Source: Pseudomonas sp. BGI-2
GTDB lineage: Bacteria > Pseudomonadota > Gammaproteobacteria > Pseudomonadales > Pseudomonadaceae
Assembly: GCF_004310295.1 (NCBI RefSeq)
Contig: NZ_SISB01000014.1
Coordinates: 1 to 64,000, forward strand
Length of the DNA: 64,000 nucleotides
Direction: 5' to 3'
Shown here: positions 1 to 64,000 of the stretch, one piece after another
Numbering within the stretch: the stretch's first letter is position 1
Layout of the letters: each line of letters begins with the position of its first letter
Translations under genes and position numbers: made by a program
Notes under the pieces: model-generated
Databases searched by the model: none
The model's input: only the letters and a program-made list of their open reading frames with translations
Told to the model about the DNA's origin: nothing

Positions 1-3000
1 GAGGTGTCCGCCGACTTGCCGTCAACGTCCAGCTTCTCGTAATTGCCACCCTGGGCGTCGTCGATTTTGACGCTCAGGGAGCTGCCGCCAGCCAGGGCAT
101 CGTTCGGTGCGACGAAGTTCACGCTGGCGCTGCTCGAACCGACCGGGATGGTGATGGTTTGGCCGTTGGACAAGTTCACGACGACCGGCGAACCGGTCAC
201 TGGAGCAGTGACGGACGCGGTGTACACCACGGTGCCGCCTTCAGCGACAGAGGACGTGGCCGTCAGGCTGACCGTCGAGGTATCGACGGTGTCGGTAACA
301 TCAGTCACCGCCGCAACAGTGCTCGGAGCCAGGTTCTCGAAGTTGCCGCCCGTAGCGTCCTTGATGGTCGCTTCGACTTTGCCGGCGTCTTTGTAGACGT
401 CATCGGCAGGCGCTTTGACGGTCACTGAGCCAACAGTTGCGCCAGCAGCGATGTTGATCACGGCGCCGTTGCTCAGGGTGACGGTCACGGGTGTGCCGGC
501 AGCATTAGTCAGCGTGGCGGTGTAAACAATCGAACCACCTTCAGCAACCGTATCGGTAGCGCTCAGGCTGATAGTCGTGGTGTCCGCCGTATCAGTCACC
601 GAGGTGTCCGCCGACTTGCCGTCAACGTCCAGCTTCTCGTAATTGCCACCCTGGGCGTCGTCGATTTTGACGCTCAGGGAGCTGCCGCCAGCCAGGGCAT
701 CGTTCGGTGCGACGAAGTTCACGCTGGCGCTGCTCGAACCGACCGGGATGGTGATGGTCTGGCCGTTGGACAAGGTCACGACGACCGGCGAGCCGGTCAC
801 AGGCGCGGTGACGGACGCGGTGTACACCACGGTACCGCCTTCGGCCACGGAAGAAGTCGCGGTCAGGCTGACCGTCGAAGTATCGACGGTGTCGGTAACA
901 TCAGTCACCGCTGCTGCCGGATTGGTAATCAGGTTTTCAAAGTTTCCGCCGACTGCATCTTTGACAGTGACTTCGACTTTGCTGGCGTCTTTGTAGACGT
1001 CATCGGCAGGCGCCTTGACGGTCACGGAGCCGCTGATGGCGCCGGCGGCGATGGTGATTACGGCGCCATTGCTCAGGGTGACGGTCACGGGCGTGCCGGC
1101 CGCATTGGTCAGGTTGGCGGTGTAAACGATCGAACCGCCTTCAGCCACAGAATCCGTCGCGCTCAGGCTAAGAGTCGTAATGTCAGCCGTATCGGTAACC
1201 GAGGTATCCGCCGACTTGCCGTCGACATCCAGCTTCTCGTAATTGCCACCCTTCGCATCGTCGATTTTGACGCTCAACGAAGCGCCGCCCGCCAGGGCAT
1301 CGTTCGGCGCAACGAAATTCACGCTGCCGGAGCTCGAACCGACCGGGATGGTGATCGTCTGGCCGTTGGACAGCGTCACCACAACCGGCGAACCGGTGAC
1401 CGGAGCGGTGACGGACGCGGTGTACACCACGGTACCGCCTTCGGCCACGGAAGAAGTCGCGGTCAGGTTGACGGTCGAGGTATCGAGGGTGTCCGTAACG
1501 TCAGTCACCGCCGCAACAGTGCTCGGCACCAGGTTCTCGAAGTTGCCGCCCGTAGCGTCCTTGATGGTCGCTTCGACCTTGCCGGCATCTTTGTAGACGT
1601 CATCGGTAGGCGCCGCAACGCTGACGGAACCGCTGGTGGCGCCGGCCGCGATGGTGATCACCGCACCGTTGCTCAGGGTGACGGTCACTGGCGTGCCAGC
1701 CGGATTGGTCAGGGTCGCGGTGTACAGAATCTGACCGCCCTCGGCCACTTCGGCGGACGCCGACAGGCTCAGGCCAGTGTCGTCCCTGGAGTCGGTAATG
1801 GTGGTCAGCGCCGGCTCGGTGCTCGGGGTCAACTGCTCGAAATTGCCGCCGGTGGTCCCGGTGATGGTGGTGCTGACGGTGCTGCCATTGTTGTAGACGT
1901 CATTCGCGGCGGTATCGACAGTCACACTGCCGGTGGTCTTGCCCGCTTCGATGGTAATGACCGAGCCATTGCTCAAGGTCACGGTCATCGGCGTGCCGGC
2001 CGGGTTGGTCAGTGTCGCGATGTAGGTGATCTGACCGCCTTCGACGACGGTGCCAGTGGCGGTGAGGCTCAGACCGGTGTTGTCGACCGAGTCGGCGATG
2101 GTGGTGACGGCTGGCGTGGTGCTCGGGGTCAGCTGCTCGAAATTGCCGCCGGTGGTCCCGGTGATGGTGGTGCTGACGGTGCTGCCATTGTTGTAGACGT
2201 CATTGGCCGCCGTATCGACGATCACGCTGCCGGTGGTCTTGCCCGCTTCGATGGTGATGACCGAGCCATTGCTCAAGGTCACGCTCATCGGCGTGCCGGC
2301 CGGGTTGGTCAGTGTTGCGGTGTAAGTGATCTGGCCACCTTCGACGACGGTGCCAGTGGCGGTGAGGCTCAGGCCGGTGTTGTCGACCGAGTCGGTAATG
2401 GTAGTGACTGCTGGCGTGGTGCTCGGCACCAGATTCTCGAAGTTGCCGCCGGTGGCGCCAGTGATCGTGGTGCTGACGGTGCTGCTGTTCTGATAAACGT
2501 CATTGGCTGCGGTGTCGACGTTCACGGTGCCGGTGGTTTTGCCGGCTTCGATGGTGATGGTCGAACCGTTGGACAGGGTGACAGTGACCGGGGTTTGAGC
2601 CGGGTTGGTCAGGGTGGCGGTGTACGTGATCTGGCCGCCTTCGGTGACCGTCGAACCCGCCGTCAGTGTGACGGAGGTGGTGTCCGGCGAGTCGGTAATG
2701 GTGGTGACCGCTGGCGTGGTGCTCGGCACCAGATTCTCGAAGTTGCCGCCGGTGGCGCCAGTGATCGTGGTGCTAACGGTGCTTCCGTTCTGATAGACGT
2801 CATTGGCCGGTGTAGACACGTCAACGCTGCCAGTGGTTTTGCCGGCTTCGATGGTGATGGTCGAACCGTTGGACAGGGTGATGGTGACCGGTGTCTGCGC
2901 CGGGTTGGTCAGTGTGGCGGTGTAAGTAATCTGGCCGCCTTCGGTGACGTTGGCGCCGGCGGTCAAGGTGACCGTGGTGGTGTCGACGGTGTCGGTAACC

Positions 3001-3290
3001 TGGGTCACGGCCGGGGTCGTCGGCGAAGTGACGATGATGCCGTTGCCGCCCGTGGTGCCGGTGACGGTCACGTTGATCTGGGTCGAGTCGTTATAAACCG
3101 TGTCGTTCGGCGCGAGCGGGACATTGACGGTGCCGGTCAACTGGCCAGCCGGGATCACGATCACCGAGCCATTGGACAGCGTGATGGTCAGGTCGGTCAG
3201 CGGTGCCTGGGTCAGGTTCGCGGTGTAAACCAGTACGCCGCCCGCTTCGGTAATGGTCGGCGTGGCGCTCAGGCTCAGGGTCGATTCGCG
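1..3290 (-). repeat. Tandem 300-bp repeats inside lapA
   Basis: The coding sequence is built of units of exactly 300 bp (100 residues). Bases 1-600, 601-1200 and 1201-1800 form a higher-order 600-bp period of two alternating unit types: the same start recurs almost unchanged at 1, 601 and 1201. From 1801 to about 3000 the units are of a single related type (starts near 1801, 2101, 2401, 2701), and a more diverged unit lies near 3001-3290. The very high identity among the leftmost units suggests recent homogenisation by recombination. Confidence 0.93.
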
Positions 3291-3800
3291 CTGCACGTTG
3301 GCGCTGGTGTTTGCCGTCTGGCCGCCAAGGGTGTTCTGGGCGGCCAGTGCCGCAGTGCTGAGGCCCGCAGTCGGGAAACCAATGGTCGGGTCGACCCGGC
3401 CAGCGGTTGCATCCAGCATCACGAAGCTGTGACCGCCACCTGCCGCACCGCCCGAGCCCGCAGCTGTCGGGCCGGCTGCGGTGGCTTCGAGTTCAGTGGT
3501 CGGGTCGGCACCCGCAGCGATGGCTTGCTGCAGTTCTTCAACCGATGGCGCGGCTTGTGCAGTGGCTTCTGACAAGTCAGTGCTGGAATCCGGGTCGCTG
3601 GCGCTCCATTGAGTGTCGCGGCCCAGGTCCAGGGTCCGGCCGTCAGCCAGTTCGAGCGTAACGGCGCCAGCGGCACCCGTGTCTACCTGATCGCCGACAA
3701 ACAACCGGTCGCCTTCAACGAGTACGCGGCGAATGCCCTCTGGGGACACCGCGAAAACCTGACCGACAATGCTTTTGACGATGGCAACAACACTGCTCAT
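1..3800 (-). CDS. lapA: Large adhesin LapA, N-terminal part (3' end outside window)
   Basis: Giant type I-secreted RTX-type adhesin that anchors cells to surfaces. The reverse-strand frame opens with MSSVVAIVKS at 3800 behind a GGAGAG ribosome site and stays open to base 1, about 1266 codons. Residues 1 to about 110 match the retention module of Pseudomonas LapA, which plugs the LapE pore. It ends in the dialanine motif TAAG at residues 107-110, the known LapG protease site of P. fluorescens LapA; a second TAAG follows at 112-115. From about residue 170 the protein is a chain of 100-residue Ig-like repeats rich in Thr, Val and Asn. The gene is divergent from lapEBC, as expected. The calcium-binding and secretion C-terminus lies outside the window. 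Confidence is high from the retention module, repeats and neighbours together. Confidence 0.93.
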   Translation of the reverse strand, partial: MSSVVAIVKSIVGQVFAVSPEGIRRVLVEGDRLFVGDQVDTGAAGAVTLELADGRTLDLGRDTQWSASDPDSSTDLSEATAQAAPSVEELQQAIAAGADPTTELEATAAGPTAAGSGGAAGGGHSFVMLDATAGRVDPTIGFPTAGLSTAALAAQNTLGGQTANTSANVQRESTLSLSATPTITEAGGVLVYTANLTQAPLTDLTITLSNGSVIVIPAGQLTGTVNVPLAPNDTVYNDSTQINVTVTGTTGGNGIIVTSPTTPAVTQVTDTVDTTTVTLTAGANVTEGGQITYTATLTNPAQTPVTITLSNGSTITIEAGKTTGSVDVSTPANDVYQNGSTVSTTITGATGGNFENLVPSTTPAVTTITDSPDTTSVTLTAGSTVTEGGQITYTATLTNPAQTPVTVTLSNGSTITIEAGKTTGTVNVDTAANDVYQNSSTVSTTITGATGGNFENLVPSTTPAVTTITDSVDNTGLSLTATGTVVEGGQITYTATLTNPAGTPMSVTLSNGSVITIEAGKTTGSVIVDTAANDVYNNGSTVSTTITGTTGGNFEQLTPSTTPAVTTIADSVDNTGLSLTATGTVVEGGQITYIATLTNPAGTPMTVTLSNGSVITIEAGKTTGSVTVDTAANDVYNNGSTVSTTITGTTGGNFEQLTPSTEPALTTITDSRDDTGLSLSASAEVAEGGQILYTATLTNPAGTPVTVTLSNGAVITIAAGATSGSVSVAAPTDDVYKDAGKVEATIKDATGGNFENLVPSTVAAVTDVTDTLDTSTVNLTATSSVAEGGTVVYTASVTAPVTGSPVVVTLSNGQTITIPVGSSSGSVNFVAPNDALAGGASLSVKIDDAKGGNYEKLDVDGKSADTSVTDTADITTLSLSATDSVAEGGSIVYTANLTNAAGTPVTVTLSNGAVITIAAGAISGSVTVKAPADDVYKDASKVEVTVKDAVGGNFENLITNPAAAVTDVTDTVDTSTVSLTATSSVAEGGTVVYTASVTAPVTGSPVVVTLSNGQTITIPVGSSSASVNFVAPNDALAGGSSLSVKIDDAQGGNYEKLDVDGKSADTSVTDTADTTTISLSATDTVAEGGSIVYTATLTNAAGTPVTVTLSNGAVINIAAGATVGSVTVKAPADDVYKDAGKVEATIKDATGGNFENLAPSTVAAVTDVTDTVDTSTVSLTATSSVAEGGTVVYTASVTAPVTGSPVVVNLSNGQTITIPVGSSSASVNFVAPNDALAGGSSLSVKIDDAQGGNYEKLDVDGKSADT

Positions 3801-4158
3801 TGAAGACTCTCCGGGTGTCACGTTCAGTTGACTTCCATAAACCTGATGGCGTGTTCGCCAAATCAGTCTGGACGTACTTTCAAGGTATTCGAGGCACAAC
3901 GTTGACGCGCTTAAGCGTCAGCAAATTGGCTATATTTTTTCGCTATAAACTATATGCCAAACTATTGACCTTAGTGCTGTCATCCTAAACACTCGCCCCC
4001 GTAATGTCACATTGATATTTAGGTAACTACCTGCCCCAAGAGTGTGGCTCAGTTCCAAATTCCAACTTTCCGACACACGGTCATTCCGATGGTCATCATC
4101 CGATGCAGCGGCACGTTCTGCAGTAATTCAAGACAAGTAATTCCGGGAAATTCCAACC
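3801..4158. promoter_or_regulatory. Divergent lapA / lapEBC control region
   Basis: 358 bp without a gene, AT-rich for this genome, between divergent lapA and lapE. Visible structure: a hairpin TGACGC/GCGTCA at 3903-3920, and an imperfect inverted repeat TTGGCTATAT / ATATGCCAA at 3926-3960 with an AT-rich centre. It must hold both promoters. In pseudomonads lapA transcription is influenced by FleQ and c-di-GMP; I cannot identify a FleQ box with certainty. Confidence 0.5.
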
Positions 4159-5511
4159 ATGCGTTTGCACCTGTTCAAGGCTTTACCCTTCGCCCTTGCC
4201 GCCAGTTTTGTTCAGGCGCAATCACTTCCGGAGGCCATGCAACAGGCGTTGGATGTCCATCCGGAAATCCAGGCAGGTGTTAATAGTCGATTGGCCGCGG
4301 ATTATCAGTTAAAGGCAGCAAAAGGTGGATACCTTCCCCGGGTCGATTTGCTGGGCGGTTATGGTCGCGAAGGCACGGACAGCGTCACCACGCGCGCTGC
4401 CGGTAACGACAATCACTGGGAAACCCTGAACCGCAGCGAGTCAAGTTTGCGTCTGTCGCAAATGGTCTTTGACGGTTTTGCGACGTCCAGTGAAGTGGGG
4501 CGTCAACAAGCCACCGTTAATTCCCGTGCTTATTCCTTGTTGGGCACATCCGAACGCACCGCGCTGACCGTGGCTCAGGTTTATCTGGATGTACTGACCC
4601 GCCGCGAATTCGTGCGCCTGGCCACAGACAACCTGAAAAGCCACGAACGCATTTTTGACCAGATCAAGTTGCGCACCCAGCGCGGCGTCGGCAGCGGTGC
4701 CGACCTTGATCAGGCCGAAGCGCGTATGGCCCAGGCCCGCAACAACCTGATCACCGAACAGACCAACCTGGCTGACGCCGAGACCAACTTCCTCAGTGCC
4801 GTGGGCCAGATGCCCGATCAACTGGAGCGGCCTGCCGATTTTCTCGCGCTGTTGCCGGCCAACTTGAATGAAGCCCGCGCGCAGATGCTGGAAAACAGCC
4901 CGATCCTGCGCTCTGCCGAGTCCGACATCGCCGCTGCCGAGAAACAGTACGACGCCGCCAAATCGTCCTTCTACCCGCGCTTCGATGCCGAACTGGGTCG
5001 CTCCGCCGACAACGATCTCGACGGTCAGAACGGTCACAGCAACGAATGGCAGGCCATGTTGCGCATGCGCTTCAACCTGTATGCCGGCGGCAGTAACAAG
5101 GCTGATCTGGAATCCAAGTCGTACCTGTCCAATCAGGCGCTGGATATCCGCAATAACGCGCTGCGCGTATTGAACGAAGAGTTGGGCCTGGCCTGGAATG
5201 CGTTGAACAACGCCAACGCCCAAGTGCCGATCGCCCAGCAATATGTCGATCACAGCACCAGCGTGCGCACCGCGTATCAGAAGCAGTTCAGCCTGGGCGA
5301 GCGCACCTTGCTCGACCTGCTCGACAGTGAAAACGAACTGTTCACCGCTGCCCGTCGCCTGGCGGAGATCAAAAACATTCAGTTATTTACTCAGTACCGA
5401 ATCAAGGCGACCATGGGCGAGTTGCTCAAGAGCCAGGGAGTGGTCGCACCATTGGCATCCGTTGTGCAGAACGACGTGAAGCCCAGGGTCCAGCTACCCG
5501 GGATGAATTGA
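4159..5511 (+). CDS. lapE: Outer-membrane secretion channel LapE (TolC family)
   Basis: TolC-type outer-membrane protein of the LapEBC type I secretion system; it exports LapA and holds its N-terminus until LapG cleavage. 450 residues, the usual length. An N-terminal signal peptide (residues 1-20, ending in a run to VQAQ) is followed by two TolC/OEP repeats with long alpha-helical coiled-coil segments, for example LDQAEARMAQARNN near residue 190 and the second-repeat motif LGERTLLDLLDSENEL near residue 380. Starts at ATG 4159. It is the first gene of lapEBC, 36 bp before the preferred lapB start. Its place beside lapA and lapB sets it apart from other OEP proteins. Confidence 0.92.
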   Translation: MRLHLFKALPFALAASFVQAQSLPEAMQQALDVHPEIQAGVNSRLAADYQLKAAKGGYLPRVDLLGGYGREGTDSVTTRAAGNDNHWETLNRSESSLRLSQMVFDGFATSSEVGRQQATVNSRAYSLLGTSERTALTVAQVYLDVLTRREFVRLATDNLKSHERIFDQIKLRTQRGVGSGADLDQAEARMAQARNNLITEQTNLADAETNFLSAVGQMPDQLERPADFLALLPANLNEARAQMLENSPILRSAESDIAAAEKQYDAAKSSFYPRFDAELGRSADNDLDGQNGHSNEWQAMLRMRFNLYAGGSNKADLESKSYLSNQALDIRNNALRVLNEELGLAWNALNNANAQVPIAQQYVDHSTSVRTAYQKQFSLGERTLLDLLDSENELFTAARRLAEIKNIQLFTQYRIKATMGELLKSQGVVAPLASVVQNDVKPRVQLPGMN

Positions 5512-5547
5512 GTCTTCCCTTTTTACTGTTAGCCAAGAGTGCCGAGC

Positions 5548-7704
5548 GTGGAATCAGAAGTCAGTCGAGTTCAACTCATTCATGATCCACGCGCGCTGCA
5601 CGACGATCCGTTACTGGATGGTCTGCTAGCCCTTTGCACGCTGCATCAAAAGCCGGCCAGCGCCGCGATGTTGACCACCGGCCTGCCGTTGCCCAAGCAG
5701 CGCCTGAGCGTTGAGCTGCTGCCCCGCGCTGCCGCTCGCGCCGGCCTGCAAGGGCGCGTGCTGGTGCGCAAGCTGGAGCAGATTCCGGCGATTGCGATGC
5801 CGGCGCTGTTGCTGCTCAAGGATGGCCGCAGTGCCGTCCTGCTCGGCTGGCACGGTGAAGACCAGGCCCGCCTGCTGATCAGTGAAAGCGACGGTGGCGA
5901 AAGCCTCGTCAGCCGTGAACTGCTGGCCGACGATTACATTGGCAAGGTGTTCTTCGCTCAACCCCAGCACAAATTCGACGTCAATCACGGCACGCTGATC
6001 CCGCGCGCGCGCTCGTGGTTTCGCGACACCCTCAAGCGTTCGCGCTGGCTGTACGCCGACGCCATCGCCGCCAGTTTCCTGATCAACATCATCGCCATGG
6101 CCGCGCCGCTGTTCGTGATGAACGTCTACGACCGCGTGGTGCCGAACCAGGCTGAATCGACGCTTTGGGTGCTGGCCATCGGCATCACCGGGGCATATTT
6201 GTTCGACCTGATCCTCAAGAGCCTGCGCAGCTTGTGTCTGGACCTGGCCGGGAAGAAAACCGACTTGATCATCTCGGCGACATTGTTCGAGCGCATCGTC
6301 GGCATGGCCATGAAGTACCGCCCGGCCCGGGTCGGCAGCTTCGCCCAGAACATCCATGAGTTTCAGAGCCTGCGCGACTTCCTCGCCTCGCTGACCCTGA
6401 CCAGCCTCATCGACCTGCCGTTTACGCTGTTGATCTTCATGGTCATCGCCATTCTCGGCGGGCACCTGGTGTGGATTCCGGTGCTGGCGTTCCCGATTGC
6501 CTTGCTGATCGGCTATGCGCTGCAGAAACCGCTGGTGGCGACCATGGAACGAACCATGGCCCTGGGCGCCGAGCGACAGTCGAGCCTGATCGAAACCCTC
6601 GCCGGCCTTGATGCGGTGAAGGTCAACAACGCCGAAAGCGAACGCCAGTATCAGTGGGAACAGACCATCGGCACCCTCAGCCGCCTCGAGCTACGAGTGA
6701 AAATGCTCTCGGGTCTGGCAATGAACATCACCCTGCTGATCCAGCAACTGGCCGGGGTGATCATGATCGTCTTCGGCGTGTACCAGATCATCGCCGGCAA
6801 CCTGAGCATGGGCGGTCTGATCGCCTGCTACATGCTCAGTGGTCGCGCGCTCAGCCCGCTGGCTTCGTTGTCCGGCCTGCTGACCCGTTACCAGCAAGCG
6901 CGGGTGACCATGGTGTCGGTGGACCAGATGATGGAACTGCCGCAAGAGCGCAACTTCGAAGAGCGCCCGCTGAGCCGCAAGGTGCTGCAAGGCGCCATCG
7001 AATGCCGGCAGATGAATTTCACCTACCCGAACCAACAGAACGCGGCGCTGAACAACATCAACCTGGTCATCAAGCCGGGCGAGAAGATCGGCATCATCGG
7101 TCGCAGCGGCTCGGGCAAAAGCTCCCTGGCCAAACTGCTGGTGGGTCTCTATCAACCGGACGACGGCGCGCTGTTGGTGGACGGCGTCGACATTCGTCAG
7201 ATCGACGTCAGCGAATTGCGCCACAACATCGGCTATGTGGCGCAGGACATCCAGCTGCTGGCCGGCACCCTGCGCGACAACCTGGTCTCGGGTGCGCGCT
7301 ATGTAGAAGACGAAATGGTGCTGCAAGCCGCCGAACTGGCCGGCGTGCACGAGTTCGCCCGTCTGCACCCGCAAGGTTATGAACTGCAAGTCGGTGAGCG
7401 CGGGCAGAACCTGTCCGGCGGTCAGCGCCAGAATGTGGCCCTGGCCCGTGCGTTGCTGCTCAATCCGCCGATCCTGCTGCTCGACGAACCGACCAGCGCC
7501 ATGGATAACACCGGTGAAGAACGCCTCAAGCAACGCCTCGCCGCGGTGATTGAAAACAAGACCGTGGTGCTGGTGACGCACCGGGCATCGCTGTTGTCGC
7601 TGGTGGATCGCTTGATCGTCATCGACCGTGGACAAATTCTCGCCGATGGCCCGAAAGCCGCCGTGATGGAAGCGTTGAAAAAGGGGCAGATCAGTGTTGC
7701 TTAA
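5548..7704 (+). CDS. lapB: Type I secretion permease/ATPase LapB
   Basis: Inner-membrane ABC transporter that energises LapA export. Domains in order: a degenerate C39-peptidase-like domain (residues 1 to about 145), a six-helix ABC membrane domain (about 160-440), and a nucleotide-binding domain with Walker A GRSGSGKSS near residue 518, signature LSGGQRQ and Walker B LLLDEPTSAMD. About 718 residues, typical. I prefer the GTG at 5548 (MESEV) because AAGAG sits 8 bases upstream; an in-frame GTG at 5539 would add three residues. It overlaps lapC by about 11 bases, so translation is probably coupled. Confidence 0.93.
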   Translation: MESEVSRVQLIHDPRALHDDPLLDGLLALCTLHQKPASAAMLTTGLPLPKQRLSVELLPRAAARAGLQGRVLVRKLEQIPAIAMPALLLLKDGRSAVLLGWHGEDQARLLISESDGGESLVSRELLADDYIGKVFFAQPQHKFDVNHGTLIPRARSWFRDTLKRSRWLYADAIAASFLINIIAMAAPLFVMNVYDRVVPNQAESTLWVLAIGITGAYLFDLILKSLRSLCLDLAGKKTDLIISATLFERIVGMAMKYRPARVGSFAQNIHEFQSLRDFLASLTLTSLIDLPFTLLIFMVIAILGGHLVWIPVLAFPIALLIGYALQKPLVATMERTMALGAERQSSLIETLAGLDAVKVNNAESERQYQWEQTIGTLSRLELRVKMLSGLAMNITLLIQQLAGVIMIVFGVYQIIAGNLSMGGLIACYMLSGRALSPLASLSGLLTRYQQARVTMVSVDQMMELPQERNFEERPLSRKVLQGAIECRQMNFTYPNQQNAALNNINLVIKPGEKIGIIGRSGSGKSSLAKLLVGLYQPDDGALLVDGVDIRQIDVSELRHNIGYVAQDIQLLAGTLRDNLVSGARYVEDEMVLQAAELAGVHEFARLHPQGYELQVGERGQNLSGGQRQNVALARALLLNPPILLLDEPTSAMDNTGEERLKQRLAAVIENKTVVLVTHRASLLSLVDRLIVIDRGQILADGPKAAVMEALKKGQISVA

Positions 7705-9061
7705 GTCGGGTTTCAAGGATTCGATTCGCCGTTACTTCAAAGGCTCCGAGTCGCTGCATGGCCAGCCACTTCCCGAGGTCAACAAAGCCCTCATCGAAGA
7801 CGCCCCGCGGGTGGTGCGGCTGACGATCTGGGCGATCATCGGTTTCTTCGTGTTCCTGATGCTCTGGGCCAATTACGCGGTGATCGACGAAGTCACCAAG
7901 GGCGACGGCAAGGCGATTCCGTCGTCGAAGATCCAGAAAATCCAAAATCTTGAGGGCGGCATCGTTTCCGAGCTGTACGTCACCGAAGGGCAGATTGTCG
8001 AGGCCGGCGCGCCGCTGATTCGCTTGGACGACACACGGTTTGCCTCCAACGTGGGCGAGACCGAAGCCGATCGGCTGTCGATGCTGCTGCGCGTGGAGCG
8101 CTTGAGCGCCGAGGTCGATGACCGTCCGCTGAACTTCCCCGCCGATGTGCTGAAGGCTGTTCCCGGTCAGGCGGCCAGTGAGGAGTCGCTGTACATCAGC
8201 CGTCGTCAGCAACTGCACGATGAGATCGGTGGTTTGCAGGAGCAGTTGATCCAGCGTCAGCAAGAGCTGCGCGAATTCACTTCCAAACAGTCCCAGTACC
8301 GCAATGGATTGTCGTTGCAGCGTCAGGAAATCAACATGTCCGAGCCGCTGGTGGCCCAGGGCGCGGTGTCGCCGGTCGAGGTGTTGCGACTCAAGCGTGC
8401 CGAGGTCGAAACCCGTGGGCAACTGGATGCCACGACGCTGGCGATCCCTCGCGCCGAATCGGCGATCAAGGAAGTGCAGCGCAAGATCGACGAGACACGC
8501 GGCAAATTTCGCAGCGAAGCCCTGACCCAACTCAACGAGGCACGCACCGACCTGAACAAGGCCCAGGCCACCGGCAAAGCGCTGGAAGATCGGGTCAGCC
8601 GGACGCTGGTGACATCGCCGGTGCGCGGCATCGTCAACAAGCTGCTGGTGAACACCATTGGCGGCGTGATCCAGCCGGGCAGCGACCTGGTGGAAATCGT
8701 ACCGCTGGACGACACCTTGCTGGTGGAAGCGAAGATCCGCCCGCAAGACATCGCGTTCCTGCACCCGGGGCAGGAAGCGACGGTGAAGTTCACGGCGTAC
8801 GACTACACCATTTACGGTGGGCTGAAGGCCAGGCTTGAACAGATCGGTGCCGATACCATCACCGATGAAGACAAGAAGACCACGTACTACATCATCAAGC
8901 TGCGCACTGATCGCAGCCACCTGGGGACGGATGAAAAGCCGTTGCTGATCATCCCGGGGATGGTGGCTTCGGTGGATATCATTACCGGCAAGAAGACCGT
9001 TCTAAGCTATCTGCTGAAACCGATTATTCGGGCTCGGGCTGAGGCGTTGCACGAGCGGTAG
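7694..9061 (+). CDS. lapC: Membrane-fusion protein LapC (HlyD family)
   Basis: Periplasmic adaptor joining LapB to LapE. A short cytoplasmic N-terminus is followed by one transmembrane helix (about residues 45-68), then the HlyD lipoyl half-motif LEGGIVSELYVTEGQ near residue 83, a long coiled-coil hairpin (about 150-290), and the second lipoyl and beta-barrel part with VRGIVNKLLV near 315. About 455 residues, normal for HlyD/PrtE-type adaptors. Starts at GTG 7694 inside the lapB end (TTG 7697 is possible). Last gene of the operon; a REPIN follows within 20 bp. Confidence 0.92.
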   Translation: MLLKSGFKDSIRRYFKGSESLHGQPLPEVNKALIEDAPRVVRLTIWAIIGFFVFLMLWANYAVIDEVTKGDGKAIPSSKIQKIQNLEGGIVSELYVTEGQIVEAGAPLIRLDDTRFASNVGETEADRLSMLLRVERLSAEVDDRPLNFPADVLKAVPGQAASEESLYISRRQQLHDEIGGLQEQLIQRQQELREFTSKQSQYRNGLSLQRQEINMSEPLVAQGAVSPVEVLRLKRAEVETRGQLDATTLAIPRAESAIKEVQRKIDETRGKFRSEALTQLNEARTDLNKAQATGKALEDRVSRTLVTSPVRGIVNKLLVNTIGGVIQPGSDLVEIVPLDDTLLVEAKIRPQDIAFLHPGQEATVKFTAYDYTIYGGLKARLEQIGADTITDEDKKTTYYIIKLRTDRSHLGTDEKPLLIIPGMVASVDIITGKKTVLSYLLKPIIRARAEALHER

Positions 9062-9080
9062 TTCTTGAGCGCGGCTGATG

Positions 9081-9184
9081 GCCTCTTCGCGGGCAAGCCT
9101 CGCTCCTACAGGATTTGTATCGTTCACATATTTGGCATACGACACAAACCTCTGTAGGAGCGAGGCTTGCCCGCGAAGGCGGCC
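9081..9184. repeat. REPIN (paired inverted REP elements)
   Basis: Two REP sequences in inverted orientation: a gcgggcaagcctcgctccta arm at about 9089-9108 and its complement at about 9154-9175, joined by a short AT-richer spacer. Typical Pseudomonas REPIN. It lies downstream of lapC and may also act as a transcript-end hairpin. Confidence 0.9.
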
Positions 9185-9383
9185 TCAAAAACGCCACAAT
9201 CCAAAAGCCATATCGTTATTCGCTAACGGTATTTAAATTTAAATTCTTATACCTATAAAGTCACTCTCCTGCGTACCTGCCGACCCATCGGCGCGCCGCA
9301 CGACACGAACCAACACGGGACCTCCGTGAGTTTCTTGATCGACGTGCGCGCTTTGAAGCGTGCCGTGCGTGGGAGTGATTTTT
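9185..9383 (+). promoter_or_regulatory. Leader and promoter region of the sulfonate-type operon
   Basis: About 200 bp without a gene before the dioxygenase. Contains the AT-rich palindromic stretch ATTTAAATTTAAAT around 9230-9245, unlike the GC-rich surroundings, which is a plausible promoter/activator zone. Sulfonate operons are usually controlled by CysB or a Cbl-type activator; no box can be assigned with confidence. Confidence 0.35.
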
Positions 9384-10271
9384 ATGTCAGCCGTCTCTGC
9401 GTCACCCGCAATCGCGCCACAAACCTTCGACATTCGTCCGTTCAGCGGCGCTGTCGGTGCCGAAATCATCGGCCTGGACCTGTCCCGCCCGATCAATGAT
9501 CAGGATTTCGCCCGCCTCCACCGCGCGCACCTTGATCATCACGTCGTAGTGTTCCGCGACCAGCGCATCACCCCCGAGCAGCAAATCGCCTTTAGCCGTC
9601 GATTCGGCGTGTTGCAGATCCATGTGCTCAAGCAGTTCCTGCTGGCCGGCCACCCGGAAATCCTCATCGTTTCCAACATTATCGAAAACGGCCAATCCAT
9701 CGGCCTCGGTGACGCCGGCAAGTTCTGGCACTCCGACCTTTCCTATAAAGAATTGCCGAGCCTGGGCTCGATGCTGCACGCCCAGGAGCTGCCGTCCGAA
9801 GGCGGCGACACGCTCTTCGCCGACATGCACAAAGCCTGGGACAACCTGCCCGAGGCGCTGCGCAAAGCGGTCGAAGGTCGTCCGGCGGCGCATTCCTACA
9901 CGGCGCGCTACAGCGAGACCAAATTCGAAGGCAACTGGCGCCCGACCCTGACGCCGGAGCAACTGGCTCAAGTGGCCGAAGTGGTCCACCCGATCGTGCG
10001 CACGCACCCGGAAAATGGTCGCAAGGCGTTGTTCGTCAGCGAAGGTTTCACCACCCGCATCGTCGGTTTGCCGGAGGACGAGAGCAAGCAACTGCTTGAT
10101 GAGCTCTACGCTCACAGCGTGCTGCCGCAAAACATCTACCGCCATCAATGGCAGGCCCACGACCTGGTGTTCTGGGACAACCGCTCGCTGATCCACCTCG
10201 CCGCCGGATGCCCAAGCCATCTGCGCCGCAAGCTGTATCGCACCACCATCCAGGGCGACGCGCCTTTCTGA
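9384..10271 (+). CDS. TauD-family Fe(II)/2-oxoglutarate dioxygenase
   Basis: Likely releases sulfite from an organosulfur compound (taurine or an alkyl sulfonate/sulfate) by 2-oxoglutarate-dependent hydroxylation. 295 residues, family-typical. The iron-binding facial triad is visible as H116-x-D118 in FWHSDLSY and H271 in SLIHLAAG; R281/R282 near the C-terminus fit the 2-oxoglutarate anchor. Start chosen at ATG 9384 after GGGAGTG; a GTG at 9360 is less likely. It leads an operon with an ABC importer (10289-13067), so its substrate is probably what the importer brings in. Which sulfonate, or even whether it is one, cannot be read from the sequence. Confidence 0.85.
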   Translation: MSAVSASPAIAPQTFDIRPFSGAVGAEIIGLDLSRPINDQDFARLHRAHLDHHVVVFRDQRITPEQQIAFSRRFGVLQIHVLKQFLLAGHPEILIVSNIIENGQSIGLGDAGKFWHSDLSYKELPSLGSMLHAQELPSEGGDTLFADMHKAWDNLPEALRKAVEGRPAAHSYTARYSETKFEGNWRPTLTPEQLAQVAEVVHPIVRTHPENGRKALFVSEGFTTRIVGLPEDESKQLLDELYAHSVLPQNIYRHQWQAHDLVFWDNRSLIHLAAGCPSHLRRKLYRTTIQGDAPF

Positions 10272-10288
10272 TTTGTCGGAGAACTTCC

Positions 10289-11314
10289 ATGTCCAAACGT
10301 CTTCCTTTCGCGCCGCTGGCCGCTGCCATCGGTTTGGGATTCAGCCTGATCGCCGGCAGTCTGGTGGCGCCGACCGTGGCCCACGCCGAAGGTGAAATCC
10401 GCATCGCCGAGCAGTTCGGCATCGTTTATCTGTTGCTCAACGTGGTGCGCGATCAGAACCTGATCGAGAAATACGGCAAGCAGGAAGGCATCGACATCAA
10501 AGTCGACTGGACCCAGTTGTCCGGTGGCGCGGCGGTCAACGATGCGCTGCTGTCAGGCTCGATTGATATTGCCGGTGCGGGCGTCGGTCCGTTGCTGACC
10601 ATCTGGGACCGTACCCACGGCAAGCAAAACGTCAAAGCCGTGGCCTCCCTCGGCAATTTCCCGTATTACCTGGTGAGCAACAATCCCAAGGTCAAAACGA
10701 TCGCCGACTTCACCGAAAAGGACCGCATCGCGGTGCCGGCGGTCGGGGTGTCGGTGCAGTCGCGCTTCCTGCAATACGCGGCCGCCAAGCAATGGGGTGA
10801 CAAGGACTTCAATCGCCTCGACAAGTACACCATCGCGTTGCCGCACCCGGACGCCACCGCCGCGCTGATCGCGGGTGGCACCGAATTGACCGGGCATTTC
10901 TCCAACCCGCCGTTCCAGGACCAGGCGCTGGAAAACCCGAACGTGCACGTGGTGCTGAACACCTATGACCTGCTCGGCCCGAACTCACCGACGGTGCTGT
11001 TCGCCACCGAGAAATTCCGCGACGAGAACCCGAAAACCTACAAGGCCTTCGTCGAGGCGCTGACCGAAGCGGCGCAGTTTGCCCAGAACGACAAAGGCGC
11101 GGCCGCCGACACTTACATCCGTGTCACCAAAGCCAAAATCGACCGTGCCGCGTTGCTGAAAATCATCGACAACCCGCAGTTTGAATTCAGCGTCACGCCG
11201 AAAAACACCTACCCATTGGCCGAATTCCTATATCGCGTCGGCGCGATCAAAACCAAACCGGATTCGTGGAAGGATTACTTCTTCCAGGATGCCAAACCGC
11301 TGCAAGGGAGCTGA
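10289..11314 (+). CDS. ABC transporter substrate-binding protein (SsuA/TauA type)
   Basis: Periplasmic binding protein of the NitT/TauT/SsuA class. A signal peptide spans residues 1 to about 31 (MSKRLPFAPLAAAIGLGFSL, cleavage near AHA-EG). The mature part has the NMT1-like fold: LSGGAAVNDALLSGSIDIAG is the characteristic ligand-site region, followed by VGVSVQSRFLQ. About 341 residues. ATG at 10289 with CGGAGAAC upstream, 17 bases after the dioxygenase stop. It is followed at once by the ATPase gene. Ligand specificity (sulfonate versus other) is inferred from the dioxygenase neighbour only. Confidence 0.85.
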   Translation: MSKRLPFAPLAAAIGLGFSLIAGSLVAPTVAHAEGEIRIAEQFGIVYLLLNVVRDQNLIEKYGKQEGIDIKVDWTQLSGGAAVNDALLSGSIDIAGAGVGPLLTIWDRTHGKQNVKAVASLGNFPYYLVSNNPKVKTIADFTEKDRIAVPAVGVSVQSRFLQYAAAKQWGDKDFNRLDKYTIALPHPDATAALIAGGTELTGHFSNPPFQDQALENPNVHVVLNTYDLLGPNSPTVLFATEKFRDENPKTYKAFVEALTEAAQFAQNDKGAAADTYIRVTKAKIDRAALLKIIDNPQFEFSVTPKNTYPLAEFLYRVGAIKTKPDSWKDYFFQDAKPLQGS

Positions 11315-11319
11315 TCGAG

Positions 11320-12180
11320 ATGAACGCCCCTTTGCAAGGCCACACGGCCAGCAACCCGGTCACAGCAGCCCAGGCGCTGCTGTCCGTCGACAATGTCAGC
11401 CTGGAGTACCGCACGCCGCAGCGTGTGGTTCGGGCAACGCATCAAGTCAGTTTTGAAATCGATCCGGCTGACCGCTTTGTGCTGCTGGGGCCGTCGGGTT
11501 GCGGTAAATCGACGCTGCTCAAAGCGGTCGCCGGATTCATTCAACCGTGCGAGGGCGAGATCCGGCTGCAAGGACAAACCGTTCATGCGCCGGGGCCGGA
11601 CCGGATTGTAGTGTTCCAGGAATTCGATCAACTGCCGCCGTGGAAAACCGTCAAACAGAACGTCATGTTTCCGCTGCTGGCCTCGAAAACCCTCAAGCGC
11701 AAAGAGGCCGAAGAACGGGCGTTGCACTATCTGGAAAAGGTCGGTCTGGCGGCGTTTGCCGATGCGTATCCGCACACATTGTCCGGCGGCATGAAGGCGC
11801 GAGTGGCGATCGCCCGGGCGTTGGCGATGCAGCCGAAAATCCTCCTGATGGACGAACCCTTCGCCGCCCTCGATGCGCTGACTCGCCGCAAGATGCAGGA
11901 AGAATTACTGCTGCTCTGGGAAGAGGTGCGCTTCACGCTGCTGTTCGTCACGCACTCCATCGAAGAAGCGCTGGTGGTGGGTAATCGCATTCTGTTGCTG
12001 TCGCCGCATCCGGGTCGGGTGCGGGCCGAAGTCCACTGCCATCAATACGATTTGCACAGCCTCGGTGGCGTAGCGTTTCAGGAGTCGGCGCGAAGGATTC
12101 ATCGGTTGCTGTTCGATGAAGGTCAGTCGCCGGAAACCGAGCGTGAGCTGGATTTTTCCGACATTCGCATCGCTTATTGA
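11320..12180 (+). CDS. ABC transporter ATP-binding protein (TauB/SsuB type)
   Basis: Cytoplasmic ATPase subunit of the importer. Walker A GPSGCGKST near residue 55, Q-loop VFQEFDQLPPW, signature LSGGMKARVAIARALA and Walker B LLMDEPFAALD are all present; the H-loop is VTHSIEEA. About 286 residues with a C-terminal extension after the H-loop, normal for this class. ATG 11320 lies 5 bases after the binding-protein stop, with AAGGGAG as ribosome site. The set binding protein-ATPase-permease is complete. Confidence 0.88.
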   Translation: MNAPLQGHTASNPVTAAQALLSVDNVSLEYRTPQRVVRATHQVSFEIDPADRFVLLGPSGCGKSTLLKAVAGFIQPCEGEIRLQGQTVHAPGPDRIVVFQEFDQLPPWKTVKQNVMFPLLASKTLKRKEAEERALHYLEKVGLAAFADAYPHTLSGGMKARVAIARALAMQPKILLMDEPFAALDALTRRKMQEELLLLWEEVRFTLLFVTHSIEEALVVGNRILLLSPHPGRVRAEVHCHQYDLHSLGGVAFQESARRIHRLLFDEGQSPETERELDFSDIRIAY

Positions 12181-12200
12181 GCCATTGAGAGGAGTGCCCG

Positions 12201-13067
12201 ATGAGCCATTTATCATCTGCGCGTGAAGAATTCGAAACCGTTTTGCAGCCATTGACGAGCGTGCCGGTGGAGCGGGAATTGCCGCTCGCTCAGCGCCTCT
12301 GGCAACAGGCTTGGCTACGTAAAAGCCTGATCCTGATTTTGCTCGCAGTGCTGTGGGAGGTGGTTGCCCGCGTTCAGAACAACGACCTGCTGCTGCCGAG
12401 TTTTCTGCAAACCGGCAGCGCGCTGTATGACGGCTTGCTCAGCGGTGAACTGCTGGGCAAAGTCTGGATTTCGCTGGTGGTGCTGCTCAAGGGTTACTTG
12501 ATCGGCATCGTCCTGGCGTTTGGCCTGACCACGTTGGCGGTGTCGACGCAGTTCGGCCGCGATCTGCTGAGCACCTTGACCTCGATGTTCAATCCACTGC
12601 CGGCGATTGCGCTATTGCCGTTGGCGCTGCTGTGGTTTGGTCTGGGGCAGAACAGCCTGATTTTTGTGCTGGTGCATTCAGTACTTTGGGCCTTGGCGCT
12701 GAATACCTATGCCGGGTTTCTTGGCGTCTCGGAAACCCTGCGCATGGCCGGGCGCAATTACGGCCTCAAGGGTATGCGCTTCGTGCTGTTCATCCTGATC
12801 CCGGCGGCGCTGCCGTCGATCCTTGCCGGGTTGAAAATCGGCTGGGCGTTTGCCTGGCGAACGCTGATCGCAGCGGAATTGGTGTTTGGCGCCACCAGCG
12901 GCAAGGGCGGGTTGGGGTGGTACATCTTTCAGAATCGTAATGAGCTGTACACCGACAAGGTGTTTGCTGGGTTGGCGGTGGTGATCTTGATTGGGTTGCT
13001 GGTGGAGAACCTGGTGTTTGACACGCTGGAGCGGGTCACGGTGAAGCGGTGGGGGATGCAGCGCTAA
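12201..13067 (+). CDS. ABC transporter permease (TauC/SsuC type)
   Basis: Inner-membrane channel of the importer, 288 residues, with about six transmembrane helices (first near residue 36-55) and the binding-protein-dependent permease EAA-like loop around residues 175-205 (ETLRMAGRNYGLKG). ATG 12201 after GAGAGGAG. Last gene of the four-gene operon; a REPIN lies 20 bp downstream. Confidence 0.88.
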   Translation: MSHLSSAREEFETVLQPLTSVPVERELPLAQRLWQQAWLRKSLILILLAVLWEVVARVQNNDLLLPSFLQTGSALYDGLLSGELLGKVWISLVVLLKGYLIGIVLAFGLTTLAVSTQFGRDLLSTLTSMFNPLPAIALLPLALLWFGLGQNSLIFVLVHSVLWALALNTYAGFLGVSETLRMAGRNYGLKGMRFVLFILIPAALPSILAGLKIGWAFAWRTLIAAELVFGATSGKGGLGWYIFQNRNELYTDKVFAGLAVVILIGLLVENLVFDTLERVTVKRWGMQR

Positions 13068-13086
13068 GATTTGCGGTGTCTGATCC

Positions 13087-13192
13087 GGCCTCTTCGCGAG
13101 CAGGCTCGCTCCTACAGTGGATCTTCATTGGATGCAGATTTTGTATTCAACACAAAACCCCTGTAGGAGTGAGCCTGCTCGCGAAGGGGCCA
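13087..13192. repeat. REPIN
   Basis: Inverted pair of REP arms (gcgagcaggctcgctcctac at about 13096-13115 and its near-complement at about 13162-13184) between the permease and the LysR gene. The arm sequence (gagcaggctc) is a different subtype from the one after lapC (gggcaagcctc). Confidence 0.9.
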
Positions 13193-13271
13193 GACCTGCC
13201 AATACATCAGTCAGGAGAATGTTTGCTAGCATTGCGTCTGAATCAACCCAGCCCAGACACGAGTGCTCAGC

Positions 13272-14192
13272 ATGCAACTCCCGGACATGAACCTGTTGGT
13301 CGCCCTCGACGCCTTGCTCGACGAGGGCAGTGTGGTGGGCGCTGCGCGGAGGATGAACCTCAGCCCGGCGGCTATGAGCCGAACGCTCACGCGTATCCGC
13401 GAGGCCATCGGCGACCCGATTCTGGTGCGCGCCGGTCGTGGTTTGGTGCCAACGCCCAAGGCGTTGGAGCTTCGCGAGCAAGTACGCGATGTCGTGGAGC
13501 AGGCCGCATTGCTGTTTCGCTCGGCCGATGCGGTGGAGTTGGGTTCGTTGCGTCGTCGCTTCAGCATCCGCGCCAATGACTTTTTCGTCGGTGTCTACGG
13601 CGGCAAGCTGTTCGACACCCTGGACCGTCAGGCGCCGCATTGCGAGTTGCGCTTCGTCCCCGAAGGCGACGGCGACGATGAAGCGCTGCGCGAAGGGCGG
13701 ATCGACCTGAGCATCAGCAATACCCGGCCGCTAACCCCGGAAGTGAAGGTTCAGAATCTGTTTTCCACTCATTTCGTTGGCCTGGTTCGCGAGGACCATC
13801 CGCTGTTCGACGAAGAGATTACGGCCGAGCGTTTTGCGGGTTTCTCCCATATCAGCATGTCCCGTCGCGGCATTGCTCGCGGGCCGATTGATGCCGCACT
13901 CAATGCCCTTGGGCTGGAGCGGCGGGTGGCGATGATTGCGCCGAGTTTCCACGCGGCGATGTTTGCGCTGCCGGATTCCGACCTGATTTTGCCGGTGCCC
14001 AAGGAAGCGCTGTTGAGTGTGCGGCGCCTGGGTTTGAAGCTGCGCTCGTTTACCCTGCCGATTCCCTTGCCCACCCTGATGCTGACCCAGGCCTGGCACC
14101 CGCGTTTCGACAAGGACCCGGCGCATCGCTGGCTGCGTGAAACGCTCAAGGCCTGTTGCGATGAGACCTGGCTGGCCGCACAACCCTCTTGA
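13272..14192 (+). CDS. LysR-family transcriptional regulator
   Basis: DNA-binding regulator of 306 residues. The N-terminal winged helix-turn-helix (about residues 4-62) reads LLVALDALLDEGSVVGAARR followed by LSPAAMSRTLTRIRE, the LysR recognition helix; the rest is the periplasmic-binding-like effector domain. ATG 13272 is preferred over GTG 13263. It is separated from flanking operons by REPINs on both sides, so it may be monocistronic. The target is unknown; the efflux operon 220 bp downstream on the same strand is a candidate by position only. Confidence 0.85.
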   Translation: MQLPDMNLLVALDALLDEGSVVGAARRMNLSPAAMSRTLTRIREAIGDPILVRAGRGLVPTPKALELREQVRDVVEQAALLFRSADAVELGSLRRRFSIRANDFFVGVYGGKLFDTLDRQAPHCELRFVPEGDGDDEALREGRIDLSISNTRPLTPEVKVQNLFSTHFVGLVREDHPLFDEEITAERFAGFSHISMSRRGIARGPIDAALNALGLERRVAMIAPSFHAAMFALPDSDLILPVPKEALLSVRRLGLKLRSFTLPIPLPTLMLTQAWHPRFDKDPAHRWLRETLKACCDETWLAAQPS

Positions 14193-14205
14193 AGTTCACA
14201 CCCAA

Positions 14206-14304
14206 TCCCTGTGGGAGTGAGCCTGCTCGCGATAGGGCCATCACATTCACTACAGATGTTGACTGATCCACCGCTATCGCGAGCAGGCTCACTCCCACAG
14301 GGTT
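14206..14304. repeat. REPIN
   Basis: Inverted REP pair: arm gtgggagtgagcctgctcgc near 14211-14230 and complement near 14276-14299, spacer about 45 bp. Lies between the LysR gene and the MFS efflux operon. Confidence 0.9.
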
Positions 14305-14411
14305 TATTATTGCTGCATGAAACGCACTTATTACCTGTCAATAAGTCAGTTTTCGTAACGTCCCGCGCTTCTTAAACTGCTTCGGTATTCAAACCCCGGA
14401 GCTTGCAGTAA

Positions 14412-15947
14412 ATGACTTTACTCACGGTCACGGCACCTCTCGCCGCGGCCAGTCCGGCCGCCGTTACGCCCCCGGTCTTCGGCCCGCGGATCATCATCGG
14501 TCTGGTGGGCGTGTTGCTGGCGGTGCTGGTGTCGGGCCTCAACGAGATGGTGACCAAGGTCGCTCTGGCCGACATTCGCGGCGCATTGGCCATCGGCTAT
14601 GACGAAGGCACCTGGCTGGTCGCCAGCTACACGGCGACCTCCGTAGCCGCCATGGCCTTCGCGCCGTGGTGCTCGGTGACGTTCTCGTTGCGGCGCTTCA
14701 CCCTCTGCGCCATCAGCGCCTTCACCCTGTTGGGCGTGTTGTGCCCGTTCGCCCCGAACTACGAAAGCCTGCTGCTGATGCGTACTTTGCAAGGCCTGGC
14801 TGGGGGCGCGCTTCCACCGATGCTGATGACCGTCGCGCTGCGCTTTTTGCCGGCCAACGTGAAGCTTTACGGTCTGGCGGGTTACGCGCTGACGGCCACC
14901 TTCGGCCCTGGGCTCGGCACACCACTGGCCGGCTTGTGGACCGAATACGTCGGCTGGCAATGGACCTTCTGGCAAATCATCGCGCCGTGTCTGATTGCCA
15001 TGGCGGCCGTGGCCTACGGCTTGCCGCAGGATCCGCTGCGTCTGGAGCGCTTCAAACAATTCAACTGGCGCGGCTTGCTGCTGGGGTTTCCGGCGATCTG
15101 CATGCTGGTGATCGGCATTTTGCAGGGCAATCGACTGGACTGGTTCGAGTCGAGCCTGATCTGTGGATTGCTCGGCGGTGGGCTGTTGATGCTGGTGCTT
15201 TTCCTGATCAACGAGTGGTCGCAGCCCATCCCGTTTTTCAAGATGCAGATGCTCGGGATCCGCAACCTGGCGTTCGCCTTGCTGACCCTGGCCGGGGTGC
15301 TGGTGGTGCTGCTGGCGGTGATCATTATTCCGTCCAGCTATCTGGCGCAGGTCCAGGGTTATCGCCCGGTTCAGACCGCACCGATCATGTTGTTGGCGGC
15401 CCTGCCACAGTTGATCGCGCTGCCGCTGGTGGCGGCGCTGTGCAACCTGCGTTGGGTCGATTGCCGCTGGGTACTGGGGCTCGGTCTGAGCATGTTGGCG
15501 CTGTCCTGCATCGGTGGTTCGCAGCTGACGTCGGTGTGGATTCGTGACGATTTTTACGTGCTGCAATGGCTGCAAATCTTCGGTCAGCCCATGGCGGTAC
15601 TGCCGCTGCTGATGCTCTCCACCGGCAGCATCACGCCGATGGAAGGCCCCTATGCCTCGGCCTGGTTCAACACCGTGAAAGGCCTGTCAGCGGTGGTCGC
15701 CACCGGTGTGATTGAGGCGTTGACCACGGCAAGGCTGCATTTCCATTCGACCATGCTGGTGGACAACCTTGGCAACTCCCCTCTGGCCGACAGCGACAGC
15801 GCTGGCCTTGCCCATCGTCTGCATGAGCAGGCCGTGGTGCTGACGTCATCGGATCTTTATCTGTGCATGACCGGCGTCGCGTTGGTGCTGATCCTGCTGA
15901 TTTTCTGGCTGCCGACGCGGATTTATCCACCGCGCGCACCGACATGA
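14412..15947 (+). CDS. MFS drug-efflux permease (DHA2/EmrB-like)
   Basis: Proton-coupled inner-membrane exporter, 511 residues, about 14 transmembrane segments, first at about residues 28-48. The motif-C-like region AGYALTATFGPGLGTPLAGLW (about 155-175) marks antiporters of the major facilitator superfamily. It overlaps the next gene by the ATGA arrangement at 15944-15947. With the HlyD adaptor and NodT channel it forms a complete EmrAB-TolC-type tripartite pump; the substrate is unknown. Confidence 0.85.
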   Translation: MTLLTVTAPLAAASPAAVTPPVFGPRIIIGLVGVLLAVLVSGLNEMVTKVALADIRGALAIGYDEGTWLVASYTATSVAAMAFAPWCSVTFSLRRFTLCAISAFTLLGVLCPFAPNYESLLLMRTLQGLAGGALPPMLMTVALRFLPANVKLYGLAGYALTATFGPGLGTPLAGLWTEYVGWQWTFWQIIAPCLIAMAAVAYGLPQDPLRLERFKQFNWRGLLLGFPAICMLVIGILQGNRLDWFESSLICGLLGGGLLMLVLFLINEWSQPIPFFKMQMLGIRNLAFALLTLAGVLVVLLAVIIIPSSYLAQVQGYRPVQTAPIMLLAALPQLIALPLVAALCNLRWVDCRWVLGLGLSMLALSCIGGSQLTSVWIRDDFYVLQWLQIFGQPMAVLPLLMLSTGSITPMEGPYASAWFNTVKGLSAVVATGVIEALTTARLHFHSTMLVDNLGNSPLADSDSAGLAHRLHEQAVVLTSSDLYLCMTGVALVLILLIFWLPTRIYPPRAPT

Positions 15948-17041
15948 ACGCTTCACTGAAACAGAAGGTTTTTATGACGACTCAAACAAAGCAAAAAGTG
16001 GTTGTCGGCGTCGCCGCAGTGGTGGCGGTCGGCGTGCTGATTTACCTGCTGACGCCAGGTCTTTTCGGTAAACGCACGCAGCAGAACACCAACGATGCCT
16101 TTGTCTCGGCGGACTTCACCCTGGTGGTGCCTCGCGTGGCGGGGTTCATCAAGGACGTGCTGGTGGAAGACAACCAGCAGGTCAAGGCCGGGCAGTTACT
16201 GGCATTAATCGATGACCGGGACCTGCGCGCCGCCGCCCAAGCTGCCGACGCCGAGACGCTGGTGGCCAGGGCGCAACTGCAAAACGCTCGGGCAACCCTT
16301 GAGCGCCAGGCGTCGGTGATCGCTCAAGCCCAGGCCGCCGTGGTGTCGGCCAAGGCTGAGATGGCCTTCGCCGAGCATGAATTGAACCGCTACAACCACC
16401 TCGCCGGGGTCGGTGCCGGCACGGTGCAGAATGCTCAGCAAGCGCGCACGCGCATCGATCAGGCCGCCGCGCGATTGGCCAACGTCACGGCGGTGCTGGC
16501 GGCTGAGCGAAAGCAGGTGGAGATCCTCACGGCTCAGCGCGATGCGGCTGACGGTGGATTGAAGCGGGCGCAAGCGGCGCTGGAAATGGCCAGCTACGAA
16601 CTGTCTTACACGCGCATCGTTGCCCCTCAGGACGGCATGGTGGGCGAGCGGGCGGTGCGGGTCGGTGCTTACGTGACGCCGGGCAGCAAGATTCTGGCGG
16701 TGGTGCCGCTGGCGCAGGCTTACGTGGTCGCCAATTTCCAGGAAACCCAACTGACCGACGTGAAGCCGGGGCAGGACGTGCAAGTGCGTGTCGACAGCCT
16801 CGGTGGCGAGGTTTTGACGGGGCGCGTCGAGAGCATCGCGCCGGCCACCGGTGTGACGTTTGCTTCGATCAAACCGGACAACGCCACCGGCAACTTCACC
16901 AAGGTTGTGCAGCGGATTCCGGTGAAGATTGTTCTGGAACCGGGTCAGGCATTGGCCGGCCGGTTGCGGGTGGGGATGTCGGTGGAGGCGAGGATTGATA
17001 CGGCCGGTGCGGCGACGGCGTCTGAGGTGGTTCAGCGATGA
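15944..17041 (+). CDS. HlyD/EmrA-family efflux adaptor
   Basis: Periplasmic membrane-fusion subunit of the MFS pump, 365 residues. One N-terminal transmembrane helix (about 20-40), lipoyl half-motif VPRVAGFIKDVLVEDNQQVK near residue 65, coiled-coil hairpin about 100-210, second lipoyl half IVAPQDGMVGERAVRVG near 225, and beta-barrel with FQETQLTDVKPGQDVQV near 265. ATG 15944 overlaps the permease stop (ATGA); an ATG at 15974 is an alternative. Its stop overlaps the next gene's ATG, again ATGA. Confidence 0.87.
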   Translation: MNASLKQKVFMTTQTKQKVVVGVAAVVAVGVLIYLLTPGLFGKRTQQNTNDAFVSADFTLVVPRVAGFIKDVLVEDNQQVKAGQLLALIDDRDLRAAAQAADAETLVARAQLQNARATLERQASVIAQAQAAVVSAKAEMAFAEHELNRYNHLAGVGAGTVQNAQQARTRIDQAAARLANVTAVLAAERKQVEILTAQRDAADGGLKRAQAALEMASYELSYTRIVAPQDGMVGERAVRVGAYVTPGSKILAVVPLAQAYVVANFQETQLTDVKPGQDVQVRVDSLGGEVLTGRVESIAPATGVTFASIKPDNATGNFTKVVQRIPVKIVLEPGQALAGRLRVGMSVEARIDTAGAATASEVVQR

Positions 17042-18615
17042 AGAGCTTTGTTGACCGGACTGACGCCTTCGCGAGCAAGCCCGCTCCCACATTTAATCTG
17101 CGGGGTGCCCAAGTTTTGTGCGCAAAAAGAGATCCCCTGTGGGAGCGGGCTTGCTCGCGAAGAGGCCGGTGGCTTCAACTCACCTTTTGCGCCTTGCTGA
17201 TCATGAGCCTTACAGCCTGCACCGTCGGCCCCGACTTCCAGAAACCTCAAGCACAACAAATCACCGAGTGGTCGAAACCGTCCAAAGCCGCCGCCAGTGA
17301 AGCCGTACCCACCGACATGAACGAGCGCTGGTGGGACGTCTTCAACGACCCGAAACTCTCGGCCCTGACCCAGCGCGCCCTGACCGACAACCTCGACCTG
17401 AAACTCGCCAGCAGCCGCTTGCAGCAAAGTCGCGCCGCACGCCAGGCGATCACCGCCGACCGTTATCCGAACACCGCTGTCACCGGCAGCTACGGGCGCA
17501 AACGTAACAGCGGCGAAGGCCTGAACGATCCATCAGGCAACAACGGCGACTCGGCGTTCAACCTCTGGGACGCAGGCTTCTCCGCGTCATGGGAACTGGA
17601 TTTCTGGGGCCGTGTGCGCCGCGAAACCGAAGCCGCCGACGCGACGCTGGAAGTCGCGGAAAACGATCGCCGCGGTGTGCTGCTGTCGGTGCTCGCCGAA
17701 ACCGCTCAGGACTACATCCAACTGCGCGGCGTACAAAGCACTCGGGCTGTTACCGAACAAAACCTCGATGTCGCCCGCCACAGCCTGAGGCTCTCGCAAC
17801 TGCGTCTGGCCGATGGTGTTGCCACTGACCTGGACGTCGCCGAAGCGGCCGCCCAAGTCGCCGCCATCGAGTCGCGCCTGCCCGCGCTGGAACAGCGCCA
17901 ATCACAGCTGATCAACGCCTTGAGCTTGCTGATGGGCGAACCGCCTCAAGCGCTGCACGCCGAGTTATCCAGCGACGTGCCCGTACCGCAAACCCCACGT
18001 CAGGTCGCCATTGGCCTGCCGTCGCAGCTGGCCGAACGCCGCCCGGATATCCGTCAGGCCGAAGCCCGCCTGCATGCCGCCACCGCGAGCATCGGCGTGG
18101 CCAAGGGTAACTTCTATCCGCGGATTACCCTGTCGGGCAACATCGGTTCACAAGCCATGCAGCTGAGCGATTTCGGTTCCTGGGGCTCGCGCTCGTTCGG
18201 TATCGGCCCGCAATTCAGTCTGCCGCTGTTCGACGGCGGCCGCCTGCGCGGGGTCCTGAATCTGCGCGAGGCCCAGCAACAGGAAGCCGCCATCGCCTAC
18301 CAGCAAACCGTACTACGCGCGTGGCATGAAATCGACGACCAACTGAGCGCCTACAACGCCAGCCAACTGCGCCGCGACAGCCTCGCCGAAGCCGTCCGCC
18401 AAAACCAGATCGCCCTGCGCACCGCGCAGCAGCAATATGTGGAAGGGGTGGTGGACTTCGTCAATGTTCTCACGGTGCAAGGCGCGTTGTTGGCGACTCA
18501 GGAGCAGTTTGTGGAGAGCTCGACCGGGGTGTCGCTGGCGATGGTGGGTTTGTATAAGGCGTTGGGCGGGGGATGGGAGTCGGTGTATCCGCTGGCAGAG
18601 ACGGCACAGCGCTGA
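17038..18615 (+). CDS. NodT-family outer-membrane efflux lipoprotein with an in-frame REPIN
   Basis: Outer-membrane channel of the pump. The mature part is a standard NodT/OprM-like protein: lipobox SLTAC with Cys at residue 61, CTVGPDFQKPQ, two OEP repeats, DFWGRVRRETEAADA near 190. 525 residues versus about 480 usual. The extra length is at the N-terminus: ATG 17038 overlaps the HlyD stop (ATGA), but 17065-17166 is a REPIN read through in frame, adding about 34 residues (FASKPAPTFNLRGAQ...) to the region before the hydrophobic signal segment LTFCALLIM. No good alternative start lies between the REPIN and the lipobox. Whether the extended signal still works is unknown. Confidence 0.85.
   Translation: MKSFVDRTDAFASKPAPTFNLRGAQVLCAKRDPLWERACSRRGRWLQLTFCALLIMSLTACTVGPDFQKPQAQQITEWSKPSKAAASEAVPTDMNERWWDVFNDPKLSALTQRALTDNLDLKLASSRLQQSRAARQAITADRYPNTAVTGSYGRKRNSGEGLNDPSGNNGDSAFNLWDAGFSASWELDFWGRVRRETEAADATLEVAENDRRGVLLSVLAETAQDYIQLRGVQSTRAVTEQNLDVARHSLRLSQLRLADGVATDLDVAEAAAQVAAIESRLPALEQRQSQLINALSLLMGEPPQALHAELSSDVPVPQTPRQVAIGLPSQLAERRPDIRQAEARLHAATASIGVAKGNFYPRITLSGNIGSQAMQLSDFGSWGSRSFGIGPQFSLPLFDGGRLRGVLNLREAQQQEAAIAYQQTVLRAWHEIDDQLSAYNASQLRRDSLAEAVRQNQIALRTAQQQYVEGVVDFVNVLTVQGALLATQEQFVESSTGVSLAMVGLYKALGGGWESVYPLAETAQR
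17065..17166. repeat. REPIN inside the NodT coding sequence
   Basis: REP arm gcgagcaagcccgctcccac at 17071-17090 and its complement gtgggagcgggcttgctcgc at about 17140-17159. The pair lies between the ATGA start and the signal-peptide core of the NodT gene and keeps the frame. Confidence 0.88.
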
Positions 18616-18939
18616 TTTCAGGGCTGTCAAAATTTGACACTCGGCCCAATGAATTGGATGTGGATAGTCTCAGGTCTATGCCGGTTGGGGGGCCAGCCTC
18701 ATTTTTGCGGTTCTAACGTAATGGCCCTGAACGACGTGATAAAGCGTGGAGCGTTGGGCGCGGGTGCCTTATGACGCGCTAGTTGCCAAATCATGTATCG
18801 ACGGCTCTGACGCTATCGCGGGCAAGCCCGCTCCCACAGGTGATCTTCGGTGAACACAAGATATGTGTACGACCGAGATCCCTTGTGGGGGCGGGCTTGC
18901 TCGCGAAAGCAATCTTCAGCTCACCACAAATCTACCCGG
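18616..18939. other. Intergenic region with a palindrome and a REPIN
   Basis: 324 bp without a convincing gene. It holds the perfect 15-bp palindrome TGTCAAAATTTGACA at 18625-18639, ten bases after the NodT stop, and a REPIN at 18809-18912 (arm gcgggcaagcccgctcccac and its complement). The palindrome lacks a following T-run, so it looks more like a protein site than a terminator. Confidence 0.7.
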
Positions 18940-19323
18940 CTAAACCTTGGTTTGAGCCTTCGCCATTTGCAACGCCTCCCAATGATCCAGCGCCCGCTCT
19001 ACGAGCAACTGCACGCCATCGGCCATGCGGCTGAGTGCCAGGGCTACCGAGCGCCGTGTCCCGTCCACGTCGTCCGCAAGATCGGCCGCAATGGCACTGA
19101 TGGACAGCAAATCTTCGGAGGCGTTGGCCAGCAGGGCTTCGGTGTCGATGTCGGGAGAAACTGAGAAGAGCGCGCCTTTGCGGCGCCTGGCTGGTTTTCC
19201 GTCAGCCGGGGGGAAGTAGTGGGCGAAGGCGCGGTCAGCGGCTTCTTTGAGTTTTTCAGCCTCGAGAGATTCTTCTGACGGGGCGTCAGAGTTCTCTGGA
19301 GGATTGGGCGTTATCTTGATCAT
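18940..19323 (-). CDS. DUF6124-like small protein
   Basis: 127 residues, no signal peptide, starting MIKITPNPPE; the MxKxTPNPPE opening is typical of Pseudomonas DUF6124 proteins. Mostly helical, with a basic patch KPARRRKGALFSV at about 46-58, followed by DIDTEALLANASEDLLS. The function is unknown to the family and I do not propose one. Start at 19323: the Shine-Dalgarno TTTAGGA precedes it and is itself part of the structured leader at 19324-19545, so translation is likely controlled by RNA folding. Assignment rests on remembered family features, not a search. Confidence 0.7.
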   Translation of the reverse strand: MIKITPNPPENSDAPSEESLEAEKLKEAADRAFAHYFPPADGKPARRRKGALFSVSPDIDTEALLANASEDLLSISAIAADLADDVDGTRRSVALALSRMADGVQLLVERALDHWEALQMAKAQTKV

Positions 19324-19545
19324 ATGAAATATCCTAAACAGTAAGTTGGAGCCGTCACCGTTCGCTTGCACGCGAATGGGGTGGCGGCCGTGCGCAGGTG
19401 TGCAAGACCGGGACTGTTTAGGACACCCAGCAGATCCGAGGATCTCCTGCGCGCAGCCGCCATAAAGCAGTGAACACTTAAATGCTCAATGAGAGATATG
19501 GCAATTGCGACCTAAACAGTTTCGTCGGACTTGCACGTCCGTGTC
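19324..19545 (-). promoter_or_regulatory. Structured RNA leader (copy A) sequestering a ribosome-binding site
   Basis: Reading the minus strand as RNA: a 16-bp helix (19446-19461 with 19383-19398, one mismatch) encloses a hairpin AGAUC-CUCG-GAUCU (19432-19445). A strand CUUGCAC (19400-19406) pairs with the loop of a downstream hairpin UUCGC-GUGCAA-GCGAA (19361-19376), making a pseudoknot. Strand CCUAAACAGU (19413-19422) is exactly complementary to ACUGUUUAGG (19333-19342), which contains the Shine-Dalgarno of the DUF6124 gene. A second upstream module repeats both elements: ACUGUUUAGG at 19511-19520 and hairpin CGGAC-GUGCAA-GUCCG at 19526-19541. Copy B at 38452-38664 has the same architecture with different sequences. 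Confidence 0.75.
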
Positions 19546-19563
19546 ACCGTTTATTCAGTGACA

Positions 19564-19584
19564 AACCCAGACTAGACCTGGGTT
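19564..19584 (-). terminator. Possible hairpin after the slipin operon
   Basis: Stem AACCCAG / CTGGGTT with a 7-base loop, 86 bp downstream of the slipin stop on the minus strand. There is no real T-run, so it is a weak terminator at best. Confidence 0.3.
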
Positions 19585-19669
19585 CAGGCCGGAACAAGTT
19601 CACCAACACCACTACAACTTGAAGGAAATCTCCGACGGAGTTACCAGACGTTGGTGTTTTTGCAGAAGG

Positions 19670-20428
19670 TCAAGATTTGGACGACAAATCCGCCATCCCC
19701 TTGAGCAATTCGATCGGCAGCGGAAAGACGATCGTCGAGGTCTTGTCACCGGCAATCGAACTCAGCGTCTGCATGTACCGCAACTGCATGGCCCCAGGCT
19801 GACGCCCCAGCATCTCGGCTGCTTGCATGAGTTTTTCCGAGGCCTGCAACTCACCTTCGGCGTGAATCACCTTGGCCCGGCGTTCCCGCTCGGCTTCAGC
19901 CTGTTTGGCGATGGCGCGAACCATCGACTCGTTGAGGTCCACGTGCTTGATCTCGACGTTCGCCACCTTGATGCCCCAGGCATCGGTCTGGGCGTCGAGC
20001 ACTTGCTGGATGTCGATGTTCAGCCGTTCCCGTTCGGCCAGCAGTTCATCGAGTTCATGTTTACCGAGCACCGCCCGCAGCGTGGTTTGGGCCAGTTGGC
20101 TGGTGGCCATGAGGAAGTCTTCGACCTGGATGATGGCTTTCTGTGGATCGAGCACGCGGAAATACAGCACCGCGTTGACCTTGACCGAGACGTTGTCGCG
20201 GGTAATCACATCTTGCGGCGGTACGTCGAGTACCACGGTGCGCAGGTCGACGCGGACCATTTGCTGGACCACCGGAATCAACAGGATCAGGCCAGGGCCC
20301 TTGACCTGCCAGAAACGCCCGAGCTGGAACACCACCCCGCGCTCGTATTCGCGCAGGATGCGGAAGGTCGACCCCGCCAGCGCGATCAGCAGTAACAGCA
20401 GCGCGGCAAAACCCAGTTGCAGGCCCAT
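19670..20428 (-). CDS. Slipin (stomatin/prohibitin-family membrane protein)
   Basis: 252-residue SPFH/band-7 protein. One N-terminal membrane segment (about residues 4-20) is followed by the SPFH domain opening [20 protein letters not shown] (26-45) and [20 protein letters not shown], then a charged coiled coil [20 protein letters not shown]. Usually organises membrane microdomains and works with an NfeD partner; here the NfeD gene lies 2 bases upstream, the standard operon. Start MGLQLGF at 20428. Confidence 0.92.
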
Positions 20429-20430
20429 GT

Positions 20431-20961
20431 CTATTCTCCATTCGACGCCGCATCAGCCGCGGCCACTTCCAGCAGTAATCCCTTGCGCGCCACCACCCGG
20501 ACCCTTTGCCCGGGTTGCAGCGGCGTGACGCTGAGGACTTGCCACTTTTCTCCTTGCAGGTGCACCCAACCGTTGTAGGCATTGCCGGCCAGCGACAACA
20601 CCGGGGCCACGCTACCCACCAGTCCTGCATCGCCACTGACGTTTTCGCGCGGTCGGGTTTTCAGCGCGTGGACCAAAAGGAAGATCAACAGCAGCGCACT
20701 GATCAGTCCCAGGCCGATCATCAACGGCACAGGCACTTCGGTGTTGGTCATGATCACCGCCCCGATCACGAACATCACAATGCCGCCGAGCCCGATCACG
20801 CCGTAATTGGGCAGTGCCGCCTCGGCGATCAGAAACGCGATGCCGAACGTGATCAGCCAGATCCCCATGGGGTTGGGCGCCAGCAGGACGACGGTGTCCG
20901 CGGCGAAGACCGATCCGCTCAAGGCCAACAACAGCGCAATTGCCCAGCAACGAGTGTTCAC
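20431..20961 (-). CDS. NfeD-family membrane protein (short form)
   Basis: Partner of the slipin. Signal peptide/first helix ([12 protein letters not shown]), then three to four transmembrane helices (about 30-110) and a C-terminal OB-fold domain ([20 protein letters not shown] onward). The ClpP-like protease domain of long NfeD proteins is absent. About 176 residues. I choose the GTG at 20961 (VNTRCWAI) because GGAGGG sits 5 bases upstream; an ATG at 20982 has no ribosome site. Confidence 0.88.
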
Positions 20962-21160
20962 GTGACCCTCCGGGAGAGTCATTGATGGTTCTTTATACAG
21001 TCTAGCTGAGCTGTGGATTGTACGAATTTTGACCAGTTGTTGACGTTGGCCCGGCGGGCGGATTTCACTCTGAAACGCGCCAGCAGGCCTAGACTTTCAG
21101 TACGAAGAAAAGTGTTAACCATCGTCCGCCAAACAGTGTTTGCGGACTCCGAGGTGCATC

Positions 21161-21622
21161 ATGCGTATGGCAAAAACCCTGCAGAGCAGCCTGGACAAGG
21201 CGCACTGCGAATATGACGTTGTCACCCACCCACACTCGGCCAGCAGCCTTGAAACGGCGCGGGTCGCGGGCATTCCTGCCGAACGGGTGGCCAAATCGGT
21301 GATCCTCGACGACCACCACGGTCATTTTCTGATGGCTGTGCTGCCCGCCAGCCGTCACCTTGACCTGAGTAAAGTTCGCGCCAGCGGCGAATGGCAGATC
21401 ACCCGGGAAAGCACCCTGGCGCATCTGTTCGAAGATTGCGAACGGGGCGCCGTGCCCGCGCTCGGTGAATCCTATGGCCTGGACATGGTCATCGACCCAC
21501 TGCTGACCCGGCAGAAAGACATCTACCTCGAAGCCGGCAACCACAACAATCTGGTGCACATGAACATGCCGGAGTTTCTGAAAATGGTGCCGCATGCGGA
21601 GGTGCGAGAGTTGAGCCAGTGA
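21161..21622 (+). CDS. YbaK/ProX-type aminoacyl-tRNA deacylase-like protein
   Basis: 153-residue YbaK/EbsC-domain protein, likely hydrolysing mischarged aminoacyl-tRNA. The motif VAKSVILDDHHGHFLMAVLPA (about 46-66, with the conserved Lys of this family) and the substrate-loop GAVPALGESYGLDMVIDP (about 96-113) are clear. ATG 21161 after GAGGTGCATC. Stand-alone gene; a REPIN follows. The amino-acid specificity (Pro, Cys or other) cannot be read. Confidence 0.85.
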   Translation: MRMAKTLQSSLDKAHCEYDVVTHPHSASSLETARVAGIPAERVAKSVILDDHHGHFLMAVLPASRHLDLSKVRASGEWQITRESTLAHLFEDCERGAVPALGESYGLDMVIDPLLTRQKDIYLEAGNHNNLVHMNMPEFLKMVPHAEVRELSQ

Positions 21623-21643
21623 GTTTTGCGGCGCCAGTTACAT

Positions 21644-21716
21644 CGCCTTCGCGGGCAAGCCTCGCTCCTACAGGGTCACGCTGTCCATTGTAGGAGCGAG
21701 GCTTGCCCGCGATTGA
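21644..21716. repeat. REPIN (short spacer)
   Basis: Inverted REP pair, arm gcgggcaagcctcgctccta at 21651-21670 and complement at about 21691-21711; the spacer is only about 20 bp. Confidence 0.9.
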
Positions 21717-21761
21717 CTGCAAAGCAATCACCCAATCATCTGCCATAAATAGGAGCCCGAC

Positions 21762-22007
21762 ATGGAATCCCCAACCCACAGCCTCCCTTCCCTGTTCAAA
21801 CAACTCGGCCTGCCGGACGACGCCGAAAGCATCGATAAATTCATCGCCACCCATTCACCGCTCAAGCCTGAATTGCATTTGGCCGATGCATTTTTCTGGA
21901 GCGAGGGCCAAGCGCAGTTATTGCGGGAGGAGATTCTGGATGACGCGGATTGGGCGGAGGTTGTGGATCAACTGGATGTGCTGATGAGGAAGGGGCGGGG
22001 GGTGTAA
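21762..22007 (+). CDS. DUF2789-like small protein
   Basis: 81 residues opening MESPTHSLPSLFKQLGLPDD; the pattern HxLxxLFxQLGLP, HSPLKPELHLADAFFW and a C-terminal acidic helix are those of Pseudomonas DUF2789 proteins. Function unknown. ATG 21762, with AGGAG about 11 bases upstream. It ends 14 bases before the convergent toxin gene. Confidence 0.82.
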   Translation: MESPTHSLPSLFKQLGLPDDAESIDKFIATHSPLKPELHLADAFFWSEGQAQLLREEILDDADWAEVVDQLDVLMRKGRGV

Positions 22008-22021
22008 ATCTGAGGAGTACT

Positions 22022-22303
22022 TCAACTCTCCAGCGGCCACTGTCGAGAAGTGTGAACCAGCGCGAGTATCCAGATCGCATCCCGTCCCAGTTCATAGACG
22101 ATGCGATAACTCTGGTGCGGAATCAGCTCTCGTGTGCCGGCAATGATTCCGGCGGGGCCGCTTTCAGGGTATTGGGACAGCTGAGATATTGAGTGAGTGA
22201 AACGGGTGTCCATGGCGATGGCTGCTTTTGGATTGACGGCATGGAGATAATCCCAAATTTCTGCACGATCCTGTGCTGCTGCAGGCGTCCAAATAATCCT
22301 CAT
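22022..22303 (-). CDS. RelE/ParE-family toxin
   Basis: 93-residue toxin of a type II toxin-antitoxin pair. Opens MRIIWTPAAAQDRAEIWDYL, the typical ParE/RelE first strand and helix; later SYRIVYELGRDAIWILALVH is the conserved core strand pair, ending in HTSRQWP. It overlaps the antitoxin stop by 4 bases (ATGA), so it is co-translated. ParE toxins poison gyrase while RelE toxins cleave mRNA; sequence alone does not settle which. Confidence 0.85.
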   Translation of the reverse strand: MRIIWTPAAAQDRAEIWDYLHAVNPKAAIAMDTRFTHSISQLSQYPESGPAGIIAGTRELIPHQSYRIVYELGRDAIWILALVHTSRQWPLES

Positions 22304-22575
22304 CCTTTAGCAGCCCTCGCACGCCTGGCGGCGAATTCTGCCTCAACTTCATCATTCGGCAGGCCTTCACCTGCATTCATGGACAATCGCGCGCGGTCTA
22401 CTTTGCGTTGTAAAAACGCTTCGTACTCACGCGACTCGCGCTGTTTTTGAACGAATTGCCGCATCATGTCACGAACAATCTGCGAAGCAGGGCGATGCGA
22501 CGCTTCGGCTTCGGCCATGAACTGCTCGCGCAATTCCGGTTCGAGTTTCATTGTAAAGACGGCTTGTTTTGACAT
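22300..22575 (-). CDS. Antitoxin with ribbon-helix-helix-like N-terminus
   Basis: 91 residues. N-terminal MSKQAVFTMKLEPELREQFM is a ribbon-helix-helix DNA-binding motif; the C-terminal helical tail rich in Arg/Glu should wrap the toxin. Start 22575 is preferred; an ATG three codons upstream (22584) is possible. First gene of the pair; it should repress its own promoter through the inverted repeat at 22596-22625. Confidence 0.82.
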   Translation of the reverse strand: MSKQAVFTMKLEPELREQFMAEAEASHRPASQIVRDMMRQFVQKQRESREYEAFLQRKVDRARLSMNAGEGLPNDEVEAEFAARRARAAKG

Positions 22576-22595
22576 GGTCTGCATCCTCGACTGAT

Positions 22596-22625
22596 GTACT
22601 GACAAAGTATATACGTCGTCAGTAC
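22596..22625 (-). promoter_or_regulatory. Antitoxin operator
   Basis: Perfect inverted repeat GTACTGAC (22596-22603) / GTCAGTAC (22618-22625), spacer 14, lying 20 bp before the antitoxin start. The spacer contains TATACT on the minus strand, a plausible -10, so repressor binding would block the promoter. Confidence 0.7.
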
Positions 22626-22740
22626 AAACCATGGCCTGAGGGGAAATCGACGCGACGCGCGGTGCCCGCAGCCTGCCTTTTCTGTTCATAACCAATTTGG
22701 CCTAGGCACCGAACCGGTCAGCATCGGGGGTTAAAAAATA

Positions 22741-22923
22741 ATGTCTGAAGTGAAGAAAAATCCATCAGCGGTACTGAAATGTTCACCTGGCGAGCCTGTG
22801 ACATTGGTTCCGGCCGATGTTTTCGAGTGCGCGATGGAACGCCTCGATGACCGTGAGTTGTTGGAAATTATTCGTTCACGCCGGCATGAAAAACCGATTT
22901 CAGTAAATCTGGATGATCTCTAA
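22741..22923 (+). CDS. Short Phd/YefM-like antitoxin (orphan)
   Basis: 60 residues. EVKKNPSAVLKCSPGEPVTLVPADVFE resembles the DNA-binding part of StbD/YefM antitoxins (consensus SxFKKNPxAV...PVAV), followed by a short acidic tail. The first strand of a normal family member is shortened. No toxin gene follows; the next gene is a Fic protein 140 bp downstream. It could be an orphan, or a remnant. Confidence 0.5.
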   Translation: MSEVKKNPSAVLKCSPGEPVTLVPADVFECAMERLDDRELLEIIRSRRHEKPISVNLDDL

Positions 22924-22940
22924 GATCGAACCATTTACGC

Positions 22941-23005
22941 GTGCCAAAAAACGCTGGCGGGGTGTAAAAATCTTAGCGAAACGACCGAAATGTGCAAAAA
23001 ACTTA
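22941..23005 (+). promoter_or_regulatory. Three GTG(C/T)-AAAAA-type direct repeats before the Fic gene
   Basis: GTGCCAAAAAACGC at 22941, GTGTAAAAATCTTA at 22962 and GTGCAAAAAACTTA at 22992. Spacings of 21 and 30 bp keep them roughly on one DNA face. They look like operator iterons upstream of the Fic gene. Confidence 0.45.
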
Positions 23006-23066
23006 CAGGCGTTGCAGAAATCTGGGCTTTAATCGCGTTTGTGAACTTTTTCTGTGGACACGCACA

Positions 23067-24542
23067 ATGCCCCGGGTTGGATACGCACACCTCCATGATG
23101 CTTTAAAACTCAAAGTTATCGCGCCGACGCGTGTGGCTATGGTCAAACCTGTCACTCGCATCTCGATGATTGGGGATTGCCTGGCTGTTCCTCAATCGGT
23201 AGCACCGTCAACCGATTCAACTCTTGAACACATTTTTTTTGCGCTTAAACATGAAGGCATCAATCTCGGAATTCTGGCCGCCGCGCTTGAAGCTGTTGCT
23301 GCCGGGCAATTGCTTCAAGAACTGGCAAAAGCACCGAATGGCGTCTTTGTTCGAAAGGCCTGCTTTCTCTGGGAAGAGTTGACGAATCGGCGACTCGATT
23401 ATGCAATCCCGATAAACAGCAGGTTTGCGCCGCTTTTCGACCCCGCACGTTATGTAACTGGCCCGATTGTTAGAAACACGCGTTGGCGTATTGAGTTCAA
23501 TGGGCTTGGCTCTCTGCGTTACTGCGCCACCGTAGAACGAACGCCTGAACTCGAAGCCTTGCTCAGTCTCGACATTCTCGGCCGAGCTAAAGCCTTTATG
23601 GCGACATTACCGCCCGAAATGATGGACCGAGCCATCAACTGGGCTTACCTGCACGAAACCCGCGATTCCTTCGCCATCGAGAAAGAAGAACCCAGCGAAG
23701 AAAAATCACGCCGCTTTGTTCAACTACTGCGCCAGGCCCATGAAGGGCGTGAGCTGAGTGAAGACTATCTGGTCGAGTTGCAGAACAGCACCGTTTCCAA
23801 TCCTTTCGACAAAGCTGTCCTGTTTCGTCATGAACAGAACCACTTGCATAACGGTTTGCGGGGCGCTGCTGGGGTCAGCTATGTCCCACCCGCACCGGAT
23901 CTGTGCCGTGAACTGATGGAGGAGTTGATGACCTTCGCCAATCAGTCTTCAAGGCAAGTCGACCCGCTGGTAGCGGCTGCCGTAACCGCTTTCGGATTTG
24001 TCTTCCTTCATCCGTTCATGGACGGCAATGGTCGACTTTCGCGCTTCTTGATTCACCAGACCCTTTGCCATTCCGGCGCCTTGGAAAATGGTTTGCTGTT
24101 GCCCGTCTCCGTGGCGATGAAACACGAGGAGGCGAACTACCTGGAAACGCTGAAGGATTTCTCAAAACCTGCTCGCGACTTCTGGAACGTCACCTGGTTG
24201 GACGCCGATCAAATGGCCTTCGAATTCATTGGCCACCCCTCCATCTATCGTTTCTGGGACGCCACTCGCTGCGTCGAATTTACGTTGCAGATGGCACGCC
24301 GCGCGTTGGAAATTGAACTGCGAGAGGAGACTGAGTTTCTGGACCGTTACGACCGTGTGGTCAAAGCGGTTAATCAGCGTTTCGATGTACGGGGTAGCGA
24401 TCTGTCGAAGCTGGTGATGATGTGCCTGGACAACGACGGCAAGGTTTCAAAACACCGACGCAAGCAATTTCAGTACAGCGTGTCGGAGGAGGTTTTGGAT
24501 TTTATAGAGGGAGAAGCGGGAAGATTGTTGGGTGATGGCTAA
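23067..24542 (+). CDS. Fic-domain protein (probable AMP transferase)
   Basis: 491 residues. The Fic catalytic motif HPFMDGNGRLSR starts at residue 315, complete with the catalytic His. An upstream inhibitory-helix-like motif SFAIEKE sits at 201-207 (consensus S/T-x-x-x-E-G/N, here with K in the last position), suggesting a self-inhibited class II enzyme. A C-terminal helical/winged-helix region follows (DVRGSDLSKLVMMCLDNDG). Family members usually transfer AMP to target proteins; the target is unknown. Start chosen at ATG 23067 (MPRVGYAHL); upstream in-frame codons show no ribosome site. Neighbouring toxin-antitoxin genes suggest a stress/defence cluster. Confidence 0.85.
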   Translation: MPRVGYAHLHDALKLKVIAPTRVAMVKPVTRISMIGDCLAVPQSVAPSTDSTLEHIFFALKHEGINLGILAAALEAVAAGQLLQELAKAPNGVFVRKACFLWEELTNRRLDYAIPINSRFAPLFDPARYVTGPIVRNTRWRIEFNGLGSLRYCATVERTPELEALLSLDILGRAKAFMATLPPEMMDRAINWAYLHETRDSFAIEKEEPSEEKSRRFVQLLRQAHEGRELSEDYLVELQNSTVSNPFDKAVLFRHEQNHLHNGLRGAAGVSYVPPAPDLCRELMEELMTFANQSSRQVDPLVAAAVTAFGFVFLHPFMDGNGRLSRFLIHQTLCHSGALENGLLLPVSVAMKHEEANYLETLKDFSKPARDFWNVTWLDADQMAFEFIGHPSIYRFWDATRCVEFTLQMARRALEIELREETEFLDRYDRVVKAVNQRFDVRGSDLSKLVMMCLDNDGKVSKHRRKQFQYSVSEEVLDFIEGEAGRLLGDG

Positions 24543-24614
24543 GGAGAGGCATCCCTCCGGTCCCAGAATTGTTTCAAAACTTGACCAGCTTTCCCCTCCA
24601 ATGCCATATTGATA

Positions 24615-24628
24615 GTTAGCAAACTAAC
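24615..24628. promoter_or_regulatory. MarR-type operator
   Basis: Inverted repeat GTTAG-CAAA-CTAAC 18 bases upstream of the MarR-family gene. TTAG...CTAA palindromes are characteristic MarR/SlyA-type sites, so autoregulation of the regulator and the efflux operon is likely. Confidence 0.6.
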
Positions 24629-24645
24629 AGTGTGTGTTTCCCCTC

Positions 24646-25101
24646 GTGCCGAAAAACCTCGACGCTCTCCAGATGAACATCAGCAGCTCCATGGTGGTGG
24701 CCGCCAGGCATTGGCGGAAGATCTGCCAGACCACGCTGGTCAACTATGGAATCTCTGAAGCCTGCGCCGTCCCGTTGTTGATGATCGGGCGTCTGGGCGA
24801 GGGTGTGCGGCAGGTGACGGTGGCGCAGGCGGCGGGGATGGAGAGTCCGTCGCTGGTGCGTCTGCTCGATCAGTTGTGTCATGCCGGCTACGTTCGTCGC
24901 ACCGAAGACGCCCATGACCGGCGCGCCAAATGCCTGAGCCTGACGGAAACCGGTCGGGAGTTGGTGCAGGCTGTCGAGACCGAGCTGGTGCGGTTGCGCA
25001 ATGAAGTGCTCGAAGGCATTGACCGCAGTGATCTGGAAGCGACGCTGCGGGTACTGAGAGCCTTTGAAGCGGCCACCCCGCCGTCGGTGGCGAACCCTTG
25101 A
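24646..25101 (+). CDS. MarR-family transcriptional regulator
   Basis: About 151 residues (GTG 24646; GTG 24634 possible). Winged-helix core: VTVAQAAGMESPSLVRLLDQ (about 58-77) is the recognition region and RTEDAHDRRAKCLSLTETG (about 87-105) the wing, with the DxRxK signature of MarR proteins. Its stop TGA overlaps the next gene's TTG start, so it is the first gene of the efflux operon and probably its repressor, responding to an exported aromatic compound. Confidence 0.88.
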   Translation: MPKNLDALQMNISSSMVVAARHWRKICQTTLVNYGISEACAVPLLMIGRLGEGVRQVTVAQAAGMESPSLVRLLDQLCHAGYVRRTEDAHDRRAKCLSLTETGRELVQAVETELVRLRNEVLEGIDRSDLEATLRVLRAFEAATPPSVANP

Positions 25102-27170
25102 GCGGATTTTTTACCGGCGTTCCTCCGGCGCGGGACTGGTTCTATGGGGTGCGTACGTTCGCGGCGTCGATGATTGCGCTGTACATCGCCATGCTCATGC
25201 AAATGCCGCGTCCGTATTGGGCGATGGCCACCGTGTACATCGTTTCCAGCCCGTTTGTCGGCCCCACCAGTTCCAAGGCGTTGTACCGCGCGGTCGGCAC
25301 TTTTCTCGGTGCGGCGGCAGCGGTTTTTTTCGTGCCGATGTTTGTCCAGAGCCCCTATGTGCTGGTGGTCGTAATCGCGCTGTGGACCGGGACGTTGCTA
25401 TTCCTGTCCCTGCATCTGCGCACGGCCAACAGTTACGCGCTGATGCTCGCCGGTTACACGTTGCCGCTGATTGCCTTGCCGGTGGTCGATAACCCGCTGG
25501 CGGTGTGGGATGTCGCGGAAGCGCGAACCGAGGAAATCTTCCTCGGCATCGCCGTGGCGGCGGTGGTCGGTGCGATGTTCTGGCCACGGCGGCTGGCGCC
25601 GGTGTTCAACGATTCGGTGAATAAATGGTTCGCCGATGCCTCGACTTACAGCCTGCGTTTCCTCAGCCGCAACGTACAGCCGGAGGAAGTCAGTGCCTTG
25701 CGCTCGGCGATGGTGGCGACCTTCAACAGCCTGGAGCTGATGATCGGTCAGTTGCCCCACGAGGGCGCGCGGCCGCAGACGGTGCGCAACACCAAGGAAC
25801 TGCGCGGGCGGATGATTCACCTGCTGCCGGTGATCGACGCCCTCGACGACGCGCTCTACGCCCTTGAACGAAGAACCCCCGAGCTTGTGGATAAGTTCGC
25901 GCCGCTGTTGACCGTGACCACCGAATGGCTGGATCACAAAGATGCCGACCTCGGCCGCTGGCAGGCGCTGAAAGATCAGCTTGAGGCCTTGCAACCGTCC
26001 GCCGAAGCGCTGGATGACCGCAAACAGCTGCTGTTCTCCAACGCGTTGTATCGCCTCGGCGAGTGGATTGATGTGTGGCAAGACTGCCGCAGCCTGCAAT
26101 ACGCCATTCAGTGCGAAAGCCAGGACAGCTGGCGCGCGGTGTATCGGCATTGGCGTCTGGGTCGCCTGTCGCCGTTTCTTGACCGTGGGCTGATGTTCTA
26201 TTCGGCGGCGTCCACGGTGACCGCGATCATTGTCGCGTCGGTGCTGTGGATTCTGCTCGGCTGGACCGACGGCGGTGCCGCAGTGATTCTGGCAGCGGTG
26301 GCGTGCAGCTTCTTCGCCTCGATGGACGACCCGGCACCGCAGATATTCCGGTTCTTTTTCTGGACCGCGATGTCGGTGTTGTTTGCCAGTCTTTATCTGT
26401 TCCTTGTGCTGCCGAATCTGCATGACTTCCCGATGCTGGTGCTGGCGTTTGCCGTGCCGTTCATTTGCATCGGCACCCTGACGGTCAAGCCGCAGTTTTA
26501 CCTGGGCATGCTGCTGACCCTGGTCAACACCTCGTCGTTCATCAGCATTCAGGGCGCTTACGACGCGGATTTCCTCAGCTTCGCCAACTCCAACCTGGCC
26601 GGCCCCGTTGGCTTGCTGTTTGCCTTTGTCTGGACGCTGATCGCCCGGCCGTTCGGTGCGGAACTGGCGGCCAAGCGCCTGACCCGATTCAGCTGGCGCG
26701 ACATTGTCAGCCTGACTGAGCCGGCTACATTGGCCGAACACCGGCATTTGGGTGTGCAGATGCTCGACCGCTTGATGCAGCATCTGCCACGTCTGGCCAT
26801 GACCGGGCAAGACACCGGCATTGCACTGCGGGAAGTGCGCGTGGCGCTGAACTTGCTCGACCTGCTTGCTTACACGCCGCGGGTGCTCGGCGCACCGCAA
26901 GTGCTGCTGCAGCAAGTGGTGGCCGAAGTTGGCGAGTATTTCAAAGCCTGCCTCAAGGCCGGCGAGCGATTGCCGGCACCGAGCCCGCTGCTGATGACCC
27001 TCGACCGCACCCGCCGCGCCCTCAACACCGAGTGCGATGAAGGCGCGCGTCTGCACCTGTTGCATGCCTTGAGCGGTCTGCGTCTGTCGCTGCTGCCCGG
27101 GGTGGAATTCGTCGCCTCGGGCGAACTTGAAGAACCGCTTCCCCATGGCATCGATGGAGCGCCTTTATGA
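25098..27170 (+). CDS. FUSC-family efflux pump (AaeB-like)
   Basis: Inner-membrane transporter of 690 residues with two bundles of about six transmembrane helices (about 20-165 and 365-520) separated by cytoplasmic regions, the FUSC/AaeB/YccS architecture. Opening DWFYGVRTFAASMIALYIAM and MPRPYWAMATVYIVSSPFVG are typical. TTG start at 25098 overlaps the MarR stop (TTGA). Together with the DUF1656 and HlyD genes it forms an AaeXAB-like exporter of aromatic carboxylic acids or similar; the substrate is inferred only. Confidence 0.88.
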   Translation: MSGFFTGVPPARDWFYGVRTFAASMIALYIAMLMQMPRPYWAMATVYIVSSPFVGPTSSKALYRAVGTFLGAAAAVFFVPMFVQSPYVLVVVIALWTGTLLFLSLHLRTANSYALMLAGYTLPLIALPVVDNPLAVWDVAEARTEEIFLGIAVAAVVGAMFWPRRLAPVFNDSVNKWFADASTYSLRFLSRNVQPEEVSALRSAMVATFNSLELMIGQLPHEGARPQTVRNTKELRGRMIHLLPVIDALDDALYALERRTPELVDKFAPLLTVTTEWLDHKDADLGRWQALKDQLEALQPSAEALDDRKQLLFSNALYRLGEWIDVWQDCRSLQYAIQCESQDSWRAVYRHWRLGRLSPFLDRGLMFYSAASTVTAIIVASVLWILLGWTDGGAAVILAAVACSFFASMDDPAPQIFRFFFWTAMSVLFASLYLFLVLPNLHDFPMLVLAFAVPFICIGTLTVKPQFYLGMLLTLVNTSSFISIQGAYDADFLSFANSNLAGPVGLLFAFVWTLIARPFGAELAAKRLTRFSWRDIVSLTEPATLAEHRHLGVQMLDRLMQHLPRLAMTGQDTGIALREVRVALNLLDLLAYTPRVLGAPQVLLQQVVAEVGEYFKACLKAGERLPAPSPLLMTLDRTRRALNTECDEGARLHLLHALSGLRLSLLPGVEFVASGELEEPLPHGIDGAPL

Positions 27171-27376
27171 TCGGTGATCTGGATATCAGCGGGGTGTTCC
27201 TGCCCACGCTGCTGGTGCTGATGGGCATTACGTACGTGCTGTTCCTGTTGGTGCACGGGTTGCTGACGCGCCTGCACTTTTACCGTCTGGTCTGGCACCG
27301 GGCATTGTTCAACGTGGCTCTCTACGCCTTGCTGCTCGGCGCCGTGGACTCACTCAGTCGATACCTGATGACATGA
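27167..27376 (+). CDS. DUF1656 / AaeX-like small membrane protein
   Basis: 69 residues with two transmembrane helices (about 10-30 and 45-62). Begins MIGDLDISGVFLPTLLVLMG; the GDLDxxGVFxP opening is the DUF1656 signature. Always found beside FUSC and HlyD genes; role unclear. Overlaps both neighbours by ATGA. Confidence 0.88.
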   Translation: MIGDLDISGVFLPTLLVLMGITYVLFLLVHGLLTRLHFYRLVWHRALFNVALYALLLGAVDSLSRYLMT

Positions 27377-28260
27377 AAAAGCCTTTTTTGACCCTCGGTC
27401 GCGTGGTCCTGACCCTGCTGATCGTGACCTTCGCCGTCGTCGTGGTCTGGCGCATGGTGATGTATTACATGTTCGCGCCCTGGACCCGGGATGGGCACAT
27501 CCGTGCCGACATCGTGCAGATCGCCCCGGACGTGTCCGGGCTGATCCAGCAAGTGGAAGTGCGCGACAACCAGTTGGTGAAACGCGGCCAGGTGCTGTTC
27601 AGCATCGACCAGGACCGTTTCAAACTGGCCTTGCGTCAGGCCAAGGCAGCGGTCGCCGACCGTCAGGAAACCTTGGCCCAGGCGCAACGCGAAGCCAAGC
27701 GGAACCGTGGCCTCGGCAATCTGGTGCCGGGCGAGCAACTGGAAGAAAGCCAGTCGCGGGTGGCCCGTGCCGAAGTGGCCTTGATGGAAGCTCAGGTGGC
27801 GGTGGACAGCGCCCAGCTCAACCTCGACCGTTCGACCATCCGCAGCCCCGTGGACGGCTACGTCAACGACCGCGCGCCGCGTGCACAGGAATTCGTCACT
27901 GCCGGGCGGCCGGTGTTGTCGGTGGTGGACAGCAATTCGTTCCACATTGATGGCTATTTCGAAGAAACCAAGCTCGACGGCATTCATGTCGGCCAATCGG
28001 TCGACATTCGAGTGGTCGGCGACCGCGCGCGTTTGCGCGGCCATGTGGAAAGCATCGTCGCCGGCATCGAAGACCGCGACCGCAGCAGCGGCAGCAACCT
28101 GCTGCCCAACGTCAATCCGGCCTTCAGCTGGGTGCGACTGGCCCAGCGGATTCCGGTGCGGATTGCCTTCGATGACGTACCGGCGGACTTCCGCATGATC
28201 GCCGGGCGCACCGCGACAGTGTCGATCATGGATGACCAACCGCAGGAGCCCGCGAAATGA
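27373..28260 (+). CDS. HlyD-family adaptor (AaeA-like)
   Basis: 295-residue periplasmic adaptor. N-terminal transmembrane helix about 12-32, then WTRDGHIRADIVQIAPDVSG (about 40-60), the characteristic AaeA/EmrA lipoyl half, a short coiled coil, IRSPVDGYVNDRAP (second lipoyl half) and FHIDGYFEETKLDGIHVGQ. Overlaps the NodT gene by ATGA. Confidence 0.88.
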   Translation: MKKPFLTLGRVVLTLLIVTFAVVVVWRMVMYYMFAPWTRDGHIRADIVQIAPDVSGLIQQVEVRDNQLVKRGQVLFSIDQDRFKLALRQAKAAVADRQETLAQAQREAKRNRGLGNLVPGEQLEESQSRVARAEVALMEAQVAVDSAQLNLDRSTIRSPVDGYVNDRAPRAQEFVTAGRPVLSVVDSNSFHIDGYFEETKLDGIHVGQSVDIRVVGDRARLRGHVESIVAGIEDRDRSSGSNLLPNVNPAFSWVRLAQRIPVRIAFDDVPADFRMIAGRTATVSIMDDQPQEPAK

Positions 28261-29705
28261 GCAGGGCCTCGGGTTTGGCCGTCGCCGGATTAGGCTTGTT
28301 GCTGTCGGCCTGTCAGGTGGTCGGACCGGATTATCACTTGCCGGACGAGGCCGCCATTCACCGTGAAGACTTGCAGGGCGACCTGGCGGTGAACGGTAAA
28401 AACGTCGTTTCGGCCCCAGTGCCCGCCGATTGGTGGCGCTTGTATCAGGACCCACGCCTCGATCAATTGGTGCAGCAAGCCATGGTCACCAATACCGATT
28501 TGCGCGTGGCGGCGGCGAGCCTGGCCCGTGCCCGCGCGCAGGTCGACGAAGCGCAGGCGGCGGGCGGCTGGAGCGCCGGTGTGAAGCTTGGCGCCCAGCG
28601 TTTGCAGGAGTCCGGCGAAGCCTTCTTGCTACCGGAGAAAGTGCCGGTGGCCAACGTCGGCGACATCGGCATTACCACTTCGTATCAGTTCGATTTGTTC
28701 GGCACCTTGCAGCGCGGTATCGAAGCGGCCAAGGCCAATGCGGATGCGACCCAGGCCGCTGCCGATACCGCACGCATCACTTTGGTGGCCGATGTGGTCC
28801 GGGCGTACACCCAGGTGTGCGCGGCCAACGAGGAGCGGGAAATTGCCCAGCATTCCCTCGACCTGCAAGCCCAGGGCACCACGCTGATCCAGCGTCTGCG
28901 CGACGCCGGGCGCGGCGACGAAACCCAGGTCACTCGCTCGCAAACCCAATTCAAATCCTTGCGCGCCGACATGCCGCGTTATGAAGCGGCGCGTCAGGCC
29001 GGGTTGTTCCGTTTGTCGATGCTGTTGGCCAAACCGGTCGAGCAGTTGCCTGCCGGAACCGCCACCTGCGCCGAACTGCCGAAAATCACCCAATTGTTGC
29101 CGGTCGGTGACGGCGCAACCTTGCTTAAACGCCGACCCGATGTGCGCCAAGCCGAGCGCCGACTGGCTGCCGCGACCGCCGGCATCGGCATCGCCACGGG
29201 TGAGTTGTACCCGGACATCAGCATCGGCGCGACCGTCGGTACTGTCGGTATCCTCGAAAATCTCGGCAAACCGGCGACCAATCGCTGGGGCTTCGGCCCT
29301 TTGCTGACCTGGACCGTGCCGTCCAACGGCTCCCGGGCGCGAATCCGCGAGGCTGAAGCGACGACCCAAGGCACGCTGGCGCACTTCGATGGCATGGTGC
29401 TCAACGCCATCCGTGAGACCCAGACCAGCCTGGCGCAGTACTCCGCACTGCTGCAACGCCGCGATGCGTTGGCCGACGCCGAACAATCGGCGCAACTGGC
29501 TGCAGACCAGACCCACCGCTTCTTCCAGGCCGGCCGCGCGTCGTTCCTGGCGGACCTGCAAGCCACCCGCACTTACACCGATGTGCGGGCCCAATTGGCT
29601 GCCGCCAACACCCAAGTTGCCATGAGCCAGATCGATTTGTTCCTCGCCTTGGGCGGTGGTTGGGAAAGCGGACGAACGCAAGCGTCACAGCCCGGCAAAC
29701 CCTGA
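28257..29705 (+). CDS. NodT-family outer-membrane efflux lipoprotein
   Basis: 482 residues. Signal peptide and lipobox LLSACQVVGPDYHLP with the acylated Cys at about residue 19. Two OEP repeats with the hallmark LLKRRPDVRQAERRLAAAT near 290 and LALGGGWE at the end. Completes the tripartite pump with the FUSC and HlyD subunits; last gene of the MarR-FUSC-DUF1656-HlyD-NodT operon. Confidence 0.9.
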   Translation: MSRASGLAVAGLGLLLSACQVVGPDYHLPDEAAIHREDLQGDLAVNGKNVVSAPVPADWWRLYQDPRLDQLVQQAMVTNTDLRVAAASLARARAQVDEAQAAGGWSAGVKLGAQRLQESGEAFLLPEKVPVANVGDIGITTSYQFDLFGTLQRGIEAAKANADATQAAADTARITLVADVVRAYTQVCAANEEREIAQHSLDLQAQGTTLIQRLRDAGRGDETQVTRSQTQFKSLRADMPRYEAARQAGLFRLSMLLAKPVEQLPAGTATCAELPKITQLLPVGDGATLLKRRPDVRQAERRLAAATAGIGIATGELYPDISIGATVGTVGILENLGKPATNRWGFGPLLTWTVPSNGSRARIREAEATTQGTLAHFDGMVLNAIRETQTSLAQYSALLQRRDALADAEQSAQLAADQTHRFFQAGRASFLADLQATRTYTDVRAQLAAANTQVAMSQIDLFLALGGGWESGRTQASQPGKP

Positions 29706-29730
29706 GTGCATTGCTATGCTTTGATTTGAT

Positions 29731-29749
29731 GAGGTCACGCGTTGACCTC
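29731..29749 (+). terminator. Hairpin after the efflux operon
   Basis: Perfect inverted repeat GAGGTCA-CGCGT-TGACCTC, 25 bp after the NodT stop. Only a short TTC follows, so it may be a weak terminator or a protein site. Confidence 0.45.
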
Positions 29750-29787
29750 TTCGATCAAGGCTCGCGTTGGTCATGGGGATTCCAATA

Positions 29788-30423
29788 ATGAAAAACCCTT
29801 ATGCTCCCGGCTTCTGGTGCGCTATAGCGGCATTGGTGTTGCTGTCGGCCACCTATTTCTACGGCATCATGCTGGCCCACCAGATCGACAAGGCCTTGGT
29901 GTTCCTGGACAGCGCCGCGGCGCTGATTGCGGTGATGGCAATCGTCGTGGTGGCCTGGGCTTCAGTCCAGGGCCAGCGGATCAAAAAAAGACAACTTGAA
30001 CAAGGCAAGACCCTGGTGCTGATCTGGGACACCAAGGTGGCGTTGCGTCGGGTCGAAACAGTGTTTGACCGGTATTTCTGGGGCAGCTATTGGCAACCGG
30101 GGCGCACGTTCCAGGAAGTCATGGGCGAACTCACCGGCACGCCGCTGGAAAAAAGCCTCGAGACCTTGAAAAAACAGTGCCTTGAACTGGACAAGCAAGT
30201 CTCTGAAGACGACAGGCACTGGCTCAACAATGCCCGTGAGCTCTCCGATGTTGCCACTGCCATGGCCCGCGAACGCTATCAGCTGGACTTCTGCGATCCG
30301 CGCTCGGAAGTGACGGGCGGGGCGGTGATCAATCGCGATTTTGAAGTGCTGGTGTATACGTGGACGGCGCGGCTGAAAAGCTTTGATCATCAGCTGGATG
30401 AGATGGAGGTCCAATACTCCTGA
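29788..30423 (+). CDS. Hypothetical two-helix membrane protein
   Basis: 211 residues, not recognised. Two transmembrane helices (about 9-32 and 42-63) are followed by a long soluble, probably helical domain of about 140 residues containing WDTKVALRRVETVFDRYFWG. Start at ATG 29788 after TGGGGA; a GTG at 29767 is possible. Stand-alone gene between a hairpin and a REPIN. Confidence 0.7.
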   Translation: MKNPYAPGFWCAIAALVLLSATYFYGIMLAHQIDKALVFLDSAAALIAVMAIVVVAWASVQGQRIKKRQLEQGKTLVLIWDTKVALRRVETVFDRYFWGSYWQPGRTFQEVMGELTGTPLEKSLETLKKQCLELDKQVSEDDRHWLNNARELSDVATAMARERYQLDFCDPRSEVTGGAVINRDFEVLVYTWTARLKSFDHQLDEMEVQYS

Positions 30424-30444
30424 ATTGATGTTGTCGGTACCGAC

Positions 30445-30516
30445 GCCTTCGCGGGCAAGCCTCGCTCCTACAGGTATTGCATAATCCTTGTAGGAGCGAG
30501 GCTTGCCCGCGAAGGC
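30445..30516. repeat. REPIN (short spacer)
   Basis: Inverted REP pair gcgggcaagcctcgctccta (30451-30470) and its complement (about 30490-30511), nearly identical in layout to the pair at 21644-21716. Confidence 0.9.
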
Positions 30517-30706
30517 GATTTCATGCCCGCCGAACTCTCAACCCTCATGCGCAGTCAATAGACACTCTTTAACCTTTAAACATTGGGCCGCCCGGTGCGC
30601 CTGATGCTAATCTGCATCGCACTTTCAGCGCAGTCGCGACCGCAACCCGTCATGGGTTCAGGGAAGACGACCACATTTTCAACAACGGACATTGATCGGG
30701 TAATTC

Positions 30707-32212
30707 ATGAATAAATCAGCAGGCGTGCTTCTTGGAATCGTCGTTGCCATCGGTGCAATCAGCGCCGGTGGTGCCTGGTACACCGGCACCAAAATCGAAG
30801 GCGTGCTGAACACCTCGATCGCCGACGCCAACAAAGAGCTGAATGCCGCGCTGGTCGGTTCCAACGGCACGGCGTCGCTGGAACTGGTGTCGCTGGAGCG
30901 CCATGTGTTCAGCAGCACCGCGCACTACCGCCTCAAGGGCGAAGGTGAAATGTTTGGTGAAGCGCCGGTCGAGTTGTTGTTCGTCGACCACATCGAACAC
31001 GGTCCGCTGCCGTTCTCGCGTCTGGTGTCGCTGAAATGGCTGCCGGTCATGGCCACCAGTCACTACGAACTGGAAAGAACCCCGGCCACCGAAAAATGGT
31101 TCGCCGCTGCCAAGGACCAGTCTCCACTCAAGGGCCTGGTCAATATCGGTTACGACGAATCCACCAACGGCACCCTTGAATTCCTGCCGCTGGACATCGC
31201 ATTGGATGCCAAGTCCAACCTGAAATTTTCCGGCCTGAACCTCGACGTCGCCGCCAGCGCCCAGGCCCAAAAGGTCAAGGCCAACGGCTACATGGACAGC
31301 ATGACGTTGACCACGGTGGCTGAAGACCAGACGCCGGTGAAGGTCGAGCTGAACGGCCTGACCGTGGCCAGCAACCTGACCAAAAGCAGCTACGGCTATT
31401 ACATCGGCGACAACACCTTGGAGCTGACCAATAGCAAAACTACCTTCGGTGCCAAGCAGTCTGTGTTGGGTCTCAAGAAATTTGAAATGAAGAACCTGAC
31501 CGAAGAATCGGGCACCAGTGGTTCGGGACGTGCCGATTACAAGGTTGGCGAAGTGTCGTTGAATGGCAAGACTGTCGGCTCTGCGCAGATGGCCATGAGC
31601 CTGAAGAACCTCGATATGCCGGCGACCATGGCGCTGATGCAGATCTACCAGACCAAGCTGCAGCCGTACGAAAAGGCTGCCGCTGAGGCTGCTGCCGCCG
31701 GTGAACCGGCTCCAGAACTGGTCTTGACCCCGGCCGAAGAGGCGCAGGTCAAAACCAATCTGGAAAAACTGCTCGCCGCTGGCCCGCAGGTGGCTTTGGA
31801 GAATCTGTCGTTCAAGTCCACCAATGGTGAAAGCCGCGCCAACCTGGTGCTCGACCTGACCAAGCCGCAGTCCATGGACCTGCCGCCAGACCAACTGACC
31901 CAACAGCTGATTGCGCTGCTGGATTTCAATCTGAAAGTGTCCAAGCCAATGCTCGTTGACCTTCTCACCGTGCAATCGGAAATCGACGGTCAGACCGACG
32001 TCAAGCTCGTTGCCGATCAGGCGACGGCGACCGCGGACATGTTCAGCAGCATGGCGGTCGGTACGCAATTGGCCAAACTGGAAGGCAACGACATCGTCAC
32101 CCAATTGCACTACGCCAACAATCAGGTGGAGTTCAATGGCCAGAATATGACCGTTGAGCAATTTGTCGGCTTCGTGATGAGCAAGCTCGGCGGCGTTGCA
32201 CCGATTCAGTAA
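30707..32212 (+). CDS. DUF945 (YdgA-type) protein
   Basis: 501 residues. One N-terminal membrane anchor (about 5-27, GVLLGIVVAIGAISAGGAWY) followed by a beta-rich periplasmic domain with the DUF945 openers YTGTKIE and LVSLERHVFSSTAHY. An Ala/Pro-rich insert EAAAAGEPAPELVLTPAEE lies near residue 325. The role of the family is not well defined. ATG 30707; a strong bidirectional terminator follows. Confidence 0.83.
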   Translation: MNKSAGVLLGIVVAIGAISAGGAWYTGTKIEGVLNTSIADANKELNAALVGSNGTASLELVSLERHVFSSTAHYRLKGEGEMFGEAPVELLFVDHIEHGPLPFSRLVSLKWLPVMATSHYELERTPATEKWFAAAKDQSPLKGLVNIGYDESTNGTLEFLPLDIALDAKSNLKFSGLNLDVAASAQAQKVKANGYMDSMTLTTVAEDQTPVKVELNGLTVASNLTKSSYGYYIGDNTLELTNSKTTFGAKQSVLGLKKFEMKNLTEESGTSGSGRADYKVGEVSLNGKTVGSAQMAMSLKNLDMPATMALMQIYQTKLQPYEKAAAEAAAAGEPAPELVLTPAEEAQVKTNLEKLLAAGPQVALENLSFKSTNGESRANLVLDLTKPQSMDLPPDQLTQQLIALLDFNLKVSKPMLVDLLTVQSEIDGQTDVKLVADQATATADMFSSMAVGTQLAKLEGNDIVTQLHYANNQVEFNGQNMTVEQFVGFVMSKLGGVAPIQ

Positions 32213-32229
32213 AACCGCTCGCTTCAACG

Positions 32230-32271
32230 AAACGCCCGGCCTCTGCGACACGCAGACGCCGGGCGTTTTGC
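32230..32271. terminator. Bidirectional intrinsic terminator
   Basis: AAACGCCCGGC (32230-32240) / GCCGGGCGTTT (32258-32268) with A- and T-runs on both sides, between convergent DUF945 and oxidoreductase genes. Confidence 0.9.
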
Positions 32272-32287
32272 TGTGTGGTGTTTAACG

Positions 32288-33817
32288 CTAATCCACGTCC
32301 CGAATCAGCCGCCACGCTTCATCCACCGGCAACGGTTGTTTCATCCGTTCAGCGAGCATCGCCATCGCGCGCTCTTTGTCGCAGGCAACTGCTGCCGCGA
32401 CCACGCCGTTTCTGCTGAACAAACCGATAAAAGGAGGATGGTCAGGGTTGCCCTTGAACTCGACTTCGTCCCAGGTTTCGGCATGGCCGAGGTAGTCGTA
32501 GTTTTTACCGAAGTGCCAGGTCCAGAAATACGGAACGTCGAGGTAGTGTTCGTCGCCGCCCAGCATGTTTGTCGCGGCGATGCGTGCCTGTTGCTGGGCC
32601 AGGCGCCAGTGCTCGATCCGTTGCGGCTGGCCGTTGAGCGGGAAGGTCGCGATATCACCCGCCGCCCAGAGCCCTTCGGCCACGCGCATGCCGTCGTCGG
32701 CCTGCAGTGAACGATCCTTTTCTTTGGGCAGATCGGCAAACGGTTCCGTTGCCGGGCTGACACCGATGCCGACCAGCACCAGGTCTGCTGGCAAACGTTG
32801 ACCGTTTTCCAGTTTCACCGCTTCGACCTTGTCCGTGCCTTCGATCTGCGCGGCTTCGCTGTCGGTATGAAACACCACGCCGTTGGCCTCGTGCAGGGCA
32901 CGAATCGCCTTGCCGACCGCTTCGCCGAACTGCTTGGCGAACGGCACCGTGTGGCGGGCCAGAACGGTGACTTGCAGACCGTATTCGCGCAGGGCTGACG
33001 CCGATTCCAAGGCAATGAAGCTGTCGCCGATGATCACCGCCCTTTGGCCTGGTTTCGCGGCGCTCAGAATCTGCGTCGCCTGATCCTTGGAGCGCAGCAG
33101 GAAAACTTGCGGCAAGTCGGCGCCGGGCAGCGCGAGGGGGTTGGGTGTGCCGCCGGTAGCGAGCAACGCAGCGTCATAGGTCAGCGACTGACCGTCAGCG
33201 AGTCGCAGTGTTTTGTTTACTGCATCCAGACTCGCCACTTCACCGTTGATTCGCTCGATCCGCTTCTCGCGGTAAAAGCTTTCGTCTCGTAGCGGCGGGA
33301 CTTCTTCTGGCGGCATCTCCCCGGCAATCACGAATTTGCTCAGTACCGTCCGGTCGTAACCGGCCTCGGCTTCACGGTCGATCAACACGACGCGGCCGCC
33401 GAAGCCTTTCTCGCGCAATGCCGCCGCACCGGCCGTACCGGCGGCCCCGGCACCGACGATCACAAACGTGCGCTCATCATCGGCCGGCGGTGTGTGGGGA
33501 TCCGATAGCGGCTGATCGTCGACCCAGACCTCGTCATCGCGCATTTCCAGGGGATAGCGCTTGAGACTGTCCAGGGCCGGCGGTTCGCACAACCCGCCGT
33601 CCTCGATCCGATACGCGGCCTTGTGCCACGGGCAGATCAGGCGCCCATGACACAGCGCACCCTCGGCCAACGGCGCCCCAGCGTGGGGGCATTCGCCTTG
33701 ATAGGCGCGCAATTGATCGCCGACCCGCAGCAAAACGATTTTGGTGTCCGCGATCCGTACTTCCAGGCCTCGGTTTTCGGGCACATCGGCGAAACGGGCG
33801 ACGCGGTGCAGGGCCAT
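32288..33817 (-). CDS. Rieske-FAD oxidoreductase (AIF/ferredoxin-reductase type)
   Basis: 509 residues. An N-terminal Rieske [2Fe-2S] domain (about 1-105) has C43-x-H45 in ECPHAG and C62-x-x-H65 in ICPWHKA. Then comes a pyridine nucleotide-disulfide oxidoreductase core: FAD site VIVGAGAAGTAGAAAL near 120, NAD site near VIIGDSFIALESA (about 265), and the second FAD motif LWAAGDIATFP (about 387). Same domain order as AIFM3-like proteins; the electron partner is unknown. Start chosen at ATG 33817 with GGAGAG 6 bases upstream; GTG 33823 is possible. Confidence 0.87.
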   Translation of the reverse strand: MALHRVARFADVPENRGLEVRIADTKIVLLRVGDQLRAYQGECPHAGAPLAEGALCHGRLICPWHKAAYRIEDGGLCEPPALDSLKRYPLEMRDDEVWVDDQPLSDPHTPPADDERTFVIVGAGAAGTAGAAALREKGFGGRVVLIDREAEAGYDRTVLSKFVIAGEMPPEEVPPLRDESFYREKRIERINGEVASLDAVNKTLRLADGQSLTYDAALLATGGTPNPLALPGADLPQVFLLRSKDQATQILSAAKPGQRAVIIGDSFIALESASALREYGLQVTVLARHTVPFAKQFGEAVGKAIRALHEANGVVFHTDSEAAQIEGTDKVEAVKLENGQRLPADLVLVGIGVSPATEPFADLPKEKDRSLQADDGMRVAEGLWAAGDIATFPLNGQPQRIEHWRLAQQQARIAATNMLGGDEHYLDVPYFWTWHFGKNYDYLGHAETWDEVEFKGNPDHPPFIGLFSRNGVVAAAVACDKERAMAMLAERMKQPLPVDEAWRLIRDVD

Positions 33818-33956
33818 GATCACTCTCCAGGCAGGCGATTCACTTAAGAGTTTGGCGCTTAACCCGAGGTTCAGCCAATTCCCACTGCCACCGCATGAAC
33901 GGTACCGCTATAGTTCGCAAGCCGAAGAAGGCCCCATCCGCACAAGGTGCTCCGGA

Positions 33957-34517
33957 ATGACCCGATTGACCTCTCTGAACCCTTGGCTGGCGGCCGTTGC
34001 AGTCGCCCTGTGTGTGCAATTTCCGGCGCAGGCCCAGGAGCGTTTCACCCTGAATATCCCGGGTGTCACGGATGACCGGCTGTTCACCTCGGCCGCCGCC
34101 AGCGATGCCCCGGGTTGCGGCGGGCACAACGCGTCACCGGCGCTGAACTGGAACACTGGCCCGGCGGGCACCTTGAGCTATGCCATCGTCATGCACGATC
34201 CCGACGGCCAGAAAGGTCAGGGTGTCGATCACTGGGTGCATTACGGCATCAAAGCCACAACGCACCAGATTGCGGCCGGTGTTGGCGCAAAATCCGCCCT
34301 TGAAGGCGTCGGCGGCACCAACAGCAAAGGCACCACCGGTTATGTCGGTCCTTGCCCGCCGGTTGGCGACAGTGCGCATCACTACATTATTCAGCTCTAC
34401 GCCCTGGACCTCGCTCCGGACGCCTTGCCCTCCGGCCTGACGCGGGCGCAGTTGCTGGAGAAAATCAAAGGCCATGTGCTGAAAAACAGCAGCGTGGTGC
34501 GGCGTTATCACCGCTGA
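33957..34517 (+). CDS. YbhB/YbcL-type phosphatidylethanolamine-binding-like protein
   Basis: 186 residues with a signal peptide (about 1-28, FPAQAQE). PEBP-family core: CGGHNASPALNWNTGP (about 54-69), AIVMHDPDG (the conserved DPD motif), DHWVHYGI and GYVGPCPPVGDSAHHY. Probably periplasmic; the ligand is unknown. ATG 33957, stand-alone gene divergent from the oxidoreductase. Confidence 0.87.
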   Translation: MTRLTSLNPWLAAVAVALCVQFPAQAQERFTLNIPGVTDDRLFTSAAASDAPGCGGHNASPALNWNTGPAGTLSYAIVMHDPDGQKGQGVDHWVHYGIKATTHQIAAGVGAKSALEGVGGTNSKGTTGYVGPCPPVGDSAHHYIIQLYALDLAPDALPSGLTRAQLLEKIKGHVLKNSSVVRRYHR

Positions 34518-34606
34518 AGATAATTTTTCTGCCGGTTTAACCCGAACCTGAACGGGGGCTCGTCTCAGAGGATGAATGGATCAATTTCCTCCTGAGGTCA
34601 GCCCCC

Positions 34607-36307
34607 ATGTCCCTCCCTCTGCATTTCCTCCGCCCGGCCGCCCAGGGTTTCGCCGTCGGGTTGCTGCTGGCCGTTGCCGGTTGCGGCGTTTCCTCTGAAC
34701 CTGACTCCGCTGTGGTGTCGCCACCGGCTCAAGGTGCAATGACGACTGAGGCGCTGGTGCGCAACGAGTCCGTTGCGGCAGATGCCTCGATGGCCAAACG
34801 CAGCATTCGTCCGGCCCCCATGGCGGGCTTTGCGCCAGAGATGGCTGCGCCGGGTTATCGGGATGAGCAGCGCGAGCAATATCAAGCGCTGGCGGATAAT
34901 CCGATTCACAGCGTGGCCGAGGCACCGGTCTCGACCTTCAGTGCTGACGTCGATACCGGCGCGTACGCCAATGTTCGCCGCTTGCTGAATCAGGGACGCC
35001 TGCCGCCCGAAGGCGCGGTGCGGCTGGAGGAAATGGTCAATTATTTTCCCTACGACTACGCGTTGCCCACCGATGGCTCGCCCTTCGGCGTGACCACCGA
35101 ACTGGCACCGTCGCCGTGGAACTCGCATACCCGTTTGTTGCGCATCGGCATCAAGGCCTCGGACCGTGCGGTAGCGGAACTGGCCCCGGCTAACCTGGTG
35201 TTTCTGGTGGACGTGTCCGGCTCGATGGACCGGCGCGAAGGTCTGCCACTGGTCAAAAGCACGGTGAAGCTGCTGGTCGATCAACTGCGCGAGCAGGACC
35301 GGGTGTCGCTGGTGGTCTATGCCGGCGATTCGCGTGTGGTACTGGAGCCAACTTCCGGACGGGAAAAAGCGAAAATTCGTACAGCGATCGATCAATTGAC
35401 CGCCGGTGGCTCGACGGCGGGAGCCTCGGGCATCGAACTGGCTTATCAGATGGCGCAGCAGGCTTTCATTGCCAAAGGCATCAACCGCATCCTGTTGGCC
35501 ACAGACGGTGACTTCAACGTCGGCATCAGTGATTTCGACAGCCTCAAGCAAATGGCTGTGGATAAACGCAAGACCGGTGTTTCCCTGACCACACTGGGCT
35601 TTGGTGTGGATAACTACAATGAACACCTGATGGAGCAACTGGCCGACGCCGGCGATGGCAACTACGCCTACATCGACAACCTGCGCGAGGCGCGCAAGGT
35701 GCTGGTGGATCAACTCGGTTCTACCCTCGCGGTGGTGGCGAAGAACGTGAAGCTGCAAGTGGAGTTCAACCCGGCGCAGGTCAGCGAATATCGGCTGCTG
35801 GGTTATGAGAATCGGGCGTTGAAGCGTGAGGATTTCAGCAATGACAAAGTCGATGCCGGTGAAATCGGTGCAGGACACACGGTGACGGCGTTGTATGAAA
35901 TTGTGCCCAAGGGTGAGAAGGGCTGGTTGGAGCAGCTGCGGTATGGCAAGTCTGAGTCGGCTGCTTCTGTTGCAACCGGGGAATTGGCGATGCTGCGTGT
36001 GCGTTATCAGCTGCCTGAAGGTGGGAACAGTCGCTTGATCGAGCGGCCGATTGCGGGTGCTTCGATCGGCAAAGCCAGTGATGACCTGCGATTTGCGGCG
36101 GCCGTGGCAGCGTTTTCCCAGCAGCTCAAGGACGGGCGCTATACCGGTGATTTCAACATGAAGGACACCGAGGCTTTGGCTCGCGGTGCACGGGGTGACG
36201 ACCGATTCGGTCTGCGGGCAGAATTCGTGCAATTGGTGGAGTTGGCGCAGAGCCTGCGGACCACCTCCGCCTCCAACAGTGAGTCGCATAAAGGAGAGTA
36301 CAACTGA
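34607..36307 (+). CDS. von Willebrand factor A domain lipoprotein (YfbK-like)
   Basis: 566 residues. Lipoprotein signal with lipobox VAGC (Cys about residue 26). A YfbK N-terminal region (ADNPIHSVAEAPVSTFSADV, DTGAYANVRRLL) precedes the vWA domain, whose metal-ion site is DVSGSMD near residue 203; a DUF3520-like C-terminal region follows. A ribosome site CCTCCTGAGG lies just upstream. One base after its stop begins the sigma-factor gene, so the lipoprotein, sigma factor and membrane protein form an operon. The role is unknown. Confidence 0.88.
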   Translation: MSLPLHFLRPAAQGFAVGLLLAVAGCGVSSEPDSAVVSPPAQGAMTTEALVRNESVAADASMAKRSIRPAPMAGFAPEMAAPGYRDEQREQYQALADNPIHSVAEAPVSTFSADVDTGAYANVRRLLNQGRLPPEGAVRLEEMVNYFPYDYALPTDGSPFGVTTELAPSPWNSHTRLLRIGIKASDRAVAELAPANLVFLVDVSGSMDRREGLPLVKSTVKLLVDQLREQDRVSLVVYAGDSRVVLEPTSGREKAKIRTAIDQLTAGGSTAGASGIELAYQMAQQAFIAKGINRILLATDGDFNVGISDFDSLKQMAVDKRKTGVSLTTLGFGVDNYNEHLMEQLADAGDGNYAYIDNLREARKVLVDQLGSTLAVVAKNVKLQVEFNPAQVSEYRLLGYENRALKREDFSNDKVDAGEIGAGHTVTALYEIVPKGEKGWLEQLRYGKSESAASVATGELAMLRVRYQLPEGGNSRLIERPIAGASIGKASDDLRFAAAVAAFSQQLKDGRYTGDFNMKDTEALARGARGDDRFGLRAEFVQLVELAQSLRTTSASNSESHKGEYN

Positions 36308-36308
36308 C

Positions 36309-36875
36309 ATGTCTGCGCCTGAACCGAGCGACGAATCGCTGCTGGTCCGGTATCGCGCAGGCGACGGGCCAGCGTTCGAGATTCTCTACGCCCGTCATCG
36401 CCAGGGCCTCTACCGATTCCTCTTCGGCTTGAGCGGCAAGCCCGAACTCGCCGAAGAGGTTTACCAGGAAACCTGGCTGAGCCTGATCCGCAGCACCAGT
36501 CAACCACAAGGCCGGGCGAATTTTCGTACGTGGCTGTTTCAGATTGCCCGCAACCGATTGATCGATCACTGGCGCAAACATGGAATCCACAACCCTTTGC
36601 ACGACACCTATGACGAACAAACCCACGCCGTGATTGATGAGTCGACCGACTCGGAGCAACTGCTGAGCCTGAGCCGCGACAGCCAGCGCCTCGAAGCCGC
36701 CCTGCAAAACCTGCCCGCCGACCAGCGCGAAGTCTTCCTGCTGCGCGCCCACGGCGATCTCGACCTGCCGCAGATCGCCACCCTCACCGAAACACCCCTG
36801 GAAACCGTCAAGAGTCGCTTGCGCTACGCCCAGCAGAAACTGCGTCGGCTGCTGACCGAGGAGGTACTGACATGA
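36309..36875 (+). CDS. ECF-type RNA polymerase sigma factor
   Basis: 188 residues. Region 2 (about 10-85) with FLFGLSGKPELAEEVYQETW and FRTWLFQIARNRLIDHWRK; region 4 (about 128-182) with LPADQREVFLLRAHGDLDLP and ETPLETVKSRLRYAQQKLRR. ATG 36309; its stop overlaps the next gene's ATG (ATGA), the usual link between an ECF sigma factor and its anti-sigma factor. Confidence 0.9.
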   Translation: MSAPEPSDESLLVRYRAGDGPAFEILYARHRQGLYRFLFGLSGKPELAEEVYQETWLSLIRSTSQPQGRANFRTWLFQIARNRLIDHWRKHGIHNPLHDTYDEQTHAVIDESTDSEQLLSLSRDSQRLEAALQNLPADQREVFLLRAHGDLDLPQIATLTETPLETVKSRLRYAQQKLRRLLTEEVLT

Positions 36876-37501
36876 CTGACGCCCGCAAAACACCGGAAGA
36901 CGATGTGGTGAAGCATTTTCGTGAACACGCGACCGATGAACCACCGGCCCATCTCGACGCGTTCATTCTGGCCGCCGCACACCGTGAAACGCCTGTGCCG
37001 AAACCGAACCTGTGGCAACGCTGGGTCGAGGCCTGCCAGAAACCCCGTTGGCAAGTCGCGTTCGCCAGCCTTGTTGGTGTCGCGCTGATGTTGGCGCTGG
37101 TGCAACGTACGCCCGAGCAAGTGCCGACCTACGATTCCACCCCGGCACCCAAAACCTCGTCTTTTGCGGCCAAGAAAGAAGCCGCTGAAGTGCCTGCATC
37201 GGTTGCCCGCTCAATGGCGGCCCCGGCTGGCGCGATGTCCGCGCCTGCGCCTGTGGCGCCAATGGCCGATATGGCTGCGCCCGCGCAGAGCGAATCGATC
37301 AGCGCTGACATGGCTGAAGAAGCGAAGGTCAGTAAACGCTTCGCGGCTCCACCGAAGTTCCTCGACGATCAATTGCGGGAAGTGATTCGCCTGCGAAGTG
37401 CCGGTCAAACCAAAGCGGCCGACGACCTGATGGCGACGTTGCACAAACGCTTTCCCAAGGAGAATCTCACCGTCCGACTCAAGAATCTGCAGAAAAACTG
37501 A
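36872..37501 (+). CDS. Probable anti-sigma factor-like membrane protein
   Basis: 209 residues. A short cytoplasmic N-terminus (about 1-60, containing HFREHATDEPPAHLDAFILA), one transmembrane helix (about 66-85, FASLVGVALMLAL), and an Ala/Pro/Met-rich periplasmic part. No zinc-binding HxxxCxxC motif is visible, so it is not a classical ZAS protein. The anti-sigma role is inferred from topology and coupling to the sigma factor. Confidence 0.6.
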   Translation: MTDARKTPEDDVVKHFREHATDEPPAHLDAFILAAAHRETPVPKPNLWQRWVEACQKPRWQVAFASLVGVALMLALVQRTPEQVPTYDSTPAPKTSSFAAKKEAAEVPASVARSMAAPAGAMSAPAPVAPMADMAAPAQSESISADMAEEAKVSKRFAAPPKFLDDQLREVIRLRSAGQTKAADDLMATLHKRFPKENLTVRLKNLQKN

Positions 37502-37581
37502 GACGCAAAGCGCCCAGCGATTTGGCATCAACACCCGAAAGCGCGCACTATCGGGCCATAGCCGATGCGTTGGAGGAAGCC

Positions 37582-37788
37582 GTGGCGAAAAAAATCGATC
37601 GCATCGCCCAAATGCTCAACTGCCCTGTGAAGGGTGAGGAATTGCGGCGAGCAGTGACGAAGAGTCGTAAGGAGTTTCTTCTGGCGAAGCAGGCAGAGGA
37701 GGCGCTGGAGGAAGACGTTCTTGATGATGAAGAGGTTGAGGACGAAGAGGATGATGAGTACGACGAGTTTGATTGGACGACGGAATGA
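37582..37788 (+). CDS. Small acidic-tailed protein
   Basis: 68 residues, not recognised. A basic helical N-terminus (MAKKIDRIAQMLNC...VTKSRKEFLLAKQAEEALEE) is followed by a tail almost entirely Asp/Glu. GTG 37582 has GGAGGAA just upstream; a frame open to TTG 37522 exists but lacks a ribosome site. Its stop overlaps the next gene by ATGA. Confidence 0.6.
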   Translation: MAKKIDRIAQMLNCPVKGEELRRAVTKSRKEFLLAKQAEEALEEDVLDDEEVEDEEDDEYDEFDWTTE

Positions 37789-38000
37789 AAAGCCGCAATA
37801 TGCACCTTCCCGATCATGGCGGCTTGGCGGCTAAGCGCGCGTCATACACGGACTCGCAGCAGGTGCTTGATCGGGTTCAAGCTGAGGCCATTGCAGCTTG
37901 CCGTAGTGATCCGCGCCCAGATTTTGCTGCCGAAATAGTGTTTGCAGAGCTTTATGCGCTCATTGATGGCATCGAAGCTAAGCAAAACGGCACGAGATAG
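37785..38000 (+). CDS. Small hypothetical protein
   Basis: 71 residues, not recognised; contains QVLDRVQAEAIAACRSDPRP and DFAAEIVFAELYALIDGIEA, probably a helical bundle. ATG 37785 overlaps the preceding stop (ATGA). A hairpin at 38012-38050 ends the unit. Confidence 0.6.
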   Translation: MKSRNMHLPDHGGLAAKRASYTDSQQVLDRVQAEAIAACRSDPRPDFAAEIVFAELYALIDGIEAKQNGTR

Positions 38001-38011
38001 CGCTCCTCTTT

Positions 38012-38050
38012 CAAATTGCAGACCCTAGCAATGTCAGGACCTGCAATTTG
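38012..38050. terminator. Hairpin between convergent genes
   Basis: CAAATTGCAG (38012-38021) / CTGCAATTTG (38041-38050), a 10-bp perfect stem between the small gene and the convergent DUF3077-like gene. No strong T-run. Confidence 0.55.
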
Positions 38051-38065
38051 AATGGTGGGTTGCCG

Positions 38066-38359
38066 CTATTCTGCGGTTTTTTCCTTACGCGACGCGGGCC
38101 CTCGCGTCAGTACTTTCACCGCATCATCAACCAACGCTTTACTCAGCGCCGTCAAATAATGCGAAGCCCATGCATGACGATCACTTTCTCTGTCGTAGGC
38201 AGCATCTTTGGATAATGCTTTGGCGAGGAACAGAAAGTCGGAAGCCATGGCTAACGCATCACCGAGAGGCACACCGCGAGTGACGTGGAACACAGCCTGA
38301 TCCGAGCAGTAGATGGCAGGCGTTAAGCCAATGGTTTTCAGCTCTGATTGCTCGGTCAT
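38066..38359 (-). CDS. DUF3077-like small protein
   Basis: 97 residues, MTEQSELKTIGLTPAIYCSD onward. The segment FHVTRGVPLGDALAMASDFL (V.GVPL.DAL..AS) is the core of Pseudomonas DUF3077 proteins; function unknown. ATG 38359 with GGAGGTGGCAA upstream; the ATG overlaps the stop of a 31-codon ORF (ATGA), so translation is coupled to it. The whole unit lies behind the structured leader at 38452-38664. Confidence 0.75.
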   Translation of the reverse strand: MTEQSELKTIGLTPAIYCSDQAVFHVTRGVPLGDALAMASDFLFLAKALSKDAAYDRESDRHAWASHYLTALSKALVDDAVKVLTRGPASRKEKTAE

Positions 38360-38451
38360 TTGCCACCTCCATTGATGGAGGTGCGGTGGGATAGCGATTC
38401 GAAATCGCGTTGAGGGGTAAAACGAATTTTGTACGGATTTATATTGCGCAT
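38356..38451 (-). CDS. 31-codon ORF directly upstream of the DUF3077 gene
   Basis: ATG 38451, preceded by AAGGAG at a good distance; 31 residues beginning MRNINPYKIRFTPQRDFESL and ending NGGGK. The stop TGA overlaps the DUF3077 ATG, and the DUF3077 ribosome site GGAGGTGG lies inside its last codons. Because its own Shine-Dalgarno is the one sequestered by the leader, it is probably the controlled gate for the downstream gene. Whether the peptide itself has a role is unknown. Confidence 0.55.
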   Translation of the reverse strand: MRNINPYKIRFTPQRDFESLSHRTSINGGGK

Positions 38452-38664
38452 GGTCTAGCTCCTTGACGTGGAACTGCCACTTTTTCGTTACCAAGCGAAT
38501 AGGTGACAGCTGTGCGCAGGTTGGTAAACCGGGAGTCAAGGAATCCGGCACGCCCGAAGACGTCCCACGCACAGCCGCCATAGCTCAAAACTGCGGGCAT
38601 AAAAAAACGCCTGCAAATCTGATTGGGGCGCTGTTGCGCTTAACTCTCGGGTTACCAAGCCCGG
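38452..38664 (-). promoter_or_regulatory. Structured RNA leader (copy B) sequestering a ribosome-binding site
   Basis: Same architecture as copy A. A 16-bp helix (38564-38579 with 38505-38520, all pairs canonical or wobble) encloses hairpin ACGUC-UUCG-GGCGU (38550-38563). Strand UUACCAA (38521-38527) pairs with the loop of hairpin UUCG-CUUGGUAA-CGAA (38484-38499). Strand UCCUUGAC (38535-38542) pairs with GUCAAGGA (38460-38467), which holds the Shine-Dalgarno AAGGAG of the 31-codon ORF. An upstream module repeats the loop (CGGG-CUUGGUAA-CCCG, 38648-38663) and the strand (AGUUAAG, 38639-38645, one G-U pair). A terminator-like GCGCC..GGCG plus seven U (38607-38638) lies between the upstream module and the main body. 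Confidence 0.75.
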
Positions 38665-38772
38665 TCGCTGAATTGGCAGCGACGGCGGAAGGGTATCGTG
38701 CAGGTGGATCTCCTGCAACCTCGGGTGTTGGGTGAATGGCAACGGCGTTTGTCAGAGCTCTGGTGGTTGCTG

Positions 38773-38819
38773 ACTACCCAAGAAACTACCCAAGAACCGC
38801 CCAAGAAACTACCCAAGAA
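38773..38819. repeat. Tandem 12-bp repeat
   Basis: Four head-to-tail copies of ACTACCCAAGAA (third copy CCGCCCAAGAA, one base short). Non-coding as far as I can see. Confidence 0.85.
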
Positions 38820-38868
38820 ATTTAGGAAAGCCATCGGGCTCCTGAGTCTGATGCGCGCACTCAAATCG

Positions 38869-38893
38869 AACCGTCAAGTTTTCCTTGACGGTT
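38869..38893. other. Perfect 10-bp hairpin
   Basis: AACCGTCAAG-TTTTC-CTTGACGGTT, upstream of the small-RNA candidate and without a T-run on either side. Confidence 0.6.
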
Positions 38894-38912
38894 GCATCGG
38901 ACCAACCAGCAG

Positions 38913-39003
38913 TTGCCGAGATGCTCTCACCCCTTATAATCACCAACAACACGGCCCCTGTCGGTTGATGCACTCCGGTGCAGAGACTGCTCAGGGGTTT
39001 TAT
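38913..39003 (+). ncRNA. Candidate small RNA with its own promoter and terminator
   Basis: A consensus promoter TTGCCG (38913-38918), 16-bp spacer and TATAAT (38935-38940) would start transcription near 38946. About 50 bases later a hairpin CCCCTG (38955-38960) / CAGGGG (38992-38997) with TTTT follows, enclosing the inner hairpin TGCAC-TCCG-GTGCA. No ORF fits. Could be a short structured RNA or a promoter with an early terminator at the edge of the restriction island. Confidence 0.4.
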
Positions 39004-39271
39004 TGTCTGGATTTTTCTTTTTACCATTTGAGGTTCCGCCAGCCCTGGTCATGGCAGTAATCCCGCCTTCGACGGGAGCGTCCGCTCAACCCTAGGAGTG
39101 AGCCGCGAAGTATCCCTATCCGAAAGAGCCGGAACAAGGTGATCGACGGCTGCTCCATGGGCCAGATTTCAGCCCGGTTCCGGCCCCATTTGGTTAAGAT
39201 GCTGCGTTTCGTCAACCCTTGGGCTGCCAAGTCGCCCGGTTGGCCAGCGTCTTCGATACGGAGTATCTGCA
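39004..39271. other. Region between the RNA candidate and hsdM
   Basis: 268 bp without a gene or a clear promoter by eye. It should contain the hsdM promoter and possibly the left junction of the restriction island. I looked for a copy of the tRNA-Arg end here and found none. Confidence 0.5.
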
Positions 39272-41665
39272 GTGAACCACGCGGTCCACAACAAACTGGT
39301 TTCTTTCATCTGGTCCATTGCCGACGATTGCCTGCGGGATATCTATGTGCGCGGCAAGTACCGCGACGTCATTCTTCCCATGGTGGTGTTGCGTCGCCTG
39401 GACGCTTTGCTGGAGCCGACCAAATCCAAAGTAATGGATGAGTTGGCACTTCAGCGTGAAATGGGATTGACCGAACTGGACGAAAGCGCTTTGCAAGCTG
39501 CTTCCGGCTATGTGTTCTACAACATCAGCAAATGGACGCTCAGTCAGCTACAGAAGACGGCCACCAACAATCAGCAGATCCTCCTGTCCAACTGCGAGGA
39601 GTATCTCGACGGCTTCAGCGGCAACGTAAAGGACATCATCCGGCGCTTCAATCTCAAGGCCCAGGTGCGCCATATGGCGGCCAAAGACGTACTGCTCGAT
39701 GTGCTGGAAAAGTTTACCTCTCGTCATATCAACCTGACCCCGAACGATAACGAGGACCCGGAAGGCAATCGCTTGCCGGCCCTGAGCAACTTGGGCATGG
39801 GCTATGTGTTCGAGGAGCTGATTCGTAAATTTAACGAAGAGAACAACGAGGAAGCGGGAGAGCACTTCACCCCGCGCGAAGTGATCGAGCTGATGACCCA
39901 CTTGGTGTTCGACCCGATCAAGGATCGCCTGCCTGCGGTTATGACCATCTATGACCCGGCCTGCGGCAGCGGCGGCATGCTCACCGAGTCGCAGAACTTC
40001 ATCGAAGAGAAGTACCCGGACCCGAGTACACGGCGGGACGTCTACCTCTACGGTAAAGAAATCAACGACGAGACTTATGCCATCTGTAAGTCGGACATGA
40101 TGATCAAGGGCAATAACCCCGCCTACATCCGACCTGGCTCCACCCTGTCCGTCGACGAATTTGCCGGTAGCCGCTTCGACTTCATGCTGTCCAATCCGCC
40201 CTACGGCAAGAGCTGGGCGAGTGAGCAGAAATTCATCAAGGAGGGCGGTGACGTCATCGACCCACGCTTCAAGGTAACGCTCAGGGACTATTGGGGCAAC
40301 GAAGAAGTGCAGGACGCCACCCCGCGGTCCAGCGACGGACAGTTGCTATTTCTGATGGAGATGGTCGGCAAGATGAAAGCACCGGGCGAAGCTGGTCTGG
40401 GCTCACGCATCGCTTCGGTACATAACGGCTCCAGCCTGTTCACCGGCGACGCTGGTGGTGGCGAGAGCAATATCCGCCGTCACATCATCGAAAACGACCT
40501 ATTGGACGCCATCATCCAGTTGCCTAACAACCTGTTCTACAACACTGGTATCACCACCTACATCTGGCTGCTATCGAGCAACAAACCGGCCCATCGACGG
40601 GGCAAGGTGCAGTTGATCGACGCCAGCCTGTTGTACCGCAAGATGCGCAAGAACCTGGGCAATAAGAACTGCGAGTTCGCTGCCGAGCATATCGAGTTGA
40701 TTACTCAGGCTTACCTCAATCAGGACGGCATCGACCGTCAGGGCGGCAGCGACGGTATCGCTGCCCGAGTCTTCGACAACCGTGACTTCGGCTACCACAA
40801 AGTCAATATCGAGCGGCCTGATCGGCGAAAGGCTCAGTTCAGCGCCGAGCGCATCGAGATTTTGCGCTTCGATAAGTCACTGCGCGAGCCCATGGAATGG
40901 ATCTACGGCCAGTGGGGCGAGGCGGTGTACCAGGATCAGACTCTGGCCAAGAACGAAATGGCTATTCTCTCGTGGTGCGAGGATCAGGGACTGGAATTCA
41001 ACGCCAAACAACGCAAGAAGGTGCTGAGCCTCGAAGTTTGGATGAAGCAGTCCCTGCTTGTGACCGTGGCCAACTACTTGATGCAGGCAGTCGGCACCAA
41101 CGAGTTCGACGACTTCAATGTGTTCGCCAAACAGGTAGACAAGGTGCTCAAACAGTTGCATCGCGACTCCGGTATTAAGCTCGGTGCCAGCGAGCGTAAC
41201 CAGCTGCTGAATGCCGTTAGTTGGTACGACGAAAAAGCCGCTAAGGTGATTCGCAAAGTCGAGAGGTTTGACCGCACACATTTGGCGGTTCTGCAGCAGC
41301 GGCTGAACTGCAGCGAGCCCGAGCTTGTGGATTTTGGCTATTACCCTAATGGCAAGCCCGGTGAGTTCATCACTTATGAATCCAGCAGCGAGCTGCGCGA
41401 CAGCGAAAGCATCCCACTGGCTGATTCCATCCACCGCTTCTTCAAGGTGGAAGTGCAGCCTCATGTCGAGGAAGCCTGGATCAACCTGGAGTCGGTGAAG
41501 ATCGGCTACGAGATTAGTTTCAACAAACATTTCTACAAGCATCAGCCATTGCGCAGCATGGAAGAAGTTTCGCGGGAAATTGTGGCTCTGGAGCAGCAGG
41601 CGGAAGGGTTAATTGCGGAAATTTTGGGGTTGAGGGTTGAAGAACTCTCTGGGGTGTCGTCATGA
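39272..41665 (+). CDS. hsdM: Type I restriction-modification methylase subunit HsdM
   Basis: Adenine-N6 DNA methyltransferase of a type I R-M system, 797 residues. An N-terminal HsdM helical domain is followed by the methylase core: SAM motif DPACGSGGMLTES from residue 228 and catalytic NPPYG from residue 308. After about residue 500 a long extra C-terminal region of about 290 residues makes it larger than the usual 500-540 residue HsdM; similar long forms occur in some HsdM lineages. GTG 39272 has GGAG upstream. Overlaps hsdS by ATGA. Confidence 0.92.
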   Translation: MNHAVHNKLVSFIWSIADDCLRDIYVRGKYRDVILPMVVLRRLDALLEPTKSKVMDELALQREMGLTELDESALQAASGYVFYNISKWTLSQLQKTATNNQQILLSNCEEYLDGFSGNVKDIIRRFNLKAQVRHMAAKDVLLDVLEKFTSRHINLTPNDNEDPEGNRLPALSNLGMGYVFEELIRKFNEENNEEAGEHFTPREVIELMTHLVFDPIKDRLPAVMTIYDPACGSGGMLTESQNFIEEKYPDPSTRRDVYLYGKEINDETYAICKSDMMIKGNNPAYIRPGSTLSVDEFAGSRFDFMLSNPPYGKSWASEQKFIKEGGDVIDPRFKVTLRDYWGNEEVQDATPRSSDGQLLFLMEMVGKMKAPGEAGLGSRIASVHNGSSLFTGDAGGGESNIRRHIIENDLLDAIIQLPNNLFYNTGITTYIWLLSSNKPAHRRGKVQLIDASLLYRKMRKNLGNKNCEFAAEHIELITQAYLNQDGIDRQGGSDGIAARVFDNRDFGYHKVNIERPDRRKAQFSAERIEILRFDKSLREPMEWIYGQWGEAVYQDQTLAKNEMAILSWCEDQGLEFNAKQRKKVLSLEVWMKQSLLVTVANYLMQAVGTNEFDDFNVFAKQVDKVLKQLHRDSGIKLGASERNQLLNAVSWYDEKAAKVIRKVERFDRTHLAVLQQRLNCSEPELVDFGYYPNGKPGEFITYESSSELRDSESIPLADSIHRFFKVEVQPHVEEAWINLESVKIGYEISFNKHFYKHQPLRSMEEVSREIVALEQQAEGLIAEILGLRVEELSGVSS

Positions 41666-42948
41666 CCCAAATAGAGTTTCATTTGCCGCGATATTCACGC
41701 TATAAAAAAACCCAAATAGATTGGGCAAGTAAAGTCCCAGTACATTGGGAGATAAAGGCGCTGAAATACATCGCCAAACTTCAGAGCGGCGACACCATTC
41801 GGCCAGAGCAGTTTACGGAGGACGGATATCCTGTTTTTGGAGGGAACGGTTTTCGGGGATACACCAAATCATTCAATAATATCGGCAGGCTCCCGTTGAT
41901 CGGAAGGCAGGGGGCTCTGTGTGGTAACGTCAACTACTCGTCAGGATATTTCTTTGCCTCCGAGCATGCCGTGGTTGTATATCCGAAGTCAGGGAGCAGC
42001 GTTACATGGATTGGCGAAGCGATTCGAACTGCTGATTTCAATAGACTCTCTCAGTCGACAGCACAGCCCGGCATATCAGTGGCGGTGGTGGAGAACCAAC
42101 GATTTCCGCACCCGCCACTGGCAGAGCAAAAAGCAATTGCAGAATTTATAGATCACAAATCAGACCAAATAGATCAGACAATCCAGATCAAAGAGCGTCA
42201 GATTGAGCTGCTTAAAGAGCGTAAGCAGATACTGATTCAGCAGGCTGTAACACGTGGTATTTTCCCTGATGCGCCCATGCGGGATTCCGGCATCGAATGG
42301 ATCGGCGAAATTCCGGCACATTGGGAAGTTATGGCCAACCGCGCCTTGTTCCATGAACGAGTCGAACCTGGAAAAGAAGAATTGCCTCTGCTATCGGTTT
42401 CCATCCATTCCGGCGTGTCTAAGGAAGAGATATCCGAGGATGACAACATCCGTGGCCGTGTAAAGATTGAAGATAAAACCAAGTACCAAATTGTACGACC
42501 AGGCGATATCGCCTTCAACATGATGCGGGCTTGGCAAGGGGCAATTGGTGCGGTGCGCGTGGAGGGAATGGTCAGCCCTGCCTATACCATTGCAATACCT
42601 TGTCCGCGCCTCAACGCCCAATACTTCGAATACCAATACCGCACACCCATCTTTATCCAGCAGATGGATCGTTACTCCAAGGGCATTACAGACTTCCGTA
42701 AGAGGCTCTACTGGGATGGCTTTAGGCAGTTGATAACCTTGGTTCCTCCTGTTGAAGAGCAGCAGACAATCGTGAAGTTTATCGAGCATGCAATGCAGAA
42801 GCAGGATGCTGCCGTTGCTTTGCTTGAACGACAAATTACCAAGATCAAGGAATACAAATCTACCCTGATCAGCTGCGCTGTAACCGGCAAGATCAAGGTA
42901 CCTGGCGTAGTTGAGCCTGCAGATGTAAAGGAACGGGAGATCGCCTGA
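41662..42948 (+). CDS. hsdS: Type I restriction-modification specificity subunit HsdS
   Basis: 428 residues with two target-recognition domains. The half-repeat hallmark DSGIEWIGEIPAHWEV (about 210-225) starts the second domain, while the first starts at TQIDWASKVPVHWEI. The conserved helical spacers PPLAEQKAIAEFIDHK and PPVEEQQTIVKFIEHA close each domain. Recognises the DNA target for HsdM/HsdR. Overlaps the AlbA-like gene by one base. Slightly lower GC than hsdM, as usual for variable specificity genes. Confidence 0.92.
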   Translation: MTQIEFHLPRYSRYKKTQIDWASKVPVHWEIKALKYIAKLQSGDTIRPEQFTEDGYPVFGGNGFRGYTKSFNNIGRLPLIGRQGALCGNVNYSSGYFFASEHAVVVYPKSGSSVTWIGEAIRTADFNRLSQSTAQPGISVAVVENQRFPHPPLAEQKAIAEFIDHKSDQIDQTIQIKERQIELLKERKQILIQQAVTRGIFPDAPMRDSGIEWIGEIPAHWEVMANRALFHERVEPGKEELPLLSVSIHSGVSKEEISEDDNIRGRVKIEDKTKYQIVRPGDIAFNMMRAWQGAIGAVRVEGMVSPAYTIAIPCPRLNAQYFEYQYRTPIFIQQMDRYSKGITDFRKRLYWDGFRQLITLVPPVEEQQTIVKFIEHAMQKQDAAVALLERQITKIKEYKSTLISCAVTGKIKVPGVVEPADVKEREIA

Positions 42949-44417
42949 TGACGGTGGAGCGCGACCTTGGCTATCTGCAATCCCTGCTCAGAGAACTTTG
43001 CGCGTTGCCGCATGAAACCGAGTGGGTAGAGTTCAAGCAAGACAACGACGATGCACCGATGATCGGCGAATACATCTCGGCGCTGGCCAATGCCGCCGCC
43101 CTACTCGGTAAGCAGTATGGCTACTTGCTCTGGGGCATTGACGATGCCAGGCACGCCGTGACTGGTACGGCTTTCAAACCCTCTGCATCCCGCTATAAGC
43201 AGCAGGAGCTGGAAAGCTGGCTGCTGCAAAAGACCTCGCCGAAAATCCACTTTCGCTTTTTCGAGTTTCCCGCCACCGATAGCCAGCCGGTAGTGATACT
43301 GGAAGTCCAAGCAGCCAGTCATACCCCGGTTCAGTTTGATGGCATCGAATACATCCGGATCGGCTCTTACAAGAAGAAACTGCGCGAGTTTCCTGAAAAG
43401 GAGCGGGCGCTCTGGCGCGTGTTCGACCGAGTGCCCTTTGAACAGCAATTGGCTGCGCAGAACCTAGGCGTTGATCAGGTGCTCAAACTGCTCAACTATT
43501 CGACTTACTTCGACTTGACCAACCAGCACTTGCCCGAGGGGCGCGACGCGATACTCGCGGCGCTGGCGGCCGACCGAATGATCCAGCGCAGCGACAGTGG
43601 GCAATGGCATATCACCAACCTGGGCGCCATACTTTTTGCCAAGCGCTTGCAAGATTTCCCTGCCTTAGGACGCAAAGCTGTACGTGTGATCCACTATAAG
43701 GGCAGCGGAAAACTGGAAACCATTCGTGAACTCACCGGAAACAAGGGCTACGCCTTGGGCTTCGAAGGAGTTATCGACACCTTGAAAACCCTTCTGCCGA
43801 CCAACGAGGAAATCGGCAAGGCTTTCCGTCAGGAGGTTCCAATGTACCCGGAACTAGCCCTGCGGGAGTTGGTGGCCAATGCCATCATTCATCAGGATTT
43901 CAACCTCAGCGGTAGTGGGCCGATGATCGAGCTGTTCGAGCGGCGCATGGAAATTACCAATCCTGGAGTGCCTCTGGTGGACCCGCAGCGCTTTCTCGAC
44001 AGCCCGCCGCGCAGTCGCAACGAGGCGCTGGCCTCGTTCATGCGCCGTATCGGCATCTGCGAGGAGCGCGGCAGCGGCATCGACAAGGTGATCGCCCAAA
44101 TCGAGACTTACCAGCTCCCAGCGCCAATTTTTGAGCAAACCGACGAGCACACTCGCGTGGTGCTGTTTGCTCACAAGGATTACAAGGACATGGAGCCGGA
44201 GGACCGCATTCGCGCTTGTTACCAACACTGCTGCCTGAAGTATGTGAATCGCGAGCCAATGAATAACACCTCGTTGCGCAAACGATTTCAGATCGACGAG
44301 GGTAACAGCGCTATGGCCAGCCGGATCATCAAGCAGACCATCGAAGCAGGCCTGATCCGCTTGTATGATCCCAAGGCCAATCGCAAAGTCTATCGCTATG
44401 TCCCAGGCTGGGTATGA
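42948..44417 (+). CDS. AlbA_2 / ATP-binding (GHKL) protein embedded in the hsd operon
   Basis: 489 residues. N-terminal AlbA_2/Schlafen-like domain (about 15-150: ETEWVEFKQD, YGYLLWGIDDARHAVTGT, IEYIRIGSYKKKLREFPEKE), then a HATPase_c_4 region (about 300-400: ELALRELVANAIIHQDF with the N-box, and GSGIDKVIAQ), then a C-terminal helix-turn-helix. Proteins like this are often called RecG-like transcriptional regulators. Between hsdS and hsdR it could regulate the operon or be an accessory defence factor; neither is shown. Confidence 0.8.
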   Translation: MTVERDLGYLQSLLRELCALPHETEWVEFKQDNDDAPMIGEYISALANAAALLGKQYGYLLWGIDDARHAVTGTAFKPSASRYKQQELESWLLQKTSPKIHFRFFEFPATDSQPVVILEVQAASHTPVQFDGIEYIRIGSYKKKLREFPEKERALWRVFDRVPFEQQLAAQNLGVDQVLKLLNYSTYFDLTNQHLPEGRDAILAALAADRMIQRSDSGQWHITNLGAILFAKRLQDFPALGRKAVRVIHYKGSGKLETIRELTGNKGYALGFEGVIDTLKTLLPTNEEIGKAFRQEVPMYPELALRELVANAIIHQDFNLSGSGPMIELFERRMEITNPGVPLVDPQRFLDSPPRSRNEALASFMRRIGICEERGSGIDKVIAQIETYQLPAPIFEQTDEHTRVVLFAHKDYKDMEPEDRIRACYQHCCLKYVNREPMNNTSLRKRFQIDEGNSAMASRIIKQTIEAGLIRLYDPKANRKVYRYVPGWV

Positions 44418-44739
44418 CTTCATTTGACGCTCATTTGCCGGTCATTTGACTGAGATGCTCAAAACTGCCAAAGAAAGGCTTAAAACCCAATAGATTCAGG
44501 GCGGTTGGAAAAAGCGTTCATTTGACTGCGAGGGATATTTTTAGACGATCTAGCCAGTGGTTAAACCAGCAGCGGGTTACCAGTAAATCCAAGTTTTAGA
44601 TTTAAGATTTTATAAATCAATGGGTTAGCTTGTGGCTGCGAATGTCTAAGCTCTCGCCATCTAGACATTTTCAGACATTCGTACACTGCGTCGGGGGTAG
44701 GTTGGCTTCGACGGGCAATTTAGGCACAAGGAAGCCAGC
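44418..44739 (+). promoter_or_regulatory. hsdR upstream region with iterons and inverted repeat
   Basis: 322 bp without a gene. TCATTTG occurs at 44420, 44431 and 44442 (exact 11-bp period) and again at 44518. Further down, a perfect 9-bp inverted repeat CGAATGTCT (44639-44647) / AGACATTCG (44673-44681) encloses TGTCTA/TAGACA. These look like protein sites controlling hsdR separately from hsdMS. Confidence 0.55.
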
Positions 44740-47700
44740 ATGGTAAGCAAGACCAACGAACAGGCGCTGGAAGCGGGCATTGAGAAATATCTGACCGGAA
44801 GCTGCTTGGAAGAGCAGTTGATCGTAAGCGAAGGCGCGGCTGAGCGTCCCTTTGGTCCCAACCACGGATACCGGATGGGCCGCGCCCAGAATTTCAATGC
44901 CCGTTATGCGGTGGATACCTGCTGGTTATGGCAATTCCTGCATGACAGCCAGTTCGATGAACTGGAGCGTCTTAAGCAACGTTACGACGATTGGGATCTG
45001 CGCATCCTGGAGCGTTTCGACCGGCTGGCGAAGAAGTATGGCGTACTGCATCTCCTCAAGCGTGGCCTCGCTATAGACGACGTTCACTTTAACCTGATGT
45101 ACCCCGCACCGCTGGCCAGCAGCTCAGAACGGGTCAAGCGCAACTTTGCGACGAACATCTTCAGCAGCAGCCGTCAGGTGCGTTACTCCCTGAGCAATAC
45201 CCTGGAAGAGATCGACATGGTGCTCTTCATCAACGGGCTGCCCTTCGCCACCCTGGAGCTGAAGAACCCCTGGACCGGCCAGACCGCCCGTTATCACGGA
45301 CAGAAGCAGTACAAGCAGGATCGCGACAGCAGTCAGCCCCTGCTGCAATTCGGTCGTTGCTTGGTGCATATGACGGTAGATACCGATGAGGTCTATATGA
45401 CCACCAAGCTCGCCGGTGACGCTACCTTCTTCCTACCGTTCAACAAGGGTCACAATCATGGTGCCGGCAACCCGCCCAACCGCGATGGCCACAGGAGTGC
45501 TTACCTGTGGCGGGAAATCTTCAACCGACAGAGCGTGGCCAACATCATCCAGCACTTCGTTCGTCTGGACGGCAGCAGCAAAACACCGCTGACCAAGCGG
45601 ACGCTTTTCTTCCCGCGCTACCACCAATTGGATGTAGTGCGGGAACTTGTGGCGCATGCCAGCTCGCATGGAGTGGGCCAGCGCTACTTGATCCAGCACT
45701 CGGCCGGCTCGGGCAAGTCGAACTCCATTACTTGGGCGGCCTATCAGTTGATCGAAACCTACCCGGCTTCGCTGGATGTGGCTGGGGCCAGGGGGCTGGA
45801 TGTGCCGCTCTTCGATTCGGTCATTGTGGTGACAGACCGGCGCTTGCTGGACAAGCAGTTGCGCGAAAACATTCGGGATTTTTCGGAGGTTAAGAACATC
45901 ATCGCTCCAGCGCTGAAATCTTCGGATTTAAAGCACGCGCTGGAACAGGGCAAAAAAATCATCATCACCACCATCCAGAAGTTCCCGGTGATCGTCGAAG
46001 GTATCGACGATATGAGTAGCAAGCGCTTTGCCGTGATCATTGACGAAGCCCACGGCTCGCAGGATGGCAGCTCCCACGGAAAAATGAACAGGGTGATGGG
46101 AGGGGATGAACTGGATGACGCACAAGAGAAAATCCTTGGTGCTATCAAGAAAAGCAAGATGCAGGGAAACGCCTCCTACTTCGCCTTCACCGCTACGCCG
46201 AAGAACAGCACTCTGGAGAAGTTCGGGCAACTCCAGGCTGATGGCCGCTTCGAGCCGTTCCACCTGTATTCAATGAAGCAAGCCATCGAGGAAGGTTTCA
46301 TCCTTGATGTGCTGGCGAACTACACCACCTACAAAAGCTATTACGAAATCCGCAAGTCCATCGAAGATAACCCGCTGTTCGACAAGTTAAAGGCGCAGAA
46401 GAAGTTACGTACCTATGTTGAGCGCGACCAGCAGACCATCAACGCCAAAGCCGAGATCATGCTGGATCACTTTATCGAGCAGGTGGTCATCCCGAAAAAA
46501 CTCAAGAGTCTGGCCAAGGGCATGGTCATCACCCAGAACATTGAGGCGGCCATCCGTTATCACAAGGCCATCTGCCGATTGCTGGAGACTCGGGGCAACC
46601 CGTTCAAGGTGTTGATCGCCTTCTCCGGCGACAAGCTGGTGGACGGCATCGAATATAGTGAGGCTCAGATTAACGGCTTCGCCGAAGGAGACACTCGGGA
46701 CAAGTTCGATACCGAGGAGTACCGCTTACTTGTTGTAGCTAACAAGTATTTGACCGGTTTTGATCAGCCCAAGCTATGCGCCATGTATGTCGACAAGAAG
46801 TTGCAGGACGTGCTCGCCGTGCAAGCGCTGTCACGCCTCAATCGCGCTGCGCCGAAATGGGGCAAGAAGACCGAAGACTTGTTCGTTCTCGACTTTTTCA
46901 ACCTAGTAGAGGAAATCAAGACGTCCTTCGATCCTTTCTACACAGCCACCAGTCTATCCGGCGCCACGGATATCAATGTGCTTCATGAGCTCAAGGATCA
47001 ACTGGACGAGGTGGGAGTTTACGAGTGGCCGGAGGTGGAGTCTTTTGCTGCGCAGTACTTCGACAATGTCGACGCTGAGCGGTTGGCTGTGCTGATTGAT
47101 ATTGCCGTCGAGCGTTACGACGTTGAACTGGAGCTGGAGGATGAGGAGAAAATTGATTTCAAAATTAAGGCAAAGCAGTTCGTAAAGATCTACGGGCAGA
47201 TGGCTTCGATCATGCCTTTTGAGATCGTTGCCTGGGAAAAGCTCTTCTGGTTCCTCAAGTTCCTGATACCGAAGCTAAAGGTCGAGGACAAGCACGCCGA
47301 CGAGATCGACGCCCTACTGAACTCAGTGGACCTTTCTTCGTATGGGCTGGAGCGCGTAAAGCTCAATCACTCAATTGTATTGGACGACTCCGAAACCACG
47401 CAGGATCCGGCAAACCCCAATCCGCGGGGGGTGCACGGTGGCGATCAGGAAACTGACCCGTTGGATCAGATCATCCAATCCTTTAACGACCGCTGGTTCC
47501 AGGCCTGGGGAGTAACGAATGAAGAAAAGCGTGTGAAATTCCTGAGTATCGTTAAGGGCATTCAAGAGCATCCTGATTTCGATGCCAAATACCAGAAGAG
47601 CCAGGACGAAGACCACCGCAAACTGGCCTTCGACAAAATCTTTGATGAAGTCATGCTGCGGCGTCGGCGCGAGGATCTAGAGCTGTACCGATTGGTGGCT

Positions 47701-47757
47701 AGCGATGCTGCACTCAAGTCAACCTTGCAGGGAAATATACGAGGGATGTTAGGGTGA
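44740..47757 (+). CDS. hsdR: Type I restriction endonuclease subunit HsdR
   Basis: Motor/nuclease subunit, 1005 residues. N-terminal PD-(D/E)XK nuclease domain (about 1-260, with EIDMVLFINGLPFATLELKN, the E/D...ELK pattern), helicase Walker A SAGSGKSNS near 322, DEAH box IDEAHGSQ from about residue 434, FAFTATPKN, and a C-terminal helical domain. ATG 44740 after AAGGAAGCCAGC. Its stop overlaps the GTG of the DUF5655-type gene, placing that gene in the same unit. Confidence 0.92.
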   Translation: MVSKTNEQALEAGIEKYLTGSCLEEQLIVSEGAAERPFGPNHGYRMGRAQNFNARYAVDTCWLWQFLHDSQFDELERLKQRYDDWDLRILERFDRLAKKYGVLHLLKRGLAIDDVHFNLMYPAPLASSSERVKRNFATNIFSSSRQVRYSLSNTLEEIDMVLFINGLPFATLELKNPWTGQTARYHGQKQYKQDRDSSQPLLQFGRCLVHMTVDTDEVYMTTKLAGDATFFLPFNKGHNHGAGNPPNRDGHRSAYLWREIFNRQSVANIIQHFVRLDGSSKTPLTKRTLFFPRYHQLDVVRELVAHASSHGVGQRYLIQHSAGSGKSNSITWAAYQLIETYPASLDVAGARGLDVPLFDSVIVVTDRRLLDKQLRENIRDFSEVKNIIAPALKSSDLKHALEQGKKIIITTIQKFPVIVEGIDDMSSKRFAVIIDEAHGSQDGSSHGKMNRVMGGDELDDAQEKILGAIKKSKMQGNASYFAFTATPKNSTLEKFGQLQADGRFEPFHLYSMKQAIEEGFILDVLANYTTYKSYYEIRKSIEDNPLFDKLKAQKKLRTYVERDQQTINAKAEIMLDHFIEQVVIPKKLKSLAKGMVITQNIEAAIRYHKAICRLLETRGNPFKVLIAFSGDKLVDGIEYSEAQINGFAEGDTRDKFDTEEYRLLVVANKYLTGFDQPKLCAMYVDKKLQDVLAVQALSRLNRAAPKWGKKTEDLFVLDFFNLVEEIKTSFDPFYTATSLSGATDINVLHELKDQLDEVGVYEWPEVESFAAQYFDNVDAERLAVLIDIAVERYDVELELEDEEKIDFKIKAKQFVKIYGQMASIMPFEIVAWEKLFWFLKFLIPKLKVEDKHADEIDALLNSVDLSSYGLERVKLNHSIVLDDSETTQDPANPNPRGVHGGDQETDPLDQIIQSFNDRWFQAWGVTNEEKRVKFLSIVKGIQEHPDFDAKYQKSQDEDHRKLAFDKIFDEVMLRRRREDLELYRLVASDAALKSTLQGNIRGMLG

Positions 47758-48680
47758 GCGATATCCAACTCTTTCGATTAAACACCATTAACGGTGCCTG
47801 TGAATTACCCGGCCGTGCAGTGGCCGTAGAAAAACAGCTACAGAGTTTAATCGAAGCGCAGATGGAAACCTTCCTCGGGGTGCGCTTTCTCGCGACCGAA
47901 TACGCCACCGGTAAAACCCACAAGGGTCGTATTGACTCGCTGGGTCTCGACGAGAATGGCTGTCCGGTAATCATCGAATACAAGCGTCACAGCAACGAGA
48001 ATGTAATTAATCAGGGGCTGTTCTATCTCGATTGGTTGCTGGATCATCAGGCCGAGTTTCGCTGGTTGGTGATGGAAAAATTGGGGAAAGAGGCCGCCGA
48101 ACAGATTGAGTGGAGCGGCACGCGACTGCTATGTATAGCCGCCGATTTCACCCGTTACGATCAGCATGCGGTACAACTGATCCAGCGCAATATTGAGCTG
48201 ATCCGCTACAAATTGTTCGCAGATGACCTGCTGCTGTTTGAGCTGGTCAATGTGGTGAGCGTGGCTGATGCATCGGCATCAGCAAAGTCTGTAGAAAGCG
48301 GAGCGGGCAAACCTACCCTCACCGCTAAGGATAAGACTTGGCAGGAACAACTGGCCCAGGCGCCGTCGGACATCTCTTCGCTTTTTGAGCAGACCACCAG
48401 CTACCTGCAGTCTCTCGGCGATGATGTACAAGAGAAGCCCTTGAAGCTCTACCTCGCATTTCGTCGTTTGAAAAACTTCGCCAGCTTAGTGGTGCAGTCC
48501 AAGCGGCTACAGCTTTACCTCAAGCTCAATCCTGATTCTGTCGAACTTATTGAGGACTTCAGCCGTGATGTGCGCGCCATCGGTCACTGGGGGACCGGCG
48601 ATTTGGAGTTGAGCCTGCGCACTCTGGCTGATCTGGAAAGAGCCAAAGTACTGATTGAACGCAGCTACCAAGAGAACTAG
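47754..48680 (+). CDS. PD-(D/E)XK-like / DUF5655-type protein
   Basis: 308 residues. The N-terminal half has a nuclease-like pattern: GRIDSLGLDENG (D) followed by VIIEYKR (E-x-K) at about residues 63-83. A linker about 165-200 is rich in Ala/Ser, and the C-terminal DUF5655-like domain runs from about 215 (LYLAFRRLKNFASLVVQSKR). GTG 47754 overlaps the hsdR stop. Common next to defence genes; whether it cuts DNA here is an inference from the motif. Confidence 0.75.
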   Translation: MSDIQLFRLNTINGACELPGRAVAVEKQLQSLIEAQMETFLGVRFLATEYATGKTHKGRIDSLGLDENGCPVIIEYKRHSNENVINQGLFYLDWLLDHQAEFRWLVMEKLGKEAAEQIEWSGTRLLCIAADFTRYDQHAVQLIQRNIELIRYKLFADDLLLFELVNVVSVADASASAKSVESGAGKPTLTAKDKTWQEQLAQAPSDISSLFEQTTSYLQSLGDDVQEKPLKLYLAFRRLKNFASLVVQSKRLQLYLKLNPDSVELIEDFSRDVRAIGHWGTGDLELSLRTLADLERAKVLIERSYQEN

Positions 48681-48710
48681 AGCTGAGGTCTCGCCGAAAT
48701 ATCGACCACA

Positions 48711-48745
48711 AAAAAGCCCCAGACCCTAAGATCTGAGGCTTTCTC
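48711..48745 (+). terminator. Terminator-like hairpin after the hsd operon
   Basis: AAAGCC (48713-48718) / GGCTTT (48737-48742) with an imperfect inner stem AGA..TCT, 31 bp after the DUF5655-type gene. Confidence 0.6.
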
Positions 48746-48753
48746 GTTTCTAC

Positions 48754-48806
48754 TATATGGTGCACCAGGCGGGATTCGAACCCACGACCACTGCCTTCGG
48801 AGGGCA
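48754..48806. repeat. Left attachment site (partial tRNA-Arg copy)
   Basis: 53 bp identical to 60486-60538. It carries the tRNA 3' end through the anticodon arm and then diverges, so it is not a functional tRNA. Confidence 0.9.
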
Positions 48807-48900
48807 TAATTAATCCCTGTGAAACCACGCTTGCGCCAGTAAAATCAAATGGTTACTGTCCGCTTGAGTCCGTCAAATCAGACTGGTATTGTTAATTCTT

Positions 48901-48918
48901 CTGTCACGCTGCTGTCAC
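48901..48918 (+). repeat. Terminal arm repeat, left copy
   Basis: CTGTCACGCTGCTGTCAC, containing CTGTCAC twice at an 11-bp period. The same 18 bases occur in the same orientation at 60425-60442. The copies lie inside the element near each attachment site, so they are candidate integrase or excisionase arm sites. This copy ends 9 bp before the integrase start. Confidence 0.65.
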
Positions 48919-48927
48919 GGCCAGATT

Positions 48928-50139
48928 ATGAAGACCAAGATTACCGGCAGGTTGCTAGCAAACCTGGCTCCACAAGAAAAAGCATACCGCATCCATGATA
49001 CCTCCCAGCCGGGGCTTTTCATCCGCGTACTTCCCAGCGGACATGCCTCATATATGGTGACTTGGGCGCGGAACAAAGCGATAACGCTGGGGCGAGTGGG
49101 CAAGATGACGCTCGAACAAGCACGAACCGAGTCGGCTCAGTATCTTGCTGAGGCGCACGCTCATGGTGAGCCATTAGCCGTTTCTCAAGAACGAAAGGTG
49201 GGAGGTATGCCCACCTTCGAATCCTTTCTCACTGACCAATTCGAGCCTTGGTCGAAAACCCATCATCGAGATGCTGTTAACAGCTCCCGTGCCATTCGGA
49301 AGAGTTTTGCGGATCTGTTTACGCTGCGTCTCAATGAGATCGACGCTCGGCGCATAGAGTTATTGCGTACGACCTGGCTGTCGGGAGGCCTGACCCCTGC
49401 ATCCGCCAATCGGAATATGACACGCTTGCGCGGTGTGCTGACTCGGGCGGTCGAATGGGGTGTGCTAGAGGTACATCCGATGGCTAAGCTGAAACGCCTA
49501 AAAGTCGATAAGCGCGGTCGGGTGAGATATCTGACACCAGGAGAGGAAAAGGCACTACGTGACGCTATGACGGAGAGAGAGGCGACTATTTGTGCAGAGC
49601 GAGATAGTGCAAACAAATGGCGCACTGATCGTAAAAAGGATTTGATGGTTGACCTTAATAAACTTTATTTTGCTGATCACCTTAAGCCTTTAGTTCTAAT
49701 CTCAATCAATACAGGTATGCGAAGAGGTGAGGTATTCAACCTGACTTGGACAGACATTGACTTAAAAAATAAAATAATCACGGTGGAAGGCGCCACCTCA
49801 AAATCCGGACAGACGCGGCATATCCCGATAAACAAAGAATTACTGGAAATATTAACCAATTGGAAGGATCAAACTAGCGATAAAGGTTTCGTATTTCCCG
49901 GCAAAGATGGTCATAGGTTGGATAATGTTAAGAAGTCATGGGACGGACTTCTGACGCTTGCCAAAATTGAGGGATTCCGCTGGCATGATCTACGACATAC
50001 ATTCGCATCAAAGCTAGTTATGGCGGGGGTTCCCCTCAACACGGTGCGTGAGTTACTAGGCCATTCAGATCTTGCGATGACGCTGCGTTACGCACATTTG
50101 GCTCCCGATAGCAAGGCGGCAGCGGTGGAGCTGATTTAG
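48928..50139 (+). CDS. Tyrosine-type integrase
   Basis: 403-residue site-specific recombinase that should insert and excise the element at the tRNA. N-terminal DUF4102-like arm-binding region (ITGRLLANLAPQEKAYRIHD), a core-binding domain about 95-180, and a catalytic domain with Arg in NTGMRRGEVFNLTW, H353-x-x-R356 in WHDLRHTFAS, and GHSDLAMTLRYAH with the nucleophile Tyr388. ATG 48928 is preferred; the frame extends to TTG 48889. Integrase at the end distal to the intact tRNA. Confidence 0.9.
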   Translation: MKTKITGRLLANLAPQEKAYRIHDTSQPGLFIRVLPSGHASYMVTWARNKAITLGRVGKMTLEQARTESAQYLAEAHAHGEPLAVSQERKVGGMPTFESFLTDQFEPWSKTHHRDAVNSSRAIRKSFADLFTLRLNEIDARRIELLRTTWLSGGLTPASANRNMTRLRGVLTRAVEWGVLEVHPMAKLKRLKVDKRGRVRYLTPGEEKALRDAMTEREATICAERDSANKWRTDRKKDLMVDLNKLYFADHLKPLVLISINTGMRRGEVFNLTWTDIDLKNKIITVEGATSKSGQTRHIPINKELLEILTNWKDQTSDKGFVFPGKDGHRLDNVKKSWDGLLTLAKIEGFRWHDLRHTFASKLVMAGVPLNTVRELLGHSDLAMTLRYAHLAPDSKAAAVELI

Positions 50140-50143
50140 ATGA

Positions 50144-50683
50144 TCACTCTTCGCCTATCATTTTAAGGAAAGCTTCATACGTAGACTTAAAGTTTTGGTT
50201 CTTTTCCCTAAATGCTGCAAAATCTTCCAGCGATGGCATTCTTCTCGATACCTCATGTAAATCTAACTGTGGAGTTTTGGAAATATAATCCGGTTTTATA
50301 ATTTCATCCTCAATTGAGAAGAGTTCTGATTTGCCAAAGAAAGTATCGTTAGATTGAGTGACCGCAGATGCGATTATTTTATCTTTTGCGCTTAGAGCAT
50401 TCGGCGCAATGTAATAAGTTCTAAGCTTCGTAAGAATAGGATCGTCGTCGCAGTGAGCCGTTACAAGAGCCGTTTCTAAGTCTAATTGTCCATTTTTTAA
50501 AGCGTCATCATTTATAATGTCTTCTACATCTTCAATTAAAAAGTTCGCGGCAGCTTCAGTTATCAAATCCTCGATGATCTGAGTTGAGGTCTTGCCCGTT
50601 GAATTTGATAACCCCTCTAGCAAAGCTTTGGAAATCGGTTTCACACGAAGGTGAATCGTTTCGGATTTTTTTCTGACGGCCAT
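50144..50683 (-). CDS. Hypothetical protein with ribbon-helix-helix-like N-terminus
   Basis: 179 residues. The N-terminus (KKSETIHLRVKPISKALLEG, then LSNSTGKTSTQIIEDLITEA) resembles a CopG-type DNA-binding fold; the acidic C-terminal part is not recognised. Start 50683 with AAGGA upstream. Convergent with the integrase (4-bp gap) and divergent from the AlpA-like gene; the repeats between them would be natural operators for it. Not recognised as a named family. Confidence 0.65.
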   Translation of the reverse strand: MAVRKKSETIHLRVKPISKALLEGLSNSTGKTSTQIIEDLITEAAANFLIEDVEDIINDDALKNGQLDLETALVTAHCDDDPILTKLRTYYIAPNALSAKDKIIASAVTQSNDTFFGKSELFSIEDEIIKPDYISKTPQLDLHEVSRRMPSLEDFAAFREKNQNFKSTYEAFLKMIGEE

Positions 50684-50700
50684 GATTTTTTTCCTTGAGC

Positions 50701-50774
50701 TGTGGTGCCGCTAAGGTTGCCACACATGTGGCGTGCAACACAAGAAAATGTGTTGACACAAAAGTGGCACCACA
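50701..50774. promoter_or_regulatory. Operator-rich divergent promoter region
   Basis: Holds CAACACA (50736-50742) / TGTGTTG (50749-50755), a perfect inverted repeat with 6-bp spacer; TGTGGTGCC (50701-50709) / GGCACCACA (50766-50774); and palindrome CACATGTG near 50723-50730. A consensus -35 TTGACA sits at 50753-50758; the matching -10 for the AlpA-like gene is weak. Confidence 0.6.
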
Positions 50775-50831
50775 ATAAGGTGGCTACACAAACCCAGCCA
50801 GTCATGGCATCAGCAGCTAAGGAATTATCAG

Positions 50832-51032
50832 ATGAGTCTGAACAACCCAATAACTCCCCTCTCAGTAGGCGTTGACGATGGTGCGCGATTGATTGGTGTC
50901 GCTCGATCCATGTTCTACGAAATTCTGGCGAGGAGAGAAATCGAGAGCTTTAAGCTGGGCCGACGCCGATTGGTATTGGTCAAAAATCTGGAGGCTTTCA
51001 TCAACCGCCAAGCCAAGGAGAACAGCAGATGA
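50832..51032 (+). CDS. AlpA-like helix-turn-helix / excisionase protein
   Basis: 66 residues with the MerR/AlpA-type helix-turn-helix DDGARLIGVARSMFYEILAR followed by the wing FKLGRRRLVLVKNLEAFI. Such proteins act as excisionases or control integrase genes. ATG 50832 with AAGGAATT upstream. Overlaps the next small ORF by ATGA. Confidence 0.75.
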   Translation: MSLNNPITPLSVGVDDGARLIGVARSMFYEILARREIESFKLGRRRLVLVKNLEAFINRQAKENSR

Positions 51033-51169
51033 GCCTCCGCATCATTGATTACGCTGGAAACGTCTTGGGCATGCTTCAGCTATCAGGAGCGATCCTCCTG
51101 GCAGATTTGGAATCACTCCGCCGATTAGGTGCTTACCGAGTGGAACTCATCAAGCGTGGCGAAAATTGA
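51029..51169 (+). CDS. 46-residue small protein
   Basis: ATG 51029 overlaps the AlpA-like stop (ATGA) and has AAGGAG at 51015-51020. Sequence begins MSLRIIDYAGNVLGMLQLSG and ends KRGEN. Translationally coupled and closed by an intrinsic terminator, so it is probably real; function unknown. Confidence 0.6.
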   Translation: MSLRIIDYAGNVLGMLQLSGAILLADLESLRRLGAYRVELIKRGEN

Positions 51170-51178
51170 TTGAAAAAA

Positions 51179-51210
51179 AAGCCTCTGCCCGAATGGCCAG
51201 AGGCTTTGTC
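51179..51210 (+). terminator. Intrinsic terminator
   Basis: AAGCCTCTG (51179-51187) / CAGAGGCTT (51198-51206), preceded by an A-run and followed by TG-TC, 10 bp after the 46-residue ORF. Confidence 0.7.
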
Positions 51211-51475
51211 ACTAATCAGATTCGCAAGCTTGGCAAATTCGTCTGTTGATTAGCGCAGTCACGAAAGGCATTAACAGTATTGCAAGCCGAATACCTTTTT
51301 GATTCTGTAAATGGTTGCTTCCCCTGCATCTGCTGTGTGAGATATCTCTCGTATAGGTAGACCTAACTGATAGTCCGAGAGCTGCTTGCCAAGCTATATC
51401 AGATATCTATTGATGATAGGTATACGATTCAATTATCATTGATCTATCGAATTATAGATCAAAGAATAGCTCGCC
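51211..51475 (+). promoter_or_regulatory. Resolvase upstream region with inverted repeats
   Basis: About 265 bp without a gene, AT-rich. Perfect 9-bp inverted repeat TTGATCTAT-CGAATT-ATAGATCAA at 51439-51462, 13 bases before the resolvase start; further CTCTCG/CGAGAG and TATCA/TGATA pairs lie upstream. Probably the recombination (res-like) and promoter site of the resolvase. Confidence 0.55.
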
Positions 51476-52102
51476 ATGAATGCCCACCTGTATCTCCGAG
51501 CATCGACCAAAGACCAGGACGCCAACCGTGCAAAAGTCGCCCTGGAGTTTTTCGCTACCGAAAAAGGGTTGAGCATCATTGGTATCTACGCTGAGAACAT
51601 CAGTGGTACCAAGCTCGACCGCCCTCAGTTGCTTGCCCTACTCGATACTGCCGAAAAGGGAGACGTACTTTTGGTTGAGTCCGTAGACCGCCTTAGTCGG
51701 CTCTCGCCGACAGACTGGGACACCTTGAAAGCGACCATCAAAGTCAAGGGGCTTCGGTTGGTTGTAGCTGATCTGCCCACCAGCCACATGCTGGTTGAGG
51801 CGAAGGGAATTACAGGTCAGATCATGGATGTGATCAACAATATGCTGATCGACCTGATGGCGACGATGGCGAGGTTGGATCAGGAGAAGCGTGTGGAACG
51901 TATCAGGCAAGGTCTGGAGAACAAACGTGCAGCTGATCCTGAATGGAAGCCAGCAGGCAAAGGCAAGAACGTGGCCAAGTGGGCGGAAGTTCAATCGCTG
52001 ATGCAGAAGCATCCTACGATGTCTGCTGATCAGATTGCCAAGCTGGCTGAGTGCGGTGTTGCCACTGTGTACAGGATCAAACGAGAAACGAAGACTGCCT
52101 GA
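51476..52102 (+). CDS. Serine recombinase (resolvase/invertase family)
   Basis: 208 residues. Catalytic Ser10 in YLRASTKDQ with R8; the conserved SVDRLSRLS (about 70-78) carries the active-site arginines. The E-helix follows (MIDLMATMARLDQEKRVERI-like region about 125-150) and a C-terminal helix-turn-helix ADQIAKLAECGVATVYRIKR (about 185-204). Small resolvase of the Tn3/Gin group. It overlaps a following ORF by ATGA. Confidence 0.87.
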   Translation: MNAHLYLRASTKDQDANRAKVALEFFATEKGLSIIGIYAENISGTKLDRPQLLALLDTAEKGDVLLVESVDRLSRLSPTDWDTLKATIKVKGLRLVVADLPTSHMLVEAKGITGQIMDVINNMLIDLMATMARLDQEKRVERIRQGLENKRAADPEWKPAGKGKNVAKWAEVQSLMQKHPTMSADQIAKLAECGVATVYRIKRETKTA

Positions 52103-52350
52103 TGATCGCGCTACCCCTTTTCGCTTTGATTGGGGCAAAGGTGATAGCAATTCTTCAGTATCTCTGGCTCATCGCTAGATTCATACGCAAACGCTTCATT
52201 GATCGGAGAGACAGATCATCAGAGAGAAATTCGCTTACCCTTCGCTCCTCATGGAAGGTTGACTCGCAGTTTGTGTTGAATGTACTGTCTATTCATACAG
52301 TAAAGGGTGTTCCTCAAGAAGACCCCGTTTTGAGGGATCGGCCCGGTTAA
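52102..52350 (+). CDS. Possible small membrane protein
   Basis: 82 codons from an ATG overlapping the resolvase stop (ATGA). Residues 1-25 (MIALPLFALIGAKVIAILQY) form a hydrophobic segment and the rest is basic. The LexA box at 52283-52302 lies inside its 3' part, which makes real coding doubtful. Confidence 0.3.
   Translation: MIALPLFALIGAKVIAILQYLWLIARFIRKRFIDRRDRSSERNSLTLRSSWKVDSQFVLNVLSIHTVKGVPQEDPVLRDRPG
52283..52302 (+). promoter_or_regulatory. LexA (SOS) box
   Basis: TACTGT-CTATTCAT-ACAGTA: a CTG-N10-CAG site with both 6-base arms identical to the E. coli consensus. It lies 137-156 bp upstream of the preferred methyltransferase start and points to SOS control of the methylase/endonuclease set. 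Confidence 0.75.
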
Positions 52351-52438
52351 CTGGGCACCTTCTGCTTCGATTGGGCTAGTCTTGATGGTTTTGCTCAAGA
52401 CACTTGCCCTATACTCCGGCGATGAAAAAATATCAGCT

Positions 52439-53536
52439 ATGCATATCAATATGACACCCCATAAATTCCGTGTAATCGACCTATTTTCCGGTGCTGGTGG
52501 CATGACGCTCGGCTTCACAGATGAAAGGTTCTGTGGTGGGTTCGAGTGTGTTCTGTCGGTCGACAACGATGCGGCGGCAATGAGAACGCATGAGCAGGCA
52601 TATTCTGCTCCAGCGGTGGTGGGTAACATTGAGGATTGGCTGCAAACAAGCCCTGAGATTCCTGCTGCGGATGTAGTCATCGGTGGCCCACCCTGTCAAG
52701 GTTTTAGTCTTCTCAACAAAAACAGGACTGGGGATGGTCGTCGAGCTTTATGGGAGCCATACATGGATGTTGTGGAGCAGTGTGGTGCCAAAATGTTCGT
52801 GATGGAGAATGTCCCCGAACTGCTGCGTTCCAGTGAGTTTTTAGATATTCAAGATCGGGCAATATCTATGGGCTTTGAGATGATCTTTGAGGTTGTGAAC
52901 ACTGCCGATTATGGTGTGGCACAAACTCGAAAACGGTTGATTATCATCGGATGGAAAAAAAGGTTAGTCGAAACGCCCGTGTTGCCGATTAAGACTCATT
53001 CCAAGAATCCAGACGACCGATTTCTGCCTCCATGGAGAACGGTCAAAGATGTGATAGCAGATTTGCCGGAACCCGTTGGCATTCAAATTCGCGAGTGCGC
53101 TCCTCCTTTGAATTTACATTTTGGTCGCACTCCAACAGAGAAAAGCCTTGCTCGGTATAAGGCTGTACCTCCTGGCGGCAATCGCTTCGATTTGCAGCGA
53201 AATGCACCTGAGATTACTCCAGCATGTTGGATTCGCAAGACGTCGGGCGGCACTGATCTGTTTGGAAGACTTTGGTGGGATAGACCGAGCGTGACCATCA
53301 GAACTGAATTCTTCAAACCAGAGAAAGGTCGCTATCTACACCCAGAAAAGCATCGCCCGATAACTCACCGCGAAGCAGCGCGGATAATGGGATTCCCAGA
53401 TGACTTCCCTTTTCAAGGGACAAAAATTGAAATTGCACGCCAAATAGGTAATGCAGTACCTCCTCTTCTTGCTGGTGCTATAGCGAAAGTCGTATTGAAG
53501 GTGCTGAGTGCGAAGGCTGAGACAATGGCAGCGTAG
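52439..53536 (+). CDS. DNA (cytosine-5) methyltransferase
   Basis: C5-methyltransferase of about 365 residues. Motif I VIDLFSGAGGMTLGF, motif IV GGPPCQGFS with catalytic Cys86, motif VI MENVPEL, motif VIII AQTRKRLIIIG, and motifs IX-X in RPSVTIRTEFF and EIARQIGNAVPPLLAGAI are all intact. Start uncertain: ATG 52439 or 52451 fit best; the frame opens at TTG 52382. Neighbour to an HNH nuclease and Vsr, so probably the modification half of a type II system. The recognition sequence cannot be read. Confidence 0.9.
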   Translation: MHINMTPHKFRVIDLFSGAGGMTLGFTDERFCGGFECVLSVDNDAAAMRTHEQAYSAPAVVGNIEDWLQTSPEIPAADVVIGGPPCQGFSLLNKNRTGDGRRALWEPYMDVVEQCGAKMFVMENVPELLRSSEFLDIQDRAISMGFEMIFEVVNTADYGVAQTRKRLIIIGWKKRLVETPVLPIKTHSKNPDDRFLPPWRTVKDVIADLPEPVGIQIRECAPPLNLHFGRTPTEKSLARYKAVPPGGNRFDLQRNAPEITPACWIRKTSGGTDLFGRLWWDRPSVTIRTEFFKPEKGRYLHPEKHRPITHREAARIMGFPDDFPFQGTKIEIARQIGNAVPPLLAGAIAKVVLKVLSAKAETMAA

Positions 53537-53571
53537 TTAAGCGGACCGGTCTTGATTGCCTGATGCCTTAG

Positions 53572-54606
53572 ATGCTACATGCCGTTGAAAGTATTTGTAG
53601 TATTCTGCAAAGGCAGAATACACCCAGAGTCATAGCATTCGTCATGGGAGATGGTGAGTTGGCAAGGCGTTCACTGAAGTTGCAAAACGATCCAGAAAGT
53701 TTGCGAATTCGCTTGCTGGAGCTAATCACTAACTTCGGTCTTGAACTGAAGCATGGTGATCTTCGTGCAAGGGTAATCTCTTTAGTGCCCACCTTTCATG
53801 CTCTCCGTGACCTGGGTAGCTCTCTGATTCCTAAATCGAGTGCTGCATCTGCTAGGGATCGCATAATTCTTTATCTCATCACTTATCCACGCAAAGTGAT
53901 TAAAGGCGATGAGCTGATGGTGGTCTCAGGTATTGGCGAATGGGCACGACGCGTTCGTGAGCTCCGTGTTGAGCAAGGTTGGAGCATCGTTACGGGAGTG
54001 ACGGCACAAGAAATGGTCAAGGCTGGAGACCTCGACCTAACCATGCTGGGTGTCGAGTCATTGATGGTCGATGACTATGTATTGCTTGATGAGACCCAAG
54101 ATAGGGACGCTGCATTTCGTTGGAATAGTGCAAATACTATTCGTAAGAAGAAACTTGCTGTAAAAGATAAACTGCTGGAGTTTCTCCAAGTAAATGTGGG
54201 GCGAGCCGTCACGGGTGAAGAGCTTAGATATGTTGCTGATGGCTCAACCGAATGGGCTCGCAGAGTACGTGAGCTGAGAACCGAAGAAGGTTGGTCTATT
54301 GCTACGCGAACTACGGGGCGTCCGGATTTACCGATTGGTGCTTATGTCCTTGAAGATATGAATCAAACACCACCGCATGATCGAAAAATCCCCGATGACG
54401 TTAGAGGTGAAGTGCTGGTTAGAGATGAGTACTCCTGTCAACACTGTCGATGGACTCACTCGATGTGGAACGCGTCAGACCCTAGACACCTTGAGTTGCA
54501 CCATGTTCTTCATCACGCAAAAGGCGGAAAAAACTCGGTGGAGAATCTTATTACGTTATGTACTATCTGTCATCATAAGGTGCATAGAAAGGAACGGTTC
54601 GATTAA
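53572..54606 (+). CDS. HNH endonuclease with duplicated recognition-like domain
   Basis: 344 residues. Two tandem similar blocks, GDELMVVSGIGEWARRVREL (about 123-142) and GEELRYVADGSTEWARRVRE (about 217-236), each continuing into E(Q/E)GWSI. The C-terminal HNH nuclease (about 280-344) has CQHC, LELHHVLHHAKGG, NLITLCTICHH and zinc-type Cys pairs. Next to a C5 methylase, this is most likely the restriction enzyme of the pair. Start at ATG 53572 is the longest; ATG 53644 is possible. Specificity unknown. Confidence 0.82.
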   Translation: MLHAVESICSILQRQNTPRVIAFVMGDGELARRSLKLQNDPESLRIRLLELITNFGLELKHGDLRARVISLVPTFHALRDLGSSLIPKSSAASARDRIILYLITYPRKVIKGDELMVVSGIGEWARRVRELRVEQGWSIVTGVTAQEMVKAGDLDLTMLGVESLMVDDYVLLDETQDRDAAFRWNSANTIRKKKLAVKDKLLEFLQVNVGRAVTGEELRYVADGSTEWARRVRELRTEEGWSIATRTTGRPDLPIGAYVLEDMNQTPPHDRKIPDDVRGEVLVRDEYSCQHCRWTHSMWNASDPRHLELHHVLHHAKGGKNSVENLITLCTICHHKVHRKERFD

Positions 54607-54625
54607 TCACTTCTCATACTTGATT

Positions 54626-55060
54626 TTAGCATAGCTGTTGAAGTAGTTGATTAAGCGTGTCTTGCCCTTTTTTTAACTGGCATTCCCATATAATCAAAGT
54701 TCGCCAGCCTAGAGCCTCCAAGGCCTTAACGTTTTCCGTATCCCTTGCCACATTGCGTAGAAGTTTTTCATTCCAGAACTCGTACCTAGTCTTGGGTATG
54801 GTAGCGTATTGACATTCTGAATGATGATGCCAAAAACATCCATGGACAAAAATACAAGTCCGGAATTTTGGCATCACAATGTCCGGCTTTCCGGGCAGGT
54901 TTTTCTGATGTAACCGAAATCGATAGCCATGAGCGTGAAGGAACCTCCTGACTATGAGCTCAGGACGGGTGTTTTCACTACGAACGGCTGCCATCATTCT
55001 TGATCGAGTCGCTTGGTCTACGAAATCCACTCTGTTTACCTTTTTGTGGCAAGTCAGCAC
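54626..55060 (-). CDS. Very short patch repair endonuclease (Vsr)
   Basis: 144 residues. TRSRMMAAVRSENTRPELIV (about 18-37) and the active-site block KPDIVMPKFRTCIFVHGCFW with HHHSEC are diagnostic. Vsr nicks T:G mismatches left by deamination of 5-methylcytosine, so it protects the C5 methylase's sites. Converges on the HNH gene with a 19-bp gap. Confidence 0.92.
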   Translation of the reverse strand: MLTCHKKVNRVDFVDQATRSRMMAAVRSENTRPELIVRRFLHAHGYRFRLHQKNLPGKPDIVMPKFRTCIFVHGCFWHHHSECQYATIPKTRYEFWNEKLLRNVARDTENVKALEALGWRTLIIWECQLKKGQDTLNQLLQQLC

Positions 55061-55088
55061 ATTGAATTTTGATCGTTATTTCCAGGCC

Positions 55089-55208
55089 ATGGACCTCTAC
55101 GCCGGTCAAGGAGGTCTCAATGAAGGCTTTGCTTCACCCATTTCACTTGGCAGTCAAACGCGTCACCTTCTTGTAAAGCGACGATTTGAATTCGTCCTAG
55201 TCACTTGA
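55089..55208 (+). pseudogene. Remnant of a second C5 methyltransferase N-terminus
   Basis: ATG 55089 encodes MDLYAGQGGLNEGF, matching methylase motif I (DLFAGxGGLxxGF), then becomes unlike the family and stops after 39 residues. A second frame stays open over about 55196-55335. Divergent from vsr, as expected if a dcm-vsr unit was broken here. Confidence 0.5.
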
Positions 55209-55357
55209 ATGGTGACGACGCTGAGCAAGTTATTGCCTCTATGGGCACCATACCATCACGTCACTCATTTGCCCAATACGAGGAATGGGTCTTGCTGAGA
55301 TTTACGATAGTTTTTGTAACTTTCAAGTCTGAATGAATTGTTTAGGTGCAGTCATAT

Positions 55358-56422
55358 TTATAGGGTTTCTTTAGTTGCCCACGCTTTCTCTGGGAATGTG
55401 AGGTGCGACATTATCAGTTTGCGAAACTTTTGAATGTCTAGCGAGCCTCCCTGCAATACTTTAAATGTTGTATCGTATATCAGGTCTTTGAATTCAGGCC
55501 AGTTTTCTGGGTCGTTTAGCATCGCTTGGCCATACCTCTTGTTAATTAGAGGCTCATATTTAACATAAAAATATTTATTGTATGTTTGGCTCTGCGCTAC
55601 ACGCTCAAGAGCCATGTAACCTATAACCATTACCTTTCTTAGGCTTTTAAGCATAGGCACCCTGTCGCCGCCATAAGATATGAATCTTGTTAAGCCGTCC
55701 ATATAAGTTATATATTTTGACTCTTGATTTGTAAAAGACGGGGTAAATATTTTTATTTTGCTGATCTCTTCCCACTGCTTCACTAGGTGATTATAACTAA
55801 TCAACATTAGGTCATCGAAGGCCTTTGTTTTATCTAGTCCAGCAATTTTATTGGCAATTTGCGCTTTTTTGGATTTTTTTACTGGGCTAGTTTTAATGTA
55901 TTCCGATACTATGTTTCCCAAGTATCTCTCTATCATTACAAGAATGTCATTTGTCGACATATCATCTGTAATCTTCCATTTTACCTTAAGCTTCTTATTG
56001 CTTATGGATAGTCCGCCCCCAAGATAATTGTTCTTGAATTTTTTATTTTGATAAGCCCCTCCATAGAACAGATTCAAATGGTGAAATAAGCCTTTTGAAG
56101 TTTTGCCCTTAACTGGCGCTATATGACAAAGATGTACCTCTCCTGAAGGCTTATTCCTAACAAGTTCCATAGTTTTAGTGAAAGACTCAATGCTATGACC
56201 TTCTAAGATTTGAACGGTCTTGGCTTTTTTACATTGTCTTACTAAATAGATCACTTCTTTGTTTTGACGTAAATTCGCTCTTTTTTGCTCAGCGCGTGTC
56301 ATTGAAGACTTTATCTTAAGGTTTCCAATCTTTCTACACTTTGTGGTGCAGTACTTCTGGCTAGGCCATTGTTTAGAAAGCTTTGGAATTACCACATTGC
56401 AGTTTAGGCAGTACTTAATCAT
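55358..56422 (-). CDS. Uncharacterised AT-rich protein with zinc-ribbon and possible His-Me nuclease motif
   Basis: 354 residues, about 35-38 percent GC, clearly unlike its neighbours. N-terminal Cys cluster CLNC...YCTTKC (residues 5-28) looks like a zinc ribbon. The block HLCHIAPVKGKTSKGLFHHL followed by NLFYGGAYQNKKFKNNYLGG (about 97-137) has the spacing of an HNH/His-Me-type active site (H...HHxNLF). The rest is Lys-rich and unrecognised. Divergent from the OLD gene. A nuclease role is inferred from this motif only. Confidence 0.6.
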   Translation of the reverse strand: MIKYCLNCNVVIPKLSKQWPSQKYCTTKCRKIGNLKIKSSMTRAEQKRANLRQNKEVIYLVRQCKKAKTVQILEGHSIESFTKTMELVRNKPSGEVHLCHIAPVKGKTSKGLFHHLNLFYGGAYQNKKFKNNYLGGGLSISNKKLKVKWKITDDMSTNDILVMIERYLGNIVSEYIKTSPVKKSKKAQIANKIAGLDKTKAFDDLMLISYNHLVKQWEEISKIKIFTPSFTNQESKYITYMDGLTRFISYGGDRVPMLKSLRKVMVIGYMALERVAQSQTYNKYFYVKYEPLINKRYGQAMLNDPENWPEFKDLIYDTTFKVLQGGSLDIQKFRKLIMSHLTFPEKAWATKETL

Positions 56423-56483
56423 AACTACTTCTCTAGGGATGTAGTTATTGTTTACAGTTTTATTTTAAGCCGTCCCCATATCC

Positions 56484-56493
56484 TGACTAGTCA
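56484..56493. promoter_or_regulatory. Palindrome between divergent genes
   Basis: TGACTAGTCA, a perfect 10-bp palindrome in the interval between the AT-rich gene and the OLD gene; CTGTACAG follows at 56508-56515. Candidate operators. Confidence 0.4.
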
Positions 56494-56564
56494 TGGACCT
56501 ATTGACACTGTACAGGGGGCGGGAGGACACTCGGCTGACAATCAACTCAGCTGGCAGGGAAAGC

Positions 56565-58178
56565 ATGAAAATCTCTAGGATAAAGATCGAAAACTTCAGG
56601 TCAATCGAGTCTTTAGATCTGTTTTTTTCGGATTTCAACATACTTGTAGGCCAAAACAACACGGGCAAGACGAACTTTTTTGAAGCCATTAACTGGTTTT
56701 ATACGGGCTCATCAAAGTCGGGAACGATCGAAAATATTCAATACATGCGGGATTCGAGCAAAGAAGTTGTTGTGAGTGTAGAGTTTTCAGGTGCTCAGCA
56801 TGGCGCTGAAAATATGATCAATGTGGGGAACAAAGCAAAAATTCTAGCAATTCTCGCAGGCTCAGATGCGATCACGATAACTAGAAAAAGTAGCGACCCC
56901 AAAAAAAGAACTGTCGAAATTGAAGGGCAAATTGCTAAAAATCCTGCTGGCTTCGATTCTGCGCTAAATGATTTTCTGCCAAAGTTTGAATATATTCACA
57001 CAAGACAGTACTTTGAAGAATTTACTAAATATAGTCAGAAAAGTGCAGTTGGGATCATGCTCGCTTCTGTAATTGAGCAGATTTTGGATGATGATCCAAA
57101 GTACAAAGAGTTTCATGCTACTTTTGAAAAGCTATTCAACTCCGAAGATTCTGCGATCTACGGTCATTTCCGAGATCTCGGCGGCGCAGTCAAGGGGCAT
57201 TTAGAAAAGCAATTCTCAGAGTGTTCTAAAGTTCTATTTGAAGTCATTTCACCAGAATTTGGGGATCTGTTGAAAAAATTCGAAACGGTAGTGGATGATG
57301 GAATTGAGACATACGCCAGCGAGAAAGGCGATGGAATGCAACGTGCATTGATGCTTGCAGTTATTCAGGCCTATGCAGATTATCGAAAAGCAAGAGAGGA
57401 TGCTGGCAAGTCATTCCTATTTTTCATTGACGAAGCTGAACTTCACTTGCATCCCACGGCTCAGCGAAAGCTGAAAAAGGTTCTTCTAGAGTTGAGTGAG
57501 AAGCTTGATCAAGTATTTATTAGCACTCACTCTTCGGTGTTTGTTGCTGAATCAAGCGAAGTGGAAAGTATCTTCAAGACGGAAAAAAGCGAGTGTACAA
57601 CCGTTATTCGTAAAACAGATGATTTCGATAAGCCATATATTATTTATGAGCTATTAGGCGGTAGTCCAGCGGATTTGCTTCTTCCAAGAAACTTTCTTAT
57701 TGTGGAAGGTCCTAGCGAATTTGAACTGCTGACAAGGATTATCAAGCGCCATTACCCGACCATGCCTGCGTTGCAAATAGTGTCCGCAGAAGGCGATACT
57801 CATCAAGCGAAGCGGACTATCAATGCGATAACTAAAGCTTTTTCGCCAATGAGCAACTCTATCTATAGCGATAGATTTATAGTTTTGTGTGATATGCCGT
57901 CAATCAAAGCTAAACCAGGTTTCGATGAATTCATTAAACTTAACAAACCACTGAATGATAATAACCAAATTCACGTGCTTAGTTATGGAAGTCTTGAGGA
58001 ATGTTATCCAGATTTCTTGGATTGGAAGAGGACCGCTGACGCGGTTAGCGCCATGAATGGTGATCAAAAGAAAAAACTTGCAAGGCGTGTGGGGGATGAA
58101 ATCACTCTCGAAGCATTTGAAGCGGAGATGAAAACGCTAAAGCAAGCGCTCGATTTGGCATGGGCTAGAGCGCTGTAA
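56565..58178 (+). CDS. OLD-family ATP-dependent endonuclease
   Basis: 537 residues. Opens MKISRIKIENFRSIESLDLF, an SMC/RecF-type start; Walker A VGQNNTGKTN near 30; signature/Walker B block FLFFIDEAELHLHPTAQRK; switch STHSSVFVAES. The C-terminal TOPRIM nuclease has LIVEGPSEFELLTRI (catalytic Glu) and VLCDMPS (Asp). This is the class 1 OLD architecture, since no GajB/UvrD-like helicase gene follows. Family members include phage-defence nucleases. Start 56565 preferred; in-frame codons upstream to 56493 lack family similarity. Confidence 0.87.
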   Translation: MKISRIKIENFRSIESLDLFFSDFNILVGQNNTGKTNFFEAINWFYTGSSKSGTIENIQYMRDSSKEVVVSVEFSGAQHGAENMINVGNKAKILAILAGSDAITITRKSSDPKKRTVEIEGQIAKNPAGFDSALNDFLPKFEYIHTRQYFEEFTKYSQKSAVGIMLASVIEQILDDDPKYKEFHATFEKLFNSEDSAIYGHFRDLGGAVKGHLEKQFSECSKVLFEVISPEFGDLLKKFETVVDDGIETYASEKGDGMQRALMLAVIQAYADYRKAREDAGKSFLFFIDEAELHLHPTAQRKLKKVLLELSEKLDQVFISTHSSVFVAESSEVESIFKTEKSECTTVIRKTDDFDKPYIIYELLGGSPADLLLPRNFLIVEGPSEFELLTRIIKRHYPTMPALQIVSAEGDTHQAKRTINAITKAFSPMSNSIYSDRFIVLCDMPSIKAKPGFDEFIKLNKPLNDNNQIHVLSYGSLEECYPDFLDWKRTADAVSAMNGDQKKKLARRVGDEITLEAFEAEMKTLKQALDLAWARAL

Positions 58179-58224
58179 TATTTTATGGGCGGAATATCTC
58201 CTATTCCGCCTTCTGCTCAAGCTG

Positions 58225-58440
58225 TCATATTTCTTTGAACAACGACGCGAGATCAATCTTCAGCCCGTCCGCGAGTGTTTGAATCGCATCAAGGCTGGGA
58301 TTCGCTCCACCAGTCTCGATTCTTGACATATACGTCCGAGCGAAACCGCACCTGTCAGCGAACTCCTCCTGGTTCATGCCTGTGGCAAGACGGAGTTCAC
58401 GAATTCGATGGCCAAAACGATGACGTAGGGAAGGTGGCAT
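58225..58440 (-). CDS. Small XRE-family regulator (C-protein-like)
   Basis: 71 residues, almost entirely a helix-turn-helix: RIRELRLATGMNQEEFADRC and RTYMSRIETGGANPSLDAIQ. Size and layout resemble controller (C) proteins of restriction-modification systems. Direct repeats lie 25 bp upstream of its start. Converges on the OLD gene. Confidence 0.8.
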   Translation of the reverse strand: MPPSLRHRFGHRIRELRLATGMNQEEFADRCGFARTYMSRIETGGANPSLDAIQTLADGLKIDLASLFKEI

Positions 58441-58464
58441 TCCCAGATGATGTGGCGATGTGAT

Positions 58465-58491
58465 CTAATCGTGAACACACTAATCGTGACA
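58465..58491 (-). promoter_or_regulatory. Direct-repeat operator upstream of the XRE gene
   Basis: CTAATCGTGA at 58465-58474 and again at 58480-58489, a 15-bp period, on the promoter side of the XRE gene. A natural binding site for an XRE dimer. Confidence 0.6.
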
Positions 58492-58616
58492 TTTGGCCTT
58501 TTGATGCGGTCTATGGCTACGGCCTTGGCTTCTGGGCCTGCTCAAGGGATGTGAGATGGGTGTAAGGCGTGACGTGGATGCCCATTCTCGGGTTGCTAAG
58601 ATAGGAGATCTTCTAA

Positions 58617-59753
58617 ATGGTAGTTCACCGCGCGACTGCGCTGCTATTGGCAGTACTTGCCAGCAATTCGATGGCCGCTAGCTTTGACTGCACTAAGGCG
58701 AGCAATTTTGCCGAAAAGGAAATTTGCAGCGACGGCTACCTTTCCGGTCTCGACACTTCTCTTAGTCGAAACTACAAAGCTGCGTTGCTGAAGGCTCCTG
58801 ACCGGCAGGATGCTCTTATCCAGTCCCAACGTGAGTGGCTTGCCACTCGAAACCAGTGCACTACACAGAAATGCCTCGACCAAGCAATGGTCACTCGTTT
58901 CAAGGCGATTGAAGACTTTACGAGCGCCGAAATAGGGAGAAGACTGGAGTTAGAACAGCAACAGCAAATCGCCAAATCTCAAGCAGAAGACGCTGATCGC
59001 ACTCGACGCAAACACGAGGCATACGTAGCGGAAGAGCAGGCTTATCAACAGCGGCGACAGGCTGCACAACAGCAGACCGTTTATTCTCAGTCGAATACAG
59101 TCTCTGCCTCATCTACCTATCAAACATCGGCCTATCAGACTGCTCAGCAACCGCAACATCAATTCGCAGAGACTCGTGAAGAAACGCTTTGGCAGCAAAT
59201 ATTCAGCATTTTATGGAAGTGTGCGTTGATAGTAGCGGTTGTAATGTCCTGCTGGGCGGTTAAGCGGCACCGCAGAGCGGAAGCCACTATCTACAATAAC
59301 TATACCGATGCAACGATCACCAATTTGCTGCCAGTCACTGGCTGGGGTATAGGCCTTCTTTGTGGCTGGCTCGGATTGCCTCATCAAGTGTACCAAGTGT
59401 GTGTAGTCACCGGGATACTGTTGGCGGTATTTTTCGCAATATATACAGCAGTCAAAAGTAATCGGGGCGGTCTAAATATCTTACTAACTATTGTCGCCAA
59501 GTTAACGTTTGTATCTGTGTTTTACGTGGTCATTGGATTCTTGATACTTTCATTTTTTGGTGGGGCTCGAAGAAAAGGCGAATCTCTAACGCAGGCAGAG
59601 GCCCGACGACGCAGAGAGTCAAGAAATACTAGAGTTCAGATAGTCGCTGTGTCTGCGGGTTATACTTTCTTTACCGCATGGCTTTGCCGTCGGGCTGAAT
59701 TTACGTCTTTATCAGAATGCTTAGAACTTGACCCTGCACTATATTCTGCCTGA
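58617..59753 (+). CDS. LprI-like N-terminus fused to a membrane domain
   Basis: 378 residues. Signal peptide (1 to about 20, SNSMA), a DUF1311/LprI-like domain with FDCTKASNFAEKEICSDGYL, a Gln-rich coiled coil (about 105-190), then three or four transmembrane helices (first about 200-220). The LprI family includes lysozyme inhibitors; this fused form is of unknown role. ATG 58617 with AGGAG upstream. Confidence 0.72.
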   Translation: MVVHRATALLLAVLASNSMAASFDCTKASNFAEKEICSDGYLSGLDTSLSRNYKAALLKAPDRQDALIQSQREWLATRNQCTTQKCLDQAMVTRFKAIEDFTSAEIGRRLELEQQQQIAKSQAEDADRTRRKHEAYVAEEQAYQQRRQAAQQQTVYSQSNTVSASSTYQTSAYQTAQQPQHQFAETREETLWQQIFSILWKCALIVAVVMSCWAVKRHRRAEATIYNNYTDATITNLLPVTGWGIGLLCGWLGLPHQVYQVCVVTGILLAVFFAIYTAVKSNRGGLNILLTIVAKLTFVSVFYVVIGFLILSFFGGARRKGESLTQAEARRRRESRNTRVQIVAVSAGYTFFTAWLCRRAEFTSLSECLELDPALYSA

Positions 59754-59850
59754 CCGCCTGCGTAAGTCATTATATAGAAACATGTATGACGTTTTGATTC
59801 GAGCGTCATAAACCATAGTAAGTGTTCCGGGTTGGATTATCCACGGAGTT

Positions 59851-59860
59851 CCCCCCCCCC
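59851..59860 (+). repeat. Poly-C tract of ten bases
   Basis: Ten consecutive C residues 31 bp upstream of the next start, in the likely promoter or leader. Such runs can slip during replication or be misread in sequencing. Confidence 0.8.
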
Positions 59861-59891
59861 GCGCTGAACATCAAAAATTGGAGTTGTATTC

Positions 59892-60320
59892 ATGCGTCAT
59901 CACATTATAGCAACGGCTCTCCTTGTAGCTTTTTCCTCCCCCTCCGTATTTGCAAAAAGCGAATATTCTGCGGCATACAGTGCTTGCACTGATAAGTCAG
60001 GCGGCAACACATCCGCGCTTAGCGATTGCAGCTATGCAGAGTTAGTCAAGCAAAATGCCCGGATGGATAAGGCTTATAAGTCGGCGATTACTGTCTTACC
60101 TGTCGGGAAGATGAGGAAATTGCAAGAAGGCCAAGCTCTATGGGTGAAGTTTCGAAAGGCTGATTGCAGCATGTACTATTCCCTCACCGGAGGCACGATG
60201 GACCTTCTAGAGGGGGCGGGGTGCGAACTGAGGATGACCTTGGAGCGTGCAGACACACTGGAATGGTTTGCTGAGAATGGCGCCGGGGAAGATGAAGAGC
60301 CTGAGAGCGACGCGTTGTGA
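59892..60320 (+). CDS. LprI-family protein (DUF1311, lysozyme-inhibitor-like)
   Basis: 142 residues. Signal peptide (1-21, SPSVFA), then the DUF1311 core: ALSDCSYAELVKQNARMDKA, LQEGQALWVKFRKADCSMYY, GAGCELRMTLERADTL; conserved Cys pairs are present. Acidic C-terminal tail. Likely periplasmic; its role in the element is unknown. Confidence 0.8.
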   Translation: MRHHIIATALLVAFSSPSVFAKSEYSAAYSACTDKSGGNTSALSDCSYAELVKQNARMDKAYKSAITVLPVGKMRKLQEGQALWVKFRKADCSMYYSLTGGTMDLLEGAGCELRMTLERADTLEWFAENGAGEDEEPESDAL

Positions 60321-60376
60321 GTATTAGCCTGCAATAACAAGCGTCCAGCTCGCTCACTCAGATGAATGAAACGTAA

Positions 60377-60416
60377 AAGGCCCCGCCTGAGAGATTCAGA
60401 GCGGGGCCTTTTTTGT
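60377..60416 (+). terminator. Intrinsic terminator
   Basis: AAGGCCCCGC (60377-60386) / GCGGGGCCTT (60401-60410) followed by TTTT, after the LprI gene. Confidence 0.9.
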
Positions 60417-60424
60417 TCGTGCTG

Positions 60425-60442
60425 CTGTCACGCTGCTGTCAC
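60425..60442 (+). repeat. Terminal arm repeat, right copy
   Basis: Identical 18 bases to 48901-48918, inside the right end of the element, 43 bp from the attachment core. Confidence 0.65.
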
Positions 60443-60485
60443 CGTTTCGGCGTCGGTCGAGACAGCGTTGCGTAACCTATTGATT

Positions 60486-60538
60486 TATATGGTGCACCAG
60501 GCGGGATTCGAACCCACGACCACTGCCTTCGGAGGGCA
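60486..60538. repeat. Right attachment site
   Basis: 53 bp identical to the left site; it forms the 3' end of the intact tRNA-Arg. Confidence 0.9.
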
Positions 60539-60566
60539 GTACTCTATCCAGCTGAGCTACTGGTGC
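60490..60566 (-). tRNA. tRNA-Arg (anticodon CCG)
   Basis: 77 bases with encoded CCA. GCACCAG/CTGGTGC acceptor stem, anticodon stem CTGCC/GGCAG with loop CTCCGAA (anticodon CCG), T-loop TTCGAAT. Serves as integration site of the adjacent element, and remains intact. Confidence 0.95.
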
Positions 60567-60915
60567 AAGCGGGCGCCATGATACTCATATGCACCGCGGG
60601 CGTCCATGCTGCTGAATCGACTGTGGTTTTCGCAACCGTAACAACCGTTTGCTACGTTGATCAGAAAAATTAGGCAAATGCGCCGTTTTCGTTCTTTTTT
60701 TCGAACAGAGTCTTGTCCTTTAGGCGCTTTGATCCTACGATCCGTTTGAGATTTCAAACGCTCTTGTCTGGGTGCTGAACCGCACGAGTTTCGAACAGTG
60801 CGCTATTTATGTGCTTCAGCCCGGTGAATGATTTCCCTGACGGCAGCCTTTAAGGCGCCTTTCTACAATCATAATTCGCTCCGCGCTTGCCGCGGTGCTG
60901 TTAAGGAAAGCCGAC
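60567..60915 (+). other. Region between tRNA-Arg and gabD
   Basis: 349 bp without a gene; contains the gabD promoter/leader and, on the other strand, the tRNA promoter. AT-rich around 60655-60720. No further structure is clear to me. Confidence 0.5.
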
Positions 60916-62358
60916 ATGCAGCTTAAAGACACCCAGTTGTTCCGCCAGCAAGCCTTTATCGATGGCGCTTGGGTTGATGCGGACAATGGTCTGACGATCA
61001 AGGTCAACAACCCGGCAACGGGCGAAATTCTGGGCACTGTGCCGAAAATGGGCGCTGCCGAAACCCGCCGTGCAATCGAAGCCGCTGACAAAGCGCTGCC
61101 GGCCTGGCGTGCACTGACCGCCAAGGACCGTGCGAACAAGCTGCGTCGCTGGTTCGAACTGATCATCGAAAACCAGGACGACCTGGCTCGCCTGATGACA
61201 ATGGAACAGGGCAAGCCATTGGCCGAAGCCAAGGGCGAAATCGTTTACGCCGCTTCCTTTATCGAGTGGTTTGCCGAGGAAGCCAAGCGCATCTACGGTG
61301 ACGTGATTCCGGGCCACCAGCCAGACAAGCGCCTGATCGTGATCAAGCAGCCAATTGGCGTGACCGCTGCAATCACCCCGTGGAACTTCCCGGCCGCGAT
61401 GATCACCCGTAAAGCCGGCCCGGCCCTGGCCGCCGGTTGCACCATGGTGCTCAAGCCTGCTTCGCAAACCCCATTCTCCGCATTCGCTCTGGCTGAACTG
61501 GCCCAGCGTGCCGGCATTCCTGCCGGTGTGTTCAGCGTTGTGACCGGCAGCGCCGGCGACATCGGCAGCGAGCTGACCAGCAACCCGATCGTGCGTAAAT
61601 TGTCCTTCACTGGCTCGACCGAAATCGGTCGTCAGTTGATGGCTGAATGCGCCAAGGACATCAAGAAAGTGTCCTTGGAACTGGGCGGCAACGCGCCGTT
61701 CATCGTGTTCGACGACGCGGACCTGGATAAGGCCGTCGAAGGCGCGATCATTTCCAAGTACCGCAACAACGGCCAGACCTGCGTCTGCGCCAACCGTCTG
61801 TACATTCAGGATTCGGTCTACGACGCGTTCGCCGAGAAGCTGAAAGTGGCCGTGGCCAAACTCAAGATCGGCAACGGTCTGGAAGAAGGCACCACCACGG
61901 GTCCGCTGATCGACGAAAAAGCCGTGGCCAAGGTTCAAGAACACATTGCTGACGCGATCAGCAAAGGCGCAACCGTTCTGGCGGGTGGCAAGGTCATGGA
62001 AGGCAACTTCTTCGAACCGACCATCCTGACCAACGTGCCGAAGAACGCTGCCGTGGCCAAGGAAGAAACCTTCGGTCCATTGGCGCCGCTGTTCCGCTTC
62101 AAAGACGAAGCCGAAGTGATCGCGATGTCCAACGACACCGAGTTCGGTCTGGCTTCGTACTTCTATGCTCGCGACCTGGGTCGTGTGTTCCGTGTGGCGG
62201 AAGCCTTGGAATACGGCATGGTCGGCGTCAACACCGGGTTGATCTCCAACGAAGTCGCGCCGTTCGGCGGCATCAAGGCGTCGGGCCTGGGCCGTGAAGG
62301 CTCCAAATACGGCATCGAAGATTACCTGGAAATCAAATACCTCTGCCTGGGCATCTAA
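60916..62358 (+). CDS. gabD: Succinate-semialdehyde dehydrogenase (NADP+)
   Basis: 480-residue aldehyde dehydrogenase oxidising succinic semialdehyde to succinate in 4-aminobutyrate breakdown. ITPWNFPAAMITRKAGPALA, the ELGGNAPFIVFDDADLDKAV region (catalytic Glu) and NNGQTCVCANRLY (catalytic Cys near 288) are present; ends in FGGIKASGLGREGSKYGIED. ATG 60916 after TTAAGGAAAG. In operon order with gabT 198 bp downstream. Confidence 0.95.
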   Translation: MQLKDTQLFRQQAFIDGAWVDADNGLTIKVNNPATGEILGTVPKMGAAETRRAIEAADKALPAWRALTAKDRANKLRRWFELIIENQDDLARLMTMEQGKPLAEAKGEIVYAASFIEWFAEEAKRIYGDVIPGHQPDKRLIVIKQPIGVTAAITPWNFPAAMITRKAGPALAAGCTMVLKPASQTPFSAFALAELAQRAGIPAGVFSVVTGSAGDIGSELTSNPIVRKLSFTGSTEIGRQLMAECAKDIKKVSLELGGNAPFIVFDDADLDKAVEGAIISKYRNNGQTCVCANRLYIQDSVYDAFAEKLKVAVAKLKIGNGLEEGTTTGPLIDEKAVAKVQEHIADAISKGATVLAGGKVMEGNFFEPTILTNVPKNAAVAKEETFGPLAPLFRFKDEAEVIAMSNDTEFGLASYFYARDLGRVFRVAEALEYGMVGVNTGLISNEVAPFGGIKASGLGREGSKYGIEDYLEIKYLCLGI

Positions 62359-62555
62359 GCTCGAAGGGATAAGCCCGGCAAGGCATTGCTTCAAACGCAA
62401 AGGGCACGAGAGCGCTGACCCTTTGCGTGCTTCAAACGGAATTTTCTCTGTGGCCGGGAACGCTGTGGCAGTCGATCATCGCATGCTGCCGTAGTTGCCT
62501 CCCCGCCGCATTTTCCTTGAACCACACCGCCCGATGAGCGGTGAATGAGGACTTT

Positions 62556-63833
62556 ATGAGCAAGACTAACGCATCCCTGATGAAACGCCGCGAAGCCGCT
62601 GTACCACGCGGTGTTGGCCAGATTCACCCGATCTTCGCCGAGTCCGCGAAGAACGCCACCGTGACCGATGTTGAAGGTCGCGAGTTCATCGACTTCGCCG
62701 GCGGCATCGCCGTGCTGAACACCGGTCACCTGCACCCGAAAATCATCGCCGCCGTGACCGCGCAGCTGAACAAGCTGACCCACACCTGCTTCCAGGTACT
62801 GGCCTACGAACCGTACGTAGAGCTGTGCGAAAAAATCAACGCCAAGGTGCCAGGTGATTTCGCCAAGAAAACCCTGCTGGTGACCACCGGTTCCGAAGCC
62901 GTTGAAAACGCCGTGAAAATCGCCCGTGCCGCCACTGGCCGTGCCGGCGTGATCGCGTTCACCGGCGCTTACCACGGTCGCACCATGATGACCCTGGGCC
63001 TGACCGGCAAAGTCGTGCCTTACTCGGCCGGCATGGGCCTGATGCCAGGCGGCATCTTCCGCGCGCTGTACCCGAACGAACTGCACGGTGTGAGCATCGA
63101 CGATTCGATCGCCAGCATCGAACGCATTTTCAAGAACGACGCCGAGCCGCGTGACATCGCTGCCATCATCATTGAGCCGGTTCAGGGCGAAGGTGGTTTC
63201 TACGTCGCGCCGAAAGAGTTCATGAAGCGTCTGCGCGCTCTGTGCGACCAGCACGGCATCCTGTTGATCGCTGACGAAGTACAGACCGGCGCTGGCCGTA
63301 CTGGCACCTTCTTCGCCATGGAACAGATGGGCGTTGCTGCCGACCTGACCACCTTTGCCAAATCCATCGCTGGCGGCTTCCCGTTGGCCGGTGTTTGCGG
63401 CAAAGCCGAATACATGGACGCCATTGCTCCAGGCGGCTTGGGCGGCACCTACGCCGGTAGCCCGATCGCTTGCGCCGCGGCCCTGGCCGTGATGGAAGTG
63501 TTCGAAGAAGAGCACCTGCTGGACCGCTGCAAGGCAGTTGGCGAGCGTCTGGTCACTGGCTTGAAAGCCATCCAGGCCAAGTACCCGGTCATCGGCGAAG
63601 TCCGTGCCCTGGGTGCGATGATCGCGGTCGAGCTGTTCGTCGACGGCGACAGCCACAAGCCGAACGCTCCTGCAGTGGCATCGGTGGTGGCCAAGGCTCG
63701 CGACAAGGGTCTGATCCTGCTGTCTTGTGGCACTTACGGCAACGTTCTGCGCGTCCTGGTACCGCTGACTTCGCCGGACGAGCAACTGGATCAAGGTCTG
63801 GCAATCATCGAAGAGTGCTTCTCGGAGCTCTGA
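62556..63833 (+). CDS. gabT: 4-aminobutyrate aminotransferase
   Basis: 425-residue class III PLP aminotransferase converting 4-aminobutyrate and 2-oxoglutarate to succinic semialdehyde and glutamate; its product feeds GabD. Hallmarks: TTGSEAVENAVKIARAATGR, GAYHGRT, LLIADEVQTGAGRTGTFFAM, TTFAKSIAGGFPLAGV with the PLP-binding Lys. ATG 62556 after GAGGACTTT. Confidence 0.95.
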   Translation: MSKTNASLMKRREAAVPRGVGQIHPIFAESAKNATVTDVEGREFIDFAGGIAVLNTGHLHPKIIAAVTAQLNKLTHTCFQVLAYEPYVELCEKINAKVPGDFAKKTLLVTTGSEAVENAVKIARAATGRAGVIAFTGAYHGRTMMTLGLTGKVVPYSAGMGLMPGGIFRALYPNELHGVSIDDSIASIERIFKNDAEPRDIAAIIIEPVQGEGGFYVAPKEFMKRLRALCDQHGILLIADEVQTGAGRTGTFFAMEQMGVAADLTTFAKSIAGGFPLAGVCGKAEYMDAIAPGGLGGTYAGSPIACAAALAVMEVFEEEHLLDRCKAVGERLVTGLKAIQAKYPVIGEVRALGAMIAVELFVDGDSHKPNAPAVASVVAKARDKGLILLSCGTYGNVLRVLVPLTSPDEQLDQGLAIIEECFSEL

Positions 63834-63856
63834 TTGCCAAGTGTGACCTGATCGAC

Positions 63857-63885
63857 AAAAAGCCCGCTTAGGCGGGTTTTTTTTC
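63857..63885 (+). terminator. Intrinsic terminator after gabT
   Basis: AGCCCGC-TTAG-GCGGG followed by eight T. Confidence 0.9.
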
Positions 63886-63890
63886 GCCTC

Positions 63891-64000
63891 TTGAAACAGG
63901 CAGCAAATCCTTACGACCTGGTGATCGTCGATTGGGAGCTGCCTGGCGTCGATGGCCTGAATGTTTTGCGCAATGTGCGTCAACGCAAACGTAATCCGCC
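63891..64000 (+). CDS. Receiver-domain frame lacking its usual N-terminal part (runs off window)
   Basis: An open frame from the gabT terminator to the window end encodes LKQAANPYDLVIVDWELPGV followed by DGLNVLRNVRQRKRNPP. YDLVIVDWELPGVDGL is the phosphorylation-site strand of a response-regulator receiver (Asp in IVDW). The first 35-40 residues of a receiver (the acidic pair and helix 1) have no room, because the terminator is directly upstream and the frame has a stop at 63849. TTG 63891 is a nominal start only. It may be a 5'-truncated gene. Confidence 0.55.
   Translation, partial: MKQAANPYDLVIVDWELPGVDGLNVLRNVRQRKRNP

Follow-up and report, generated by a model that had tools for sequence, protein, structure and literature searches.

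The window analysed here (the whole stretch of 64,000 nucleotides from Pseudomonas sp. BGI-2) carries on its minus strand two structured RNAs with small genes behind them. We call them copy A and copy B and name their arms and targets (a', b', a1, b1, a2, b2) according to P1 usage. Their features are as follows.

38644..38696, minus strand, copy B upstream a1/b1 target element (Rfam RF03163, c4-a1b1, 57.3 bits, gathering 46.7)
38652..38658, minus strand, copy B a1, an exact 7-nt complement of a'
38639..38646, minus strand, copy B probable b1, 8 pairs with the b' region, one of them G-U, first spotted by eye
38499..38585, minus strand, copy B C4 antisense RNA (Rfam RF01695, 81.3 bits, gathering 45, E 2.2e-14; -41.4 kcal/mol, z -3.79, 1 of 200 shuffles equally good)
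38535..38542, minus strand, copy B b' arm of C4, hairpin loop, anti-Shine-Dalgarno, located in sequence
38521..38527, minus strand, copy B a' arm of C4, located in sequence
38488..38494, minus strand, copy B a2 target, immediately 3' of C4, located in sequence
38460..38467, minus strand, copy B b2 target, overlapping the ribosome site of the leader ORF, located in sequence
38356..38451, minus strand, copy B leader ORF, 31 aa, whose stop shares 4 nt (ATGA) with the next start
38066..38359, minus strand, copy B DUF3077 gene, 97 aa (PF11275, 85.8 bits, a longer frame being scanned)
19530..19536, minus strand, copy A a1, an exact complement of a'
19511..19520, minus strand, copy A b1, an exact 10-nt complement of b'
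19377..19467, minus strand, copy A C4 antisense RNA (Rfam RF01695, 62.1 bits, gathering 45; -47.4 kcal/mol, z -5.38, 0 of 200 shuffles equally good)
19413..19423, minus strand, copy A b' arm, located in sequence
19400..19406, minus strand, copy A a' arm, located in sequence
19365..19371, minus strand, copy A a2 target, located in sequence
19332..19342, minus strand, copy A b2 target, placed at the ribosome site; b' pairs with it exactly over 11 nt
18940..19323, minus strand, copy A DUF6124 gene, 127 aa (PF19619, 91.2 bits)

Both RNAs are C4 antisense RNAs, a family known from phage P1. The earlier note had described them, from the letters alone, as a leader of no known family, present at two loci. 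Since RF01695 (plus RF03163 at copy B) accounts for the sequence, an existing Rfam family explains the structure, and we reject the idea of a new one; as to the number of loci, the genome has 52. The four helices drawn in that note were all found at the proposed places on the minus strand, with the folding scores listed above. The Rfam model gives the outer helix 17 pairs instead of the 16 proposed, and the stretches UCCCGGU and CCUGCGCA, taken to be conserved and unpaired, are conserved but both paired in the Rfam fold, the former mostly forming the 3' side of an additional hairpin (GCCGG/CCGGU) and the latter that of the outer helix. What had been called a loop-strand pseudoknot is a'/a2 in the naming of the P1 record, and the ribosome-site helix is b'/b2. 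The strands of the former do pair, the pseudoknot being one of two possible geometries and antisense arms the other; in P1 the same strands are the antisense arms of a processed RNA (available part of PMC5320573).

The upstream targets a1 and b1, missing from the earlier list of elements, are present at both copies, although at copy A they are recognised by exact complements alone, with no Rfam match to RF03163. The isrK model (RF01394) overlaps the a1/b1 hairpins of copy B with 43.7 bits, below its gathering cut-off of 50. When the copy B leader is folded whole (261 nt), the predicted minimum-energy fold differs from the C4 fold plus a'-a2: a1/b1, further upstream, takes up the arm region of C4, and C4 may thus have to be processed before it can fold freely. 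Neither locus gave a hit in a scan for consensus promoters.

In copy B the start codon that follows b2 begins a 31-codon ORF with the sequence MRNINPYKIRFTPQRDFESLSHRTSINGGGK, so that the ribosome site, which is masked as the earlier note had it, is that of this leader ORF and not of the DUF3077 gene. The leader, which has no match in Pfam or PHROGs, ends in the ATGA that it shares with the DUF3077 start at 38359, and DUF3077 is likely to use the GGAGG in the terminal part of the leader as its ribosome site. Coupling of DUF3077 translation to that of the leader, by analogy with icd/ant, is therefore probable. In copy A there is no leader ORF and the DUF6124 gene lies directly behind C4. With this correction to copy B, the former proposal of a structured RNA controlling translation of DUF6124- and DUF3077-type genes is most likely right.

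The arms of P1 C4 act from a processed antisense RNA, and the P1 record is annotated in the order a1, b1, c4, a2, b2, icd, ant1, with icd and ant1 overlapping by 4 nt. The units described here share with the C4 of P1/P7 (RF01695, RF03163; immI c4-icd-ant) the fold, the arms, the order a1/b1-C4-a2/b2 and the position of b2 at the ribosome site, and copy B has in addition the short ORF overlapping the next gene by 4 nt. In contrast to P1/P7, they are chromosomal, number 52 in one genome, 30 of them matching their own target alone, and guard mostly DUF6124 or DUF3077 genes instead of antirepressors; copy A, moreover, has no leader ORF. A P1-type immI locus, with an icd-like ORF overlapping an antirepressor gene, is not what lies at copy B, where the second gene is DUF3077.

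We consider it very probable that each locus is a C4-type antisense unit repressing a small downstream ORF, derived from a phage module that was domesticated in the genus. The unit, ordered like the immI leader of P1, would run from a1/b1 through a C4 with arms a' and b' to a2/b2 around the ribosome site and then to the small ORF. The arms of C4, presumably released by RNase P, would pair with a2 (over 7 nt) and with b2 (anti-Shine-Dalgarno plus extension) and leave the downstream gene untranslated; repression of the target ORF is suggested by the position of b2 at the ribosome site. For copy B this ORF would be the short leader, to which DUF3077 is probably tied by translational coupling through the ATGA overlap. 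In the genus the units number up to dozens per chromosome, mostly guarding small helical DUF6124/DUF3077 proteins, and more than half carry a two-part address that matches no other unit.

The 52 units of the genome are all above the RF01695 cut-off (150 of 1674 candidates were scored). The ORF behind C4, taken in units L005, L006, L009 and L039 as the second ORF after the leader, belongs in 39 of the 52 to DUF6124 (32) or DUF3077 (7), and in one (L001) to Bro-N; the remaining 12 are without a Pfam family match, four of them being apparently truncated or frameshifted (L002, L013, L025, L026) and eight falling into one alignment (A4), where they are 22-95% identical to the first member. L001 (G000:C14:73626-73712), where C4 is followed by the antirepressor-type Bro-N gene, has an a' 7-mer in common with L008 and L012. 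Seen from the side of the genes, 33 of the 39 PF19619 matches in the genome (38 of the 39 being over the Pfam cut-off) and 7 of the 9 PF11275 matches follow a same-strand C4 at a distance of 68-221 nt. The other six PF19619 matches have no adjacent C4. Among seven stretches examined around C4-less genes, C4 was found in L054 alone, about 2 kb upstream of a disrupted gene; an a1/b1 element is present in L055 (59.4 bits) and, below cut-off, in L054, and the gene of L059 lies at a contig end. At L056 (G000:C31:69900-71200) a PrrF sRNA (160.2 bits) directly adjoins a gene that matches DUF6124 as well as DUF3077 and lacks a C4 match; at L058 (G000:C73:96000-97200) a member of the DUF3077 family, likewise with no C4 match, lies between a small CopG/Arc-like ORF and a Rha/antirepressor-like ORF, both named by eye.

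The complementarity of arms and targets within the genome was assessed by exact Watson-Crick runs, the joint rule being at least 7 for a' together with at least 6 for b'. It is satisfied by 34/52 own pairs versus 6/2652 mismatched ones. Taken singly, a'/a2 runs of at least 7 occur in 45/52 own and 99/2652 mismatched pairs, and b'/b2 runs of at least 7 in 32/52 and 70/2652. By the joint rule 30 of the 52 C4s match their own target alone, and for 27 of these the target matches no other C4. The a' arm by itself is not private, as 41/52 C4s also match one or more foreign a2 targets. An a' run of at least 6 is present in 48 loci, which between them hold 31 distinct strings; some strings overlap, and the most frequent one recurs in 6 loci. 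The joint rule fails for 18 own units; L041 has lost a2/b2. The separation recurs in three other genomes: 15/18 own versus 0/306 mismatched pairs in G005 (the best-scoring 18 of 42 loci), 20/30 versus 13/870 in G009 (the best-scoring 30 of 38) and 15/19 versus 6/342 in G010 (the best-scoring 19 of 35). These exact-run tests took the place of a duplex-energy matrix which, with long bulges allowed, separated own from foreign targets poorly over the 52 units: for b' the own mean lay beyond all 2000 permutations, yet the own target came first in 4/52 rows, and for a' the own mean (-11.9) lay within the permutations (strongest -12.17), the own target being first in 3/52 rows. Allowing G-U in the b' test likewise gave little separation (own 41/52 versus 37% of mismatched pairs).

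The independent covariation claimed from two copies is borne out by these arm-pairing tests and by the alignment of 52 copies, far beyond chance. On this alignment 94.6% of the cells in the C4 helices plus a'-a2 are paired, versus 34-39% when the strands are slid by 1-3 columns and 82.7% in shuffles; all 7 a'-a2 pairs have changes on both sides, and on five measures of covariation 0 of 500 shuffles scored as high. The conserved GTGGCnGCTCC between a2 and b2 of L009 and other units can pair, in the whole-leader fold, with the 3' strand of the C4 outer helix; considered as a third partner of that helix, it showed no excess of own (22/52) over foreign (885/2652) matches and was dropped.

Covariation of this kind would also be expected from a purely cis-acting leader, in which the pairs form within one mRNA as a pseudoknot masking the ribosome site, no free C4 being at work. 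Each C4 does have its own target immediately behind it, and the start codon stands 44-56 nt behind C4 in 50/52 units, a range which is partly the choice of our script, as it took the ATG nearest to 50 within 38-66 nt. A cis pseudoknot, however, leaves no role for the upstream a1 complement, found over at least 7 nt in the 150 nt upstream in 50/52 own pairs versus 300/2652 (11%) of mismatched ones; b1 is weaker, with upstream runs of at least 7 in 21/52 versus 159/2652 (6%). The 5' GG at the P1-type processing position, moreover, is invariant in 52/52 copies. The C4 of P1 is a processed antisense RNA, and the C4-like RNAs of Acinetobacter baumannii also look processed (available part of PMC5320573). 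We therefore regard a purely cis-acting leader as unlikely and hold to the antisense unit.

The family is widespread in the genus, C4 being found in 137 of 149 sampled genomes, our own included, with many at 27 C4s or more, versus 17 of 273 other genomes of the class, where the most in one genome is 6 (lower bounds, as the best 15 candidates were scored). Deeper scoring of 13 genomes gave 52, 2, 21, 10, 10, 42, 41, 11, 1, 38, 35, 27 and 3 C4s, and these counts follow those of DUF6124 with a rank correlation of 0.86 (0.88 with DUF3077 added). G009 is off the trend, with 38 C4s and 2 DUF6124; many of its C4-controlled ORFs start with a VPDPP-type sequence, comparable to TPNPP in DUF6124, and DUF3077 is matched by several. 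DUF6124 itself occurs in 118 of the 149 genus genomes and in 0 of the 273 others of the class, and 14 control genomes had no match for C4, DUF6124 or DUF3077. Tandem runs of three or four C4s within 0.3-1.4 kb occur at G009:C21 16214-16512, G009:C58 321065-321620, G009:C17 111255-112197 and G415:C9 1700-3092.

A model (R1), for which 37 of the 52 own copies were used and 15 left out, was applied to 80 DUF6124 loci of named Pseudomonas genomes, which are the best 80 of at least 125 relatives found with short copy A peptides. C4 was present at 69 of them, with a'/a2 runs of at least 7 in 45, b'/b2 runs of at least 6 in 53, both in 33 and an a1 match in 66. Nine of the 11 loci without C4 retain, by eye, an a1/b1-like hairpin, which is why C4 seems to have been lost there. 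DUF6124 leaders with such a hairpin and no C4 are L055 (by Rfam) and L163, L165, L175, L177, L196, L219, L224, L229 and L231 (by eye); the genes of this kind could possibly be trans targets of other C4s.

The protein of copy A and its flanks find their best matches in named Pseudomonas contigs. The copy A flank that holds an SPFH-like gene (named by eye) recurs at five of the named loci (L153-L157), and so allows the arms to be followed at one syntenic place. The b'/b2 pair TCCTAAACAGT/ACTGTTTAGGA is kept in copy A and L154-L156, with one a2 pair lost in L154; in L157 it is TGGTCTG/CAGACCA, changed on both sides, and L153 has, by eye, a different and bulged pair with a longest exact run of 5. 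The matched change of a'/a2 over the 52 units and that of b'/b2 at this syntenic place point to selection on pairing. They speak against the reading of the units as a selfish or decaying repeat, spread as phage debris without present function, for which one could cite the ORFs apparently truncated or frameshifted, by eye, in L002, L013, L025, L026, L035, L041 and L042 and the runs of three C4 matches in one relative; we find that reading very improbable.

As to the encoded proteins, the predicted models are helical hairpins for both DUF6124 (mean pLDDT 78.2) and, at low confidence, DUF3077 (70.1). Foldseek gave no match to the DUF3077 model at E 0.001 or better, and structural comparison with the DUF6124 model returned only long-helix arrangements (Z up to 9.0, the chance level for helical models). 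A PDB sequence search with a profile of the 52 ORFs produced one match at E 0.11, which was not used. The two families are likely of common origin, judging from one gene of the genome that matches both Pfam entries; profile comparisons of DUF6124 with DUF3077 (probability below 1%) and with the third group, A4, were not significant. By eye, NP or DP recurs as a motif near the N-terminus of C4-controlled ORFs, shortly behind the start: TPNPP in DUF6124, VPDPP in G009, INP or VNP in several leaders and MVNANP in P1 Icd.

Multi-copy type I toxin-antitoxin families consist of many paralogues with their own antisense RNAs. By analogy with them, the units might be of toxin-antitoxin type, the DUF proteins being harmful and C4 serving as the antitoxin RNA, and the P1 Icd protein, encoded at the same position, inhibits cell division (available part of PMC8198154). 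The proteins of the window, however, have 97 and 127 aa and are modelled as helical hairpins (DUF3077 with low confidence), and PADLOC found no match among the 5 proteins scanned. A toxin-antitoxin role thus appears doubtful, and we keep to a C4-type antisense unit of whatever product.

Relatives of phage type exist in viral contigs. Upstream C4s were found at 17 of 18 DUF3077 loci there, and a pattern search, biased to close relatives and sharing some contigs with that set, yielded 76 distinct C4 units among 79 loci scored (of 88 stretches), 66 of which satisfy the joint rule. By our own sorting, the rule holds for 26/26 units with a conserved leader of about 52 aa, 17/17 DUF6124-like units, 12/19 DUF3077 units and 11/14 others, several of these being DUF3077 units by eye. 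The leader-type units carry the same RNA as ours but have a longer conserved leader and varied second genes, in one case a P22_AR_N antirepressor joined by an ATGA overlap. These viral C4-leader units suggest a series in which the phage form, with C4, a leader and an antirepressor or another gene, comes first, copy B with its short leader and DUF3077 stands between, and copy A, with DUF6124 directly behind C4, comes last; domestication would have proceeded in this direction. With tblastn, DUF3077 was not matched in phage records nor DUF6124 in plasmids; one DUF6124 match in phages lay, with a C4, at the edge of a prophage record. A viral search with the Bro-N protein confirmed nothing.

The same viral units raise the question of anti-phage immunity, in which chromosomal C4 RNAs would silence the C4-controlled operons of incoming phages, as was proposed for the Acinetobacter C4-like RNAs (available part of PMC5320573). 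The existence of C4-leader-gene units in viral contigs, the one with P22_AR_N among them, is what this role would need, but our C4s match phage-leader-type targets in 3/1326 pairs with the Bro-N unit L001 excluded (6/1352 with it), which equals the rate of mismatched pairs within the genome (6/2652). Matches to viral DUF3077 units number 15/988, all between homologous units, and to viral DUF6124-like units 0/884. Phage targeting by the C4s of this genome is thus unsupported and the immunity reading improbable; repression of the unit's own downstream ORF remains the preferred one.

C4 has been listed in Proteobacteria and phages (available part of PMC2864571) and predicted in Pseudomonadales (works cited in the available part of PMC5320573). 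A genome of A. baumannii has 21 C4-like sRNAs, six of them truncated, and its Group 1 sRNAs resemble the present set in being chromosomal and multi-copy, with the C4 fold in all but three and variable arms. No targets are given for them; here, in contrast, the RNA sits before its own complementary target and gene (comparison with the available part of PMC5320573). In the literature searched, which left subscription papers mostly outside so that a prior description is possible, we recognised no paper on C4 with DUF6124/DUF3077 units; the RNA family was already known. The analysis identifies the RNA, corrects the target of copy B and reveals an expansion of 52 C4 units in one chromosome; it provides sets of antisense switches that are naturally insulated and come with their targets, offers a way to test how phage immunity may have passed into regulation of the host, and gives access to the control of DUF6124 and DUF3077, families scarcely named in the literature searched. 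We propose tentatively, at somewhat less than an even chance, that the units form a genome-wide orthogonal set of dozens of two-part, mostly private antisense locks, which would silence paralogous small proteins until a signal relieved the repression. If true, this would be an RNA-addressed orthogonal gene repertoire, such as we did not find in the literature searched.

Two further features of the window, both on the plus strand, may be mentioned. An ORF of 797 aa adjoining copy B (39272-41665) resembles by eye the M subunit of type I restriction-modification systems, and a gabT RNA motif (RF01738, 66.3 bits) lies at 62449-62510.
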